From Ephemerocybe angulata (Eukaryota; Basidiomycota; Agaricomycetes; Agaricales; Psathyrellaceae): DNA of 64,000 nucleotides. The stretch is from assembly GCA_013368325.1 (NCBI GenBank), contig JAACJK010000063.1, positions 372,001 to 436,000 on the forward strand. Reading direction: 5' to 3'. The translations under genes were made by a program, and so were the position numbers. The notes below the pieces were generated by a model. That model had not been told where the DNA came from. It made no database searches and was given only the letters and a program-made list of their open reading frames with translations. Positions 1 through 64,000 of this stretch are shown piece by piece (position 1 is the first letter of the stretch; every line of letters starts with the position of its first letter).

Positions 1-1156
1 GTGTGCTAAGTTTCAGGCCATACACGGTCAAGTGAGCACACCGGATTCTTCTCTCAGTTCTGAAAAAACGTATGACCATGCAAATAGTGAACGGCATGGG
101 AGATGCAGCGTACCCATGTAATGAGAACTTTGTAGAGGACACCTTACTCGTTTGTGTACTCGAGTCCTGCGTCCCGCGTCATTCAAATTGGGATATGAAT
201 ACTTTGTAAAAAGGATTGGACGCATGGGAGTGTTCCTATGTTGGCTGGCAAAATTTAGCGCTGGCGTTTAAATAGGCGATATACGCCGGGATGCGTGCTT
301 ACTTTCTTGGTATAATACTTAATGTTCAGCCTGTAGTTGGGAGTGCCAAAGGTGCAATGATCAATCGACTTCCCCAGCAGTGACTGTAAAAACCTTCAAT
401 GGTGAGTCCTTGTGGATGTCTGACGTGGGCACGGAGTGAAGCTAACGGCCAGCAGTACTACAGTAGAAGAGAAACATGAGGGTACATGGATGGATAATAT
501 ACGGGATCGTAGTACTCTGAGCGTCATCAACGAAGTGAGATTTTGAAATGGTGAACAAACTGCTGCATCTCCTTCAAAAGGGCTCGGACAACAAAGAAGG
601 CTGCATGGTTCATAGTGATAGTTCACGACTTTACATCGGCATGATATAGGTCGCTGTGCGTGCACACAAAGACGGCGGGAGGAAGAGACGAGCTTCAGAA
701 GCTTCGAAGAAGCGGCCCCAGGTTGGCCCCAGGTAGGGCTGTGGCACCTACGTCATATTTCCCGCGCCTGCCATCGCCAACTACAGAGAGACGTTACGTT
801 TCGTGCAGACAGAACCCTCCTCCCAGAGGAGTCGGGGATCTCCAGGGTCGCGGCATGTGTGGGTTCTGAATGTGAAAATGAGTCGGTTGCCTTCGCATAC
901 TGACTCGTATTCTTGTGGTTTGTCTGGGCCAGGTTGCTAGCGAGAACTCCCTGATGGGCCAGCCGGGAGTGGCAGGCTCAGGCTCATTTGGATAGTCGAA
1001 GGAAAGTCATCGAAGAACGTAAAGGAGAGAGGGATAGGGATACTCTTGAGTTGACCAGAAAATGGCCACGCATCACTGTATCTCCGTATACTGCAGGCCA
1101 CTACTGTATGACAGAAAACTGAAAACGACGTTTATCAATTGGCGCTCGGCCGTCTC
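1..1156. other. Intergenic, no gene recognised
   Basis: Only short open frames without splice support or recognisable domains are present. I see no tRNA or rRNA. The right end runs into the dispersed repeat that follows. Confidence 0.5.
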
Positions 1157-2090
1157 TCACAAGGACCTGGGCGCCTCTCTTACTCCCGGGCACCTCTGCT
1201 CTGTATCATGAGCCACTGACATTTGCGCAGCTGGAACCAATAATTACTCTTCGGCCCGAAGTCGGGCCTCCGCGCGACTTCACCATCGTGGCCCAACAAA
1301 TGAATGCTGTACTCGCAAATACTGACAGCTATTGCCCACGGATGGACAACAACTCGCCGACGTCGCCGTAGATGTGCCTGAACGATGTCAACGTGCACTC
1401 TTGTTAGAGTTGTTTTCTCCGAACCTGATTACAGTTGTGACGGTTTTAAACACCGTTTCTATTGTTCGCCGTTCATCCCTGTGCTGACAATATATTCGCC
1501 GGCGATAAGGAGCACAAGGTCCGGCACTTCATAAGGTACCTTTCTATTTATCGCAACCCCTTATCCTAAAGGAAACAAAAGGCTGAAAGGGACCGTCGGG
1601 GGAAGGGCGAAAGGGCTTGGTCAGACTTCTAAGCACGGAAGGGCAGTGCTATTGTCTCTGCAGTGTGCATCGTATACGCAAGATAGAGGATAAGGCACTC
1701 TTTCGAGCCCTCGCGTCCTCAATTACACTGCGGGGATTAGTCTCTTTGTCAAGGTGACAAAGAGACAATAAATGGCAAGTCAGGATTACCTGTGGTCAGA
1801 TTCCTTTGTTTTGGGGCAAATATATCCCAATTTCGCAATACAATCACCATGTGCGAAGCTGGAAAAGGTAAGAATCTCTGAAGTGTAAGCTTTTACTATT
1901 TACACATACTCCGATATGTTCGACTATCGTAGGCGCTCAATTAAGACTATGACCTTTTGATGGCATGGCGATGCCGCGGTCTCTGATTAGCGCCGGAGGT
2001 TGTGGCTCGGACCTCCATTCCCGCCATCGGTCAGCCAGAGCTGTTCCAAAAGATTCAGTGCCTTAACTTCCGCGTGTTCTCTACAAACGC
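1157..2090 (+). repeat. Dispersed noncoding repeat, copy 1
   Basis: This stretch aligns collinearly, with many substitutions and small gaps, to 4967-5775. Shared blocks include ATTCGCCGGCGAT (1496 and 5280 region), GGGACCGTCGGGGGAAGGGCGAAA (about 1589 and 5379), GACCTTTTGATGGCATGGCGA (about 1950 and 5600) and GATTAGCGCCGGAGG (about 1985 and 5640). This copy carries roughly 160 extra bases at about 1725-1885, which include a perfect hairpin. No coding potential is visible. It could be a non-autonomous transposon, a solo LTR or an old segmental duplication; the exact ends are uncertain. Confidence 0.75.
1740..1766. repeat. Perfect 11-bp inverted repeat (hairpin)
   Basis: GTCTCTTTGTC and its exact reverse complement GACAAAGAGAC are separated by AAGGT. 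It sits inside the segment that is present in repeat copy 1 and absent from copy 2. Confidence 0.8.
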
Positions 2091-2317
2091 TACGAGGAAA
2101 TCCGCGTTAGAAGACGAAAGTTCCCTTTCCCAGGAAGGGAACAGAACAGAACTGAACTGAACTCGAATGAGAGCCGGTGGGTGCTCACGTGCTGTGTTCT
2201 CTTTGTCTCTTTCACTCCTTTGTATATGACTTTCCTCACAGGTTCTCTTTATTTAACCCGGCTGTGGTTAGCAACGCGCGCCATGGTAACGGGACCATTC
2301 CTCGACATTCCAGCGCC

Positions 2318-2324
2318 TATAAAG
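2318..2324 (+). promoter_or_regulatory. TATA box of the WD40 gene
   Basis: TATAAAG lies about 103 nt before the first in-frame ATG at 2427. It implies that transcription starts after about 2345, which leaves no room for an upstream LisH/F-box-like exon in this transcript. Confidence 0.5.
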
Positions 2325-2426
2325 TAACATGGAAGCTTGCCGCCCCTGTCACACAGCCCTTGCAGCCTCCCCCCTCCGCCTCGCCCTTCAGAACCCTATA
2401 GTTTGCCTTTCTCTTTAGCGCACGGT

Positions 2427-4011
2427 ATGCAAATCCAAGGACCAGGTGACAAGACTACAGATCCTCAAGCGATTCGCCTACTTCCTGGGCATAACACTGA
2501 GGTGCGTTCCGACGTTCGGGTGAATGGTGGCATATGCTCAAATCCCATGCGTTAGATCTTTGTGTGCGCTTGGAACCCTGAGTTCCCTGAGATTCTTTCT
2601 ACTGGGTAAGCGAGTAGTTAACTTTAAAGGTGGCAGGTACTCACAATGCCACATTCAGGGGCAAAGACTCCGAAGTCATCCTTTGGGATCTGGCCAAAAA
2701 AGCCCCAAGTCCAAATGAATTCGCGACCGAAGGGTACAAGCTAGCGTCATTGGGCAGGTTATCGAACGCCGTGCAAGGTGACATAACGTCTCTTCACTGG
2801 AGCGCTGATGGAACCTTCCTCGCCATTGGATCACACGACTCTGTCCTGCGTGTCGCCACGAACAAGGGTACAATGTGGATGCAGAACGATATACACGATG
2901 TAAGTCACCCTCGCTTAGATGCTTTACATGTTGGTAAGCTTATACTCCCAAATTCGAAAAGGGTCCTATATTTGCTACGCGGTTTGCTAAAAGTGGACAC
3001 TTGCTGTTAACTGCTAGCCTAGATGGGACATTGTGTGTATGGGATGTGGACCAGAAGAGACCGTATAGACGGTACGAGGGGGTACATACAGGTTAGTAAA
3101 CGTTGATGAATTGATTGCAGTCAAGGCTCACCAATATCAATTACTTAGATTGCTGCCTCGACGTGGATTGGATAACGGACAAGGTATTCGCGAGTGCAGG
3201 AGCTGACAAGCGCGTTATCATCATGCACATTGATCAGGACGAGCCCCTGAAGGTTCTAGAGTAAGTTGGAAAGGTTGCGCCTCAATTAGTTGGGCTAACG
3301 TCATCCCAGGGGTCACACAGAGGAAGTCAACCAAATTCGCACCAGCTCTACTGGCACGCGCGTTGCATGTTGCTCTGACGATAAAACATCACGAATCTGG
3401 AAAACGGACAATCAATCCCTGTCGACAGATGCAGACGCTATCCCAGATTTGTCGGCCTCGATAGCTGTGTTGGTTCTTGAGGGCCACTACGACCCAGTCA
3501 GCGCGATCCGTTGGTGCCCGACTTCAAATACGTCAACAGGCCATGAGATTCTTGCTACGTGAGCCGCATTCCTAGATCTGTATGTCTATCTGCTGACACC
3601 ATCTCGTAGGGGGTCATTTGACAAGACGGCACGTTTGTGGGACTCCGTCACCGGAGAATGTCTAGCGATATTTACAGACCACAAGCGGCCTGTGTACACC
3701 CTGACCTTTAGCCCCGATGGGCGCTTCATTGCAACGGGTGGTGGCGACGGATGGCTTTACGTGTACAGCTTATCGGTGCGTATACTTGAATGGCCTTTCT
3801 CTTTTGCCATACTGACGTTTATCGACAGACCTTCAAGGTCGTATGGTCTTGGTTCACCGGTCCACAGAGACATGGAATCTTCGAGATCGACTGGCAGATG
3901 AAGAACGGATACAATCGCATCGCACTTGCTTTGGAAGGGCAGAAGGTGATGGTGGTGGATTGCACGAAGGTGCCAGTTCTACAGACCCTGCCAACTAACG
4001 CGGGCATATAA
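2427..4011 (+). CDS. TBL1/Sif2-type WD40 repeat protein lacking the LisH/F-box-like N-terminus
   Basis: My model has eight exons (2427-2501, 2556-2605, 2659-2899, 2962-3091, 3149-3260, 3310-3558, 3610-3775, 3829-4011), giving 401 aa. Successive WD repeats are visible: GHNTEIFVCAWNPEFPEIL with KDSEVILWDL, LTASLDGTLCVWDV, ASAGADKRVIIMHI, CCSDDKTSRIWKT, and GSFDKTARLWD. The ending VVWSWFTGPQRHGIFEIDW is the C-terminal signature of TBL1/TBLR1 and yeast Sif2, scaffolds of SMRT/NCoR and Set3 histone-deacetylase complexes. Family members carry an N-terminal LisH and an F-box-like motif that bind partners. Neither is present here, and the protein starts just before the first WD repeat. It may therefore be a truncated paralogue of the true TBL1 gene. 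It lies between two directly repeated noncoding elements. Confidence 0.85.
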
Positions 4012-4966
4012 GCGCTCGTGCCTTCCGCTTTTCCTGCGCGGCCTTCGTGATGACGCGCTTTACTAAGGACTCCGTCTCACTTACTCATACCTTCCGGTTA
4101 CGTGTAACGATTCCCTGCACCTCTACACATGATTTGCCTCGCATTGGATTAACATGACAGTGCATTCTGGTCCAGCCTTCGCTGGGTGTCGTACTTGGCG
4201 CCTGGAAAGCGAGGCGCGAGGGTGCCAACCTTGGCTCGGCGCTTATCTTATCTCTGATACACTACCGGATTAGCGCGACTTCCAGAGATGGCAATTAGTT
4301 AGTACAGAGTGGCACTCACCTCGTATGCAGTGACGATGCCGGAACATTATACACATACGAGCGCTGTAAGGATTATGCCGCGTGAAACGGAACCACGAGT
4401 CGACCTTGAGGGGCATGAAGCACGGCATAGGACAGAATTGGGCGTTCAGGTGTCACTCTTTGCTATACTATAGCACTGAAGCCATCTGGCAGTGAAATTG
4501 GCCTGGGCGGGTTCATCGAGTTTCGCCGGCCTTGGCCGTCATCCGACCAGGCCAACGTCCATGCGTCCAGGTCGTCGTGCCACGACTATCAGAGTCTCTG
4601 AATAGGATTAAAAACTTATCGGTCCAGGGACATGGCAGCAGAGAGAGATAGAGCGGGAAGATGAGGGAAATGAGGGAAGAAAGGTCGGTGGGACTCGGAA
4701 CGCGTCGCGTCACCGACATCGCGTCATCACGTGAATGTATTCAAAGTCCGCCGTAGGTGATATGTGCTTGTAAGCCGAAGGGCGCGGAGGGCCGCAGACA
4801 CGAACGGCAGGATGAGGGAGGGATTGGAAGAAACCTTGGATAAATTCAGAATGGCCCCTCGACGGCACATCAGCTGTAGTCTTCGGCCACGGCTCCTGTT
4901 AGCCTCGTCCTATCCTTCGATTTTAGCTGCGCAATATCTTGAACTCACATTCCTCACCTGTCGCTC
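4012..4966. other. Intergenic, no gene recognised
   Basis: No supported gene. A tandem GATA-type site (two adjacent TTATC) lies at 4243-4252. Otherwise nothing recognisable before the second copy of the dispersed repeat. Confidence 0.5.
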
Positions 4967-5775
4967 ATAAGGACCTGGCTTAGTCCCGACTATGCGAGCT
5001 CAGCGTCTTACACTGTTCCCATTTGCCCAAAATGCTGGAAGAAGTATTTTCCCATCGAGCCCGAGTCGGGCCTCCGCAGGCCTCCGCGGGACCTCACTCT
5101 CGCCGCCCAGCCAATGAATCTTCTGCTCCAAAATACTTACTGCCTCAGACTCCCGCAGATAGGCAGCAACCGACTCGGCGTCAATGTGCCTGAAGGATGT
5201 CACAATGCACGCGAATCACTCCTCCTCCGAGCCTGATCCGTTTCTATTGTTCAGCGTCTATCACTGCGCCATCAATATATTCGCCGGCGATGAGGAGCAC
5301 AAGGTCCGGCACTCGATAAGACACCTTCCTATCTATCTATCGCAGCCCCGTATTCTGAAGGAAACAAAAGGCCGAAAGGGACCGTCGGGGGAAGGGCGAA
5401 ATGGCTTGCTCAGACTTCTAAGCTCGCGCAAAACCCCCGGAAGGCCGTGCTATTGTCTCTGCTTCGCGCTCAATATGCATCGTGTACAAAAAATAAGGGA
5501 TAAAAGACACTCTCGAGCTCTCTTGTTCTCCACTCTGTACTGGCTCTGCATACTCTGATATGTTTGGCCATCGTAGGCCGAACTCGGGCTATGACCTTTT
5601 GATGGCATGGCGACGCCGCGGGGCGAAGTATTATCTCTGATTAGCGCCGGAGGCTGTCGCTCGGACCTCCCCATTCCCGCGATCGGTCAACTAGATGTTT
5701 CGAATGGACTATCGTATTGTTCTAAACACAGTTTTAAGCGATTTTGTGCCTTAACCTCCGCATATTTTCCTTAAA
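4967..5775 (+). repeat. Dispersed noncoding repeat, copy 2
   Basis: Direct-orientation partner of 1157-2090, about 3.8 kb away, flanking the WD40 gene on the other side. It lacks the ~160-nt hairpin segment of copy 1 but has a small extra stretch near 5700-5745 before the shared GTGCCTTAAC block. No open frame is conserved between the copies, so a noncoding nature is likely. Confidence 0.75.
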
Positions 5776-5961
5776 TGGGGCGATAAATCCCTCAACACAT
5801 ATGGGATCAAACATTCCCTCTCAACAATTGAGATATTTCCACGTGTCGCGGCAGAAGGGCCGTAGTCCCATAATGGGAGCTAGACGCCCTAGACCTACCA
5901 ACCCACAAGGAACAATAACTGCGCTAAAGACAAGCATCAATCCCACCGGCGCCCTCAAAGC

Positions 5962-5968
5962 TATAAGA
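5962..5968 (+). promoter_or_regulatory. TATA-like box of the lipopeptide precursor gene
   Basis: TATAAGA lies 77 nt upstream of the ATG at 6039, at the same spacing as the TATA boxes of the UPO genes in this window. Confidence 0.5.
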
Positions 5969-6038
5969 AGAGGCTCCAGACTTCGAGTCTCCCCAGCCAA
6001 AGAATCACCACCTCTTCAGCTACCACCCTCACATCGCA

Positions 6039-6221
6039 ATGGACTCCTTCACCACCCTCTCTCTCTCCACTGTCTCCAAGGCTCCCGCCGCGGACATCCC
6101 CTCCGACTCCGAGACCAACAAGCAGGGAAGCGGCGGCTACTGCGTGGTGTTCGCCAAGGACATCCCCACCGACGAGGAGACGAATAAGCAGGGCAGTGGA
6201 GGCTACTGCAATATCGCCTAA
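6039..6221 (+). CDS. Pheromone-like CaaX lipopeptide precursor with an internally duplicated peptide unit
   Basis: An intronless 60-aa frame starts MDSFTTLSLS and ends in CNIA followed by a stop, a C-terminal CaaX prenylation box. Small size, an acidic middle, a Gly/Ser-Tyr-Cys run before the CaaX and a start of this kind are typical of basidiomycete mating-pheromone precursors. These are farnesylated on the Cys, trimmed and exported, and sensed by STE3-type receptors. Unusually, a unit of about 22 residues occurs twice: DIPSDSETNKQGSGGYCVVF (res. 20-39) and DIPTDEETNKQGSGGYCNIA (res. 41-60). Both end in an identical ETNKQGSGGYC. No STE3 receptor or homeodomain mating gene is visible, so this may be a pheromone-like gene outside a mating locus. 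The function is inferred from form only. Confidence 0.75.
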   Translation: MDSFTTLSLSTVSKAPAADIPSDSETNKQGSGGYCVVFAKDIPTDEETNKQGSGGYCNIA

Positions 6222-7293
6222 ATGCGATCACATTCTGGTATGTTCATTCAATGATGCTGTGTGCGTGGAAGCAACTGGAATCTTACTGTTTGCTTACGCA
6301 GATCACTATGAGCCCTTCGTTTGACCTCACATTGTGATCCGTCTTTCTGGAGATACGTCACCAGCATACCACACTTCGACATTCGCCTCACTCTAATTGC
6401 ATTTAACCTTCGACTTTCGAGCCACATATTCGGCAAAATTCTTCGACACATTTCGATACCCATTGCATCCTCACGTCATACACACGACTCCCAATGAGAT
6501 ACGATACACGACCCTCCATCGATTCACATTTATCATTGATTCACCGTCTTCCTGGGCGATGCTGTTCTATTCCCATCGCTTTCGTTAACCTCATTGTGTT
6601 GTAGCAAATACCACTTTCTCCTTGTTGGCAATGTACGAATATACCCTGACCTTGACCTTGTCATTCCCAAATTCCCAATTTTGATTCCAAGGTGCAACTG
6701 CAAGATATATAATTCAAAAGCCAGTTATCGAGAAGGGGGAGTGCTAATTGGCAATAACCAGAGGATAATCCAATAACGGGGAGGTTCGCCAAGGCCCATG
6801 CCAATTTAGACTTGCAATTCGGTAAGCGAGTGCGTCTTCGACTTCGTGCTTGTACCTTTGGGGACGCCCATCACTGCTCCCAGTATAACCAGAGTCTGAT
6901 CTAGGTTCGTTTCCCAGGAGGAGATCTGAATGCGATGGGCATGAGGTGGGAAATACCATGCAAAAGACTGTCAAGACGCCAAGCCGCCCACCTATCATTC
7001 ATACTATGCTCGCCTGTCCCTTTTATTCATAAACATATCGTACAAGTTTCTGAGGACAATTTCACGGCGTTCTTGCATGCCGGGTGATCGTCAAGTTTTA
7101 GAAATAGAGAGTGAACCCGAAAGCAAATGTATGTATAGATTTGTGTATTGACTTAGAACATCTCGCCAATACTAACTAAGTTCTGCATTCTCCTTGAAGC
7201 TTTGAAGCCCTGGTCTTTCGTAGATAGAACGGGCCAATGAATATTTGTACACCCATAACAGCGAATAGGAATTAGCACGAAAACAGTGTGACC
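6222..7293. other. Intergenic, no gene recognised
   Basis: No second CaaX precursor and no receptor gene were found on either strand. A/T-rich stretches near 6590-6780 and 7100-7260 look noncoding. Confidence 0.5.
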
Positions 7294-8928
7294 TCATACT
7301 CCTCTGGTCGCCCCGGGGAAAGCAATTGTCGTCGAGGCAGCACCACAATCCGATATAACAGTCGCAGGCTCTGGGCCACGCTGGATAGGGTTACACCCCG
7401 GAAGCTTCTCGATGTCTGCTCAATTCTATCAATAGATTCTGACGATGGCAGACAAATCGGCACTCACACTGCCCTTCAGTGATCTCATCCACCCTCGGCA
7501 CAATCTTGCATTTCGCCATCTCCTCGTCCGAGCGCCTTGTGAGGACCTCGCATATTCCAGGATAACTCGTCATGCAGCCTTCGTCCGACAGGGCGCGCTT
7601 CAGCGAGTCGCCCTCCCAACCGAAAATGTAGTCCGCGTGATGCCCATACCCAGTGCTACAGACGAGGGTCAATTCAGTGAGGCACATATATGGTAGAAGG
7701 CTCACGGATCGCCCATGCTCCAGACCAAAGGCTGTTCTTCGCCCTCCGCTGGCCAGAGAGAGGGATCGGTGAATGGCTTGGTGTCCCAGACCGTCTCCAT
7801 GAAGATCAGCGGGATTCGAACGGGATGGCTCTCAGGACAGTCGGTCCCGAACATGAGGTTTCCATCTGGAGCTTGCGCTCCAACCGGGTGGGACACATGG
7901 CTCTGGAAATAAACCGTCGATCCTCCGGGGGGTATTTAAAAGTAAAGATATGCGCACCTCGTGATCAGCGCTGTCGAGGTTGACTCCATCCCAGCACCTA
8001 CATGGCATACCTCTCATTAATCGATAAACTTTATAGACATAATCGACTCACTGAGGGAAGTATACCTGGCTCCTGATACCACCCTTGCAAGGCCCTGTAG
8101 GAAAGCCCCTCGAGTCGGTTGCCCCAGTGCTGGGTGTACCAGGGCCGATACCAGAACCATCCCAGCATCGCATGGTTGTCTGATTAACCGCCGGATGATT
8201 CATACCGTATATGTTGCTTCGAAGAGCCGGGTTTCCAACGCGCATGCGGAACCCTTGAGGAAAGATGGTGACTGTGCGATTCTTCGTTGGGGCGCGGGGT
8301 TCAATGTAATAGATGGTCATGCCGCCGTCCGGGGCGCCTGTGTTCTCGTTCGCAATCTGTGGTACCTACAAATTCGATTAGATACAGATCATCGATATGC
8401 GTTTCTCTTTCAGTATAGTTAGACCAGGCTCACCCTAATAAAGCTTCCATTTCGATGCTTGAAGTACATGGCCATTGTCCAGTAGTTTGAATTGTCCTCT
8501 TTGAATCGGCAGGTCGTGCAGGTCGCGATCGAAGATGGATCACGCGCTGGATCCATCGTGATATTGAATCTAAATGCATGTTATTTGGAAAAGGGTGAAG
8601 AGAAGCGATAAAGGCGTATCCTCACGCGTTCTATGCAGCCAAGGTGTACAGCCCGGTATCGTCAGACTAAGTATCAATGTCACCCTTTTTTTGACTTACC
8701 CCGCCAACAACCTGGTGAAGATGAGGTGACACCGAGCCTGGAGTAACGAGCCTATGGACTCTGAATGAGAACGGCGATGGTTAAAACCTAGCTTCAGGGA
8801 ACGCACGGATCCAGGCGCTCAGTAACGAGCTGAGAGCATGGAAATCGGAGAGTACGAAATTGAGCTTGCCCAGGGGTCGATACCAGGGCCAAGATGAGAG
8901 CAAGCGAGTAGGGATATGAAGACCGCAT
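7294..8928 (-). CDS. DUF1996 secreted protein, paralogue A
   Basis: Reading the minus strand from ATG 8928, a signal peptide (MRSSYPYSLALILALVS..) precedes QFRTLRFPCSQLVTERLDP. Further exons encode LVTPGSVSPHLHQVVGG, NAFNITMDPA, CTTCRFKEDNSNYW, FRMRVGNPALRS, RCWDGSGIGPGTPS, GGIRSQVYFPQ, GHHADYIFGWEGDSLKRAL and a C-terminal KLPGCNP motif. These match the DUF1996 domain of fungal extracellular proteins, whose biochemical role is unknown to me. The exon layout matches copies B and C (39.9-43.6 kb), including a 5-nt microexon between the HQVVGG and FNITMDP exons. It is the most diverged of the three copies and ends in a different C-terminal tail. Confidence 0.85.
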
Positions 8929-10349
8929 GGAGGGGAAGCTGGCTGCCAGTCACTGATGAATTGCCCAGGTCTACTTATCGGCTCTCCTTTTGAGGAAGAA
9001 AAGTCGTTCTGGCTTCTGGATGTTCGCGAAGCCCAGCGAATCTCCAACTTCCCTTCCGTTGGAGCGGGTGAAAGGTGAAAGCACTTCCATTGTCACAGGG
9101 GTCAGGCATGTATACGGATCCCTTCAATTGACCTTCGACTTCGTTCGCGAGTGGGACCGCGACGGACCCGAAGTTGATGCACAATCTTGATGCTGCAGAA
9201 CGGTTCTGGAGAAAATGTTAGTGCGATGGACTGGCCTTAGCCGCTCTGCAATTCACTGTCGAGATGCATGATTGGCATTCAGAGCCTCAGAGGTGGCGGA
9301 ACTCGCACCATTAGGGTTTTTGCATCATCTTATCTTATCTTAAAATGCCTTAGCCCAAGTCGTATCCCCGCTTCATTCTCGCCAATTTGAGTTTGATTTG
9401 AGTCGTCGCTTCTCACCAGTGTTCATAACATTCGTCTTTTGTTTGGAATGGTAGGTCCAGTGATGTTAGAAAACACTCACGAGGCTATGGGCGCCAAATG
9501 GGCGCCTCGGGCTCGAGACGCTCAACTGCAAGGCCTGTGAGTGCGCGCACATGTATAATCCTCTCAGGGCTTCACAAGGAGGAAATCCGTTGAATCTTCT
9601 TGGGGCTACATGGGCTTCTCTCTTACTGCGACCTATCCCAACTTGATCCAGTCCGTTGATGTCGAACTGATATGTCAAAAATCAAATCTGGGATATGTAA
9701 TTAGGGACGACATGGAAAAGAAGGTTCAAGAACCTTGGCAAGATGCCGATCTAATATACTATATGAGTCTGAGTTCTAGCCTTCTCCTACTCAGGTCCTC
9801 AATATATGAGCCCAACTCTGTGTCCTGAGCGAGCAAACGGTGGAGATACTAGTGGACGGAACTATTTATACTTGGAACGGCGCTTAAAGGTACTTGTCTC
9901 CGCCCCAAACCGGCGGTGAACGTCCACGCTTCCACGACACCGCCGGCTTTTCAGGCCAATCTCTCTCACCTTGGCACTCATCATCGCACACAGGTCGTAA
10001 AGCCGATGTGAACACCCCCAGATCCTACTCGAGTATACAAGCACAACAACCATATTCCACCTGATTCCTTACACATTTAACGTCATCTTAGCTTCAACGA
10101 GCAGCAGAACCTGCCGCGAGGAGAACATATGTGGGGGTGATGCTCAGCAGATGCAGCAACCGCACTAGAGCCGACCGTACCGTAATGCCCCTTCAACGAG
10201 CGGTGCGCCGGGTGGTAAGCATATATAGATGAGAACGTACCTGACCATGTCTAACGGTGAGCAAGCTTGACGTCCTCTTTCGTCCCCCACAGTCATTCTT
10301 TCCCGGCGTTCTGCCTTTTACTGCAAACTGAACACCGGTTAGATCTGGA
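8929..10349. other. Intergenic, no gene recognised
   Basis: Divergent promoter region between the DUF1996 A gene (-) and the MFS permease (+). A tandem TTATC (GATA-type) pair lies at 9330-9339. No coding sequence is supported. Confidence 0.5.
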
Positions 10350-12449
10350 ATGTCGACCGACTCGAAACCAGACGATTCGAAACAGCCAAGCATATTGGAA
10401 ACGGACGTGGGTGTCGATAGCGAGAAACTCTCGGGGAAGCTCGACGCAATTGTTTCGTCTGTCGCTCTGGACGCACACTATGATCCCCAGGTCGTAGCGC
10501 GAGTTCTGTAAGTCCTTCGTCCATATTGCGTGGCCAATGGCTGACTATTCCGCATGTGCTTAGACGGAAGATCGATTGGAGGATGCTTCCGTTGCTTGGA
10601 TTCATATATTCGATCTCGTTAATTGACCGCACGAACTTGGGCGTTGCACGGATATCGGGTATGGGCAAGGACTTGGTACGTCACATCATTATCATTCTTC
10701 CTCCGCCCTACCTCATTGCCATGTGAAGAATCTCAATGTTGGCGAGCGATTTAGTATTGCTTCTATGGTCTACTTCCCTCCCTATATCCTTCTGTACGTC
10801 TCCTTAGGCATCTAGCCTCGCGGCTACGATACTAATCGCCCCTATCACAGAGAGATTCCCGGAAACATTGTCCTCCGATGGCTTGGTGCCCGGTCGTGGA
10901 TAACAATCTGTGTCGTTGGGTGGGGTGCAGCGCAGACCGGCATGGCGTTTGTCCCAAGCTGGGGACTTCTCTGTTTGACTCGCGTGCTTCTCGGCGCGTT
11001 TGAGGTACGTCCTCGCGTTCGCGTAATCTGGACCGATGCTAAAGGCTATCACGCTCCCTCCTTTCCCCTGCTTTCGACTTCTCCTACTCCGACCTCGAAC
11101 CCAATTGTCTCGGAACTCATCACTTCTCCTACCCGGCCATTTCGTTTACGTCGACCTTTCGATGATATCAGGCTGGATTCTTCCCCGCCATGGCGTTCAT
11201 CATCACCACCTGGTACAAGAGACACGAGGTTCAGAAGCGCCTGGCTATCTTCTACCTCACAGCCATCTCCCTTACTGGCTTTTCATCTATTCTCGCCTAC
11301 GCCCTCCAGCTTATCGGGGACCGGGGAAGTCTACGAGGCTGGAGATGGATATTCCTCCTTGAGGGCCTCATGACCATTGTCCTCGGGCTCCTAACGTGGT
11401 TCTTCATACCCGACTTCCCAGATAAAAACACGTTCTTGAGCAAGGAGGAGACGAAGCTAGTGCTTGATAGGATCGAGGCCGACCGAAGGGACTCGCTGCC
11501 TGATCCAATCACACTCAGGAAGGTGTTAAAGCATCTCTGCGATCCTTTCTTGTGGTCTTGTGGTGAGTTCAGGATAAGTGCTGTTTACGTGAACCTGTGT
11601 GCTAACGAACCACGTCTGCAGGGCTCATGTTCATGAGCTCCACGATGCCAGCTTATACCATCGCCTTCTTTACATCCATCCTTCTTAGCGGAATGGGCTT
11701 CGGTACTAGAGATTCTCTGTTACTCGGTGCACCTCCATACGTCGCAGCCGTACGTCGCCTTCGGGTCTGCCGTTCATGTTTGTGTTTGAAGCTGACCCAT
11801 TCGACGTGATGTAGGCTATCTCTTGCTACTTCTTCGCATGGATCTCGGACAGGACTAACCAGCGAGCAATTTGGATATTCTTGCAGAGTCTCATTACGAT
11901 AACGGGTCTCATGGTGACGGGCTACGGGAAGCTGAACGGAGTGCGATACTTCGGCCTATTTCTCATTAATATGGGCGCTTCAGGATGTATACCCGGAATT
12001 CTGGCCTACGTGAGTGCTCCACTGGTTCAAAGGCGACTAGACGCTGATACATGGTCGTATTGATTATTCTAGAACGCGAACAATATTGTGTCGCACAGCA
12101 AGGTGGGCTGTGACCTTTTCTCTGCGCTATTCAAACTAACATATGTGACCTTCTAAAGCGATCCGTGTCGACAGCACTCGTCGTCGCATTTGGTGGTGTT
12201 GGCGGTATCTTTTCAACGCTTGTATTCCGTCAAAAGGACTATCCCGAGTATGTGGCTTACCATATCCTCAACGACACCTGCTAACGTAGATGTAGTTACA
12301 TCCCCGGAATATGGGCTACAATGGCCTGCCAGTTCTTTATGATACTCTTGCTCGCCATCAATACGTTTGTATTCCAGCGTCGGAACAAGCTTGCGGCCCA
12401 GGGAAAGAGGGTGAACGAGGAGACCCCAGGTTTCTACTACACGTTGTAG
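10350..12449 (+). CDS. MFS permease of the allantoate/DAL5 (anion:cation symporter) family
   Basis: Ten exons sum to 491 aa: 10350-10507, 10564-10675, 10729-10793, 10851-11004, 11172-11562, 11622-11749, 11815-12009, 12073-12102, 12159-12247, 12296-12449. After a hydrophilic N-terminus comes LRKIDWRMLPLLG and the first membrane span, then DRTNLGVARISG, which corresponds to the D-R-x-N-x-x-x-A-R signature of this family. The segment RGWRWIFLLEGLMTIVLGL and the ISDRTNQR loop are also typical. Several further hydrophobic spans are visible, consistent with a 12-TM plasma-membrane carrier. Family members take up allantoate, nicotinate, vitamins or small organic acids, and the substrate cannot be told here. 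The 30-nt exon encoding NANNIVSHSK is very short but in frame. Confidence 0.9.
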
Positions 12450-14049
12450 TCCACATCCCACCCTCATGTTGGTTCGCCAATGCTCGGTAAAACGTGGTCA
12501 GGTTCGTGTAATGTATATGGTATAATAATGTAACATTTTTATATTGTGGTACATCAGTCACTAGTCATATGCGTGCACTCCTATCTGTACATACAAAAAT
12601 AAGGTACTTACGTACTTACACCTCGACGGCTTTCCAGCATGGTACATTATCTTATCTTTTCTTAAAAGGCCCTAACCTTTACAACCTAACATGACCAACT
12701 ACGCAAATGACAAATTGCCATCACTTTTCCGGTTTCTTCCTGTCGACGATGTCGCCGCCTCTTAGGAAATCCGAGGTTCCTTGAGGTCGAACGCTTGTCC
12801 CCTGTCCGACTTGGCAAGCCTTTGCAAGGTCTGACGTTCATCTTCATCCCTCCGTCAGTGACCCCTCACCCATCCTCTCGATTTGTTTTCGCGACTTCGG
12901 ACATACATGACAAAACGGATGTCGCTACGCCCTGGGTTCTCTTTGACTGGGCGGCGATGAAGCATAGGGTCGGGAATTCTGGAGCTTTAAACATCAAGAC
13001 GCCGAGGTGGTGTAGAAGCGAGCGGAACAGCTTGACTACTCATACTCAGCACACCCGCAGGATTGGTATCCATCGACCTTCGCCACTGCCATACCCCGCT
13101 TCACATGAATCTCTGGCGAGTTATCCATCCCTCATTCTCTGAGCCTCTTTCCCTCAAGTCGATCTTGGACCTCGGCTGTGTACTGTTCCTCTTCGCCCTT
13201 CGCCCACTTTTGCTCGGTATCCTCGAGTAATTGTCTACGCCGTTTCCAAGCTCGACACGAGACATGGTGCGGGTGTACCGGTCGGGTTGCACGGAATGCA
13301 CTTCTTCCTCTGGGCGGCTGAGGTCCGACTTCCACGGACACTCGCATTCGCTGCGACATCTGGAATGCGATACAAAATAAGCACGTTGACATTATGCTAG
13401 TCTTACTTCTCGACGCCCGTTTCTATCCTCGGATGTGGATTAAGTTGACATGCTGCTCGATGGGGCAAGCGGCCAGCAATTGGGAACTTCTATATACGGT
13501 TCGTGGCCTCTCCTTTTCGCTAGGTCTCCATCGCCAAGGTTCGTGCGTCTGCTAGCTCAAATATATTCGATTGACGCTGCTACCCGCACATTACGACAAA
13601 GGACACTTGGCTTTGAATCCACTTAGATGTTCGTCGGACTTATCCTTGGAGAGAGTCGCGTTGGACGGCGTGGATTGGATTCCCGTTTCATCAAGCCTAT
13701 TCGGTGCTTTGCTTTCGCCTGGTCTGACAATAAGTGTGTGCTTCTTATCCGAGTTTGCCGCAGGAGTGTGCGCCGCTGTGCCAACAGATAGAGAGGGTGG
13801 AGCGCCAGTGGGTCTTGGTCAGGAGGTTGCCGCGGACTTGGGGTGCTCGTGATCCCTCGGACTTGGGTGTGGATAGTGATCCACGGCAGTTCCAGCGGCT
13901 AGAACCCTTTCTTCGTCATCCCTCCATGTCCAATTTCAATGTTGGACGCGTCTTCTCCAATGAATTGAGCGCCGAGGGCGCCCACATCTTCCTCATGACA
14001 GTTAATCTAACCTCGCAGACTCTGTGGGTTAGATAGGTGGTAGGTGCAC
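12450..14049. other. Intergenic; two weak small ORFs
   Basis: A GATA-type pair (TTATCTTATC) is at 12647-12656. A minus-strand frame at 13132-13392 encodes a basic and acidic peptide containing CRAWKRRRQLLEDTEQKW. Plus-strand frames at 13571-14036 contain ECAPLCQQIERVERQW. Neither has a recognisable domain, and I do not call them genes; they may be exons of an unrecognised or decayed gene. Confidence 0.35.
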
Positions 14050-14056
14050 TATAAAA
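14050..14056 (+). promoter_or_regulatory. TATA box of the aldo/keto reductase
   Basis: TATAAAA lies 96 nt before ATG 14146. It supports that ATG over a possible earlier in-frame start that sits at the TATA itself. Confidence 0.6.
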
Positions 14057-14145
14057 GCTCGATTTTCTGCCGATGGGGTAGCAACAAGAACATACCCACT
14101 TCCATACCACTTCTACAACAACCACAGGAACCAGAACATTCTACC

Positions 14146-15585
14146 ATGGCACTTTTCACACCATCTGAGGCTCCTATCTCCAAGCTCGGTCACTTGCGCC
14201 AACTTTCCTCCCGTGCTGGCGTGCACGTCTCTCCTTTCCAGCTGGGAGGAATGTCCATCGGCGAATCGTCCTGGGCAAAGGTCGGCATGGGAGAGATGTC
14301 AAAGGAGTCGAGCTTCGCGCTTCTGGACGCGTTCTGGGATAACGGAGGGAACTTCATCGATACCGCAGGGAACTAGTACGTGTTAAATGCCCGCTATGCT
14401 CCCGTATATCCTCCTAACTATCTCTTCGATGGTTTAGTCAGGATGGTACATCCGAGAAGTTCATCGGAGAGTGGGCCGAAGCGCGAGGTATCCGAAACCA
14501 CCTCGTCATCGCAACCAAGTACTCCTCTTGCAGGTGGCTCGAGCCGCACTCCGTCGCGCGTGCTGCACACACGGGCAACAGCGCCAAATCTCTCCGCAAC
14601 TCCGTCGAGGCATCCCTCGCCGATCTCAGGACGTCGTACATCGATATCTTATATGTGCACTGGTACGACTGGGATACGAGCATCTACGAGATAATGGATG
14701 CCCTCCATACGTATGTCCAACGCGGGATTGTACTTTATCTGGTTCGTCGAGCCCTTTATCATTAGACGTGAAAGTGTACTGACGTGTTGCATACAGGGTA
14801 TTTCCGATACTCCCGCTTGGATCGTCTCTCGTGCGAATGAATACGCCCGCCAGCAGGGCAAGACGCCCTTTGCAATCTATCAGACTGCCTACAGCATTAT
14901 GGAACGCTCCGCTGAGCGGGAGATTCTCCCCCTCGTGCGCGACGAAGGTGCGTTCTCTTCGAGTATCCGGGACGTACTAGTAGGTCTAATTCCTTCTCAG
15001 GTATGGCGCTAGCACCCTTCTCCGTCCTCCATGGTGGAAAGCTTCGCTCCGACGCTGAGGAGGAAGCGCGCCGCACCTCCGGCGAGAAAGGCAGGCACAT
15101 GCCGTGGCAGACCCAGTGGGAGCGCACACCCGAGGAGAAAGCTGTCTGCGACAAGTTAGAGAAGGTTAGGGAGGAGGTTGGAGTGAAGAGCCTCTCTTCA
15201 GGTATGATATTTCCCTACCTGATGACTTCGAATAGTAGCTGATGTATGACTATCTTACTAGTTGCCATCGCGTATGTGATGCACAAAGCACCCTTCGTAT
15301 TCCCCGTTCTAGGTGGTCGCAAGCCTTCGCAGATCCTTGCCAACATCGAGGCTCTGGATATCTCGCTATCTGATGCACAGATTGCGTTCTTAGATGGGGC
15401 CAAGCCCTTGGATCCCGGCTTCCCCAACTTTATGATCGTAAGTACAGTGTTTAATCTACTGGACGGAAGTCTGATATTCATAACTATCAATCCAGGGCGA
15501 CGGGACGACATACCCTGCTGGTTTGATCTGGAGTACCCTGGTCAAGACCCCGAGGGCTGGCCCAATCAGACCCGGAGCTGCCTGA
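14146..15585 (+). CDS. Aldo/keto reductase, aryl-alcohol dehydrogenase / norsolorinic-acid reductase type
   Basis: Six exons (14146-14375, 14438-14741, 14797-14947, 15001-15201, 15262-15437, 15496-15585) give 383 aa. The AKR catalytic tetrad can be read: Asp and Tyr in NFIDTAGNYQDG, Lys in VIATK, His in YVHWYDWD. SPFQLGGMSIG at the N-terminus and ISDTPAWIVSRANEYA, ERSAEREILPL and FPVLGGRKPSQI later in the chain place it in the AAD/NorA branch. These enzymes reduce aryl aldehydes and related carbonyls with NADPH in the cytosol; in white-rot fungi they recycle aryl alcohols. The last exon codes for a C-terminal tail without motifs. Confidence 0.9.
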
Positions 15586-15793
15586 ACGCGCTATTCACCT
15601 TCCAATATGCACGCCGTTTTCGTCTTGATTGCTTACATTCCAGATACGATGTATGACCTCTTGTATGCTCAACAATCTAAATATCCTTACTGCAGCACTC
15701 CTCAATTCGATCAAAGAGTCCCTCCTCCACCGTCACTTTATCCTGACAGGAAGTAGCACAGTGAAGCGTTTAACGGTAAATACAACGATAAAC

Positions 15794-16285
15794 TCAGTAG
15801 TCATAAGTAAAGCAGCTTGGATAGGTTCTCGAGTCCATGGCATCACGGATCGTGATGTTAGGGCCAAGAGCAGGGAAGTACATCTCAAAGTCAAAGGTCA
15901 CTTGTACGTTCCCTTTCTGCTTAGTCGGACCTGATATATCATACAGCCGGCTCACCTTGTCGGCTTCTTTCCACTTCCACCACACCCTAGTATCCATATT
16001 TGCATGGTGCAGGTAGTATATATCGCCTCAAAAGATGGAGTATTAGATCGCTCACCGGCTCGGCGGCTGCCGAATAAACATCCGGCATTTCTCCACCCAC
16101 GATTGCGTGGCCACCGCCGTGGATGGGGTTCCAAAAGTCGTCGATGAAGAGTCTGAAGGCCTCGTACGACTCAGACACTGGAGTACCTTCACCGCGTTCG
16201 CGCGCATTACCGCTCGCCTCCACGATTCGTCTATCCACGAGACAATGCTCGGCTTCCTGTAGCCAGGCATCTGGCTTCATTCAGG
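15794..16285 (-). pseudogene. Tyrosinase remnant (CuB half only)
   Basis: On the minus strand one exon-like block encodes WNPIHGGGHAIVGG and MPDVYSAAAEP. After a ~50-nt intron-like gap, YLHHANMDTRVWWKWKEAD follows and the frame runs to SCFTYDY and a stop. These are the second copper-binding (CuB) histidines of the tyrosinase/polyphenol-oxidase family and its C-terminal region. The CuA half, a start codon and a signal peptide are absent upstream, where the SDR promoter begins. The block is therefore a 5'-truncated remnant. The surviving reading frames are intact, so the loss may be fairly recent. Confidence 0.75.
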
Positions 16286-16891
16286 TGCTAGACATCGACC
16301 CTTCGCTGCTTATTTCACTTTATGTGAAGCTGGATCCAATCCCAAACTAACTCAGCCAATGCAAATGGGTCAATTCAGGAACAGGTCCGTCGTATTGCAG
16401 AATAGCCTGTTGGAGAGACGCCCAGCCCCTCTACTTTCTGATTTCACAGCCCGCAAAAAATCCCCTATTTCAAGCCCCTGGGCTGTGACACTATCCAGGC
16501 GAGATGTGGCCCAGATTCTCTTTCTCCCTTGATTCCCAGCAGCTCGCATTCGGACCCATCCTGCCGACACATAGGCACCTCGAAGGCGTTTCTAAATATG
16601 CCGCTTAGACTGGAAGCTCTCCGATACTGCAGGTGGACGGCACCACATTCCTTAATTCAGACCAATGACGTCCCTCACCGGGCGCCCATGCCTCGTCCTG
16701 CAGTCCTAGCCCGTGTCTCTATGCCCACTAAGGGAGCTGTGTCGTCGCCCGGCGGGCGTTACTGGAACCAGGCCAGGCTGAGAGCCACCATAGCGCTTTA
16801 TAAGACCTTACACTCCCCTTTACACCCCTACTCTTCTCTTCTTCCTCTCACCCGCACGTCTCCTCTGTCGCGCCACCGTTTCTTGTCTACT
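16286..16891. promoter_or_regulatory. Promoter region of the SDR gene
   Basis: TTTATAAG (TATA at 16799-16804) lies about 90 nt before ATG 16892. The in-frame open stretch that extends upstream to 16529 is therefore probably untranslated. Confidence 0.5.
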
Positions 16892-18171
16892 ATGCGTAAC
16901 GAAAAGGATGATGCGCCTGTTGTTGGAGACGCCAAGAAGCCTCGAGATATATCAGAGGCGTACGAGGTCATGCACACACCCTCCATCTTCTCCTCTGCAA
17001 GGCGCATCCCCACGCTCGACTATACCCTGCAGAACATCTTCATGTCCCTCGCCACTCTTGTCGTTGCAACCGCATCGCTCATCCTCACAAGCGCTGTCAT
17101 TTTGCCTTTGAGTCTGCTCAGGTCGGTTTTGCCGAAGCAAATGCTTATGCAGAAGGGGGCGGATGTAGTGGAAGCGAAGGGGAAGGTTGTTCTGATCGTG
17201 GGCGCGTCAAGGGGTATTGGTATGGAGGTATTGAAGACGTATGTTCCTGAGCCTGGAACTACCGTCATTGCTGTCTCCAAGAATACAGGTATGTCTAGCC
17301 CCTCACAACTTCAAGTATCGTTCTCTCCCATCGAACCTCATACTCATGTATGACAACGCAGATTTCCTTCGAAACGCTCTTATCACCCTCGGCGATACAC
17401 CCGCTACACTACAGATGGCAACCATCGACCTCTCAGCGAATCACAAGGAGATAGCACGCGCCATAACTGAGCTTGACAAGACCTATGGCCCTATAACGCA
17501 CCTGTACGCTATCGCTGGTATCTCAAATCACTTGAAAGATAGCTCTCCCTGGGGCTTGGTACGCATCACTCTTAGTAAACGTAACCCCACTCGCGAACTA
17601 ACGGGCTTCTTCGAAATGCAGGACGTCACGGAGAAAATGATCCAAGTAAACGTCTCCGGCATCACCGCCGTGGCAATGTCAATGTACGAGTGCATGAAGG
17701 AGCGTCAGTATGGGAAGATCTGCATTGTGGGATCGGTGGCTGGAATCTACGCCCCCTCCAATATGATTTCCTACGCCTCGACTAAGTCCTTCCTCAACAC
17801 CTTCTCCACCTCTCTCCGAACACTGGCAGCGGCATACAATGTCGACGTTGTGACAATCCAGCCCGGGTTCATCGATACGCGTATGACCAAGAAGATGCGC
17901 GGTCAGGGAAGTACCCTGATGAGCTCGGAGTTCAATAGTGCTGAGGAGATTGCGAAGAGGATGAAGAGTGCGGTTGAAAAGGGCGGCGTCGGCGTTATGA
18001 CTTGGCCGACGAGGCAGAGCGTGATGATGTATGGGTTCAAAGGTGAGCCCTATACGTATTCTTGGGAATGGTCATACTAACGCGATCTCGACAGGGCTGA
18101 ATCCGATTTGCGATGAGCTTGGGAGGTATATCTCAATGAAAGGTGGTATGGGCGGAAAGAAGATTACCTAG
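16892..18171 (+). CDS. Membrane-anchored short-chain dehydrogenase/reductase
   Basis: Four exons (16892-17288, 17362-17558, 17622-18042, 18095-18171) give 363 aa. A hydrophilic N-terminus is followed by a long hydrophobic stretch (about res. 50-85, with ATLVVATASLILTSAVILPL). The Rossmann glycine motif VGASRGIG comes next, then the catalytic Ser of the SVAGIY segment and the YxxxK motif in YASTK. PGFIDTRM is the usual post-catalytic PG motif. The layout (membrane anchor followed by SDR) resembles endoplasmic-reticulum SDRs such as ketosphinganine or steroid reductases, but the substrate is not determinable. It lies head-to-head with the tyrosinase remnant. Confidence 0.85.
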
Positions 18172-19433
18172 TCATCATCTCCCCCTGTAGTTTCCCTTTT
18201 ATGTCAGTATCTTGTCTATTATCTCTCGGTCGTAGCTATACACCTCTTCGTGACTTCGTGAACGTGAAGCCGGTGGGAGCCAGTCAAGTCCCGGCGCTTA
18301 AGTATCGCCCCATGACGTCCGTCATGTGCACAGATAGGCACAGCTGCTTCATGCCCGCCTGTTATATCGCCATTTCGACCCTCGTGCCTTCCCTGAGTAT
18401 ATGCATGGGTGAGACCGAACCATAGGTGTGGTCATGAGCGTGCAATGGTGACTGACATGATTGCCGAAAAATAGGATATATCGATTTCCAATACCGACCC
18501 CACTGCGAAGTATTGAACATTCGAGGTATGTGTTGGTACATTTACTAAAAGTATTATATCCATATCTTCACAGCAGTCAAGCCTTTCGAAATATCTCAAC
18601 CTCGACGGGGTCATGGCCAGTAGCATCGTAGCAGTACTGAATATAGCTGACTAACATTCTACCATGGCTGCTTGTGTGAGTTGATGGTTTGTTCGAAGGA
18701 GAAGACCGTCGGAAATCCGGAAGGTCCGGCGGTGACAGAAGCCGATCCCAAGTGTGCATCTCGGTCGCTGGTTGCAACTGTCATGACTCCTTCGCAAGCT
18801 GCGCCTGCCTTTAGTCCTGAATGTAGGTATAGTTTCGTGATATGTGGGTTTCAGATTCAAATTTTCTCGTGTCTAACGGCGCTCAAGTGATAAACATTTG
18901 AAGGACCCTGGCAATCTTCTAGGCTAGGATCCGCCTCTCGCGATTATGAGGGTATGCTGTGCTGGCAGTTGTGGGGATGTAGTTCATCGGAGAAACGGAA
19001 GGGGTGGCGGCGTTCTTTCTGCATGTAAGTTGATGATTCGTCTCAGAAAACCTCCATGCTAGTTCGGAAAGGCCTGTATGTCAGTAACATAGGGTATCAG
19101 AGGAATTTTACTTTTTCCTGGGGATGGCTTCACTGTCGGGCTCCAGGGCTTCACTTAGGTCATGTCGGAACAGCGGTGTTATGTCAAACCTCAATTCAAA
19201 AGGTTGACGCCGCACTTCAACCGCGTGTAATCACAACTACTAGATGCACGGCAAACCCGAGCTACAGCGAATACGCGACACAGCGTTTCAAGCTGGCTGC
19301 TCACAGTTGCCACTACGGACGCTTTAAACGGAATAGGAGAGTCTGAGAACGAAGATCATTTCACCTTGCATCCCGTTCATCCGGTAGGGGGTATGTCACG
19401 GCAGGTACTACTACCTGGCGCGAGGCGAGTACG
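18172..19433. other. Intergenic, no gene recognised
   Basis: No supported gene on either strand; 18430-18900 holds short antisense frames only. The right end is the UPO1 promoter. Confidence 0.5.
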
Positions 19434-19440
19434 TATATAA
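19434..19440 (+). promoter_or_regulatory. TATA box, UPO1
   Basis: TATATAA lies 79 nt before ATG 19513. Confidence 0.65.
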
Positions 19441-19512
19441 ACCCTACTTCGCAGCCTTAGAAATATATCACTTACACCCTCTATCTCACCATCTAATAAC
19501 CTATTCCAAGAG

Positions 19513-20818
19513 ATGCTCTCGAAATCGTTCCCAACCCTCCTTACCCTGGTTTTCGCCCTTTCCCATATTTCAACAGTATTCACCTTCCCAGTATACGGAT
19601 CGCTTGCTGGTTTATCTGAGAGGGAGCTCGACGCCATTCTTCCGACGCTCACGAGTACCAAGCCAGGAACCACCCCGGGGCCTCTTAAGTACAACGGAAC
19701 CAAGCTCATCTACGACAAGGACCACCTGTGGAACCCTATCAAGCCTGGAGATATTCGTGGACCGTGCCCAGGTCTCAATACTCTTGCTTCTCACGGCGTG
19801 AGTGCATGTTCTCTCATTTACGCGACTACAAGGTGATTGAAATGACTATAGTATCTCCCACGAAATGGAATCGCCACGCCTGCTCAGATTATCAATGCCG
19901 TTCAGGAAGGTGCATAGTACATGTGTTCAATTTCACGCGTTGAGAAGTTATCTGACTCCTCGTTAGGATTCAACATGGAGAACCGGGCTGCTCGGTTTGT
20001 TACCTATGCAGCGTTTCTAGTCGATGGAAATCTGGTCACCGATTTGCTCAGCATCGGAGGAAAGACCAAGTTGACTGGACCAGACAGCCCCGGCCCCGCG
20101 AGCATTGCTGGGCTGAACACTCACGCGGTATTCGAAGGGGATGCAAGCATGACCCGTGCCGATGATTTCTTCGGAGATAACCATAGTTTCAACCAGACGC
20201 TTTTCGACCAGGTGCGTTTGGTCCTGCTCCTGTTATGATATCTAATTTTACTAACAATATGCAAAGTTTGTCGACTTTAGTAAGAGGTTTGGTGGGGGGT
20301 TATACAATTTCACCGTCGCGGCCGAGCTTCGCCACCAGCGGATCAAGGAGTCGATTGCGACCAATCCCAAGTTCGACTTCACCTCCCCTCGCTTCTTCAC
20401 CGCCTATGCCGAGTCAACTTTCCCGGTCCACTTCTTCGTCGATGGCCGCAACCCGGTTCGCGCTCTCTCCATGGAAAACGCAACACTATTCTTCCGCGAC
20501 ATGAGGTTCCCTTTCGACTTCCACCGTGCGGCGGAGCCAATCGGCCCAGATGGCATCCGTGAGGTGTTCGCCCCCTATCCCATCAAAGCCGGAAAGAACA
20601 TCAATGGAATCAACACGTATACCCCGGACCCTACCTCTGCAGACTTCGACACCTTCTGCATGCTCTACACCAACTTTGTCACGAAGACTGTTGGGGGTTT
20701 GTACCCTAACCCGATGGGCATTCTGCGAACGAACTTGATCATCAACCTCAAGACTCTCTACGGCGGCCTCTCCCCCACCGCAAACTGTACAGAATTGTTC
20801 CCATACGGAAAGCTTTGA
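19513..20818 (+). CDS. Unspecific peroxygenase UPO1 (long-type heme-thiolate peroxidase)
   Basis: Four exons (19513-19797, 19852-19909, 19967-20211, 20267-20818) give 379 aa with an N-terminal signal peptide ending before FPVYGSLAGL. Signatures of the long UPO group are intact: RGPCPGLNTLASHG (axial Cys of the heme), FEGDASMTRADDFFG (Glu/Gly/Ser magnesium site), and RFFTAYAE. The last carries the catalytic Arg and Glu seven residues apart, as in the Agrocybe enzyme. A late Cys pair (DTFCMLY and NCTELFPYG) can form the conserved C-terminal disulfide. N-glycosylation sites include YNGTK, NFTVA and NATLF. The family is secreted and uses H2O2 to hydroxylate or epoxidise C-H bonds. First of three + strand copies; UPO2 is its closest relative. 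Confidence 0.93.
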
Positions 20819-22289
20819 GGAAGATTCAATTCGGTTGAACCATTTCGTGGATGGAAACCCAGTCCCATTATCCGCCCTGTTAAGGTGTCTTCCTTTTCTC
20901 GTTCGTTTGCCAGTATCTACGTTGTGGAATGTGACGCTTATGTCCGCCGGTTTGTAGTACAGTTACTGTCTACGCAGAATGCGGCCCAATGCGGCCTTGG
21001 CATTTAAATCCGGAATCGAAGGCCCGGCGCTTAAGCTTGATGTGTATGACATAACGAAAACTTGAAAGAGTGGTAAGCAGGGCTTGTCGTATTGGCGTAA
21101 CCGGGTTTGAAAACCATCGCTATGTCTGGGGAAGGTGATCATCAATTTTATCGAGACACGACGAGGGATGTAATGTGTCCCTAACTTCATCTCCGATTGC
21201 AGATGTAATCGAGGTAGTCGGACTTCTATCGCACTCGGTAAAAGCGGCATTGGGGTGAGCCTTATGTAGCTCATGCGCTCCCTTGGAAATATTGGCCACA
21301 TGACAGTATATGTGGGCCCCTTGTCACTGTGCTAGGTTTAAACCATAATGCGTATCTCATCTCAGGGAGCCTCCCTCAAGCTGAAGGCCTGGGGCCTGAA
21401 ATCCATCGGCTTGGTCTTTTTTCTATCCACTGCCACCGTTATCCCGCTTACAGGGCTCGGGCTCCATATAGCTCATTCGCTTCTCATCATACTCTATGCG
21501 GTCTAAACAAATGTTTGAAGAGGAAGCCAAGGTAATTCTTCGGAAATCTGGAAGAACCGGTAATCCTGATAGCCGCTCCGGCTCATGGATTCTCTCTCGT
21601 GCTTCGAGTCGTACGCTGCGAGTGAATTATTCTGAGACAACACACCTCCACATGGGTAACATAACTACAGTAATGACCAGACATATCGTCACTATAGGTG
21701 AGGCTTTACAGCAGGATCGCAGGTATTAGAAGCTGCCCAGTGAATCTTCGGAGAAGTGGAAAGAGGATCGTCTCACTTAGTTCGTTCGAAATACCAGTAG
21801 GCCCTAGATGTCCGTAGATGTAGATCGCTTGTTACGAGTACCAATCGTACTCGAGCATTTGTAACTATTCTTTCTCTTCTAGTTTCGCCCTTCCAGTAAA
21901 TTCTACTTAAACTGGACAATTAGGATTGGAGTCTACTAAACAGCCGCTGTTCGCACACTGCGGTGTATGCCAGACCAGGAGTACTGACATAATCTTTCTT
22001 TAGAAGAGGTTGATGCCAAAACCGGCGTGTAGTCCATACTGGATGAACGGAATGTTCGGGCTATAGCAAATGAGCGAAGGGGGGTTGAGGTTCCCAGTGT
22101 GGATTACCATACTTGGCATGACGGACACTCGCGAGGGAAGGCAGAGAACGGTTAAGATCGCTGCGCAGTGTTTTATTATTGAGTAACGCAGATCTTCTCC
22201 TACGCAGGTTTTCCGGTAGAGTTTATCCCGCTCACCCGGGAGGTAGTGGTATAAGTCACGCTCTGGTTACGCAACGCAGGGAGAAAGCA
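20819..22289. other. Intergenic between UPO1 and UPO2
   Basis: No gene or remnant of a peroxygenase is recognisable here. ORFs are short and unsupported. Confidence 0.5.
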
Positions 22290-22296
22290 TATATAA
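22290..22296 (+). promoter_or_regulatory. TATA box, UPO2
   Basis: TATATAA lies 81 nt before ATG 22371, and the local sequence (TATATAA..CAGCAGCCTTGAGAA) resembles that of UPO1. Confidence 0.65.
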
Positions 22297-22370
22297 GCCA
22301 AGTTCAGCAGCCTTGAGAACGCATCTCATATAATATCTCCCTTTCACATTCAACACCTCATCTCCTAGAA

Positions 22371-23670
22371 ATGTTTACAAAGTCGTTCGCCACTCTTCTG
22401 ACCATTATCACTGCCATTGTCTACCTTTCGACAGTCACGGCGTTTCCAGCGTACGGATCGCTTGCTGGTCTGTCCCAGAGGGAACTCGATGTTATTCTTC
22501 CGACTCTCTCGAGCACCAAGCCGGGAACCACCCCAGGGCCTCTGAAGTACAACGGAACCAAACTCATCTACGACAAGGACCACGAGTGGCAGCCTACGAA
22601 GTCTGGCGATATTCGTGGACCGTGCCCAGGTCTCAATACCCTTGCCTCCCATGGCGTACGTAGTCATACACTTGATCGTATGTCGTGGTCAGCGTTGACA
22701 TAACTACAGTACCTTCCACGGAATGGGGTCGCAACCCCTGCCCAGATTATCAATGCCGTTCAGGAATGTGCGTAGCTGATTGAATTTCGCGCCTTAAGTT
22801 GTCTAACTCTCGATTAGGTTTCAACATGGAGAACCTCACCGCCCGATTCCTCACATATGCGGCATTCTTAGTTGATGGTAATCTGGTGACCGACTTACTT
22901 AGCATTGGAGGAAAAACCAAGCTGACAGGACCGGACTCTCCTGGCCCTGCAACCATCGGAGGGCTGAGCACCCACGCTGTATTTGAAGGGGACTCAAGCA
23001 TGACCCGCGCAGATGATTTCTTCGGCGACAATTCTAGCTTCAATCAGACGCTTTTCAATCAGGTGTGTTGAGGTCTGCACTCCTTTTGAGGTATACATCC
23101 TAACTTCAGACACAAAAGTTCGTCGACTTTAGCAATCGATTCGGCGATGGATTGTATAATCTCACCGTTGCCGCTGAGCTTCGCAACCAGCGCATCAAAG
23201 AATCGATCGCGACCAACCCCAAGTTTGACTTCACCTCCCCTCGCTTCTTCACCGCCTACGCCGAGTCCGTGTTCCCCCTCAACTTCTTCGTTGATGGCCG
23301 CAACCCCGTTCGTGCCCTCTCCATGGACAACGCGACTTTGTTTTTCCGCGATATGAAGTTTCCTGTGGACTTCCACCGTGCGGCAGCGCCGATCGGTGGT
23401 AAGGGCCTCCGTGACGTCTTCGCTCCCTACCCTATCAAGCCCGGAAAGAATATCAATGGAATCAACACCTACACCCCGGACCCTACCTCCGCGGACTTCG
23501 ACACCTTCTGCTTGCTCTACACCGACTTTGTCACCAAGACTGTTGGGAGTCTTTACCCCAACCCCCAGGGTGTGCTCCGCACGAACTTGATCATCAACCT
23601 CAGGAACTTCTACAGTGGCATCGACGCCGACGAGAACTGCACGGAGATTTTTCCATACGGAAAGGTCTGA
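22371..23670 (+). CDS. Unspecific peroxygenase UPO2
   Basis: The exon plan is identical in length to UPO1 (285, 58, 245 and 552 nt: 22371-22655, 22710-22767, 22818-23062, 23119-23670), giving 379 aa. Signal peptide then FPAYGSLAGL. RGPCPGLNTLASHG, FEGDSSMTRADDFFG and RFFTAYAE are all present, as are the C-terminal Cys residues (DTFCLLY, NCTEIFPYG). At the exon 2/3 junction the split codon reads TGT (Cys) where the other four copies have Gly (..VQEG/FN..). An unpaired cysteine may therefore be present next to the conserved NAVQE helix. Extracellular heme-thiolate peroxygenase; tandem duplicate of UPO1. Confidence 0.93.
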
Positions 23671-24614
23671 AGGACCTTAGGATCTTTGATGTGTCACTTG
23701 ATACGCTGGAATATGTTCCAACCTTTTACTACGCCATTATCGGACCTTTGTTTCGTAGTTACTTACCCGCCGTTCGCTAAGTAGACAGTATCAGTTCGGT
23801 TAGATGTGGCAGATAGTAACCTCATTAATCGACTGTTCACTCGTCACTCAGAGGCCCACCGCACCACAGAGGCAGTTACCTAGTCGATCTGAGACGAGGA
23901 AAGATGGAAACAACGTCAAAAGGGGTCTAAGCTATATTTCAATGATAACACCAACCTCGCCGCGACGCCCCAGCACCACCCCGTTTGATCATTATACGAG
24001 TACCACGGAGTATCTCTCTGGTATATGTAATGCTGGGGGAGGCATATATCCCTCTTGAAGTTTCACTACCCGGATCTCAGGCATGTACCCTCCACACCTT
24101 TACGTGCGTCGACAAGAATCTATGAAGCGCAGTAATCCTGCTAGCTTCAAGAGTACTGCCGCACTGCGCACGTAGTGGAGTGCTTCATACCGGTATATGC
24201 AACTGCGCAATCTCCCCGGACAATACCCGGACAGCCTCAGCCACTGATGCTTATCCGACTCAAGTGCCACCGAAATTAGCGCCCAGGTATTGCAATTCCT
24301 CAGCGCCCATTGGCCGCTCTCCTAGAATGCCGAGTTGTCAGCCGCCCAGAGGCCATCAATGATCCGAGCGTAGGATTCCTGGAGTCGAGAACGTTAGCAG
24401 TTACACACCTTTACCGCACGCAGCTTCTGGTGTCGGACTTCGACTGCTTCGATCCAGGGCAATTCGCAGGATGGACGTTTGTGAGAAGCACTGCCGTCCT
24501 AAACTTAGAGTCAAGTGTAGGTCGGTGCGTTTAACGGGCTGCGATATGTGGGATCTCGGGAAGTTCCTCCGGTCGAGACATAATCAACCAATGTCAAAGG
24601 GGAGGAGGAAGGAG
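23671..24614. other. Intergenic between UPO2 and UPO3
   Basis: No gene recognised. The region ends in the UPO3 promoter. Confidence 0.5.
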
Positions 24615-24621
24615 TATAAAA
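24615..24621 (+). promoter_or_regulatory. TATA box, UPO3
   Basis: TATAAAA lies 94 nt before ATG 24709. This favours the second in-frame ATG (MTSRPFVVL, a good signal peptide) as the start. Confidence 0.65.
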
Positions 24622-24708
24622 CGCACCTTCTTCTATACTTTTCCAACAGTGATTCAAAAAGGCTCACTAGTCACTCCGCCCCTTCCCCCACTGAGATCTC
24701 TACCCTCC

Positions 24709-26202
24709 ATGACCTCGAGACCGTTTGTCGTCCTCGTTGCCTTTCTCTCGGCAATTGCCCACCTCTCTACGACGCTCGCGTTCCCGAGATATGCATCACT
24801 TGGAGGCCTCACTGAGCGCGAGCTCGCGGAGATCGTTCCCAGACTCCCTTCGTCAGACCCAGCAAAGCCTCCTGGACCTCTCAAGTACAACGGCACGAAG
24901 CTCGTCTACGACCGCGCTCACCCGTGGAAGCCTCTTGGACGGGACGACATTCGAGGGCCGTGCCCAGGCCTGAACACACTCGCCTCTCACGGTGTACGTC
25001 AACATTCCGTCCATATGTCCACAAACCCCTTCTTTTATGCTTCGCATCTTCCTTTCTCGCAAGCTTCGAGGTGCAGATGGTTACCTTGACTGCCAAGAGT
25101 TGGAGTGGGTGTTGCGGTCTATCCCCATCCACCCACTGCGGATCGTTGCTCTGCTTGATTGGGGTTCGATGATTTCCAGACTGGGTTTCGCGAGCATGGC
25201 CTCTCACAACCATTACTGACTTGTCCAATATTGAACAGTACCTACCTCGAGATGGCGTAGCCACACCCGCACAGATCATAACAGCAGTGCAGGAGGGTAT
25301 GTGCAGTACCTCTCATCGCAAAATCCAGCGCTAACACCAGCGGTCAGGGTTCAACATGCAGAATAATCTCGCCCGATTCGTCACCTACGCAGCACATATC
25401 GTTGACGGGAACCTTGTCACCGATCTTGTCAGTATCGGAGGAAAGACGAGGGAGACAGGACCTGATCCCGGCGCACCAGCCATCGTTGGAGGACTCAACA
25501 CTCATGCCGTCTTCGAAGGAGACGCGAGTATGACCCGCGCAGATTTCGCCTTCGGAGATAACCACAGCCTCAACACGACCTTATTTAACCAGGTAAGAAT
25601 CTCAGCCCCTTCTCCAGATGTGCGAGTGCACTAACCTGATCCGGTTCATACAGTTCATCGACTACAGCAATCGATTTGGGGGTGGTTTCTACAACCTGAC
25701 AGTCGCCCAAGAGCTCCGCTGGCAGCGCATCCAGGAATCCATCGCCACAAACCCGACGTTCGACTTCACCTCGCCGAGGTTCTTCACGGCATACGCAGAG
25801 TCTACCTTCCCAATCAGCTTCTTCGTCGACGGCCGGAACCCCGTCCGTGCGCTCTCCATAGCGAATGCCACCCTCTTCTTCAAAGACTCCAAGTTCCCAG
25901 TCGACTTCTGGAGGCCTGCAGCGCCATCAGGGGCAGAGGGAATCGCTGAAGTGTTTTCGGCGCACCCGATCGCCCCTGGCAAGAATGCGAATGGAATCAA
26001 TAGCTACACACCGGACCCCACAAGCGCAGACTTCAGCACGTTCTGTTTGCTTTACACCAACTTCGTCACGAGGACGGTCGGTGGGCTGTACCCGAACCCG
26101 AAGGGAGTCTTGAAGCGAAACTTGATCATCAACTTGGGGTACCTGTACGACGCTATCGACACGTCTGGCTGTACTGAGCTTTTCCCCTACGGAACGCTCT
26201 GA
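24709..26202 (+). CDS. Unspecific peroxygenase UPO3
   Basis: Four exons (24709-24993, 25239-25296, 25348-25592, 25654-26202) give 378 aa. Signal peptide, then FPRYASLGGL. The heme motif RGPCPGLNTLASHG, the metal site FEGDASMTRADFAFG and the Arg/Glu pair in RFFTAYAE are intact. Late cysteines lie in STFCLLY and GCTELFPYG. Intron 1 is 245 nt, while the same intron is about 45-70 nt in the other four copies. The N-terminal region (ELAEIVPRL..SDP..PPGPLK) is most like UPO5 on the far side of ATG7, which suggests that an ancestral pair was split or inverted. The gene ends 144 nt from the convergent ATG7. Confidence 0.92.
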
Positions 26203-26346
26203 GGCGGATATATCCTGTTATAGTATACACATTTAATTTCAAAGTGATCATCACCAGCCAACTCGCCTTGCCCACACAAGTAATTCAGAAAGCACATAAC
26301 GAGCATAGAACTAGACGCACATTCATTTACTCCACAAGCCCATCGC

Positions 26347-28999
26347 TCAATCGAACTCGTCCCCAGACCCCTCATCCCAATCCACAGCTTCCATCGCCGC
26401 CTCTCCCTCCTCCTTCATCTTATCCAGCCCCGCGATCTCCTCCAAATACTTCTGGTCGTTGAACACTTTCAACAACATGTCGAACCCGTCTTTCTCATAC
26501 GCCTCCAGTACACCCTCGCTGCACCCTGTACAACGATCCCAGCCCCTTCCGATCAGCTGAAGGTTCCTGAACTGCGCTAAGAACCCGCGGATTTGGTGAG
26601 GAACAGCGCCGAGAACGCTGCCCCCGGTCTCTGCCTGAGACGACGGACCGAGTTCAGGGTTAGGTGGAGGAGGAGGGGCGTGCACGCTGCAAAGAGGACA
26701 TCCCAGTTGGAGGAACCTGATGATAAGAGGCAAGGTTCACGTACCCATCGGGGTGTTGCAATAAACTCGTTAACAGCTCTACCGCTGTGGCACTCGCGAT
26801 AGGCGCCAGACCTGGTCTCGTAACCGTACACATTTGGTCCAGCGTGCGATCCGTGAGCGACTGAATACGCGATCGACAGTCATTGATTAGATCGAGGAAG
26901 AGTAGGCAAAGAAGTACGCACGTCTCCAGGTGCAACGATATCGTTACAGTAATAGCATCCCAACCTCTCATGCCCCTCCTTCTGATCCCTCGCCCTGACT
27001 CCGTGCCGCATCACAAGGAACGTATCGAAGCCCAGTGCGGCATTGATGACGATCTTTCCTTTCGCGGCCCCAAGCACAGTCGGAACCCACCTACTCTCTC
27101 GCGAGTCCATCAGCTGGAAGATCACATCGTGCTCGTCGATCAGGGCTTCGAGCTTCTCAACGTCCTTCCTGACTTGTTCGACGGACCCGGCGGGAACGGG
27201 GTGGCCAGGCATGGGGATCGAAAGGGTATGTCCAGTTGCGTTCTAAAACGAAAGATGAGCATGTATAGCTTTTCAGTGTTTCAGCCGCTCATCCCTTCCC
27301 GTTTCTTGAACTACCTCTCTCTCGCTCGTTCAAGTACGCCTCGTACTCATACATGGAGTTGGGGAGAGGGAGTTCCCTAAACGCGGAGGAAAGAGCGATG
27401 GATGTGACGTGCGAAATGGACTCACGACACCCGGGAAGATCTTCCTCAACCTCTCCGCCGCACATTCCGCCTTGGGCTTTCCTCCATCGACACAATCTTC
27501 GAACTCGAACAAGGGTTGGCGGACGGGGTTGGAGAAAGAGACTCGGGAAGAGTCAAGTAGTGTGATCGTTCGGACGCCCCAACCCTACGCTCGTCAGCCA
27601 AAAGAGGGTGGGCTAGCTAAAGTGACGCACCATCAGCGCTCGCGCAACATAACACCCCAAAGTTCCAGCACCAAGCAACAAGCACTTTGTTCCCGAAACC
27701 TTCTCCAGATCCAACTGAGGGAGGATCCTCCACCTCATCAGCTTCAAGTTGAGATCGACCGCCTGAGCAGCGAGTCTTGTCGGATCCATCATGGGCGCCA
27801 AATCCGCCAGCCTCGCACCGAGCTTCCCATTCGGGTTGCGTTCCCAACCAACCGCACTTGGTCGCTTCCCCGCTGCGGCCCCTTCAACTTCCTTCAAATA
27901 CACGGTCCCGATCTGGCTCTTCCAGACGGTATTGGGCGTGGGCGTCGTGACCTCCGTGTCGCGCCATCGCAGCACCGACACGGACGTCGTGGACTCGGGG
28001 TAGAGAGCACGAAGGTAGGCAAGGAGGTTACGGAGCGGCCACCCAGGGTTCTGCGGGTCGGGGGAGGGGTCGATGAACGAAACGATGCGCTGTGGGCGAG
28101 CGAGCGTCAGCGAACTGCTCCTCCTCAGTCTCTTCGTGAGGGATGCCAGCGATCGGATCGAGCGGGGTAAGGACGACGAGCGCACCTCGGATGTGGGGAC
28201 GTCTGTGAAGAACGTCTCGTAGTCTTCGACCTTGCCGATGGCAGGTGCGCCTTGCGATCCTCCGCGAGCTCGTTTGACGAGGAAGAACGCTGGGAGGGTG
28301 GGCTCAGCGCGTAATTGCGCATTTATCGACGCGAGCTGACATCTGAGTCAGTCATGTTCATATTGATAGAGTCGATGGATTGCACCTCGTCGCGAGAGAG
28401 AACGTCTACGACGCTCTTCCAGCTCTCAGAACCTTCGCCGATTTCCCAAGCCGGTTTAGAGACGAAGGCAGGGAACGAGAACCAGTAGTAGTACTTGTAT
28501 TTCTTGAGGTCGGCAAACGTGATGACGAAGAACCTGTTCAGCTCAGTAGTCGATTTCGTAGCGATGATAGAGTCCCAGATCTACGAACATCTCAGTCAGA
28601 CGAATGTGTGCGCCAAATCGCACGTACCTTCTGCGCCTCCTCGTCGAAATACTTTGTCTTATCGAGCGCTTTGAACTCCTCGATGGTGTTAAAGTTCTTG
28701 AAACTGCCCGTGGCCGTCACTGCGTTACCTGAATGACCACTGGCCCCGGGCAACGTGCTTTCATCGTGAGATGTCGTGGACGAGGCGTCAAAACTCTCGC
28801 CTCCGACGCTGAATCCTGTACCAAGCAGCACCTCTTGACCTGTCTCCCTATCGAAGATACTCTTGCCTGCCGTATATGTTCCTGTGATAGGAACTGCCTC
28901 GTCAGATAGTTTCAGCACATCGATCTTCAAGTCGGTAAGTTTGTGCCAGAATGCAGGAGAAACTACGGAGGAAAAGGGGGCGAATTGGAGGGTGGGCAT
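26347..28999 (-). CDS. ATG7: ATG7, ubiquitin-like-modifier activating enzyme (E1) of autophagy
   Basis: Eight exons on the minus strand (28999-28628, 28580-28386, 28335-28186, 28089-27632, 27594-27426, 27242-26922, 26860-26745, 26686-26347) sum to 706 aa. The N-terminal domain starts [13 protein letters not shown]. The adenylation domain shows the nucleotide loop [21 protein letters not shown] and [22 protein letters not shown] is the zinc-binding segment, followed by the active-site Cys in [13 protein letters not shown]. The C-terminal region has VPHQIRGFL and CTGCSEGV, then the acidic tail that in yeast binds Atg3/Atg8. The enzyme activates Atg8 and Atg12 in the cytosol. The gene sits inside the UPO cluster with no evident functional link. 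Its promoter carries a triple GATA site. Confidence 0.96.
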
Positions 29000-29477
29000 T
29001 TTGACTTCGTGATATGAATGTTAGACCTCCTAAGTCGCCTCTTGGGTATCGTTTGGAGGAGTATATGATAGAATTTGGGGTATGATGTTGGTGGTATGAA
29101 AGAGAAACGTTAATCGCGATACGCGTCGCGAGTCAACCTAAATTTGGCTTATGGCTGATTCACCCGATGTGTGTAGATCTAAGATTATCTTATCTTATCT
29201 AGTTAGTAGTGCAGATCTCCTGCGCGCCCATGTTTTTTGGGACCTTGTTGGCAGGGGGGGAAGAGGGGGAGGATCTGGCGTTTCACCGGGATAGGGAAGA
29301 TGAGACTCGGGAAAAAGGTCGCGCCGGTTTCGGGGGGCCTAAGGAGTATGATGTCAAAACATCGTGTGTAGGCATCTTAAAATGCATTGGTAGAAAGAGG
29401 GTAGGCACATAGTTGTAGAAACGTAGACACAAGCAAGTCCAACGATCCGTCTAGGGTATCCGAGCAAGCACACTACT
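29000..29477. promoter_or_regulatory. ATG7 upstream region with triple GATA motif
   Basis: Three consecutive TTATC units occupy 29185-29200. On the ATG7 strand they read GATAAGATAAGATAA, 186-201 nt before the start codon. GATA factors control nitrogen-responsive genes, including autophagy genes in yeast, so nitrogen control is a reasonable inference. The rest of the interval has no gene and abuts the 3' end of UPO4. Confidence 0.5.
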
Positions 29478-30820
29478 TTAGAGCTTTCCGTAAGGGAAAA
29501 TCTCAGGGCAGTTCGCAGTTCCTCCAGGAACCCCAGGGTAGAAGTTGCGCAAGTTGATGATCAGGTTCCTCCTGAGGATGCCCTTCGGGTTCGGGTAGAG
29601 GCTCTTAACCGTCTGGTTGACAAAGTTAGTATAGAGCAAGCAGAGGGAGCTGAAGTCAGCCGAGGTGGGATCCGCGGTGTAGGTGTTAACTCCGTTCGCG
29701 TTTCTCCCTGCCTTGATCGGGTATTCTTCCGGGATGTGCTGAATTCCTTTAGGTCCGATGGGGGCTGCAGCGCGCCAGAAGTCCTTGGGGAACTTGGAGT
29801 CACGGAAGAAGAGTGTCGCATTGGTCATCGAGAGTGCGCGAACAGGGTTGCGACCGTCGACGAAGAAGTTGATGGGGAAGGTGGACTCGGCATAAGCGGT
29901 GAAGAAACGGGGAGAGGTAAATTCGAACTTGGGGTTGGTGGCGATGGACTGCTTGATGAGCTGAGCGCGCAGCTTTGCGGCGACGGTGAGGTTGTAGTAA
30001 CCTCCTCCGTAGCGATTACTATAGTCGACGAACTACAAGATTGGTACGCCATTAGTGGATATAAGTGATGGACGAAGCCTTAAATACATACCTGATCGAA
30101 TAAAGTCTGATTGAAGCTGTGGTTGTCTCCGAAGAATGCATCCGCCCGAGTCATACTGCTATCACCTTCAAACACAGCGTGTGTGTTGAGGCCGGCGACG
30201 CTAGCTTCTTCACTGTCGGGGTCGAGACCAGTGCCCTTGGTCTTTCCCCCAATACTAAGCAAGTCGGTGACGGGATTTCCATCAACCAGAAAAGCTGCGT
30301 ATGTGACGAAGGTTGCTGTCTCCGGTTCCATATTGAAGCCTACGAGTAAAGCGTTAATATTTCTAGTCCATGTTTCTAAATGATGATGACCTGATTTCGA
30401 AAGTGCTCACCTTCCTGAACGGCTGCAATGATCTGCGCAGGGGTCGCGATACCATTCCGAGGAAGGTACTATTAGAAAGAATGAGGTAAGCTCCTGTTAG
30501 TCTGTATCCTAGTTGTATAACCGTACTCCATGTGACGCGAGGGTGTTCAATCCCGGGCACACTCCGCGGATATCTCCCGGCCTCAACGGCTGCCAGGGAT
30601 GCGCCTTGTCGTATACGAGCTTAGTTCCGTTGAATTTGAGGGGAGGTGGGACTTTTCCAGGGAGGACCGCATTCAGGGTCGGGATGATCTTGTCGAGCTC
30701 TCGCTCTGAGAGGCCCCCCAGTGAGGCATGGGCCGGGAAGGCGGTGACAGCCGGGAATATGGAAAGTGACATTCCGGCCAGAAAAGCGAATAAGGTGAGG
30801 GAGGAATTAAATGGCGCCAT
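29478..30820 (-). CDS. Unspecific peroxygenase UPO4 with a variant heme-ligand motif
   Basis: Minus-strand exons 30820-30527, 30468-30411, 30339-30092 and 30032-29478 give 384 aa. A signal peptide precedes FPAHASLGGL. The metal site FEGDSSMTRADAFFG and the Arg/Glu pair in RFFTAYAE are normal, and the late cysteines (LCLLY, NCPEIFPYG) are present. The heme-ligand motif reads RGVCPGLNTLASHG: the axial Cys is kept, but the first Pro of the near-invariant PCP is Val. The NLVTDLLSIGG segment reads NPVTDLLSIGG. The exon structure is otherwise like the other copies, with no stop or frameshift, so an active variant enzyme is possible. Confidence 0.92.
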
Positions 30821-30902
30821 TGTTCAAAGTGATCGAAGAGCCAGGAGCGCGTATGGTAATGATAGGAAGAGTGAGTATGGTTCTCAGCCATGAAACCAGT
30901 CC

Positions 30903-30909
30903 TTTTATA
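30903..30909 (-). promoter_or_regulatory. TATA box, UPO4
   Basis: TATAAAA on the minus strand lies about 83-89 nt before ATG 30820. Confidence 0.6.
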
Positions 30910-31655
30910 ACCACTCTGTTAGATGAGTTATACGTATATCGAGGGACCGCGTATCCGTCATCCTGGGAATACTGCTATAGAGTACGACTGCGACTTCCTG
31001 TGTCGCGCAGCCGTTGGAGTATTGATGGCGGAAGAGCGGTACGCCAATCCTCTGCCTCCCATTGGACTGCCCAAGGACTGTCGATCGCAGTGCGCAGGAA
31101 CCAAAAGGGCAGCATGCACCCGAAGTTATCGGTCCCCATTGGTGTGCGTGCGTAATACCGGCTCACTGGCAGGAGGCAGTCCTCGGTAGTGCGGGTTATT
31201 CCAGACATTCTCGAGAGGAATTACGGGATTCTATGGGCGCTAGTGGTAAGTAGTTCCCGCAGAAGCCGTCAATCCCGAGCCCATTCTGACTTTGTTTCTA
31301 TTTGAATTGAACGACGATGTCCGCCATCATCACTGCCACCTGCGGTCCCCGACTCACCCGGCTTTCACACAGTGACACCTCCATCCAACCTCCATCTCAA
31401 GGTTGCTCCGGATCCATACCTTCAAACTTCCACTACCATGCTGGATATGCACTATCGCTCCGCTCTTATGGGCCATGTTTATACCGCTGAATATGACATT
31501 CCACCCTCGGAGCTACCAGTTCGCGCGCTCATCAGGCTCGCCCCCGGAATAGGGCAGCGCAGATCTCGGGAGGGATGTAGCATCTTGTGGAAGTATCCCA
31601 CATACTCCCAGAATCTGTCACAGTGACGTAGCTGAGGAAGTTGCGAATCGGGGGT
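30910..31655. other. Intergenic between UPO4 and the SRPBCC gene
   Basis: Divergent promoter region. TATAAAT near 31656 probably serves the gene starting at 31696. No other gene recognised. Confidence 0.5.
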
Positions 31656-31695
31656 ATAAATACGGGCATCGCGATGCTCGGTGGGCTGACAAGAC

Positions 31696-32701
31696 ATGCT
31701 GTTCCTCCGAGGCTCGGGACTTCTCGCACTGGCGTTGCTGGAGGTTGTTAGCGCTCAAAACGACATATGTTCGGCGACTGGCGACTTTAGGCAGTGGTAC
31801 GTATTCCGATCAGCCTCTCACGGAGTTCAACTTGGGCTTACACTGCGATCTAGGGATGAATTGACTTCGATTCAGAAACTAGGATACCAGAATGCGATAT
31901 CTCTCTGCATTCCAGCCACGACTGCAGTCGCTCTCCCCAGTAGCTCATCGGTACGTCTCCCCACCAGCTCCGGTAATCTACCTTGATGATAAGACGCTTT
32001 CGTAGGGAGAATGCTACCTTCAGAGCCTATACGTGAGCGCACTACGCACAGGCTGCGGCTACTTGGGACCCATGCCGTGCGTATTTCTACCTGGACGAAT
32101 CGATAATAGGCTCACGAATCCCACCAGGATCAACCCTCCCCCCGTCGGTATCCCCGCGTCGAATGCGGTATTCAATGCGACAGCGAGTGTCACCATCTCT
32201 GCACCCCAAGACTCTGTGTGGGGTGTCCTAGTCGACTTTGCATCATACGGAGAGTGGAACCCTTTCGTTAGAGCACAACATGTCTCCACAGGTCCGATCA
32301 TCCGCTCGCCCCTGCCTGATTCGGCTCTGGATGCAGGGTTATACCTCAGTATAGGACCGACGAACCTGCCACCCACGATGGGTGTTCCGAAAAGCGTCGC
32401 GTATACTTTTGAGAAGATCTTGGTCGTGGAAGGCCCTTCGAGTTCGTCGAACTCCGGTGGTGGAGCGCCGTACAGGGTCTCATGGGAGCTTGACGAGCCT
32501 ATTCTCCCGAAATGGCTCCTGAGCGCAGTACGTTGGCAGGTGCTAACTGGGATCGAAGGAGGACAGACCAGGTACGATACCTGGGAGGTTTACAGCGGAC
32601 CTTTGGCATATGTCGTAAAGTGGGTGCATGAGGACAATCTGAACGAGGGATTTAGGGCGATGGGGGAGGCGTTAAAGACGAGAACCGAGGGAGGAGTCTG
32701 A
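31696..32701 (+). CDS. Secreted SRPBCC/START-like (polyketide cyclase-type fold) protein
   Basis: Three exons (31696-31796, 31854-31950, 32006-32701) give 297 aa. A signal peptide (MLFLRGSGLLALALLEVVSA) precedes a Cys-containing domain with about six cysteines before residue 110 (NDICSATGDF, LCIPATT, GECYLQ, TGCGYLGPMPC). The C-terminal two thirds (from NAVFNATASVTISAPQDSVW) has the SRPBCC pattern: VWGVLVDFASYGEWNPF near the start and GFRAMGEALKTR as the C-terminal helix. The fold binds hydrophobic ligands. A secreted version joined to a Cys-rich N-terminal part is unusual. It lies between UPO4 and UPO5, so a role in handling lipophilic peroxygenase substrates is conceivable but unproven. Confidence 0.75.
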
Positions 32702-32927
32702 TTGTCGCGAGTAGCGAGTAGCTGCTTCATTTGACTTCGGCTGGGCTCTTCAGAACGGTATAGTGTGTATCTAATGTACCTCGTCAGTAGTGCGAAGGGA
32801 AACAGTCCATGTAAAACAAGACGTAGCCACGGCGCGTCAGGAGTTCGGGTAAAGTTAAGTCCATGGTTAAAACGATAGAATACTCTAAGCAACAAATATA
32901 TCTACCGGATTATCTACCTACGCAGCT

Positions 32928-34228
32928 CTACAGCTGTCCATAAGGGAAGAGCTCAGTGCATCCTGCGTCGGAAATAGGGGCATAAAAGTATCGCAAGTTA
33001 ATGATCAAGTTCCTCTTCAGGACACCGGTCGGATTAGGGTACAGCCCACCGACTGTCTTGGTGACGAAGTTGGTATAGAGCAAGCAGAAGTTGCTGAAAT
33101 CCGCGCTGGTAGGGTCCGGGGTAAACGTATTGATCCCATTGACATTCTTTCCGGCGGCGATGGGGTAAGCCTTGAAGATGTCTTGAGCGAATGCTGCGCC
33201 GGTAGGTGCCGCAGCTCTGAAGAAGTCGACAGGGAACTTGGAGTCCCTGAAGAAGAGAGTGGCGTTATCCATAGAGAGCGCACGAACGGGGTTGCGACCA
33301 TCAACGAAGAACTCGAGGGGGAACGAGGACTCCGCAAATGCGGTGAAGAACCTGGGCGAGGTGAAGTCGAAGGTGGGATTGGTCGCAATGGACTCCTGAA
33401 TGCGCTGGTGGCGAAGCTCCTGTGCGACCGTGAGGTTGTAGAAACCACCTCCGAAACGGTTACTGAAGTCCTTGAACTGAAGACTGGTTAACGTATTGTA
33501 CAGAGATGCGTATCCGTTTCGCAACTTACCTGTTTGAACAATGTCTCATTAAGACTATGATTATCGCCGAAGAAGAAATCTGCGCGAGTCATGCTAGAAT
33601 CCCCTTCGAACACTGCGTGAGTGTTGAGCCCAGCGACGGAGGCAGGAGCAGGAGGGTCGGGCCCCGTCTTCTTCGTTTTGCCTCCAATGCTGAGGAGATC
33701 AGTAACGAGGTTGCCGTCGACAAGATGAGCAGCGTAGGTAACAAAACGGGCCGTCGAATGATCCATGTTGAAGCCTATATCACCCGTCAGGCTCATATCA
33801 ACTTTACAGCACCTGAGGATATCCGACCTTCTTGGACAGCGGTTATTATCTGGCTGGGTGACGCAACGCCATTGCGAGGCAGATACTACGTTTAGAGTAA
33901 AAATTTAGAGCGACTCTTCCATTATAGAAAACAGGAAACATACACCATGTGAAGCGAGAGTGTTCAGACCTGGGCAGGGTCCACGAATATCGTCGCGCTC
34001 GAGCGACTTCCATGGATGAGCCCGATCATAAACCAGTTTGGTCCCGTTAAATTTCAGGGGTCCAGGGGGGCTTGGGGGGTCCGATGCTTGGAGCCTTGGG
34101 ACGATCTCTGCAAGCTCCCGCTCGGAAAGGCCGGCCAGAGAGGCATAGCTTGGAAAGGCGAGCGAAACAGGAGCATTGATAACAGCTGCAACGAGAGTAA
34201 ACAGGACGGCGAAGTTCTTCGAGAACAT
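32928..34228 (-). CDS. Unspecific peroxygenase UPO5
   Basis: Minus-strand exons 34228-33944, 33885-33828, 33774-33530 and 33476-32928 give 378 aa. Signal peptide then FPSYASLAGL. RGPCPGLNTLASHG, FEGDSSMTRADFFFG and RFFTAFAE (Arg/Glu pair) are intact, as are the late cysteines (SNFCLLY, GCTELFPYG). Intron 2 starts GTCGGA, a weaker donor than usual. The beginning of exon 4 reads FKDFSNRFGG, where the other copies have F-V/I-D. The N-terminal region is closest to UPO3. Extracellular heme-thiolate peroxygenase as for UPO1. Confidence 0.92.
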
Positions 34229-35734
34229 TGCGAGCTGAGAATTAGTTGAGGCGATATGAGGACGATATTTGGTTCGGTTAGGAATGAAGGCTGAGAGTTT
34301 AACCTCCTTTATATACTCTCTTAATGTATGAGCAGATCAAATCTGTCCTCATAGCCGCAGTCGCCGAGACGGAAGGCGATAGCTACCGCAGCGTCGTGAA
34401 TCGTGATCGATATCACAGCGCTGTAGCATAGTTATGCCCGACATTGCACTGGGAGCACCTTCCGGCCATTTGGTCATCAAACCTGACTCTGCAATAAACT
34501 TGAGACTCCCAAACAAACGGAAGAATGGAAGGAGCCGACAGTGGTACGTACGAGTTTGCGTGGGATGTCGGGTAGTTTCCTTCTTCCATCCAATGGGGTG
34601 GTTGCAATTACCACTACATGCGAAACAGAAAACTTGCTTTATGATAGTTACTCAGGGCCGCCAATATCGTAAGTCATTACTATGCAGTAAATGGAGCGCC
34701 TGAAGGCCGTATCGGACACTAGTAATATCTGGTATGGCTGGAAGGACCTCCAAACGTATCGCCAGAGCAGCGCACTTGCGCTATCATACAGCAGCACTGC
34801 CCTCCCAGCTAATGGCAGTTATACCTCTTAGACCCACAGCTTCCAAGCTGATTCATGGCATCACGCCCCACCGACCTCATGAAACTCAGCGATAGCCATA
34901 CCTGCCCATTGACATGCTGGTCCTCCTGGCGCGCAGCATTTTTTGAGAAAGCGACGCAGCAAGTGACCTTATTCTCAGATCGATGTCAATCCCTTCGGCC
35001 TCAGCAGGGTTGCCGTGCCCGATGCCGTGTGATGGAGCGCCTGTGAGACCTGTCGCTTATGCATGTGAGGAAGCAAAGTTTCATTTGAGTGTTCAACTCA
35101 GAGAACCCTCACACCTCTGGGGGGGTCTTGAGCCGCGATGCGATGCGTAGCTTGTTTACCCTGAGGCCTGCACACAAATACCGACAACCATGTTCTCTCA
35201 GGGCAATCTCATGAAAGATATGAGCTCAGGACAGGACTCCCTGCAGGATGGCGTATGACCCCATATCCCCACCTTGGGCGTCGAGGAGTCGTAAAACACC
35301 AGGACTGCGCTCTATTTTTATTGCATTTTACCGAAAGTACAGATGGGTCGAAGATGAGGTATAACTTTCATCTTACGGGTCGCTGTGCAGTGCGCAGCAT
35401 TTGCAGTGTGCGGCCCTCATGGTCACATCAGTGGAAGTACTATAGCCTAAGTTGGACTCGAGATGTGGACTGCAGGCGACAATCTCCAGCGCGTGCTGAT
35501 CTCTCATAGGGTACTCTAGAGATCGTCGGGACCCAAGTTCGGCCCCCTCTCGCCTTCTCCGTCCCTCCTAGTAAGCCATGCGGTCGCTAATTTTCCGAAG
35601 TTATCGCTTGAAAGCGACATCTAGAAAGATGTTTGAACTCGGGATACCCTCGGAATGCCATGGAACTACTTAAATACCGTGAAGACTAGCCTTGGGTCAC
35701 TTTTCCCACCACCTCCAGTCCTACACGATTGATT
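34229..35734. other. Intergenic, no gene recognised (UPO5 TATA at 34309-34315)
   Basis: TATATAA on the minus strand (34309-34315) is the UPO5 TATA box, 81-87 nt from its ATG. The remaining 1.4 kb up to the glutathione transferase shows no supported coding sequence. Confidence 0.5.
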
Positions 35735-36574
35735 ATGATCACCTTCTTCGATATTCCGTGCCGAACAATGGGCAGGGCATGGTCACCTAACACTTGGAAA
35801 GTCAGGTTCGGTGATGATAGCATTGCTCCAAAATACTCGGCTTACAGGGTCCACACTTGAATGTTGGACAGATACTGCTTGAATTACAGATCAATTCCCT
35901 ACCGCACGGAATGGGTTGAGCTCTCCGACATCGAGAAGCTCTGCACAACCCGCGGTATCCCACCAAGCAAGATCAACTCGGAAGGAAAGAAATCGTACAC
36001 TCTCCCAGCGATTCATAACTCAGACGACGGCACATACGTCTCCGACTCTGCCACCATCATGAGGTATCTCGACGGCATATATCCACAGCGGCCTCTCGCA
36101 TTTCCAAAAGGCACCGTGGTTCTCCAAACGGCATTCCTCAGTGCTTTCGTCCCAAAGGTTCTAGCTCCCCTCTGGCCCGTAATTGTTCCTGCCGTAGCGA
36201 TGAACTTGAATCCAAGGAGCAAGGTGTACTTCGAGAATACGAGGGAGATAACCTTTGGCAGGTCGATCAAAGCGCTCGAAGAGGATGTGGCAGGCCGAGA
36301 TGCCAGCTGGGCAAGGTTTAAAGCGGGGCTAGGTGATATAGATCGATGGATCAGCAGCAGTGAAGACGCGTCCCCACATGCCGAGGTACATGACCATGTC
36401 TTCGTGATGGGATCTGAACCTGTGTTTGCAGACTTTGTGATCGCAGCCACCCTCGCGTACATGAGAAATGTCTGGGGTGAGGAGAGCGTGGAATGGAAGG
36501 AGGTGCAAGGTTGGCATGGTGGACGGTGGGCTAGGTTCGCAGGTTCACTTCGGAAATATGAAAGAGTGGTATAA
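35735..36574 (+). CDS. Glutathione S-transferase, fungal-specific (FuA/Ure2-like) type
   Basis: Two exons (35735-35805, 35872-36574) give 257 aa. The thioredoxin-fold N-domain has FFDIPCRTMGRAWSPNTWKV, YCLNYRSIPYRTEWVELSDI and YTLPAIHNSDDGTYVSDSAT; the cis-Pro and the Ser-Asp pair typical of glutathione binding are visible. The helical C-domain ends in KYERVV. The WSPNTWKVR..LNY..IPYRTEWVE pattern is that of the fungal-specific GSTFuA group, enzymes of wood decayers that bind or conjugate aromatic extractives. The first exon was chosen because it restores the conserved N-terminus in frame. Cytosolic detoxification next to a UPO cluster would be a coherent context. Confidence 0.9.
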
Positions 36575-36941
36575 AATCGGGGTGTATCGACGAAAGTGCC
36601 GCTCCCAGGTCTTATATGCATGTCCAGTACGTTCGAAATATCCACGAGGAAGGTGTTCACAACAATCGACAAGTTCGTACTCGAGTATCCTCTTTGATTA
36701 GTCCAAACTCGAGGCACATCTCTTGGTGTGCAGGCTCGAAAGTGGGCGATGCAAAGCGTATTGACAGCCGGTACGCCGAGATGTTCGACTGTGTATTCAC
36801 CCGAGTTTGACGTGTATCAAATCTATTTACCCGTCCTCATTGCGCCTGGTCGCTCCAATGTTACTGCAATGTTTTAGATCACATAACAACATCTCTAAAT
36901 ATCATACAAAATTCGGTGTCTGCTTCACCCTACCCGGGGGT
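36575..36941. other. Convergent intergenic region
   Basis: 3' flanks of the glutathione transferase (+) and the MDR reductase (-). Nothing else seen. Confidence 0.5.
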
Positions 36942-38289
36942 TTACTCATCGGCGACATGAACAACAGCCTTCGCCTTATTCGTCCCCTTCTGGACAGCGA
37001 GTATAGCATCCCCGACTGACTGCAGACCCTCCCAGACTTCCTCGCGAACCTTCAGCTTTCCGGAAGCGATGAGCTCCGGGACTTCCTTGTAGAACTGAGC
37101 GTCATATTTATGCTCCAGGCGCATGACGATGAAGCCGAACATGGAGATAGACTTCGCAACGACGTGCATTATATTCTATAAAACGGGAGCGTGAGCGTGA
37201 GCATGACCCGAAGAAAAGATTGCACATACCTTGATGGGCTCGCCGCCAGTGTTATATGCGGAGATCATACCGCATTCCTAAGGTTCACTTTAGTCTCGTG
37301 TGGGCGGTCAGTGATAACCTGGAACCTACGATGAAGCGAGCGTTGACGTTCGCAGCTTCGAGAGCGGCTTCAAGCGTGGGGCCCCCGACGTTGTCCCAGT
37401 AAATATCGATGGGACCGTGCTTGTTCAGCACGTCGAGGGTGTTCGAAGTCTTGTAGTTGAATGCGACATCTGCGCCGATGCTCTTCATGAATTCGACTTT
37501 CTCGTCTGAGCCGGCTGAGGCGATGACCTTGCAGCCGTCCATCTTCGCAAATTGAATGACAAAGCTGTAGAAGCATGAGACGACGATTCCAACAAGAACA
37601 TGGTGGACGTACGAGCCAACGGGGCCTGCACCACCGCTAACGAACACAGTTTCACCCTTCTTCGCCGATGAATACTCCTTCCAGGCCATGTAGGCCGTCT
37701 TTCCGGGCATACCGGCCGCGCCGACGTAGTACGACCAGGGGAGCTTCTGCTTGTTGTCGAGAACCATGAGGTCGGCGCGGTTGGGGAAGACGATGTAGTT
37801 CTGATGTTCTGAGACACAAGTGTCAGTCGCATTTCTGCTAAGCCCGGGATTGTGGGTTCCGATGTACGTACTGAACGTCCCATATACGTGAGCGCCCTTC
37901 TTGAATTCTGACGACTTGGACTTCAGCACAACACCAACGCCATAGCCGTCGATGGGCTGTCCGACGATGAACGGGGGCTGCCAATGGCATAAGTATCAGC
38001 TGAAAAAGGAGAAAACATAGACGAGTTCCGCACAGCGTAGGACTTTACGTCGGGTTCACGCATCCGGCCTCGCATGTAAGGATCGACAGAGAGGTAGAGC
38101 GTCTTGACGAGGAATCCTCCATCAGGGATAGGCAAAGACTCGAGGTCGATCTTCTCAGAGTCGTCGTAAACCACGGTCTTCCCCGGCTCGGGGTAGCCTA
38201 AAGAATGTTAATGAGCGTTCTGAGCTGAATATCTGTTACTCACCCTTGGGGATGGACTTGAAGATAACCTTTCCGTTGGTGACAGGCAT
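36942..38289 (-). CDS. NADPH-dependent MDR oxidoreductase (zinc-free, leukotriene B4 dehydrogenase / double-bond reductase type)
   Basis: Seven exons on the minus strand (38289-38244, 38197-38049, 37977-37872, 37808-37613, 37564-37330, 37277-37230, 37175-36942) give 337 aa. Landmarks: TLYLSVDPYMRGRM near the N-terminus, VSGGAGPVGSFVIQFAKMDG (nucleotide-binding loop), SAGSDEKVEFMKSIGAD, and VQKGTNKAKAVVHVA at the end. No catalytic zinc cysteines are present, as expected for this branch. Relatives reduce alpha,beta-unsaturated ketones and aldehydes with NADPH in the cytosol. A four-carbonyl detoxification role with the neighbouring glutathione transferase is an inference. Confidence 0.9.
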
Positions 38290-39131
38290 GGCTGATGGGT
38301 TCAGATATGAGGAGGTCGATTAGGAGTGTGAGTTAGGCAGCCGCCTGTGCGAGACATGGCGTTTTATTCCTCGCTAGAGGCCGCTTAGTTTGAAACCGGG
38401 CGGAACGAAAGCCGGAGGCAAACATCGATTGGTTGGTAAAAGTTGGTAAATCCTGGCCAATAATTGGATCCAGGGCCAATTCTGTCAAGAGCTAGACATT
38501 GGTAAGCTGATTAGCGCGCATGACGTCCTCGCCGATCTACACCTTCCGAAGCTTCTGGAATTATGTGTCAGTACTTGGATCGCGGTCTGACCTGAGTACA
38601 GGTACGATCGATGCATGATGGCGCTCACCGCTGCTGATCAACCCGCAGCTGGGGAGAGGGCGAGTAGAGGAGCGGGAGAGCAATGGGCTGATGCACGAGC
38701 GTGGCGCGTGACGTCGCTCTTTCGATGCAGTTTACTCGATCTGAATGGGGCTTTACCTGGGCTTTACCAATCTTTACCAATCATACAGGGCCTCGCGAGT
38801 CGTCGCGTTAACGTTGGGGCGGGGATGGGGAAATGCCGTCATCCCGACGCTGATATCCCCGGAATGCCCAGCGCCGAAAGTCCGAATGTTTCGGCATCAA
38901 TCGATAAGCGCCCGTGTCCAGACTTGGTTTCTGCCTTTCGAGAGCTCCAGTGGCGAAGATACGGTGTGCGGCGAATCGGCACCGTACGCGTTCTTTGTTC
39001 TTTGTTTATCCGAATAGGTGTGACTTCGTGGGCGGATGCGGTACCGATAACTCCATCGATGGCATCGCAAGGCGGTGTTGCTAAGCTTTCCATAGGCGCC
39101 TCGAGCCAATAGCTCTTCAACAGCACCCACA
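38290..39131. other. Intergenic, no gene recognised
   Basis: A CCAAT/ATTGG-rich stretch near 38430-38470 is probably MDR promoter. Other frames lack support. Confidence 0.45.
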
Positions 39132-39416
39132 ATGGTTCGCACAGCAAAAGACGAGTCCTACTCCAGGGAGCACGTTATTGAGCGCGCGCGCGAGCGATAT
39201 GGCCTGACCCTCACGGAGACCGACTACACAACGCTCAACAGCCGGATAGCCGCCGAAGACGCTGAGCGTCTTGGGGAGGAGGGAGGCGATAGCTTTTGGG
39301 GGGTGCCTTGGGAGGGAGAGATGTTGATATGCGTATGGAGCAATGCTTTGAAGAGGGTTACCACACTTCTTCCACCTGGAACAACCATACGACAAAAGAG
39401 ACGCGGAAAGAAGTAG
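39132..39416 (+). CDS. Small hypothetical protein (94 aa)
   Basis: An intronless 94-aa frame starts MVRTAKDESYSREHVIERAR and ends in a basic KRRGKK tail. The middle (GEMLICVWSNALKRVTTLLPP) looks like a short folded domain, with charged helices before it. I do not recognise a family. The start context is good (CCCACAATGG). Support is the plausible composition only; it could be spurious. Confidence 0.45.
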   Translation: MVRTAKDESYSREHVIERARERYGLTLTETDYTTLNSRIAAEDAERLGEEGGDSFWGVPWEGEMLICVWSNALKRVTTLLPPGTTIRQKRRGKK

Positions 39417-39887
39417 CAGCGGAAACTGAGGGGGTTTGAGCAGCGCGTACGCCTTTGGAGTCATGTCATCAGTGTGCTCGAGATACTCACTTTGAAACTC
39501 CTTAGCCTCGCACAGTTATTTAAACTTCATGTTCGAGACAAATCGTTCAGCTAGAACCTCGGAGAGTCAAGAACAAAGGACAGCGTTCTTATCATTCAGT
39601 TGCTCTTCTTCGAACCGAATCGCGTCACCGGCCAATCAGACCCACGTTCCCCACCTTCTAACCCCATCTCAGGTCTACTTATATTTAGCAAGAAGACATT
39701 ATATCTATACATTGGAAGTATGGACGAGCGTTTCCAGATCCCGGCCGCTATATTGTCTCCCAGCTTCCCATTGGTTGGGACGTAACACTCCAAGGTTCGT
39801 GCCGAGGAATAGGCAGGGGGTGAGAGTTCAAGCGCCGTAGCTTAAGAGTGCGCCATCTGGTGTTGCTTCGATACCTCCTCATTGAAT
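39417..39887. promoter_or_regulatory. DUF1996 B promoter, duplicated upstream of copy C
   Basis: From about 39590 to the ATG the sequence aligns with 41670-41926 before copy C. Shared blocks are CTTATCATTCAGTT, CCCA/ACTCATTGG followed by GACGTAACACTCCAA, and CCGAGGAATAGGCAG. The tandem duplication therefore included the promoter. The ATTGG (inverted CCAAT) blocks are candidate NF-Y sites. Confidence 0.6.
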
Positions 39888-41504
39888 ATGCTGTTGCCAC
39901 TGTTGGTCTCTGCGAGCGCCGTAGCTTGTGTTTCTGCACAGTTTCAAACCCTTCGTTTTCCATGCTCACAGCTCGTGACTGAGAGGCTCGATCCGTAGGT
40001 GCGGTCTTCTGATATCCATGGCAAATTCTAAGATGGCATCAATAGGTTGGTGACCCCAGGGCTGGTGTCGCCTCACCTTCATCAGATTGTCGGAGGGGTG
40101 AGTAGTTTGTCAATGTTCGAACGCAAACGCTGATGGTATACGACCTCGCTATGGCTCAGAATGCGTGAGTAATCCTCGAATGCATACAACTCACAGCAAT
40201 AAAACGTCCTTTCCACGCGGTAGCTTCAATATCACAATGGATCCGGCGAGAGGCAATATCGCAGAACTCTCAACCTGCACCACATGTCGCTTCAAGGAGG
40301 ACAAATCCAACTACTGGACCATGGTCATGTACTTCAAGCACCGCAACGGAAGCTTCATCCGAGTGCCCCAAATCGCAAATGAAGGGACTGGAGCCCCGAA
40401 TGGCGGTATGACCATATACTACATTCGCCCTCGCGCCCCTGCGAAGAACCTCAGCGTTACCGCATTTCGCGAGGTACGTCCACTTAGATAGCGGCTGAGA
40501 GTTTATCCTGGCTAATGTAAAATAGGGATTCCGCATGAGGGTGGGAGCTCCGAATGCCCGGAGTAACGCCTACGATGTGAGGAGCGGCGCTGTGAACCAG
40601 ACTACCTTCCGATGCTGGGATGGTACTGGAATAGGCCCTGGGACTCCATCAGTCGGTGCTTTGGATACAGTGAAGTTCCCTGCCCATCAGTGCGAGGGTG
40701 GGATACGCTCTCAGGTCTACTTCCCACAGTGAGTCCAACCCCTCCAGCTCATTATGGCGTGGCTCGACTGATAGACAATGAATATTAGATGCTGGGATGG
40801 GGTGAACCTCGACAGCCCGGACCACGAAGTGCGCCGCATTCAGTATTACTTGGTTCAGACACTCACATAGGCCCCAGAGTCATGTTACCCACCCATCCGT
40901 TGGAGCAGTCGATGGTGGAGGCTCCTGGATGTTCGGCACCGACTGCCCAGACAGCCATCCCGTCCGTCTTCCTCTCATCTTCATGGAGACGGTATGGGAT
41001 ACTAAGATCTTCAACGACAAATCTCTGTGGCCCGCCGACGGTAGCCAGCCTCTCGTATGGAGCATGGGTGATCCGTAAGTTGTCTCGTTCCTGACATACA
41101 TATACTCCCGTATGTGTGCTCACTCACTCGTGATGTATACAGCACAGGGTTCGGACATCACGCCGACTACATTTTCGGATGGGAAGGCGACTCTCTTCAG
41201 CGCGCTCTCGCTTCCGATCGATGTGTCTCTGCGGTGCCATCCAACTGCGATGTCCTCACCCTCCAAAGCGACAAAGAGATCAATCAGTGCACTCAAGCAC
41301 CCGTAGTCCCCGAGATCACCGAAGGGCGATGTGAGTACTTCTAGTCGATATTTTACAAGACACAAGCTGAAACATACCTCTAAAGATATCGATAAGCTCC
41401 CGGGATGTAACCCACTCCAAACAGGGCCAGAACCTGCGACCGTTGTCGCCAACTGTGATGCTGTCTCAACGACAATTGGATCTCCCAAACCAACTTCAGC
41501 CTAA
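39888..41504 (+). CDS. DUF1996 secreted protein, paralogue B
   Basis: Nine exons (39888-39994, 40046-40097, 40160-40164, 40224-40473, 40526-40728, 40789-40828, 40878-41074, 41143-41330, 41386-41504) sum to 386 aa. The third exon is only five bases, AATGC. A signal peptide (MLLPLLVSASAVACVSA) is followed by the DUF1996 domain: LVTPGLVSPHLHQIVGG, NAFNITMDPARGN, CTTCRFKEDKSNYW, MTIYYIRPRAP, FRMRVGAPNARS, RCWDGTGIGPGTPS, GGIRSQVYFPQCWDGVNLDS, SWMFGTDCPDSHPVRLPLIF, GHHADYIFGWEGDSLQRAL and a C-terminal KLPGCNP. The His residues in the SPHLHQ and GHHADY motifs are family hallmarks. The domain's activity is unknown to me; the protein is presumably extracellular. Tandem with copy C. Confidence 0.9.
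40160..40164 (+). other. Five-nucleotide microexon (AATGC) of DUF1996 B
   Basis: Flanked by CTCAG and GTGAGT. Inclusion gives N-A-F-N in frame between HQIVGG and NITMDP, while skipping it would shift the frame. The same microexon is found in copy C (AATGC before GTAAGC) and copy A (AACGC, minus strand). Confidence 0.85.
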
Positions 41505-41926
41505 CGTTAGGTGCACTATTCGAGGGGTCTGCTGTAATTTTCGTTCTTATCGAGTCTAATATACAAGTATGGAAGTCCATATTATATATCCGAGGTCGTT
41601 TGGGAGCTACCCATCCCAATTGAAGCAATAAGTTTAAGCTAGATCCTCGGGGAATAAGGGACGAGGGAAATCCTTCTTATCATTCAGTTACGCTTCCTCG
41701 AGTCACTGCACATCACCATCAAATTAGGCCACGCTCCTCCAGCTCCTTCTCAGTACGACATAGATCGAGCAAGAGGACGTTCTATATTTACTACTCCTAT
41801 ATTGCCTCCCGAATTCTCATTGGCCAAGACGTAACACTCCAAGCTTCGTACCGAGGAATAGGCAGTGGATGAGAATTCAAGCGGCACAGTTTAAGAATGC
41901 GCCATTTTGAACAGTGCCATTCCTTC
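41505..41926. promoter_or_regulatory. DUF1996 C promoter (duplicate of the B promoter)
   Basis: 41670-41926 corresponds to 39590-39887, with some 40 nt fewer. No gene present. Confidence 0.55.
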
Positions 41927-43555
41927 ATGCCCCTTGTGAATCATGATGCTGTGCCACTGATAGTCACTGCTAGCCTCACGGCTTGCGTTTCTGCACAATT
42001 TCAGACCCTTCGCTTCCCATGCTCGCAGCTCGTGACTGAGAGGCTCGATCCGTACGTCGGCAACTTCCATATCATACCCCGAAGACAGGTTAACAACCTC
42101 TCAATAGCTTGGTGACGCCCGGACTGGTGTCACCTCACCTTCACCAGATTGTCGGAGGGGTGAGTGGTTTGTATACGCTTCAACGCAAACGCTGATGTAC
42201 AGTCTCGTCCTGGCTCAGAATGCGTAAGCGCCTCGGTTCGCGTAATGGGCACCGCATTTAGTAACTATTTCGTCGACATGGGACAGCTTCAACATCACCA
42301 TGGATCCTGCAAGAGGAAACATCGCCGAGCTATCGACCTGCACCACCTGTCGTTTCAAGGAGGACAAGTCCAACTACTGGACCATGGTCATGTACTTCAA
42401 GCACCGCAATGGAAGCTTCATTCGAGTGCCTCAGATTGCGAACGACTTCACCGGAGCCCCAAACGGCGGGATGACGATCTACTACATCCGACCCCGCGCA
42501 CCGTCGAAGAATCTCAGTGTCACGGCTTTCCGCGAGGTACGTCCTAAGAGCGAGGTGTCACTCATTTCAAAGATAACGCCATGTCCTAGGGATTCCGCAT
42601 GAGGGTTGGAGCTCCCAATGCCCGAAGTAACACCTACGACACGAGGAGTGGGGCCGTGAACCAGACTACGTTCCGATGCTGGGACGGGACTGGTATCGGA
42701 CCAGGAACGCCGTCTGTTGGCGCTTTGGATAGTGTTCAGTTCCCCGCCCACCAGTGCAAGGGTGGCATCCGCTCTCAGGTTTACTTCCCACAGTATGTCC
42801 TGTATTGCTGTATTAGAGGAACTTATCATCGATGGTTTATCATTATCTAGGTGCTGGGATGGCGTGAACCTCGACAGCCCTGATCACGAGGTATGTAGGC
42901 TTGGCAAGTCTACGTGCGCTAAAGCTAAATTGAGCTGTAGAGCCATGTTGCCCATCCATCCGTTGGAAAGGTCGATGGCGGTGGCTCGTGGATGTTTGGC
43001 ACGGATTGCCCAGATAGCCACCCTGTCCGCCTGCCCCTGATTTTCATGGAGACGGTATGGGATACAAAGATTTTCAATGACAAAGATCTTTGGCCCGCCG
43101 ATGGAAGCCAACCCCTTGTGTGGAGCATGGGCGATCCGTACGTCATCTCATTCGATTGATCCGTCGATTCCTGTGCCCATTCATCCAACCAGCACTGGAT
43201 TTGGTCACCACGCGGACTACGTTTTCGGGTGGGAAGGAGACTCTCTCCAGCGCGCGCTTTCTTCTGACCGCTGTGTATCGTCCCTACCGGAGAACTGTGA
43301 CGTCCTCACACTCCAAAGCGACAAGGAGATTAACCAGTGCACTCAAGCGCCCGTCGTCCCTGAGGTCACCGAAGGTCGTTGTGAGTTATCGTCCTGAGTG
43401 AAATTAAAAAACGTCACGTTGAACGTATATCCACAGATCTCGAGAAGCTCCCAGGGTGCAACCCACTTCAGGCCGGACCAGAGCCCGCTACTACAGTAAC
43501 CAACTGTGATGCAGTCTCGACGACTATCGTGTCTCCTAAACCGACGTTAGTCTAG
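41927..43555 (+). CDS. DUF1996 secreted protein, paralogue C (altered N-terminus)
   Basis: Tandem duplicate of copy B with the same exon order and a 5-nt microexon (AATGC, between CTCAG and GTAAGC, near 42222). The domain motifs are all present: LVTPGLVSPHLHQIVGG, NAFNITMDPARGN, CTTCRFKEDKSNYW, GGIRSQVYFPQCWDGVNLDS, GHHADYVFGWEGDSLQRAL, KLPGCNP. The start differs. Against copy B one T is missing early in the signal-peptide codons (CTGTTGCCA in B, CTGTGCCA in C), so the ATG that aligns with B's start is out of frame. The in-frame ATG at 41927 gives MPLVNHDAVPLIVTASLTAC, a poorer signal peptide with Asp and His inside. Confidence 0.85.
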
Positions 43556-44018
43556 AGTCTCTGGAGGTAGAGGATTCGCGTGGTTTGTTCAGATTTCCAT
43601 TCTTCTCAAGTCTGTGGTATGTCTATAGCCTTGTCATGTAAATCTAACTCTCGTGCTTTCAATCAATCCCTGGTTGATGGGGGCGGACTTAGGCGCCCGT
43701 CCGTTGAGGGCACATCGCTATCAATTTTGACACATGGGGGTCACAGGGGACATACTATAACGAACTAAAGACTGCCTACAGCACATGTAAGTATGCGGTT
43801 TATTAGAGCTATGACAAATACCATCTCGAAGTGAAAAATAAAGAATGGGGTGCCCACATCAGTCCCGGTGTAGCGAACTGGGGTGTTGTACCTAACCGAA
43901 TGGTATACGTATATACGTACATATATTAACAGCCCATAAATATTTGATAAAGCAAGGAAGGGGTAGAAATGATACAGGCTGCTGTTGGAAATGAAAGCTG
44001 GGGCTCCAGTAGAATAAT
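43556..44018. other. Convergent intergenic region
   Basis: 3' flanks of DUF1996 C and of the ubiquitin-like gene. Nothing recognised. Confidence 0.5.
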
Positions 44019-44725
44019 TTACTTCTTCCCTCCCTTCTTGCCCATCTGGCCTCGACCGCCCTTCTTCCCCCCGCTCTGATCCTTCTTCGCGTTCCCCTTG
44101 GCGGTAGCTTTTGTCGACCTCAGCACCTCACCAGGATGATGTCCAGCCCGCATGGTTACGACCAAGTCAACGATTGAGTTCTCGGTCAGCCCGCTATCCA
44201 CAAGCTTAGTCGTGTCCGACATCTCTTTTCCATCAAGATTCAGGTGCATATCTGCCACCGGGATTTTGGGATATCGTCCCTGGTGGAGGTTGTCCTTGAC
44301 GGATTTCCATGTGGCGACCTGGGCGTAGGCTGCAAACCGGTATGTACCGCCCGAGGGTTCCCTGATCTTGAACTGGACTAAGGTGTTGCGGCCTTGGAGC
44401 GCATCTTCGTATTCCTCCAAGGTACGGTGGTAGAGCATGAGGGCGTCGTATAAATGGTCTCTGGCTAGGATGGCCAAGTCTCCGCCATGCATGACGGAGT
44501 CACTGCGACCAAAAATGTCCAGTTCGTCGGCCTCGAACACAGGACCGCGCTCGCTGAGTTCGTAGGAGTCGAAGCCGCGTTCTTCGAAGAGGTTTGTAGA
44601 CTATATGTGACAACCTTTAATGTCATTATAGTATTAGTGAGGAAAGCACGCACTGCTGCTACCAGACCGCATTTCGACGCGAAGAGTATGGACGTAGCCA
44701 GTGTTGCGGTGAAAGGGAATCGCAT
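44019..44725 (-). CDS. Secreted ubiquitin-like-domain protein 1 with Lys/Gly-rich tail
   Basis: Two exons on the minus strand (44725-44654, 44600-44019) give 217 aa. Exon 1 encodes exactly a signal peptide (MRFPFTATLATSILFASKCG..). After NLFEERGFDSYELSERG and an amphipathic helix (YDALMLYHRTLEEYEDAL, about res. 75-92) comes a region (about res. 98-177) that follows ubiquitin strand by strand: VQFKIREPSGGTYRF for the first hairpin, WKSVKDNLHQ for the helix, IPVADMHLNLDGKEM for the I-P-..-L-I-F-A-G-K strand, and SIVDLVVTMRAG for the final strand. The last 40 residues are almost all Gly/Lys with some Ser, Ala and Gln. I know no named family with this layout. The function is unknown. The partner copy lies at 53897-54599. 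Confidence 0.8.
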
Positions 44726-44831
44726 TGCTGGGGAGTCGACGGCGGGGGAGTACTAGGCTTTAGATAAAGTTTGGTATTAAGTGGAGAGAGTGACCTTTAA
44801 ATATTAATAAGGACTGAATAGAATGCCTGGG

Positions 44832-44861
44832 TATCAGCGCCCTGGACCCACCTAACGCACT
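44832..44861 (-). promoter_or_regulatory. 30-nt promoter block shared with ubiquitin-like gene 2
   Basis: The reverse complement of this stretch is identical over 30 nt to 53763-53792. It lies 107-136 nt before ATG 44725; the other copy lies 105-134 nt before its ATG, in the same orientation relative to the gene. The surrounding promoter sequence is not obviously similar, so the block looks selected. Confidence 0.8.
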
Positions 44862-46050
44862 GTCGGTACAGTGACCCTACTCTCCTGTTACCCAAAATTT
44901 CATGCACCTACCCTTCCTACATCCAGTTATTGGAAATAAAACACACCGTATACACATATAATGTATACGAGGCATGAGAAATGGTTAAATGTGGGAGTAA
45001 TTCTCGGTTCAACGCCTTTTTATCTGTGTCTGAAAAATAGGCGCCCAAAACGAACATTCAAACCTGCCCTCAAGCATTCCAAGTAATGTATCTTTCTGAT
45101 ACTACCTGCGCGCACTACCCCCTGAGTATGCGATATACCGGTTGAATGTGCCGCGAGAAAGATATACCGACTACCTACATGGTCAATATACATGATCACA
45201 CAGCCGTGTGTGACCTCGAAATATCTGTCAGGCTCTACGTACGCGTGATATACAGTGATGCTATGTAGTATCTATATCAGACACCGCCTGTTACCTAGTC
45301 ATTCAACGCATACAGTCTCTGCAGTCTCTGACGCCGTGCCTTTTCTATAGACTAAAACAGACAGATGAGAGCCCGAGGCCCGATGTGCGCCTGCACTGGG
45401 TAGGCACCGCGGAGCTGAGTAGATATACAAGGAATTATTCTCGTGCGAGATACAGCTGTCGAGCTTGACAGTATCGTACTACTGAACATATACCGAGTGT
45501 GTCCCTTACCTTACTTTGTATGCGCCGTTGTTGGAGCTAAGACAGCGCCCGTCGTTTACGTTCGGGTAATTTGGGTAATTTGGGCGCATATATGCGCCCC
45601 TGATGGGCACCATGAGCTGGAAAAGGGAGGGTGTGGTGGGTATCGAGCCTTTCGGCATTATGTATGTGCTCCTCCCACTAAGTCGTAAGTTTACACAACA
45701 TGAATCCCGCGATATACATCTCTTTACAGTTTGTTCCAATGCTCATATCCATCTACTTCACCCTTCCAGACCGCCTCGGGGAACACAGTCCTTTTACTTC
45801 GGTACACAGGGTCACATCTGGATTGTCCCACAGATTTGAAACACTGTCCGCCTTTGATGCCAGCTACTTTGGTGATCGCGTTAACTCCTTGCATCAAAGC
45901 GTCGTGCGGAATATATGCTACCATGGTGTAGTTTCTGGGAAATAACTGGCCTGGTATAGTGACCCCAAGGAGACTCCGGTATAATATTGGCCCCAGCCTG
46001 AAGGTAGGGGTGCTTTCTAGAGTTTCCTTCCTCCTTGTCACGTCCACTGT
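44862..46050. other. Intergenic, no gene recognised; contains an 18-bp palindrome
   Basis: A perfect palindrome GGGCGCATATATGCGCCC is at 45582-45599, preceded by two GGGTAATTT direct repeats. The rest has only unsupported short frames. Confidence 0.5.
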
Positions 46051-46051
46051 G

Positions 46052-46099
46052 AGAGGTCACGCCTATAGCACGTGAAAGGTCACACCTAGCGTGACCTCT
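46052..46099. promoter_or_regulatory. GGTCAC inverted repeats in the PRP6 promoter
   Basis: AGAGGTCACGC (46052-46062) and its exact reverse complement GCGTGACCTCT (46089-46099) flank a third GGTCAC at about 46078-46083. They lie 64-111 nt before the PRP6 ATG. MPDU1 has comparable GGTCAC/GTGACC palindromes at a similar distance. Confidence 0.55.
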
Positions 46100-46162
46100 G
46101 CAGAACGCTCAGTCCTGAGTCGTTTGAACTTCAACCTCCAACACCGTCAATAATTGTCGAAG

Positions 46163-49100
46163 ATGGCGAGCGCGAAGGACAACAAGAATAAGCTGGCGTT
46201 CCTGTCAATGCCGGCGCCAGCGTCGTATGTCGCTGGTCTTGGTCGAGGGTACGTTTAAAATGACTTTTGACGCATGCATACAGGCTAGACAACTGACAAC
46301 TGTACAGCGCGAGCGGGTTTACTACCCGGTCTGATATCGGACCTGCTAGAGAGGGTCCCAGCGAAGAGGTTATAGCGTGCGTATTCCCCCACACATGCGT
46401 ATTTCTAGTGCTAAATTGGCCGGCATATATTGCAGTGAAGCCCGCGCAAAACGAGGCGAAGAGGCGGAAGTGGACCCTGAGCAGTTCCAAGATCCTGACA
46501 ACGAATATGGCCTTTTCGCCGGTATGACATATGAAGCGGACGATGAGGAGGCAGACAAGATCTACGAACAGGTTGACGAGGCGATGGATATGCGAAGGAA
46601 GGCGCGGAGGTGGGTTCAATGGTTAGTATTCGCATATGTTTAATAGATGCGCTGACTTCATCGTTTTTTCCCTATTTCCTCATCGCCATGCGACGAATAA
46701 CTTGCACTACTCGTCGACATTATCTTTGAACCTCACCGGCATACCTCGACTGACCCTTCACTCGACTTGTATGCGACCATTCCGGGTGCGCGGCTTGACT
46801 CGATGCATCGCCATCCTGTACCGATATCCAGAGAAGCTCGCGAACAAGAACTCCTCTCGCAACACCGCGCGGAACGCCCCAAAATCCAACAGCAATTCGC
46901 CGACCTCAAGCGCGGGCTGTCCCAAGTAACCGACGCCGAATGGGAGTCCATCCCGGAAGTCGGGAATCTGACTCGACGGAAGCGGCAGAGAGGTAACGAG
47001 CGAACGTACGTCGTGCCTGACAGCGTGATTGTGGGCGATAGAGGAAAGGGAGAGTATGAGAGTAGCTTGGATCCTATGCAGCAACAGGTGTGTCGAAAAC
47101 GGCTCTGGTTCGCTTCAATATGCTAATATATGCTAATGCTCTACTACAGAGTGGCGGCCTTGCTACCCCAGCAGACGGCGCTATGACGAATTTCGTCGAA
47201 ATCGGTCAAGCGAGAGACAAGATTCTGTCCCTGAAGCTCGACCAAGCCACCAACGGCTCCTCCTCGTCATCATCTGCGTTTGCCTCCGGCACTTCGACCT
47301 CCATCGACCCCAAGGGCTACCTCACCTCCCTCGATACGCACGCGTCGACCATTAAGTCCGAAGCTGAAATCGGCGATATCAAGCGCGCGAGGATGCTGTT
47401 CGACAGTCTCGTGAAGAGTAACCCGAAGCACGGACCTGGGTGGATTGCGGCAGCGTGTCTGGAGGAGCACGCGGGTCGGATGGTCGCTGCGAGGAAGATC
47501 ATCAAGAAGGGATGTGAGGAGTGCCCGAGGAGCGAGGACGTGTGGCTCGAGGCTGCTAGGTTACATGTGAGTCTTGATATATGCGGGTTTTTGGAGGTAC
47601 TGATCCGGTTCGTAGAACAACGATGATGCGAAGGTTATATTGGCGAACGCGGTGCAGCATGTTGGACAGAGCGTCAAGATTTGGCTCGCTGCTGCGGATT
47701 TGGAGCACGATGTAAAGGCGAAGAAGCGGGTACTTCGGAAAGGTGAGTTTGCCGTGCCTCGTGTTCGTCTGGCTTCTCATCTCTTTTAGCGCTCGAACAT
47801 ATCCCCACGTCGGTCAGGCTGTGGAAGGAGACTGTCAATCTCGAGTCGTCACCCTCGGACGCACGGATCCTTCTCGCACGAGCGGTCGAAGTGATACCCT
47901 CGTCTGTCGAGCTGTGGTTAGCGCTGGCGCGACTCGAGACCCCTGAGAAGGCGAAGGGTGTCCTGAACAAGGCGAGGAAGGCCGTTCCGACGAGCTGTGA
48001 AATCTGGATCGCGGCTGGGCGCTTACTCGAGCAGGAGGTGTCGAGAGGTGAGGTGAAGAAGGAAGAAGGGGTACAAGAGAGCGAGGAGGACAAGAAGAAG
48101 AGGGAGAAGATGTTGCTTGCGGTGGACAAGACGATCGAGACGGGTGTGAAGGAGCTCCGGAAGCACGGCGTTCTCCTCACACGCGAGCAGTGGATCACCC
48201 AGGCGGAGAAGTGCGAGGCGGAGGGATCGTTGAGGACGAGCGAGGCGATTGTGAAGGCGACGGTGTCGATCGGGTTGGACGATAATGGCGAGGAGTCGTC
48301 TGAGGATGAGAAGTATGATATTTGGGTGAGCGATGCGCAGGCGAGTGAGAGTAGGGGCTCTATTGGGACGGCGAGGGCGATATTTGCGTATGCGCTCAAG
48401 GTGTTCCCGCATCGGTCGTCGCTGTGGAGGTTGGCATCGGCCCTGGAGAAGGCGCATGGGACGCCGCAGTCGCTCATCGCGCTGCTCGAGACGGCGGTGT
48501 CGTACTGCCCCACGGCGGAAGTGCTGTGGTTGATGTTGGCGAAGGAGATGTGGGTTGGGTTGGGCGATGTAAGGGGAGCGAGAGGGGTGCTGGAGCGCGC
48601 GTTTGAGGCGAATAGTGAGAGTGAGAGTGTGTGGCTTGCGGCGGTGAAGCTTGAAAGTGAGAGTGGGGGCGAGAAGGGCGGGGAGGTTAATGTTGCGAGG
48701 GAGCTTTTGGGACGGGCGAGGAGTGTCGCTGGAACGCAGAGGGTGAGTCGTTGGTTATTCTCTTTCTCCTTCAGGCATTTGTCAACCATTCGGACGTTCA
48801 ACGCTTGGGCGCCTATTCTTGGTGTCCTGGCTTCATATTTACCGGAAGACGCCGGCTCTTCTCCTACATCTTTCAGTATTTCGTTTAAGTAGCCATTGGA
48901 ACTAACCACGTTATCATTTAGATCTGGATGAAATCGGCGGTCTTCGAACGTCAACAAGGAAACTACGACGTAGCTCTCTCTACCGTATCCGAAGCGATCA
49001 AGAAGTTCCCCAAGTTCGACAAGCTCTACATGATCCAAGGCCAGATCTACCACGAGCACAAGAAAAACATCCCTGCTGCACGTTCAGCATACGCAAACGG

Positions 49101-49743
49101 GCTGCGCGCCTCCCCCAAGTCGCCGACTCTATGGATACTCGCGTCGAGGTTGGAGGAGGCGGATGGGAAGAGCATCAAGGCGCGCTCGTTGTTGGAGAAG
49201 GGACGTCTTGCAAACCCCGGCGAAGAGCGGTTGTGGGCGGAAGCTGTGCGTGTCGAGGAGCGGGCGGGGGGAGGGGCTGGGAATGCGCAGGCGAAGGCGC
49301 TTCTCGCGAGGGCGTTGCAGGAGTGCCCTGCGAGTGGGCTGCTGTGGAGTATGGCGGTGTGGGCTGAACCCCGACCGGCGAGGAAGGGGCGGAGTGTGGA
49401 TGCGTTGAAGAAGAGTGCGGAGGATGGGAGGATTGTGTGTACGGTCGCCAGGCTGTTTTGGAGCGAGAGGAAAGTGGAGAAGGCGAGGGAGTGGTTTAAG
49501 AGGACGGTGAATGCAGAGGTTGGCGAGATTGGGAGGGGGTTGTGGGGCGATGGGTGGGGCTGGTGGTTGAAGTTCGAGAGGGCGTATGGGACGGAGGAGC
49601 ACAGGGAGATTGTGAGATCGCTCTGCGCGGCGGCGGAGCCAAGGTATGGGGAGGTGTGGGCTGCTGTTAGTAAGGATGACCGGAATCGGGGGTTAGGAAC
49701 GAGGGGCATATTGGAGTTGGTGGCGGATAAGTTGGAGACGTAG
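46163..49743 (+). CDS. PRP6: PRP6/PRPF6-type pre-mRNA splicing factor (U4/U6.U5 tri-snRNP)
   Basis: Eight exons (46163-46248, 46308-46376, 46436-46609, 46832-47087, 47150-47566, 47616-47742, 47790-48742, 48922-49743) give 967 aa; human PRPF6 is of similar size. The PRP1 N-terminal domain is clear: [53 protein letters not shown] and ERPKIQQQFADLKRGLS. From about residue 230 the protein is a long array of HAT/TPR-like helical repeats with the W..A..E/LE pattern (GPGWIAAACLEE, KIWLAAADLEHD, ELWLALARLETP, SLWRLASALEKA). The factor bridges U5 and U4/U6 snRNPs in the nucleus. A lysine/glutamate-rich insert (EVKKEEGVQESEEDKKK) is lineage-specific. Confidence 0.96.
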
Positions 49744-51959
49744 GCGCGAGGGCCGATAGGGTTCGGGCGTCTCTTTTTTGCGCGCCTGGCTGAGAATTCG
49801 GTGTGTAGAACAGTCTGATTGTTGAACTCAATATCGCTTTGTTTCATCTGAATACCTGAGGCTATAGATACATTCACAGAGTCGTACAATGTGCGTTCCA
49901 GCCCTCTTTCCCTCCTTTCGGTCGCCTCCGAGAGAAAACTGAATTGCACTCCACTTTTGGAGCGTGGCGTCGGTGAGTACATTCACGCTCACTATCGACG
50001 AACCGAGGCGGAGTTACATCGCCGCCTGCAGGACGAATAAGTGGATTTTACAATCGCTGCTCAGCGATTGGGCAATCTGAGGCGTCGAAACGTTTCAAGT
50101 CCCCACATGTGTGGCTTTCATGATCTCCCTTCGGCTGTGCGCTGATTGGTATGCCACAGAATTGCACGTTGAGGACTGCATACTTAGAAGCCGGCGTGTA
50201 GAGTGCCTGCCGATCCTCACACATGATCATTGAGCCCTGGACAGGGAAGGACGCGCTACCGACGCTCTAGACTACGATTAGTGCATGGTGGAATGATGCG
50301 CCCACTAGCTGCGTCGCGAGGAATATTTTGAGCGCCCGCCAATCCATAACTCGAGTTTTTCGACTGCGATGAGCGCACCTACCGGTGGGCGCTCAATTAT
50401 CCAGGGCAACGAATGTGTCCACTCAAACTTGGACAATCCTACTCACTGCAGGTTCGAACCGGCAATCAACAGTACTACTTCAATATCCAAGTTCAAAGAG
50501 GGGCGCAGGATTCCCCATAGTTCAAGATGAGATCGTCTTGGCGGGTGGGCTGAGCTACATGGATACGAGCCGTCATGCGTTCAAGGTAGGTGCGAAACGA
50601 TATCGGCCTGGCAGATATCTTAGCACATGTCATCGCCTATAGAATTGGAAAAGTGACTGCCACGGTTGGAAATTCACTGAGGAGCATCTTTCCTATACCT
50701 ACTTCAGCGGTCGGGGCCCGGAGAGCTACCCTCCTCCTGATGGTGAAGGCGAAGGTGGTAATGACGGTGATAATGAGTCGGAAGAGTCGGTAGTATAGAG
50801 TTCATTTAGGATACCAATACAAATGGCGGTCCCGTGGACTTCGATAACTTCGATTCAGCCCCTCGATGATCACACCTTCCACAGCCTATCCGGATGGTTC
50901 TATATAGCACTTCGGGCTGGTAAAAACGCGGGATACCATGCGGTTTAAAGATCGTTTGGCGTTTCTATGGTGAATGGGAAGATGTATGATATTTGGCCAG
51001 GCAGTATGCTGACTGTTATTCTGCCAGAGCGAATGCGAATGCTTTGAGTTATTGTGATACCGGGACATTGTGAACGGGAGTGTAGGTGCCCATGTGGAGC
51101 AAGGAGGTGCTGGGTTAAGTTTAACTCCTGTTTGAAATTCATACCTGATGCATGGAGGCAAAGTCCAGCACGTTCCCGTGGAATGTATACCGAGATCTGT
51201 CAGCAGCGGCAACGAGGAGTAATAACCTTTGAGCCGGTTTGCCAATACACGGCGAGCGAGAACATGCTTCGTAAGTAGTGGTTACACGGACACAACTTGA
51301 AGGCCGCAGCTACTGGTCCAAATAAGAGTTCGACTGTAGAATAATTAAGAGGTTAGTGCGAGGTGATATCTGGTAGGAAGGAGGTAAATAGTAGGGCCTG
51401 GTAACTTCGGGTCAATATATACTATTCAATCTGCTGTGAGGTCAGCGTACCATACACCGGTCGTCTGTAATAACTGCATCCATTCTGGGGCACCTCGAGG
51501 TAGATGAGGGGCACCAGAAGAAGGAAGGATGCCCTCGTTCCTATGCTCTTGATCGAGCCCCTGCTGCGGTCTGCGAATCTTTCATCGCAGTATCGCCATT
51601 GATCCAAGTCCTTCTGAACCCCTTTGCCTCAATACGGGTGTGACCGGCGGCTGCGTGCCATTCTTTGCCAATTTTCACCAAGGCTGTACATTTAACCTCT
51701 ACCATCCCTCGATCTTATGCCTCGAGGGCAAACTCGCCGGGAATTGGGGTGCATCTTACGATATTTAACTCTCGACTTTGGGCGAAGGGTTGTAACTTAT
51801 TGGGACGACTTGCGGCACTCCTTCCTCGCGGTCCTTTTCCCACTCAAAGTTCTCCCCAAACTCCTACAATTTATCTATTGCATCGGTACGTTTAACTCCT
51901 TTGTCGACTGGCCAAGCCCTTAACCTGAGACCTTGTAGTCGACTGTCTTCACTTCTACG
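49744..51959. other. Intergenic, no gene recognised
   Basis: Over 2 kb with only short unsupported frames. A GGTTCGAACC stretch near 50450 resembles a tRNA B-box but has no tRNA fold around it. Confidence 0.5.
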
Positions 51960-52940
51960 ATGGCTCTCGCACCCACCCCGCAATTTCCAGGAGGTGGGAA
52001 CATATCGTTTGATCGGCGCCCCGGCATCCAAAGAATCGATCAAGGGAGCCTCCTTCGTATTCTACAACTATCAACCTCTATCCCAGCCGACGACCCTATT
52101 GAAGGCATACAGGCCTCGCTTCCACGAGGATATCTCGGTCTCGCATGGAGGTCCCTGAACGGGTTCATGGTTGGGGAGCCATCTCTTTGGACGACAATCG
52201 TCATCACTCCCGACCGCCCATTCTCCAGCCTGAGACTGGTCGACTCTCCCTTGGCGAGCTACCTTCTTCGCTCAAACGGTAGACCACTCTTCGTTTATCT
52301 CCTCCCCGGATCGGTAGAGGGCGAGGCGCGTCATAGGATGGAGCGTGAGCAGGCCACTGCGGCTCTGTTGGCAGACGTCATTGAGAAGGACGGCCACAGA
52401 ATCCAAGCGCTAGTCGTTTGCACGCGCTGGAAATCATCACTGCTACGGGTTGGATGTATTATGGACCCTCAACGACTCCCGAAGCTACACCGGCTGGTCA
52501 TCAAGTCCACAATTGACGACGTTGGCCCACCCGACATTACTCTCCCAGCCACGTTTCACGACACACTTTCGACCCTCTTCGCCCTTTCTATTAACGCCGT
52601 GAATCTCTTCGACTTCTTAACATCCACAGAACGTCCACAAGATATCCTTGGGCTTCTTACCTCCCTCAAGATTACCGACCTACGTCCAGGAGCTGCTGGA
52701 TTCCCCGAAGACGGCCTGTCGATGATCATAGGTTTCATCGACTCACTCTTGTATCTTGCAGTCCTCGAGTTCGACGACTTCCAGATGGCGGAGAGACACC
52801 TTGGAATTTATGGACGTGTACCTCCCCGGGCCTCAGCCCCAACACAGGTTCAAACCTTGGAGGTTAAGAGTACGAGTCCATCGGCCCGATCCTTTCTCTC
52901 GCACCACGTCTCCCCCAGGTTCCTAATTGTAGAGCCTTGA
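51960..52940 (+). CDS. F-box/LRR-like protein of the basidiomycete-expanded type
   Basis: An intronless 326-aa frame. The N-terminal part contains a degenerate F-box-like helix region and the pattern LGLAWRSLNGFMVGEPSLWTTIVITPD. This corresponds to the V-C-R-x-W-x-x-x-A-x-x-x-P-x-L-W-x-x-I stretch that follows the F-box in the large mushroom F-box family. The rest is leucine-rich (LPKLHRLVIKS, LLTSLKITDL, LLYLAVLEFDD), consistent with irregular LRRs. Family members usually exceed 450 aa, so this copy may be C-terminally truncated. These proteins are presumed substrate adaptors of SCF ubiquitin ligases; the target is unknown. Confidence 0.6.
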   Translation: MALAPTPQFPGGGNISFDRRPGIQRIDQGSLLRILQLSTSIPADDPIEGIQASLPRGYLGLAWRSLNGFMVGEPSLWTTIVITPDRPFSSLRLVDSPLASYLLRSNGRPLFVYLLPGSVEGEARHRMEREQATAALLADVIEKDGHRIQALVVCTRWKSSLLRVGCIMDPQRLPKLHRLVIKSTIDDVGPPDITLPATFHDTLSTLFALSINAVNLFDFLTSTERPQDILGLLTSLKITDLRPGAAGFPEDGLSMIIGFIDSLLYLAVLEFDDFQMAERHLGIYGRVPPRASAPTQVQTLEVKSTSPSARSFLSHHVSPRFLIVEP

Positions 52941-53762
52941 TCTTCCACTCCAATATGCAATCTGCCTTCCTTTGATACGTTTCCATTTTCACTAGCACAG
53001 TCAACCTATGAGACGTTTCTACAGCTTGTCTGGCTCTACTTTCCGATGGTTTTCTCATGTTTCCTCGTGAATAGCTTACCAGCTCAGTATGATATATACC
53101 CATAGGCCTCATGTCCTAGCCGGATCGATGTCTCCTTCTGCCTTATATATGATACTTGTTAGATTGTATGTCTCTTTTCGTGTCCAGCCCACCGTTACAT
53201 CAATTACCTTTCTCGCACTTCTCAACTGTCACTTACTCGTAGTCACACTATGTATACTCGCATACCGCTTCCTCGCTACTCAGTCTTTTTTTCAACATTT
53301 CCTTTCCTCTTTTCTCCCAGTCCAGTCTGAATGTCGTTCCGTCCTATATGACGAGTAGACCTTGCAGTACAGGCGGGAACGTAGACTGGAGGGCCGGTTT
53401 GTTCGTCAAGTAACGTTCGGTTCACAGAAGAGGATTTAAGATATAAGATGGTTGAATATCGTGTCGGACGTTATAGAGCCAGTTTCTAGTATGTGACACG
53501 CGAAGAAGTTGGCTTGTGCGAGTTCGGGCTAGAACGAGATAAGCAACTTACACCTCACTTTAAACTCCTGTAGAGTTCTTGTTAAGGTCGACATTTTCGC
53601 TGATATTGGGTGCCAGTTTTCACCCACGGAGGAAGCGGACTTGACCTCATGTATGCGCGATGTCATTGTGTGTGTATATGGTGGGCATGGGCTCAGATAT
53701 TTGAATTTGTGAAAGCCCGGCACAGCAAGCTTGGGTAACAGACGAGTCAAGCAGCGTGCAAG
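52941..53762. other. Intergenic, no gene recognised
   Basis: Pyrimidine-rich sequence near 53130-53350 gives hydrophobic frames but no splice or domain support. Confidence 0.45.
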
Positions 53763-53792
53763 AGTGCGTTAGGTGGGTCCAGGGCGCTGATA
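53763..53792 (+). promoter_or_regulatory. 30-nt promoter block shared with ubiquitin-like gene 1
   Basis: Core AGTGCGTTAGGTGGGTCCAG continues to GGCGCTGATA. It is identical to the reverse complement of 44832-44861 and placed 105-134 nt before ATG 53897. Confidence 0.8.
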
Positions 53793-53896
53793 TAGAGTGT
53801 TAGATTCAGTTTTAACCATTTATAAATCTTGTATGAATCTAACTGACCTTCCCCACGCAACCCGATACTTCCATTCTCCCTCTCCACTTCCAAGAA

Positions 53897-54599
53897 ATGA
53901 GACTCTTATCCACTTCCACAATCGCTACACTCATTCTGGTAGGGGCAAGATGTGTCTTATCAGCAGTGCGTTCTCTCCTTGTGTATGGAGCTACTCGAGT
54001 ATACTTAACGCTGTAACGGTCAGGACGCCAACCTGTATGAGGAACGCAGCCTGGATGATTATGAACTCAGCGGGCGGGAAGCGTTTCTTGACAACGGCAA
54101 AGCGGGCCTGTTCGTTCGCGGCGACTCCATCATGGATGGTGCACACCTGTCCATTTCATCCAGGGACCCCATGCACGATGCCCTCATGACATATCAGCGT
54201 GCCCTAGAGGAATATGAGGACGACATACAAACTCGCCAAGTTGGCCCTCTAATCAGCTTCAAAATCAAGACCCCTATGGGTGACGAATACACATACAGAG
54301 CCTACGTCAGAGCGACAAGATGGAAATATATCAAGGACAAGCTACACCGCAGACGTTATCCTCAGATACCAATGGCAGACATGCACGTAAACTTTGCTGG
54401 CAAGGAGATGTTGGACGAGTCTATCCTTGCAGATGATGGGCTATATGAAGGCGCAATCGTCAACTTGGTCGTGACCATGCGAACCGGATTCAAGCCTGGT
54501 GAGAGACTGAGATCCACGGGGGGTGCGAAGAAGGGGGGTGGCCAGGTAAAAGGAGGGAAGGCAGGCAAGAAGGTCGATATGAAGGGAGGGAAGAAGTAG
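53897..54599 (+). CDS. Secreted ubiquitin-like-domain protein 2 with Lys/Gly-rich tail
   Basis: Two exons (53897-53965, 54024-54599) give 214 aa. Exon 1 is exactly a 23-residue signal peptide. Residues 24-45 (NLYEERSLDDYELSGRE) match paralogue 1, then an amphipathic helix (HDALMTYQRALEEYEDD, res. 74-90). Residues 100-177 resemble ubiquitin: ISFKIKTPMGDEYTY (first hairpin), WKYIKDKLHRR (helix, keeping the positions of ubiquitin Lys27 and Lys29), IPMADMHVNFAGKEMLDESI (matching I-P..LIFAGKQLEDGRTL, including the Lys48 position) and AIVNLVVTMRTG (final strand, RTG where ubiquitin has RGG). The domain is 78 residues against 76 in ubiquitin. The tail is Gly/Lys-rich and ends KGGKK. The similarity was judged by eye; function unknown. 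Confidence 0.82.
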
Positions 54600-55082
54600 A
54601 CGATTGAAACTACCTACGGGTCTTATATATTTACAACACCTTTCGGTGCCGTTTAACCTGGAATGTGGAGAGCATTATTATTGGACTTTGAGTGGCTATT
54701 GCGTCCCAATAAGGGATAATATGATCTTCCTTCCGTAGCTAGACCGTCTTTATCGAACTCATAGTGGCGGGGTTATATGTCATCTCCGTGTCACAGCGAA
54801 ATCTCGAAGCTGAAGAATGTTCCGAGGGACTTGTAGCAGCTGAGCCGCAGCAAGCACCCTAGAGCATTGCCGAGGAGGAAAATTTGCGAAGTCGGTAAAT
54901 CGACTGCCCGGTGTTCCAGACGAATGTCGAAATAAGACATCGGGAAATTGGGTCTGTCGGGTGTACTGAAGCTAGAAGGAGGACAACTTCAATCAGGCTG
55001 GCAAACGACGATAAAGATATGTATGGATGACTCTGAGCGGCGGTAATCTTGAAACAGGTGTGCGATCGTAATGAGGTACTAG
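54600..55082. other. Convergent intergenic region
   Basis: 3' flanks of the ubiquitin-like gene 2 and the MFS transporter. Nothing recognised. Confidence 0.5.
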
Positions 55083-57581
55083 TTACAATGAGGCGCGACC
55101 CCGAGACTCGAAAGGAAGAAGGAGTGCAATGATACCTGCAACCAGGAATATCGCACCAGCGATAAATATCGGCACCGAGCTTGTCAGGTCTGCAAATAAG
55201 GCAATGATAGGCGCCTATGCATAAATAAAGGGCGATGTCAGTTCTTTGGATGCACTCCCGGAATCTATGAGTATACCCCCCGCTGTCACTCAGATGCTTC
55301 GCTCTCGGATAGCCCCGCTTCCGAGATCTAGCGGGCGGGAAGGGGAACGAAGTGACAGGACTCACCATAATACCGAAGATCCTATTCGCGGTCGCCGTAA
55401 GAGCGTTACCCGTGCCTCTGTCCTTCGTGGGGAAGAGCTCCGGCGTGAGCGCATACAGCACCCCATACATGACGTTGCTGGTGAAGCTATAGGCACAGTT
55501 CCATCCGAGGAGCGCATTCGAGGTGCGTGCGGTGGTGGAGACAAGAATGAATACACCAGTGAGGGCTGCACAGGAATAGCCGATCAAATCAACGTTATTT
55601 TCCTGTATATCGCTCTTGCGAACATGAGCGAAACGAAGAATACGCACTTGTAGAGATCGAAAGAGTTCCTCGTCTACCTAGAACGGGAAGTTCGACCATG
55701 TATCCGGCCAGGAGGGCACCTGGTACTCCTATAACGCTCAGAATCGCTTGCTGAGGAAGAGCAAGACCATCAGCAAAGGACAGTACTGAAGGTAACGCAG
55801 GTGGGACATACATTTCGGTACGTGATATACACAGAACCATCGCCGAAGTCAGCCCCGCGGGTCGCCAAACTGATGCGATCGAGGAAATGAGCTCTTCAGG
55901 GAGCGTATCGAAGCATCAACTTGCAAACGCACTAATATGTTACGAAAGAGTTATACCTGCCAGTTGGATCAGTAAGTCGGATCAGAGGGGAGGAGCTAGC
56001 TAAGAGCTTTGCTACTTACAGGGGGAAGGCGAGACCGATTAGCGCTACGAAACAGCAAGGTCCAACCTTGTTAGCATTGTCGACCACACTATGAAAGATT
56101 GAGAGAGCATACCCCATAGAATGATCAGAAGAGTGGTTGAATAAGCCAGCTTTCGAGACGCGAACAGGCTCTTAACGTGGTTACTGTCAAACTTTGTGAG
56201 CTGTCTCCGAATCGCCTGTTCAGCATGGCTCTCCTTCTTCACATCCGTCGCATTACTGAGCTCATATTTCTCATCGACAGCCGCAAGGCTATCGACGCTG
56301 AGGGTCGACGTCGTCCCGTTATACTCAGCAACTCGGTGAACGACCTCGACCGCATCCGCGTCCCGCCCCTTACCCATCAAGAACTTCGGGCTCTCGTATA
56401 GCTTGAAAACGAAGAACCGCAGACCCCAGAAGACGAACATGAGGCCGCCCATGGTGATGAGGAAGTAACGCCACCCCATGTTGCTCGACTTCGGACAGTC
56501 GACGCCGGCGATGGTAGTCGCGCACGAGAAGTTGGCGATAAGGGGCCATGCGACCTGCCTTGTTGTGAGGCGCGGTTCTGGCTTGAATTAAGTGCGTGTA
56601 AACGTACCAAACTACCTATGAGCTGCCCGAAAGCCCACCAAATTGACAGGACCGTCAAGAGGTACTGGTGCGAGGCCGGTACGAACTCTGCAAGGGAGGA
56701 CATCGTCGTCAGTCGAGTAACAATATCGGCACGTAGACTCCTACCGAGGAAGATTGCAGAATCGACAGGAAGGTTTCCTCCCACACCTACACTCCACAAC
56801 GCAGCGAAAGATGTTAGGGCAGGGAAGTTTGGGGATCCACCGGCGGACAGAGCGAAAATGGCGATGATGAGCATGGTAATATTGAATGAGATTCTAAGAT
56901 ACGTGGTCATCCAGGTCAGTATCGAACGATGTACACGCATGATTCGATGCAAAATGAAACCATCCCGGTGACAGGGACGGGATGAAAGGACGTATATAAT
57001 CGGAGGTGTGAATAGTTAATCATGATACTCACTTTCGTCCCCAGATGTCGGCGCCAACACCCCAGAACGCGGCTCCGACCAACAGGCCGATGTTTTGACC
57101 GAGCTTCAAGTATGGAGGTTTGAAGTTGAACTCGTTGACAGTTGGCGGCAGGATTAGACCGGTTACGATCTAGGAGTCTGGAGTCAACGTCCTGCGCGTC
57201 ATTCCAGTCTAGAGGTGACGCACCGGCCATAGGTTATCACTGCGTCGAACAGTCAGAACCTGAAGCCACAAAATATACAGTCGACGTACGCAAACCAGCC
57301 GAATCCCGTCACGATGAAGAGGCCCCTAGGTCGAGCATATTCATTAAATCGTGTATCGCGTCGATGAACTACGAAACGTACCACTGATACTTTCCCATCC
57401 CAATACTCTGGATCGCTTCATTGAGTATCTGCGCCTTCGCAAGGTACCGACCATCCAGAGTATCCTCCGAGTACACAGTCTCGAGATGTTGCTCGCTTTC
57501 GTCGTCCACCGTCTTCGTATCCCGGTTATACTTCGACATGGATGGTGTAGGTGAGGTAGTGGGTACAGCCTTATCCGCCAT
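55083..57581 (-). CDS. MFS transporter of the SV2-like / general substrate transporter family
   Basis: The minus-strand model starts at ATG 57581 (an ATG at 57590 is also in frame). Exons include 57581-57382, 57325-57290, 57239-57224, 57169-57033, 56893-56745, 56687-56608, 56554-56113 and 56044-56020, followed by the C-terminal half down to 55083. Signatures: GMGKYQWGLFIVTGFGWFADNLW, GQNIGLLVGAAFWGVGADIWGRK (the conserved G-x-x-x-D-x-x-G-R-K loop), WWAFGQLIG, GWRYFLITMGGLMF, YESPKFLMGKGRD, LATRGADFGDGSVYITYRN, GVPGALLAG and TPELFPTKDRGTGNALTATANRIFGI. A 12-TM carrier; the substrate is unknown. The join between the exon encoding LYNSF (about 55945) and that encoding LATRGADF (about 55870) does not keep frame with canonical sites, so a frameshift or unusual splice is possible. 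Confidence 0.8.
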
Positions 57582-58560
57582 GATTCTCAACGATTCCGAT
57601 GCACACTATTGCAAGCGAATCGGGCCTCGAAGAAGGGGTACCGCCCAGAGAGTACCGAGGATCGAAGGCGTTAGAAGCAAGAGGTATAGAGCAGGATGGT
57701 TCGAGGTGGAGATAAACACGGACCCCTTTGGCTGGTTGTTCCTACGAAGAAGCATTCATACTTACCCACCTTATCATGGTGCCCGGCGCTGATCCCGAAT
57801 TGCTGCTCCACGCTTCTCTAGCCCAACTGAGGTCAACTGACGTCTCGTCCCCACACGAATATGAGCATATCAACGGCAGTTTAAGACCTCATATCAGCGA
57901 GAAATGGCGACATCGTACTGGTACACATCTTTTGGCCCGAGATCGGTCGTTGGCTGGCGCAGAATACGCCGCCACACCTCTAAGCCTGATGTTGGGTACT
58001 GGTACTGGTTACACGGCGGAGCTAGGTACGCACCAAGCCAAGCTTCGCCCTGCACTGACTCTGATAAGCCTCGCATCCTCATGCATGGGATGGTGTTGCG
58101 TACCTGGGTACCTACGACCGGACCAGTTCCATGAGCCATTCGACGCTCTGCACTATACTCGCGCAGGAGAGTCCTCAAATGCATCCAACCAGTTATACGT
58201 ACCACTCGTCGCTTCCTCTCCACAGCAACATGTTAAGCGCCCGGTGTCGTCATCCTCAACGACTGCTGAAATGTGATCGGTGTAGCGCCACACCATCCTC
58301 CGACCTTCTTTCGAGCCGGAAGGCGCTAACACACGGGCCCCACGTGGTGCCTAGGTACGCACCAGGCCAGGCTTCGCTCAGCAACCCTGATAAGCCTCGT
58401 ATTCTCATGGATGGGACGAGCTGTTCGGTGCTCTTCACCATACGCACGCAGAGGAGTCCAGAGATAGCGCCACACCATGCGCCGACCCTCCTTCGATCCG
58501 GTAAGACACACAGGGACCCCGACTCGATGCAAAGAAATGGATTACGGTACGTAAACACAC
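57582..58560. repeat. Intergenic region with imperfect tandem repeats
   Basis: CTAGGTACGCACCA(A/G)GCCA(A/G)GCTTCGC occurs at 58022 and again at 58351. Both are followed by TGATAAGCCTCG and an ATGGATGGG/ATGCATGGGA segment. GCGCCACACCAT..CCGACC occurs near 58285 and 58467. The period is about 180-330 nt. No coding function seen. Confidence 0.6.
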
Positions 58561-59602
58561 CTAATCGACCTTCCGACTCCACTTCCTGCCCGTCGGCGTA
58601 CCCGTCCTCGCAGGAGGGGTCCTAACACCACTCGCAATCGGCTCAGACAATCCTCCCAACGCTCTCTCTTTTCCGATGGAATCCGAGATCGGACCGAGCC
58701 CCTCCCCAACGGGCGTCTCTGGCCTCGACCCGTTTCCCAACACCTTCAACTCGATCTTCTTCTCCTCATCGTGCTTCCCCCAGTACAAGTACATCTGGGC
58801 CGCGAGAACGGCGTTGAGGGCGAGGGCGAGGAGGAAGCCTGCCTGGACGAGCGGGTCGCCGACCTCCTGTGCGGTGGTGAAGACGCGGGCGAGGCAGCCG
58901 AGGACCTGGGAGATGACGGCGAAGGCGGAGAGCTGCCCTGTGCTCTGCGCCCGCGCGTTCTGGCGGATCTGCGGGAACTTGGATGTGAGGCTCAGCGGCA
59001 GCGTTGCGAGCTGGAGGAGGGCGAGGGTGTCCTTGGATACGACGCTGAGAGCGTAGGTGGTGGTGACGGCGGCGACGGCGGTCGTCAGGAGCCGCGAGGA
59101 CTTGAGTTTATTGGGGATGGGCGAGTAGAGGATGATGAGGAAGGTGATGATGGTGTTTTGGAGCGCGAGGAAGAGGTTCTCGCCGTAGGTGCTGAAGGGG
59201 AAGGCGTTCCGGACGCTATATGCGAGTGTAATCGCGTATGAAAGCGTTTCGAGCACGTATGAGGGCAGAGAAAGGCCTCGTGCGGACGATCCGTTGATAA
59301 CTAGGAGAGATTCGTCAGAATAACGGAGATGGAAATCGACTGGGACGCACTGAGGAGAATCTGCGGTACTTTCATAATCGAACCACCCACCACAATTCCA
59401 ACTCCCAAGCCCTTCGAGAGTGCGTATTTCAGACATGGAACGTCCCCGACGTTCAAGTTCTCAACCAGACTGGTGTAGCATTTCTAGAGCGACTGTGAGT
59501 ACGGTCCAACTTCCAGGTTTCTATTGTGAAACGTACCTCTCCGATGATTGATACTCCAAGATCTTTCACGAACCAAGGCAGGTTCTGGGTGATGGCCGTC
59601 AT
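58561..59602 (-). CDS. MPDU1: MPDU1/Lec35-type PQ-loop protein (mannose-P-dolichol utilisation)
   Basis: Three exons on the minus strand (59602-59537, 59483-59351, 59300-58561) give 312 aa. The start reads MTAITQNLPWFVKDLGVSII, then GEKCYTSLVENLNVGDVPCLK and ALSKGLGVGIVVGGSIMKVPQI, the first PQ-loop. INGSSARGLSLPSYVLETLS and YSVRNAFPFSTYGENLFLALQN follow, and a second PQ-loop-like segment is SLTSKFPQIRQNARAQSTGQLS. Several membrane spans are evident. The protein is needed in the ER for use of dolichol-phosphate mannose and glucose in glycosylation. The C-terminal extension is hydrophilic with GPISDSIGKERALGG. Confidence 0.93.
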
Positions 59603-59678
59603 CGTGTCGAACGGATGTTGTGGAACGCAGCAAACGACGTGTCAAGTCTCGACGCCGTCGAGCATCGTCACCGCGATG

Positions 59679-59714
59679 TCACACTTGTGTGACTAATCAC
59701 GGTCACTTGTGACC
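59679..59714. promoter_or_regulatory. Two GTCAC palindromes upstream of MPDU1
   Basis: GTCACAC-TT-GTGTGAC (59679-59694) and GGTCAC-TT-GTGACC (59701-59714) lie 77-112 nt before the MPDU1 ATG. Both are perfect, with the same TT spacer. Confidence 0.6.
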
Positions 59715-60849
59715 ATGCTTCGTGTGACTGGGCCTTAAGCGCCCAAGGAAACGCTGTAGGAAAGGGTAGAAAGTAGAATGTATGCGCTCAAATTGGCGCA
59801 TATATGCTTGAATAAGGTATAAAAAGCCCTTTGTAGAGGAGGTAGAGGCACTCAGATCGATACATGAGCCATGAGGATATGGTTCAGCGAGAAACGGGAT
59901 GGCAAGGGGAGAGATGGAAAACAACGCGCACCGTGGGTTACGAAGGCCGAGTGCGTAGGACTAAATTACCCACTCTCATTCACTTGAATCCTCAGATCTC
60001 GGATGGGTCTCAAGGTTCCTGAAGCATTGCCTCAGCTGGAGCACTCCACGACCTCGGTCGCGCTGAGCACAGGCTCAATCGGAGCCTGGAGGGGAGAGGC
60101 ACATCGGAGACATAGTGGCGTAATGACCTGGGAAGGACATGGAAGTAAGGAGGAAAGAAGGATACCCCAACGCGTCAAGACTTCCAATCAGGCTAGACGG
60201 CTCGGCGCACGGACCCCGCACGTGTGCACTTGGAAGTCCGTGCCTCAACTCCGGCACCGCCTGCGCTCGAGTCAGGCCACAATCATCAATGCAGCAACAA
60301 AAGGGACATAGTCGCAGACATCTTACCTCGCTTCATGCATAATTCTGCTCAAATGGGGTCATCGAGTGAGTGAAAGTTGTCCATGCAACGCGCCCAGCCG
60401 CCGCCGCCTCAACACCCAGCACCAAAGAAAGTGCCGAACAGTTCTGATCTCACACCCTAGCATCGACTTCCTCGGGCGCTTATTCCAGATTTTGAATAGC
60501 AGGATAATTTCTAAAGATCTACACTCCTACGCCCTTTGATTTGGGTGTATACGGGTAGAGCGGACTTTAATAAAACGGTTTTATTCTAGTGTGATACATC
60601 TCGGGCTCGGCGCTCTGTTATCGCGTTTATACACAGGTGGGCGTGAAGATTAGATTAGATCGAGTTGCTGATGAGATCATCAGTGCCAGTCAAGTGCCAG
60701 CAAAGAGACGTCCTTGTTCTCGTACCTTCACCTCCTCAACAGGGGGTTGCGACGCACCCATCGAAAGACGACAATCTGAACATTTTGTATCCACCAGGTT
60801 CTTGAGAAATGAGCGTGTCGGTGTGGAGAAACCGTCCCAACCGTGTTTG
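59715..60849. other. Intergenic, no gene recognised
   Basis: TATAAAAA near 59818 has no gene behind it that I can recognise. AATAAAACGGTTTTATT near 60570 is a short palindrome. Confidence 0.45.
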
Positions 60850-61887
60850 AATCCTCGGAGGGGTGTTGTTATCCTGAGGCCGGCGACGTCTTCAGCGACG
60901 GACGGTACACCGTCGCGCACAAACTCGGCTGTGGCCATTTCAGCACCGTCTGGCTCGCCAGCGACTCCAAGTGCGTCTCTACCCCATCTCTGTTGCATCG
61001 CATGGGATCGATGAACGGAGACCGCGCTCGACGAGATCAAGTTCCTCCAACGCCCCATCACCTCCCCGACACCGCCCACCTCGCCTACGCCCGCGAACCC
61101 ACACCGCCGCTGTCGCCTGCGTACTTTGGTGGGGTTGGATTATATGCATCGGTGTTGTGGGGTTATACATACCGGTGAGTCGTCGTCTCTTTCTTCCCCC
61201 TTCGTTCGCGGTTTTCGTCGGTTCTTGCCTGGGCTCTTCGTTTCCTTCTATCTGCGCCGTGGCTTTCATTTCTTCGTTTCCACGACCTGTCTGCGTCCCT
61301 TTAAACCGCTGAGGCCGCTATTCCGCTCGTTTTGCACCTTCTACGCCTTCTCCGCGCTACGGCGCCTATTTCATGTTGGATCGCCCGATCGCGTCCCTCG
61401 TCCTCCTCTTGAGGAGGACACCTACCTCAAGATCCGATACGCTTCCTCCGCTTTATCGAGTCCTTCGTCTCGCTATATCGCGATCGAACGGCCCTATCCG
61501 TCTTTTTCAGACGCTCCGTGGGCCTTATCTCTCCCACTTCCCTTTCGTTCGCGCGTCCCCGGATTTTAGGGGCTTAATTGTGTTTTGTTTTGCCCTTTGA
61601 AGCTCTTCGTCTCGCCTTTCGTTCGGTATTCGTTTCGCATTTGTTTCGTGCGCTTCGTGTTCATTCCGAGTTACGCCCATTCGTCACTCTTCGATTCGCG
61701 CCAGGTCGTCTGGAGCCTCCCACCTTTCCGTTCGTTCTCGTCATTTCGTTCAGGCGTCTGGTGCTTCAACGCCCAACATTGTCTCTTCGATTCGCTCCGG
61801 ATCTCCTGGGCTTTCGATTGTACTTTGCGTTTTGGGACTCGTTCTCTGTTCTCTTCCCCCTTTTCAGCCCTTTCTCTATTCCGTCGT

Positions 61888-62710
61888 GACAGGATCGGCG
61901 CGACGAGTCCCCCGCTCGATGTCTCCCAAGCATCGAAAGATCCACGATGACGTGCCGATGCGCCTCGAATCGTTGGTCATTCAACTGCGGATTTCTGGGT
62001 GCTAATTGAACTGGGGGTCTGCGACCGTGCTCGTGTTCGTGCGCATGGGGCGGTGGTGTTGGTGTTTCGCTTCGTTTCGGGCTCGTTTCGCGCCTGTGGG
62101 TCTCGGTCGCGCTTTGTTTTGCGTGCGGTCGTTCTCCCTTCTTCCGAGCTCCTTTTCTCCTTTCGCTCCCTTTCGACATCTCTTTCTCTTCCCATCGCGA
62201 CAGGATCGGCGCGACGAGTCCCCCAGCTCGATCTATCCTGGCAATCGAAAGAGTCGTCGACGATGCGCCGATGTGTGCCGCCGCTTCTCAACTGTGGATT
62301 CGCTCTCGGTGCTCGATGCTCAGGGGCTGATCCTGTGGGGGTCGGCGATCGTGCTCATTTGTGTGCGACGGGGCGGTGGTGTTGGTGTTCGCCTTTTGTT
62401 TCATTTCGTTTCGCACCCGTGGAACCCGTGTTCGTTCCGTTTCCCCTGCCAGCGATCGCCCTTCTCCCGAGCCCTTTCTGTTTTCGCTTCTCCTTCGTCA
62501 TCCCTTTCTCTTTCCCGTCGCCACAGAATCAGGTCGAAGAGTCCCTCGTTTCGCATACCCTCCCCATCGAAAGAGTGTTGGACGAAGCATCGATGCCGCG
62601 CATCGTGCCGTCGGTTCTACCTGATGGCGACGTGTCCGCCAATTTTGGGTCCGTGATTCTGGTTGAGGGCGACGGAGATGGTGGGCGTGATGGGTGGTGG
62701 TGTTCGTTAC
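61888..62710 (+). repeat. Three imperfect tandem units of about 310-320 nt inside the SRPK locus
   Basis: Units begin at 61888, 62199 and 62521. Units 1 and 2 begin GACAGGATCGGCGCGACGAG and unit 3 has the related CCACAGAATCAGGTCGAAGAG. Each continues with a CATCGAAAG..GATG block, then a GGGCGGTGGTGTTGGTGTTCG-like block, then a long TTCG/CTTT pyrimidine tract. Each unit start looks like a splice acceptor (pyrimidine tract plus CAG) followed by exon-like sequence. Confidence 0.7.
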
Positions 62711-62759
62711 TTCTTTCGTTTTGTTCGTTCGGGGTGGTTGGGTGTTCGTTCCGGCAACT

Positions 62760-63010
62760 CTGTGCATCGGGTTTCAGTTTTTCGTTCGTGCTTTCGCTTC
62801 GTGCTTTCGCCGTTCTTTCATTCGCTACGTTCTTTCGTTCGTGGCTTCGTCATTTCATTCGTTCATTCTTTCATTCGCGTTCGTGCTTTCTTTCTTTCAT
62901 TCTTTCGTTGTTCCATTCGGTCGTTCGCCCCATTTACTTTTACGTTCACTCATTTCGTTCATTCGTTCGCTTCGTTCTTCTTTTCGTTCGGTCATTCTAT
63001 TCTCAACAAG
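62760..63010 (+). repeat. Low-complexity TTCN-type tract
   Basis: Dense TTCGTTCG / TTCATTC / TTTCTTTC runs, strongly strand-asymmetric (T and C on +). It yields long Phe/Arg/Ser-rich open frames that are not genes. Confidence 0.75.
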
Positions 63011-63139
63011 AGCTCGCACTAATCGCTTCATCCCCCCAGACCTCTATGAGTGTTGATGCGAGAAGTGTTGATGAGCGGGAGGTGGACTTGAGTGAGAAGA
63101 TCACTGTTAAGATTGCGGATTTGGGAAATGGTGAGTGCC

Positions 63140-64000
63140 GCCTTTCGGCGGCGGTGGAGTGGGCGATCCTCCCTGGCGGTAGAGTAGCGCTGCTCCAAGC
63201 GAGTTGACAGCTTGAGACCACGAGCCCTGCGACGAGCGCTGGGAATGCGGGTGCGCCTGTGTCCAAGGATGCGAAGCCGAGACCAACGGCGAACGTTGAC
63301 CAGGAGCTTGGTGTTACGATTATTCGCAGGAGATTACGAACCCGGCTTGGACGATATACAAGAATTCCTGGGAGGAGAGCAGTGTGGTCGTTAGGGGGTT
63401 CTGTGGGAGTATGGCGGGATTGTGGATCCGTTGAAGGTTGTAAGGACTGCACTTGTGGGCGCCGCGGGTGCGTCGAGCCCTTGACGACGAGTGAGGCGTG
63501 TGTTGTTGTTGGGTCGCCTGAGGAGGAGGGGAAGAAGGGAGGTATGGTCGGGATGCGCGGGTTTCGAGGTGTGAATGAGTGGCTCGTTCGTTCGGTACTT
63601 CGTCCCCTCGTAGTGTGTTTGACTTATCACGTAGACGTGATTCTTTTGGTAGTTTAATTGTAATACATCCCCACTCTGGGTCTTTTTACTCTTTGAGTCG
63701 AGGGGTCGAAGTTGAGTTGAGTCACATTGAGTTGAGTTGGGATGAGGTGCTGCGGTGATATGGATCTCCAAGAGAAATTTGGTGGAGATGATCGACTTCG
63801 TGAAGTGAGAGGAGGGCTCTGAACCGGCCGGCGGCACGACTACGTACGACGGCGCTCAAATGAGGGATTCGCGAAACCTCTTGGTAGAACGCCATACACA
63901 GCGATACTTCCGGGTGCATGGGTGCGACGCTCGGTAAAGGCTCTATTGGTTGGTGAAGCGCGGAGACTGAGCGGTTCTTTTGAATGGGGGGCCCGGGACG
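63140..64000. other. Window end, no gene recognised
   Basis: A possible donor GTGAGT follows the DLGN block at 63139, but no kinase C-lobe exons are found. A degenerate GTTGAGTTGAGT direct repeat is at 63710-63740. Confidence 0.4.

Follow-up and report, generated by a model that had tools for sequence, protein, structure and literature searches.

Ubiquitin-fold proteins are mostly cytosolic or nuclear. In the window analysed here, a stretch of 64,000 nucleotides of Ephemerocybe angulata DNA, an earlier note described two paralogous genes whose products seemed, by eye, to join a signal peptide to a ubiquitin-like domain and a tail rich in Lys and Gly. This raised the question of whether the fungus exports proteins with a ubiquitin fold, and to what use.

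The gene models matched the coordinates and layout claimed for both paralogues. Copy 1 (217 aa, minus strand) and copy 2 (214 aa, plus strand) each have two exons, separated by a phase-0 intron of the form GTGCGT...AG. Exon 1 of copy 1 (44654..44725) encodes a putative signal peptide of 24 residues ending in GLVAA, followed by an intron of 53 nt (GTGCGT...TATAG; 44601..44653) and exon 2 (44019..44600). The putative signal peptide of copy 2 (53897..53965) has 23 residues and ends in VLSA, with an intron of 58 nt (GTGCGT...GTCAG; 53966..54023) and exon 2 at 54024..54599.

The exon-2 parts of the two copies were 51% identical and encode the same three segments. An acidic N-terminal segment with a helix spans residues 25-96 of copy 1 (44385..44600, minus; net charge -11) and residues 24-96 of copy 2 (54024..54242, plus; net charge -9 over residues 25-96). 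The ubiquitin-fold domain occupies residues 97-177 in copy 1 (44142..44384, minus) and 97-178 in copy 2 (54243..54488, plus). The tail, net +10 in each copy, comprises residues 178-217 with 10 Lys and 10 Gly (44019..44141 with the stop, minus) and residues 179-214 with 10 Lys and 11 Gly (54489..54599 with the stop, plus). Of the tail length of 37-40 residues given in the earlier note, the 40 of copy 1 agreed and the 36 of copy 2 fell below the range. The mature proteins of both copies contain no cysteine, and all four proteins, the two copies and their two orthologues, end in the same five residues, KGGKK. A decayed ubiquitin-ribosomal protein fusion was set aside as a candidate, as the LR..GG AKK of copy 2 is absent from copy 1 and lies about 12 residues past the ubiquitin end.

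The likeness to ubiquitin, until then a matter of inspection, was borne out by the PF00240 profile, by HMM scores against shuffles and by the predicted fold. A six-frame search of the 58.7-Mb genome with PF00240 found the locus of copy 1 (22.2 bits, E 0.0064; match at G000:C77:416148-416312) and that of copy 2 (21.4 bits, E 0.0107). In hmmscan of the proteins, copy 1 gave 21.1 bits (E 2.7e-4) and copy 2 19.7 bits (E 7.4e-4). A family-profile match, one of the checks proposed earlier, was thus present for both copies at scores under the curated cut-off of 25.4 bits, which neither reached in the genome scan or in hmmscan. In a phmmer search of PDB sequences, residues 102-178 of copy 2 matched NEDD8 (E 0.013).

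From ten other sequences of the E. angulata genome, an HMM of the ubiquitin family was built and run against 20,000 shuffles. Both copies were among the 22 of 79 rows that outscored every shuffle; the remaining 57 were not clear of the shuffles. These rows comprised the pair, its orthologues and the family described below, and several held one gene twice.

The predicted structure of copy 2 (AlphaFold2, domain pLDDT 86-93; Foldseek, VIA) was a beta-grasp ubiquitin fold, the outcome that a second proposed check had looked for. Among the 50 matches listed, it lay within an rmsd of 1.1-2.0 A of known ubiquitin folds over 72-80 residues, at 16-26% identity. An earlier AlphaFold2 prediction on 3 sequences had a pLDDT of 41 and was left out of the fold searches. 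Neither the genome scan nor the shuffle tests nor the predicted fold agreed with chance similarity to ubiquitin, which was rejected. Taken together with the gene structure and the family, the profile matches and this fold supported the view of the pair as secreted ubiquitin-fold proteins whose tail is rich in Lys and Gly.

L8 and I44 form part of the ubiquitin surface read by receptors, and R72 and the Gly75-Gly76 end are used by E1 enzymes, which read Arg72. In the alignment to ubiquitin, L8 was replaced by P (position 8 following ubiquitin numbering), I44 by N and R72 by T. The L8-I44-V70 hydrophobic patch reads Pro-Asn-Val in both copies, and the change of I44 to N was also visible in the phmmer alignment of copy 2 to NEDD8. 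The domains end in RAG or RTG instead of RGG, as described before; Thr stands at 72, the Gly-Gly end is not present, and a tail of 36-40 residues follows. The lysines were also as first described, with K27, K29 and K48 kept in copy 2, and K27 and K48 kept in copy 1, where K29 is Asn. Because of the changes L8 to P, I44 to N and R72 to T and the absence of a GG end, conjugation of the pair to targets is unlikely. The option of a mimic, raised in the earlier note, was weakened by the changes at L8, I44, R72 and the Gly-Gly end.

The proposal that exon 1 is a signal peptide, followed by an intron, fitted a rule of hydrophobic core and phase 0 in both copies. The strict rule asked for ATG, K/R at 2-4, a hydrophobic core of at least 1.8, a GT[AGT]NGT donor and an intron of 45-80 nt in phase 0. 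Both copies conformed to it; of the 30 family loci, 23 conformed and 7 failed, and of 77 control ORFs none conformed. The rule of this controlled test was itself written after the family models had been seen, with a threshold just below copy 1 (1.81), and the controls were stop-to-stop ORFs of the window, many of them not genes. The core of copy 1 was weaker than that of every family model measured (minimum 2.02).

For copy 1, the orthologue was submitted as P0002, in a form that uses the signal exon and has a matching signal peptide. For copy 2, the submitted orthologue P0001 has an upstream exon in place of the signal exon, and its reading (MYARSSLGNRRVKQRAR) is also open in the window at copy 2, with a donor inside a 30-bp promoter element. 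A non-secreted form of copy 2 is possible because of this exchange. Alternative first exons spliced to the same acceptor would then give a secreted form from the signal exon and a cytosolic form from the upstream exon. Such dual localisation is very unlikely in our view. P0001 could reflect a mistake of the gene caller; P0002 uses the signal exon, and among 49 submitted proteins of E. angulata (P0001-P0049), 46 begin in a signal-like way. The possible upstream readings of copy 1 are also unlike that of copy 2, and a splice donor alone would not need as many as 30 bp.

This 30-bp element has the identical sequence upstream of both copies. It starts 136 bases before the ATG of copy 1 (44832..44861, minus) and 134 bases before that of copy 2 (53763..53792, plus). 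A second shared box, GGGTAACAG, starts 168 bases before the ATG of copy 1 (44885..44893, minus) and 164 bases before that of copy 2 (53733..53741, plus). The genome contained no other site of the 30-bp element, nor another of its 27-bp core at up to 3 mismatches. The two copies may be regulated jointly.

The pair was kept between two strains (200/216 and 178/191 residues), and dN/dS between copy 1 and copy 2 was about 0.2-0.43, with dS near saturation. Conservation, the purifying pattern between the copies and the private promoter element would all suit a protein resident in the cell wall or the secretory pathway, with a structural or chaperone-like task and no role against other organisms; its basic tail could bind anionic wall polymers. 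On the other hand, the C-termini of the pair, on inspection, were of neither HDEL nor KKxx type and lacked the hydrophobic end of GPI-anchored proteins, with no additional membrane segment seen, and the related family is very variable and has so far been seen in one species only. We assign a resident role a probability as low as that of dual localisation. ER retrieval of the KKxx type through the Lys end was rejected separately, as the end GGKK does not fit.

The two genes are indeed paralogues, as first described, but they form one branch of a larger family that had been missed. The leader of this family was matched at 76 loci besides the pair, a count that leaves out three rows matching the signal exon only and into which one further match listing was not merged. 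All 47 proteins retrieved with the family come from E. angulata. Protein searches, which need shared 5-residue words and similar length, gave no relatives outside this species; because of these needs, distant relatives may exist elsewhere. Only part of the family carries basic tails, and many members have no such tail. Some members appear to hold two or three domains.

An HMM of 28 family models, with the pair excluded, matched copy 1 at E 0.001 and copy 2 at E 0.0085, and the best of 20,000 shuffles reached E 5.6. The phase-2 model of L053, taken as wrong, remained in this HMM; L054 and L060 yielded no model, and L028 and L033 were outside the 30-locus set. Phase 0 was found in 27 of the 28 models, which is not independent evidence because the scoring of models gave preference to phase 0 and to introns close to 55 nt.

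HRR occurs in the leader of 25 of the 28 models (loose pattern). The literal leader motif of the family, VPFQPSLRAFLEEA...HRR, was not found in the pair, and copy 1 and copy 2 read RDHLYDALMLYHR and RDPMHDALMTYQR at its place. Judged by its sequence, the pair is a diverged branch of the family, not a core member. Kex2-type cleavage at HRR is possible for the family and was set aside for the pair, which lacks HRR.

The leader is near-constant across the family and the ubiquitin-like domain very variable. For 78 pairs of 13 loci, the leader had a median dS of 0.39 and dN of 0.08, and the domain a median dS of 1.24 and dN of 0.92, the latter inflated by hard alignment. When single-member clusters of D9611 were compared with the best of 29 DFP72 proteins, which may be paralogues rather than orthologues, leaders (signal peptide included) were 84-97% identical and domains 26-75% identical in 9 of 12 clusters; the other 3 were not divisible into leader and domain.

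This pattern could point to an extracellular recognition repertoire, in which the variable ubiquitin-fold domains would be the binding part, serving in sensing or in self/non-self recognition, with the pair as an old, fixed member. The 76 further loci, the near-constant leader beside a variable domain, the single-member state of 29 of the 47 protein clusters and the apparent two- and three-domain members agree with it. Relaxed constraint would fit the fast change as well, and the pair itself is not hypervariable. We regard a recognition repertoire as unlikely.

The tail allows a further interpretation, that of an extension effector like those of nematodes: the domain would escort the tail out and be cut off, and the tail peptide would act in a target cell. 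The order of signal peptide, ubiquitin and short C-terminal extension is that of GrUBCEP12 and Hs-UBI1, as described in passages of PMC5632807. The tails are similar in length and charge, and their KGGKK end is invariant in the copies and orthologues. On the other hand, the ubiquitin processing end LRGG is replaced by RAG/RTG, and between the copies the tail evolves faster than the domain (dN 0.50 versus 0.34). Many family members have no such tail, and passages of PMC7368018 present E. angulata, there named Coprinellus angulatus, as a decomposer of litter and not as a parasite. We consider an extension effector quite unlikely, somewhat more so than a recognition repertoire.

Computation showed the gene models, the predicted fold, the family, the conservation and the shared promoter element. 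Our preferred interpretation, to which we give a little under an even chance as a whole, is that the pair are exported, non-conjugating ubiquitin-fold scaffolds with a cationic anchor, likely used in antagonism or defence. The signal-peptide exon would take each protein into the secretory pathway and, in the living fungus, presumably to the outside. The mature protein would start with an acidic segment that closes with a helix, continue with a single ubiquitin-fold domain and finish in a strongly basic Lys/Gly tail. It would not be a ubiquitin tag, because a tail continues past the domain and L8, I44, R72 and Gly75-Gly76 are all altered. Once exported, the ubiquitin fold could act as a small, stable binding scaffold. 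The basic tail may anchor the protein on negatively charged surfaces, such as the cell wall, the envelopes of other microbes or nucleic acid, and the acidic segment may balance this tail during export.

Within a family that exceeds 70 loci, the pair would then form a branch that is conserved and under joint regulation. A near-constant leader that carries very variable domains fits proteins with changing partners outside, which makes antagonism or defence the most probable use. In a wider and more doubtful form, which we hold rather unlikely, E. angulata would possess a repertoire of secreted, non-conjugating ubiquitin-fold binders at no fewer than 76 loci, with a near-constant leader and a use in antagonism or recognition, and the pair would be its conserved, co-regulated, tail-bearing branch. 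The data suggest that an internal protein tag was turned into an external tool by the fungus.

Annotation so far sees the family only in part. The NCBI field calls all 47 family proteins hypothetical proteins; in the UniRef field, a ubiquitin-like domain is given for 7 of them and for both orthologues of the pair. No description of the export or of the family was found in the literature or annotation searched. Among the top matches of the literature searches there was no paper on secreted ubiquitin-like proteins of mushrooms. The word ubiquitin occurs 0 times in the main text, as far as available, of two papers that include the E. angulata genome, one of them PMC7368018, and 0 times in a paper on fungal effector structures (PMC9816061).

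Compared with known systems, the pair resembles ubiquitin, NEDD8 and ISG15 (PF00240) in the beta-grasp fold, predicted for copy 2, and in a profile match under the cut-off. It differs from them in its signal peptide, acidic leader, changed L8, I44, R72 and Gly75, and tail. ISG15 has two ubiquitin-like domains, and its end is LRLRGG. According to the abstract of PMC12304407, ISG15 is also active outside cells.

The cyst nematode proteins Hs-UBI1 and GrUBCEP12 are likewise secreted, with a ubiquitin fold and then a short C-terminal extension, and GrUBCEP12 is processed to free ubiquitin and a peptide (portions of PMC5632807). A signal peptide in orthologues of nematode ubiquitin extension proteins is mentioned in part of PMC5705921. 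The pair has the nematode order of signal peptide, ubiquitin fold and extension, with an extra leader before the domain. Unlike GrUBCEP12, its domain is divergent (at most 26% identity among the structural matches listed) and its end is not LRGG.

BfUbb of Bacteroides fragilis has a signal sequence, is secreted, is without the last glycine and is not a conjugation substrate; it antagonises other strains (excerpts of PMC5705921). Unlike the pair, BfUbb is 84% similar to human ubiquitin, and the likeness starts right after the signal sequence; its 76 residues leave no room for a leader helix or a tail (same excerpts).

Crinkler (CRN) effectors also form large families, with a domain modelled as ubiquitin-like and signal peptides in some (part of PMC6131194). 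The Pfam listing of the pair, which runs to E 10 and from which filters remove most matches above 0.1, did not contain the CRN header PF20147, and the 5 places of the genome that this header matched lie elsewhere and include no family locus. Membership of the pair among Crinklers was rejected on these grounds. In CRN proteins the N-terminal header is conserved and the C-terminus varies; the E. angulata family conserves its leader and varies in the ubiquitin-fold domain. If our interpretation holds, a whole exported ubiquitin-fold family with a constant leader and a fast-changing domain, in a mushroom regarded as a litter decomposer and not a parasite, would add another use to those known for this fold from nematodes, bacteria and Crinklers. 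The wider repertoire, for its part, would resemble variable families of effectors or binders, built here on a ubiquitin scaffold.

The window corresponds to G000:C77:372001-436000 of a 58.7-Mb genome. Both copies of the secreted ubiquitin-like pair were modeled as two exons joined by a phase-0 intron that starts with GTGCGT and ends in AG. Copy 1 (minus strand) has its signal exon at 44725–44654 and its second exon at 44600–44019, with an intron of 53 nt. Copy 2 (plus strand) has its signal exon at 53897–53965 and its second exon at 54024–54599, with an intron of 58 nt. A strict signal-exon rule, drawn up after the models of the wider leader-plus-domain family were known, matched the two copies as well as 23 of the 30 family loci examined; all 77 control ORFs from the window failed it. 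The gene models and the alignment to ubiquitin confirmed the two-copy layout of signal exon, intron, ubiquitin-like (Ubl) domain and tail that the earlier note had described. Its reading of the proteins as secreted and ubiquitin-like was supported computationally.

Copy 1 was identical to its DFP72-strain orthologue P0002 (DFP72DRAFT_ 847996) at 200 of 216 aligned residues (78 of 81 in the Ubl domain), and the submitted P0002 model includes the signal exon. The exon-2 part of copy 2 agreed with its orthologue P0001 (DFP72DRAFT_ 847999) at 178 of 191 residues. The two orthologues lie on contigs of equal length and their locus tags are three apart, so the pair has probably been kept in place in that strain.

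The submitted P0001 model has an upstream exon (MYARSS...) in place of the signal exon, and this exon was readable in the window too. There, an upstream coding start of copy 2 (53649–53763, plus strand; exons 53649–53661 and 53726–53763, MYARSSLGNRRVKQRAR) can be joined to the acceptor at 54024, giving a putative form without signal peptide. This reading differs by one residue from the P0001 model of the other strain.

A 30-bp element, AGTGCGTTAGGTGGGTCCAGGGCGCTGATA, was identical in both promoters (44832–44861 and 53763–53792), 136 and 134 bases before the start codons of copies 1 and 2. Its 27-bp core had no further site in the 58.7-Mb genome at up to three mismatches. A second shared box, GGGTAACAG, begins 168 (copy 1) and 164 (copy 2) bases before the starts. 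Because synonymous sites are near saturation, the shared promoter sequences point to constraint, from which we infer possible joint control of the two copies. The 30-bp element may also have a part in splicing, since it contains the donor of the upstream exon in the P0001 model.

The pair belongs to something larger than first reported. Scanning the genome with the Pfam ubiquitin profile (PF00240) turned up further loci that encode a comparable helix and Ubl domain and, in some cases, a basic tail. Four of them, used as queries, gave 73, 75, 42 and 77 matches (E ≤10), a few of these being to plain polyubiquitin or only the signal exon. Merging the 73-, 75- and 77-match searches at E ≤0.001 yielded 76 distinct loci (67 before the last was added), 21 of them on contig C139. 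Copies 1 and 2 were outside these 76, and single-sequence searches with them found each other, one weak match and nothing else. When 28 family models, excluding the pair, were combined into a profile, both copies scored against it above all 20,000 shuffles.

One-rule modeling gave gene models at 28 of 30 loci, 27 in phase 0, which the rule favored. Three of nine family members scanned had a Pfam ubiquitin match (best E 6.5e-6). Among 5.8 billion proteins searched with a profile, 47 matched at E ≤0.001, all named Ephemerocybe angulata, though the search depends on shared words and could miss relatives in other species. The UniRef label 'ubiquitin-like domain' was carried by seven of the 47, and by P0001 and P0002. 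The E. angulata protein P0003 (D9611_010405) showed 100% identity to a family member read on contig C76.

Three family members (L038, L042 and L049) had long open frames with, by eye, seemingly two or three ubiquitin-like domains behind one leader. Locus L015 (G000:C43:112500-117500) contained a series of diverged polyubiquitin repeats, nearly identical to one another, whose frames are interrupted. On contig C150 (L019, L020 and L021), four diverged ubiquitin-like domains lay close together, three of them followed by a common downstream segment (KPVIYL...). At L033 (G000:C86:1194500-1197500), an ORF had a weak ubiquitin-like match that is preceded, rather than followed, by a K/G-rich stretch; it is possibly a shuffled relative.

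In 78 pairs from 13 loci of one leader type, the leader had median dS 0.39 and dN 0.08, against 1.24 and 0.92 for the Ubl domain, the latter inflated by hard alignment. Nine of the 12 single-member clusters of strain D9611 could be split into leader and domain. Compared with the best match among the 29 DFP72 proteins retrieved, their leaders (signal peptide included) were 84–97% identical and their domains 26–75%; these best matches may be paralogous. The pair differs from this variable family, as the Ubl domain of copy 1 is conserved across strains and dN/dS between the copies is about 0.2–0.43, with dS near saturation.

Substitutions were read from the ubiquitin alignment of copy 2, with copy 1 placed via its alignment to copy 2. 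In the pair, I44 is replaced by Asn, R72 by Thr and Gly75 by Thr or Ala, and the position we take to be L8 is Pro. The Lys48 position is kept in both, as claimed earlier. These changes and the 36–40 residue tail speak against conjugation and canonical ubiquitin recognition. The N-terminal segment carries a charge of −11 (copy 1) or −9 (copy 2) and the tail +10 in each, and the mature proteins have zero cysteines. This opposition of acidic segment and cationic tail resembles defensin precursors, in which an acidic part likewise offsets a cationic one. Any mode of action for the pair would be inferred.

The interval separating the two copies holds a HAT/TPR-repeat gene (47066–49743), pieces of which matched TPR, PRP39-type and Syf1-type profiles. 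Around the pair were a GST, a zinc-type dehydrogenase, a PQ-loop gene and two DUF1996 pieces, the last in tandem at 40102–43305 (plus strand), adjoining copy 1 and having a long identical stretch in common. A nearby sugar-transporter-like piece matched under its cut-off, and two more pieces scanned had no profile match. Among ten neighboring pieces scanned, there was no ubiquitin-pathway or mobile-element sign. Elsewhere, PF20147, the effector-type Crinkler header, had five above-cut-off matches (contigs C117, C60 and C151); this mushroom is regarded as a litter decomposer.

The literature matches listed held no report of the E. angulata family. Nearest in design, from the parts of the papers available, were nematode ubiquitin extension proteins (PMC5632807), BfUbb (PMC5705921) and Crinklers (PMC6131194). 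As these are described there, none joins a constant leader to variable ubiquitin-fold domains.
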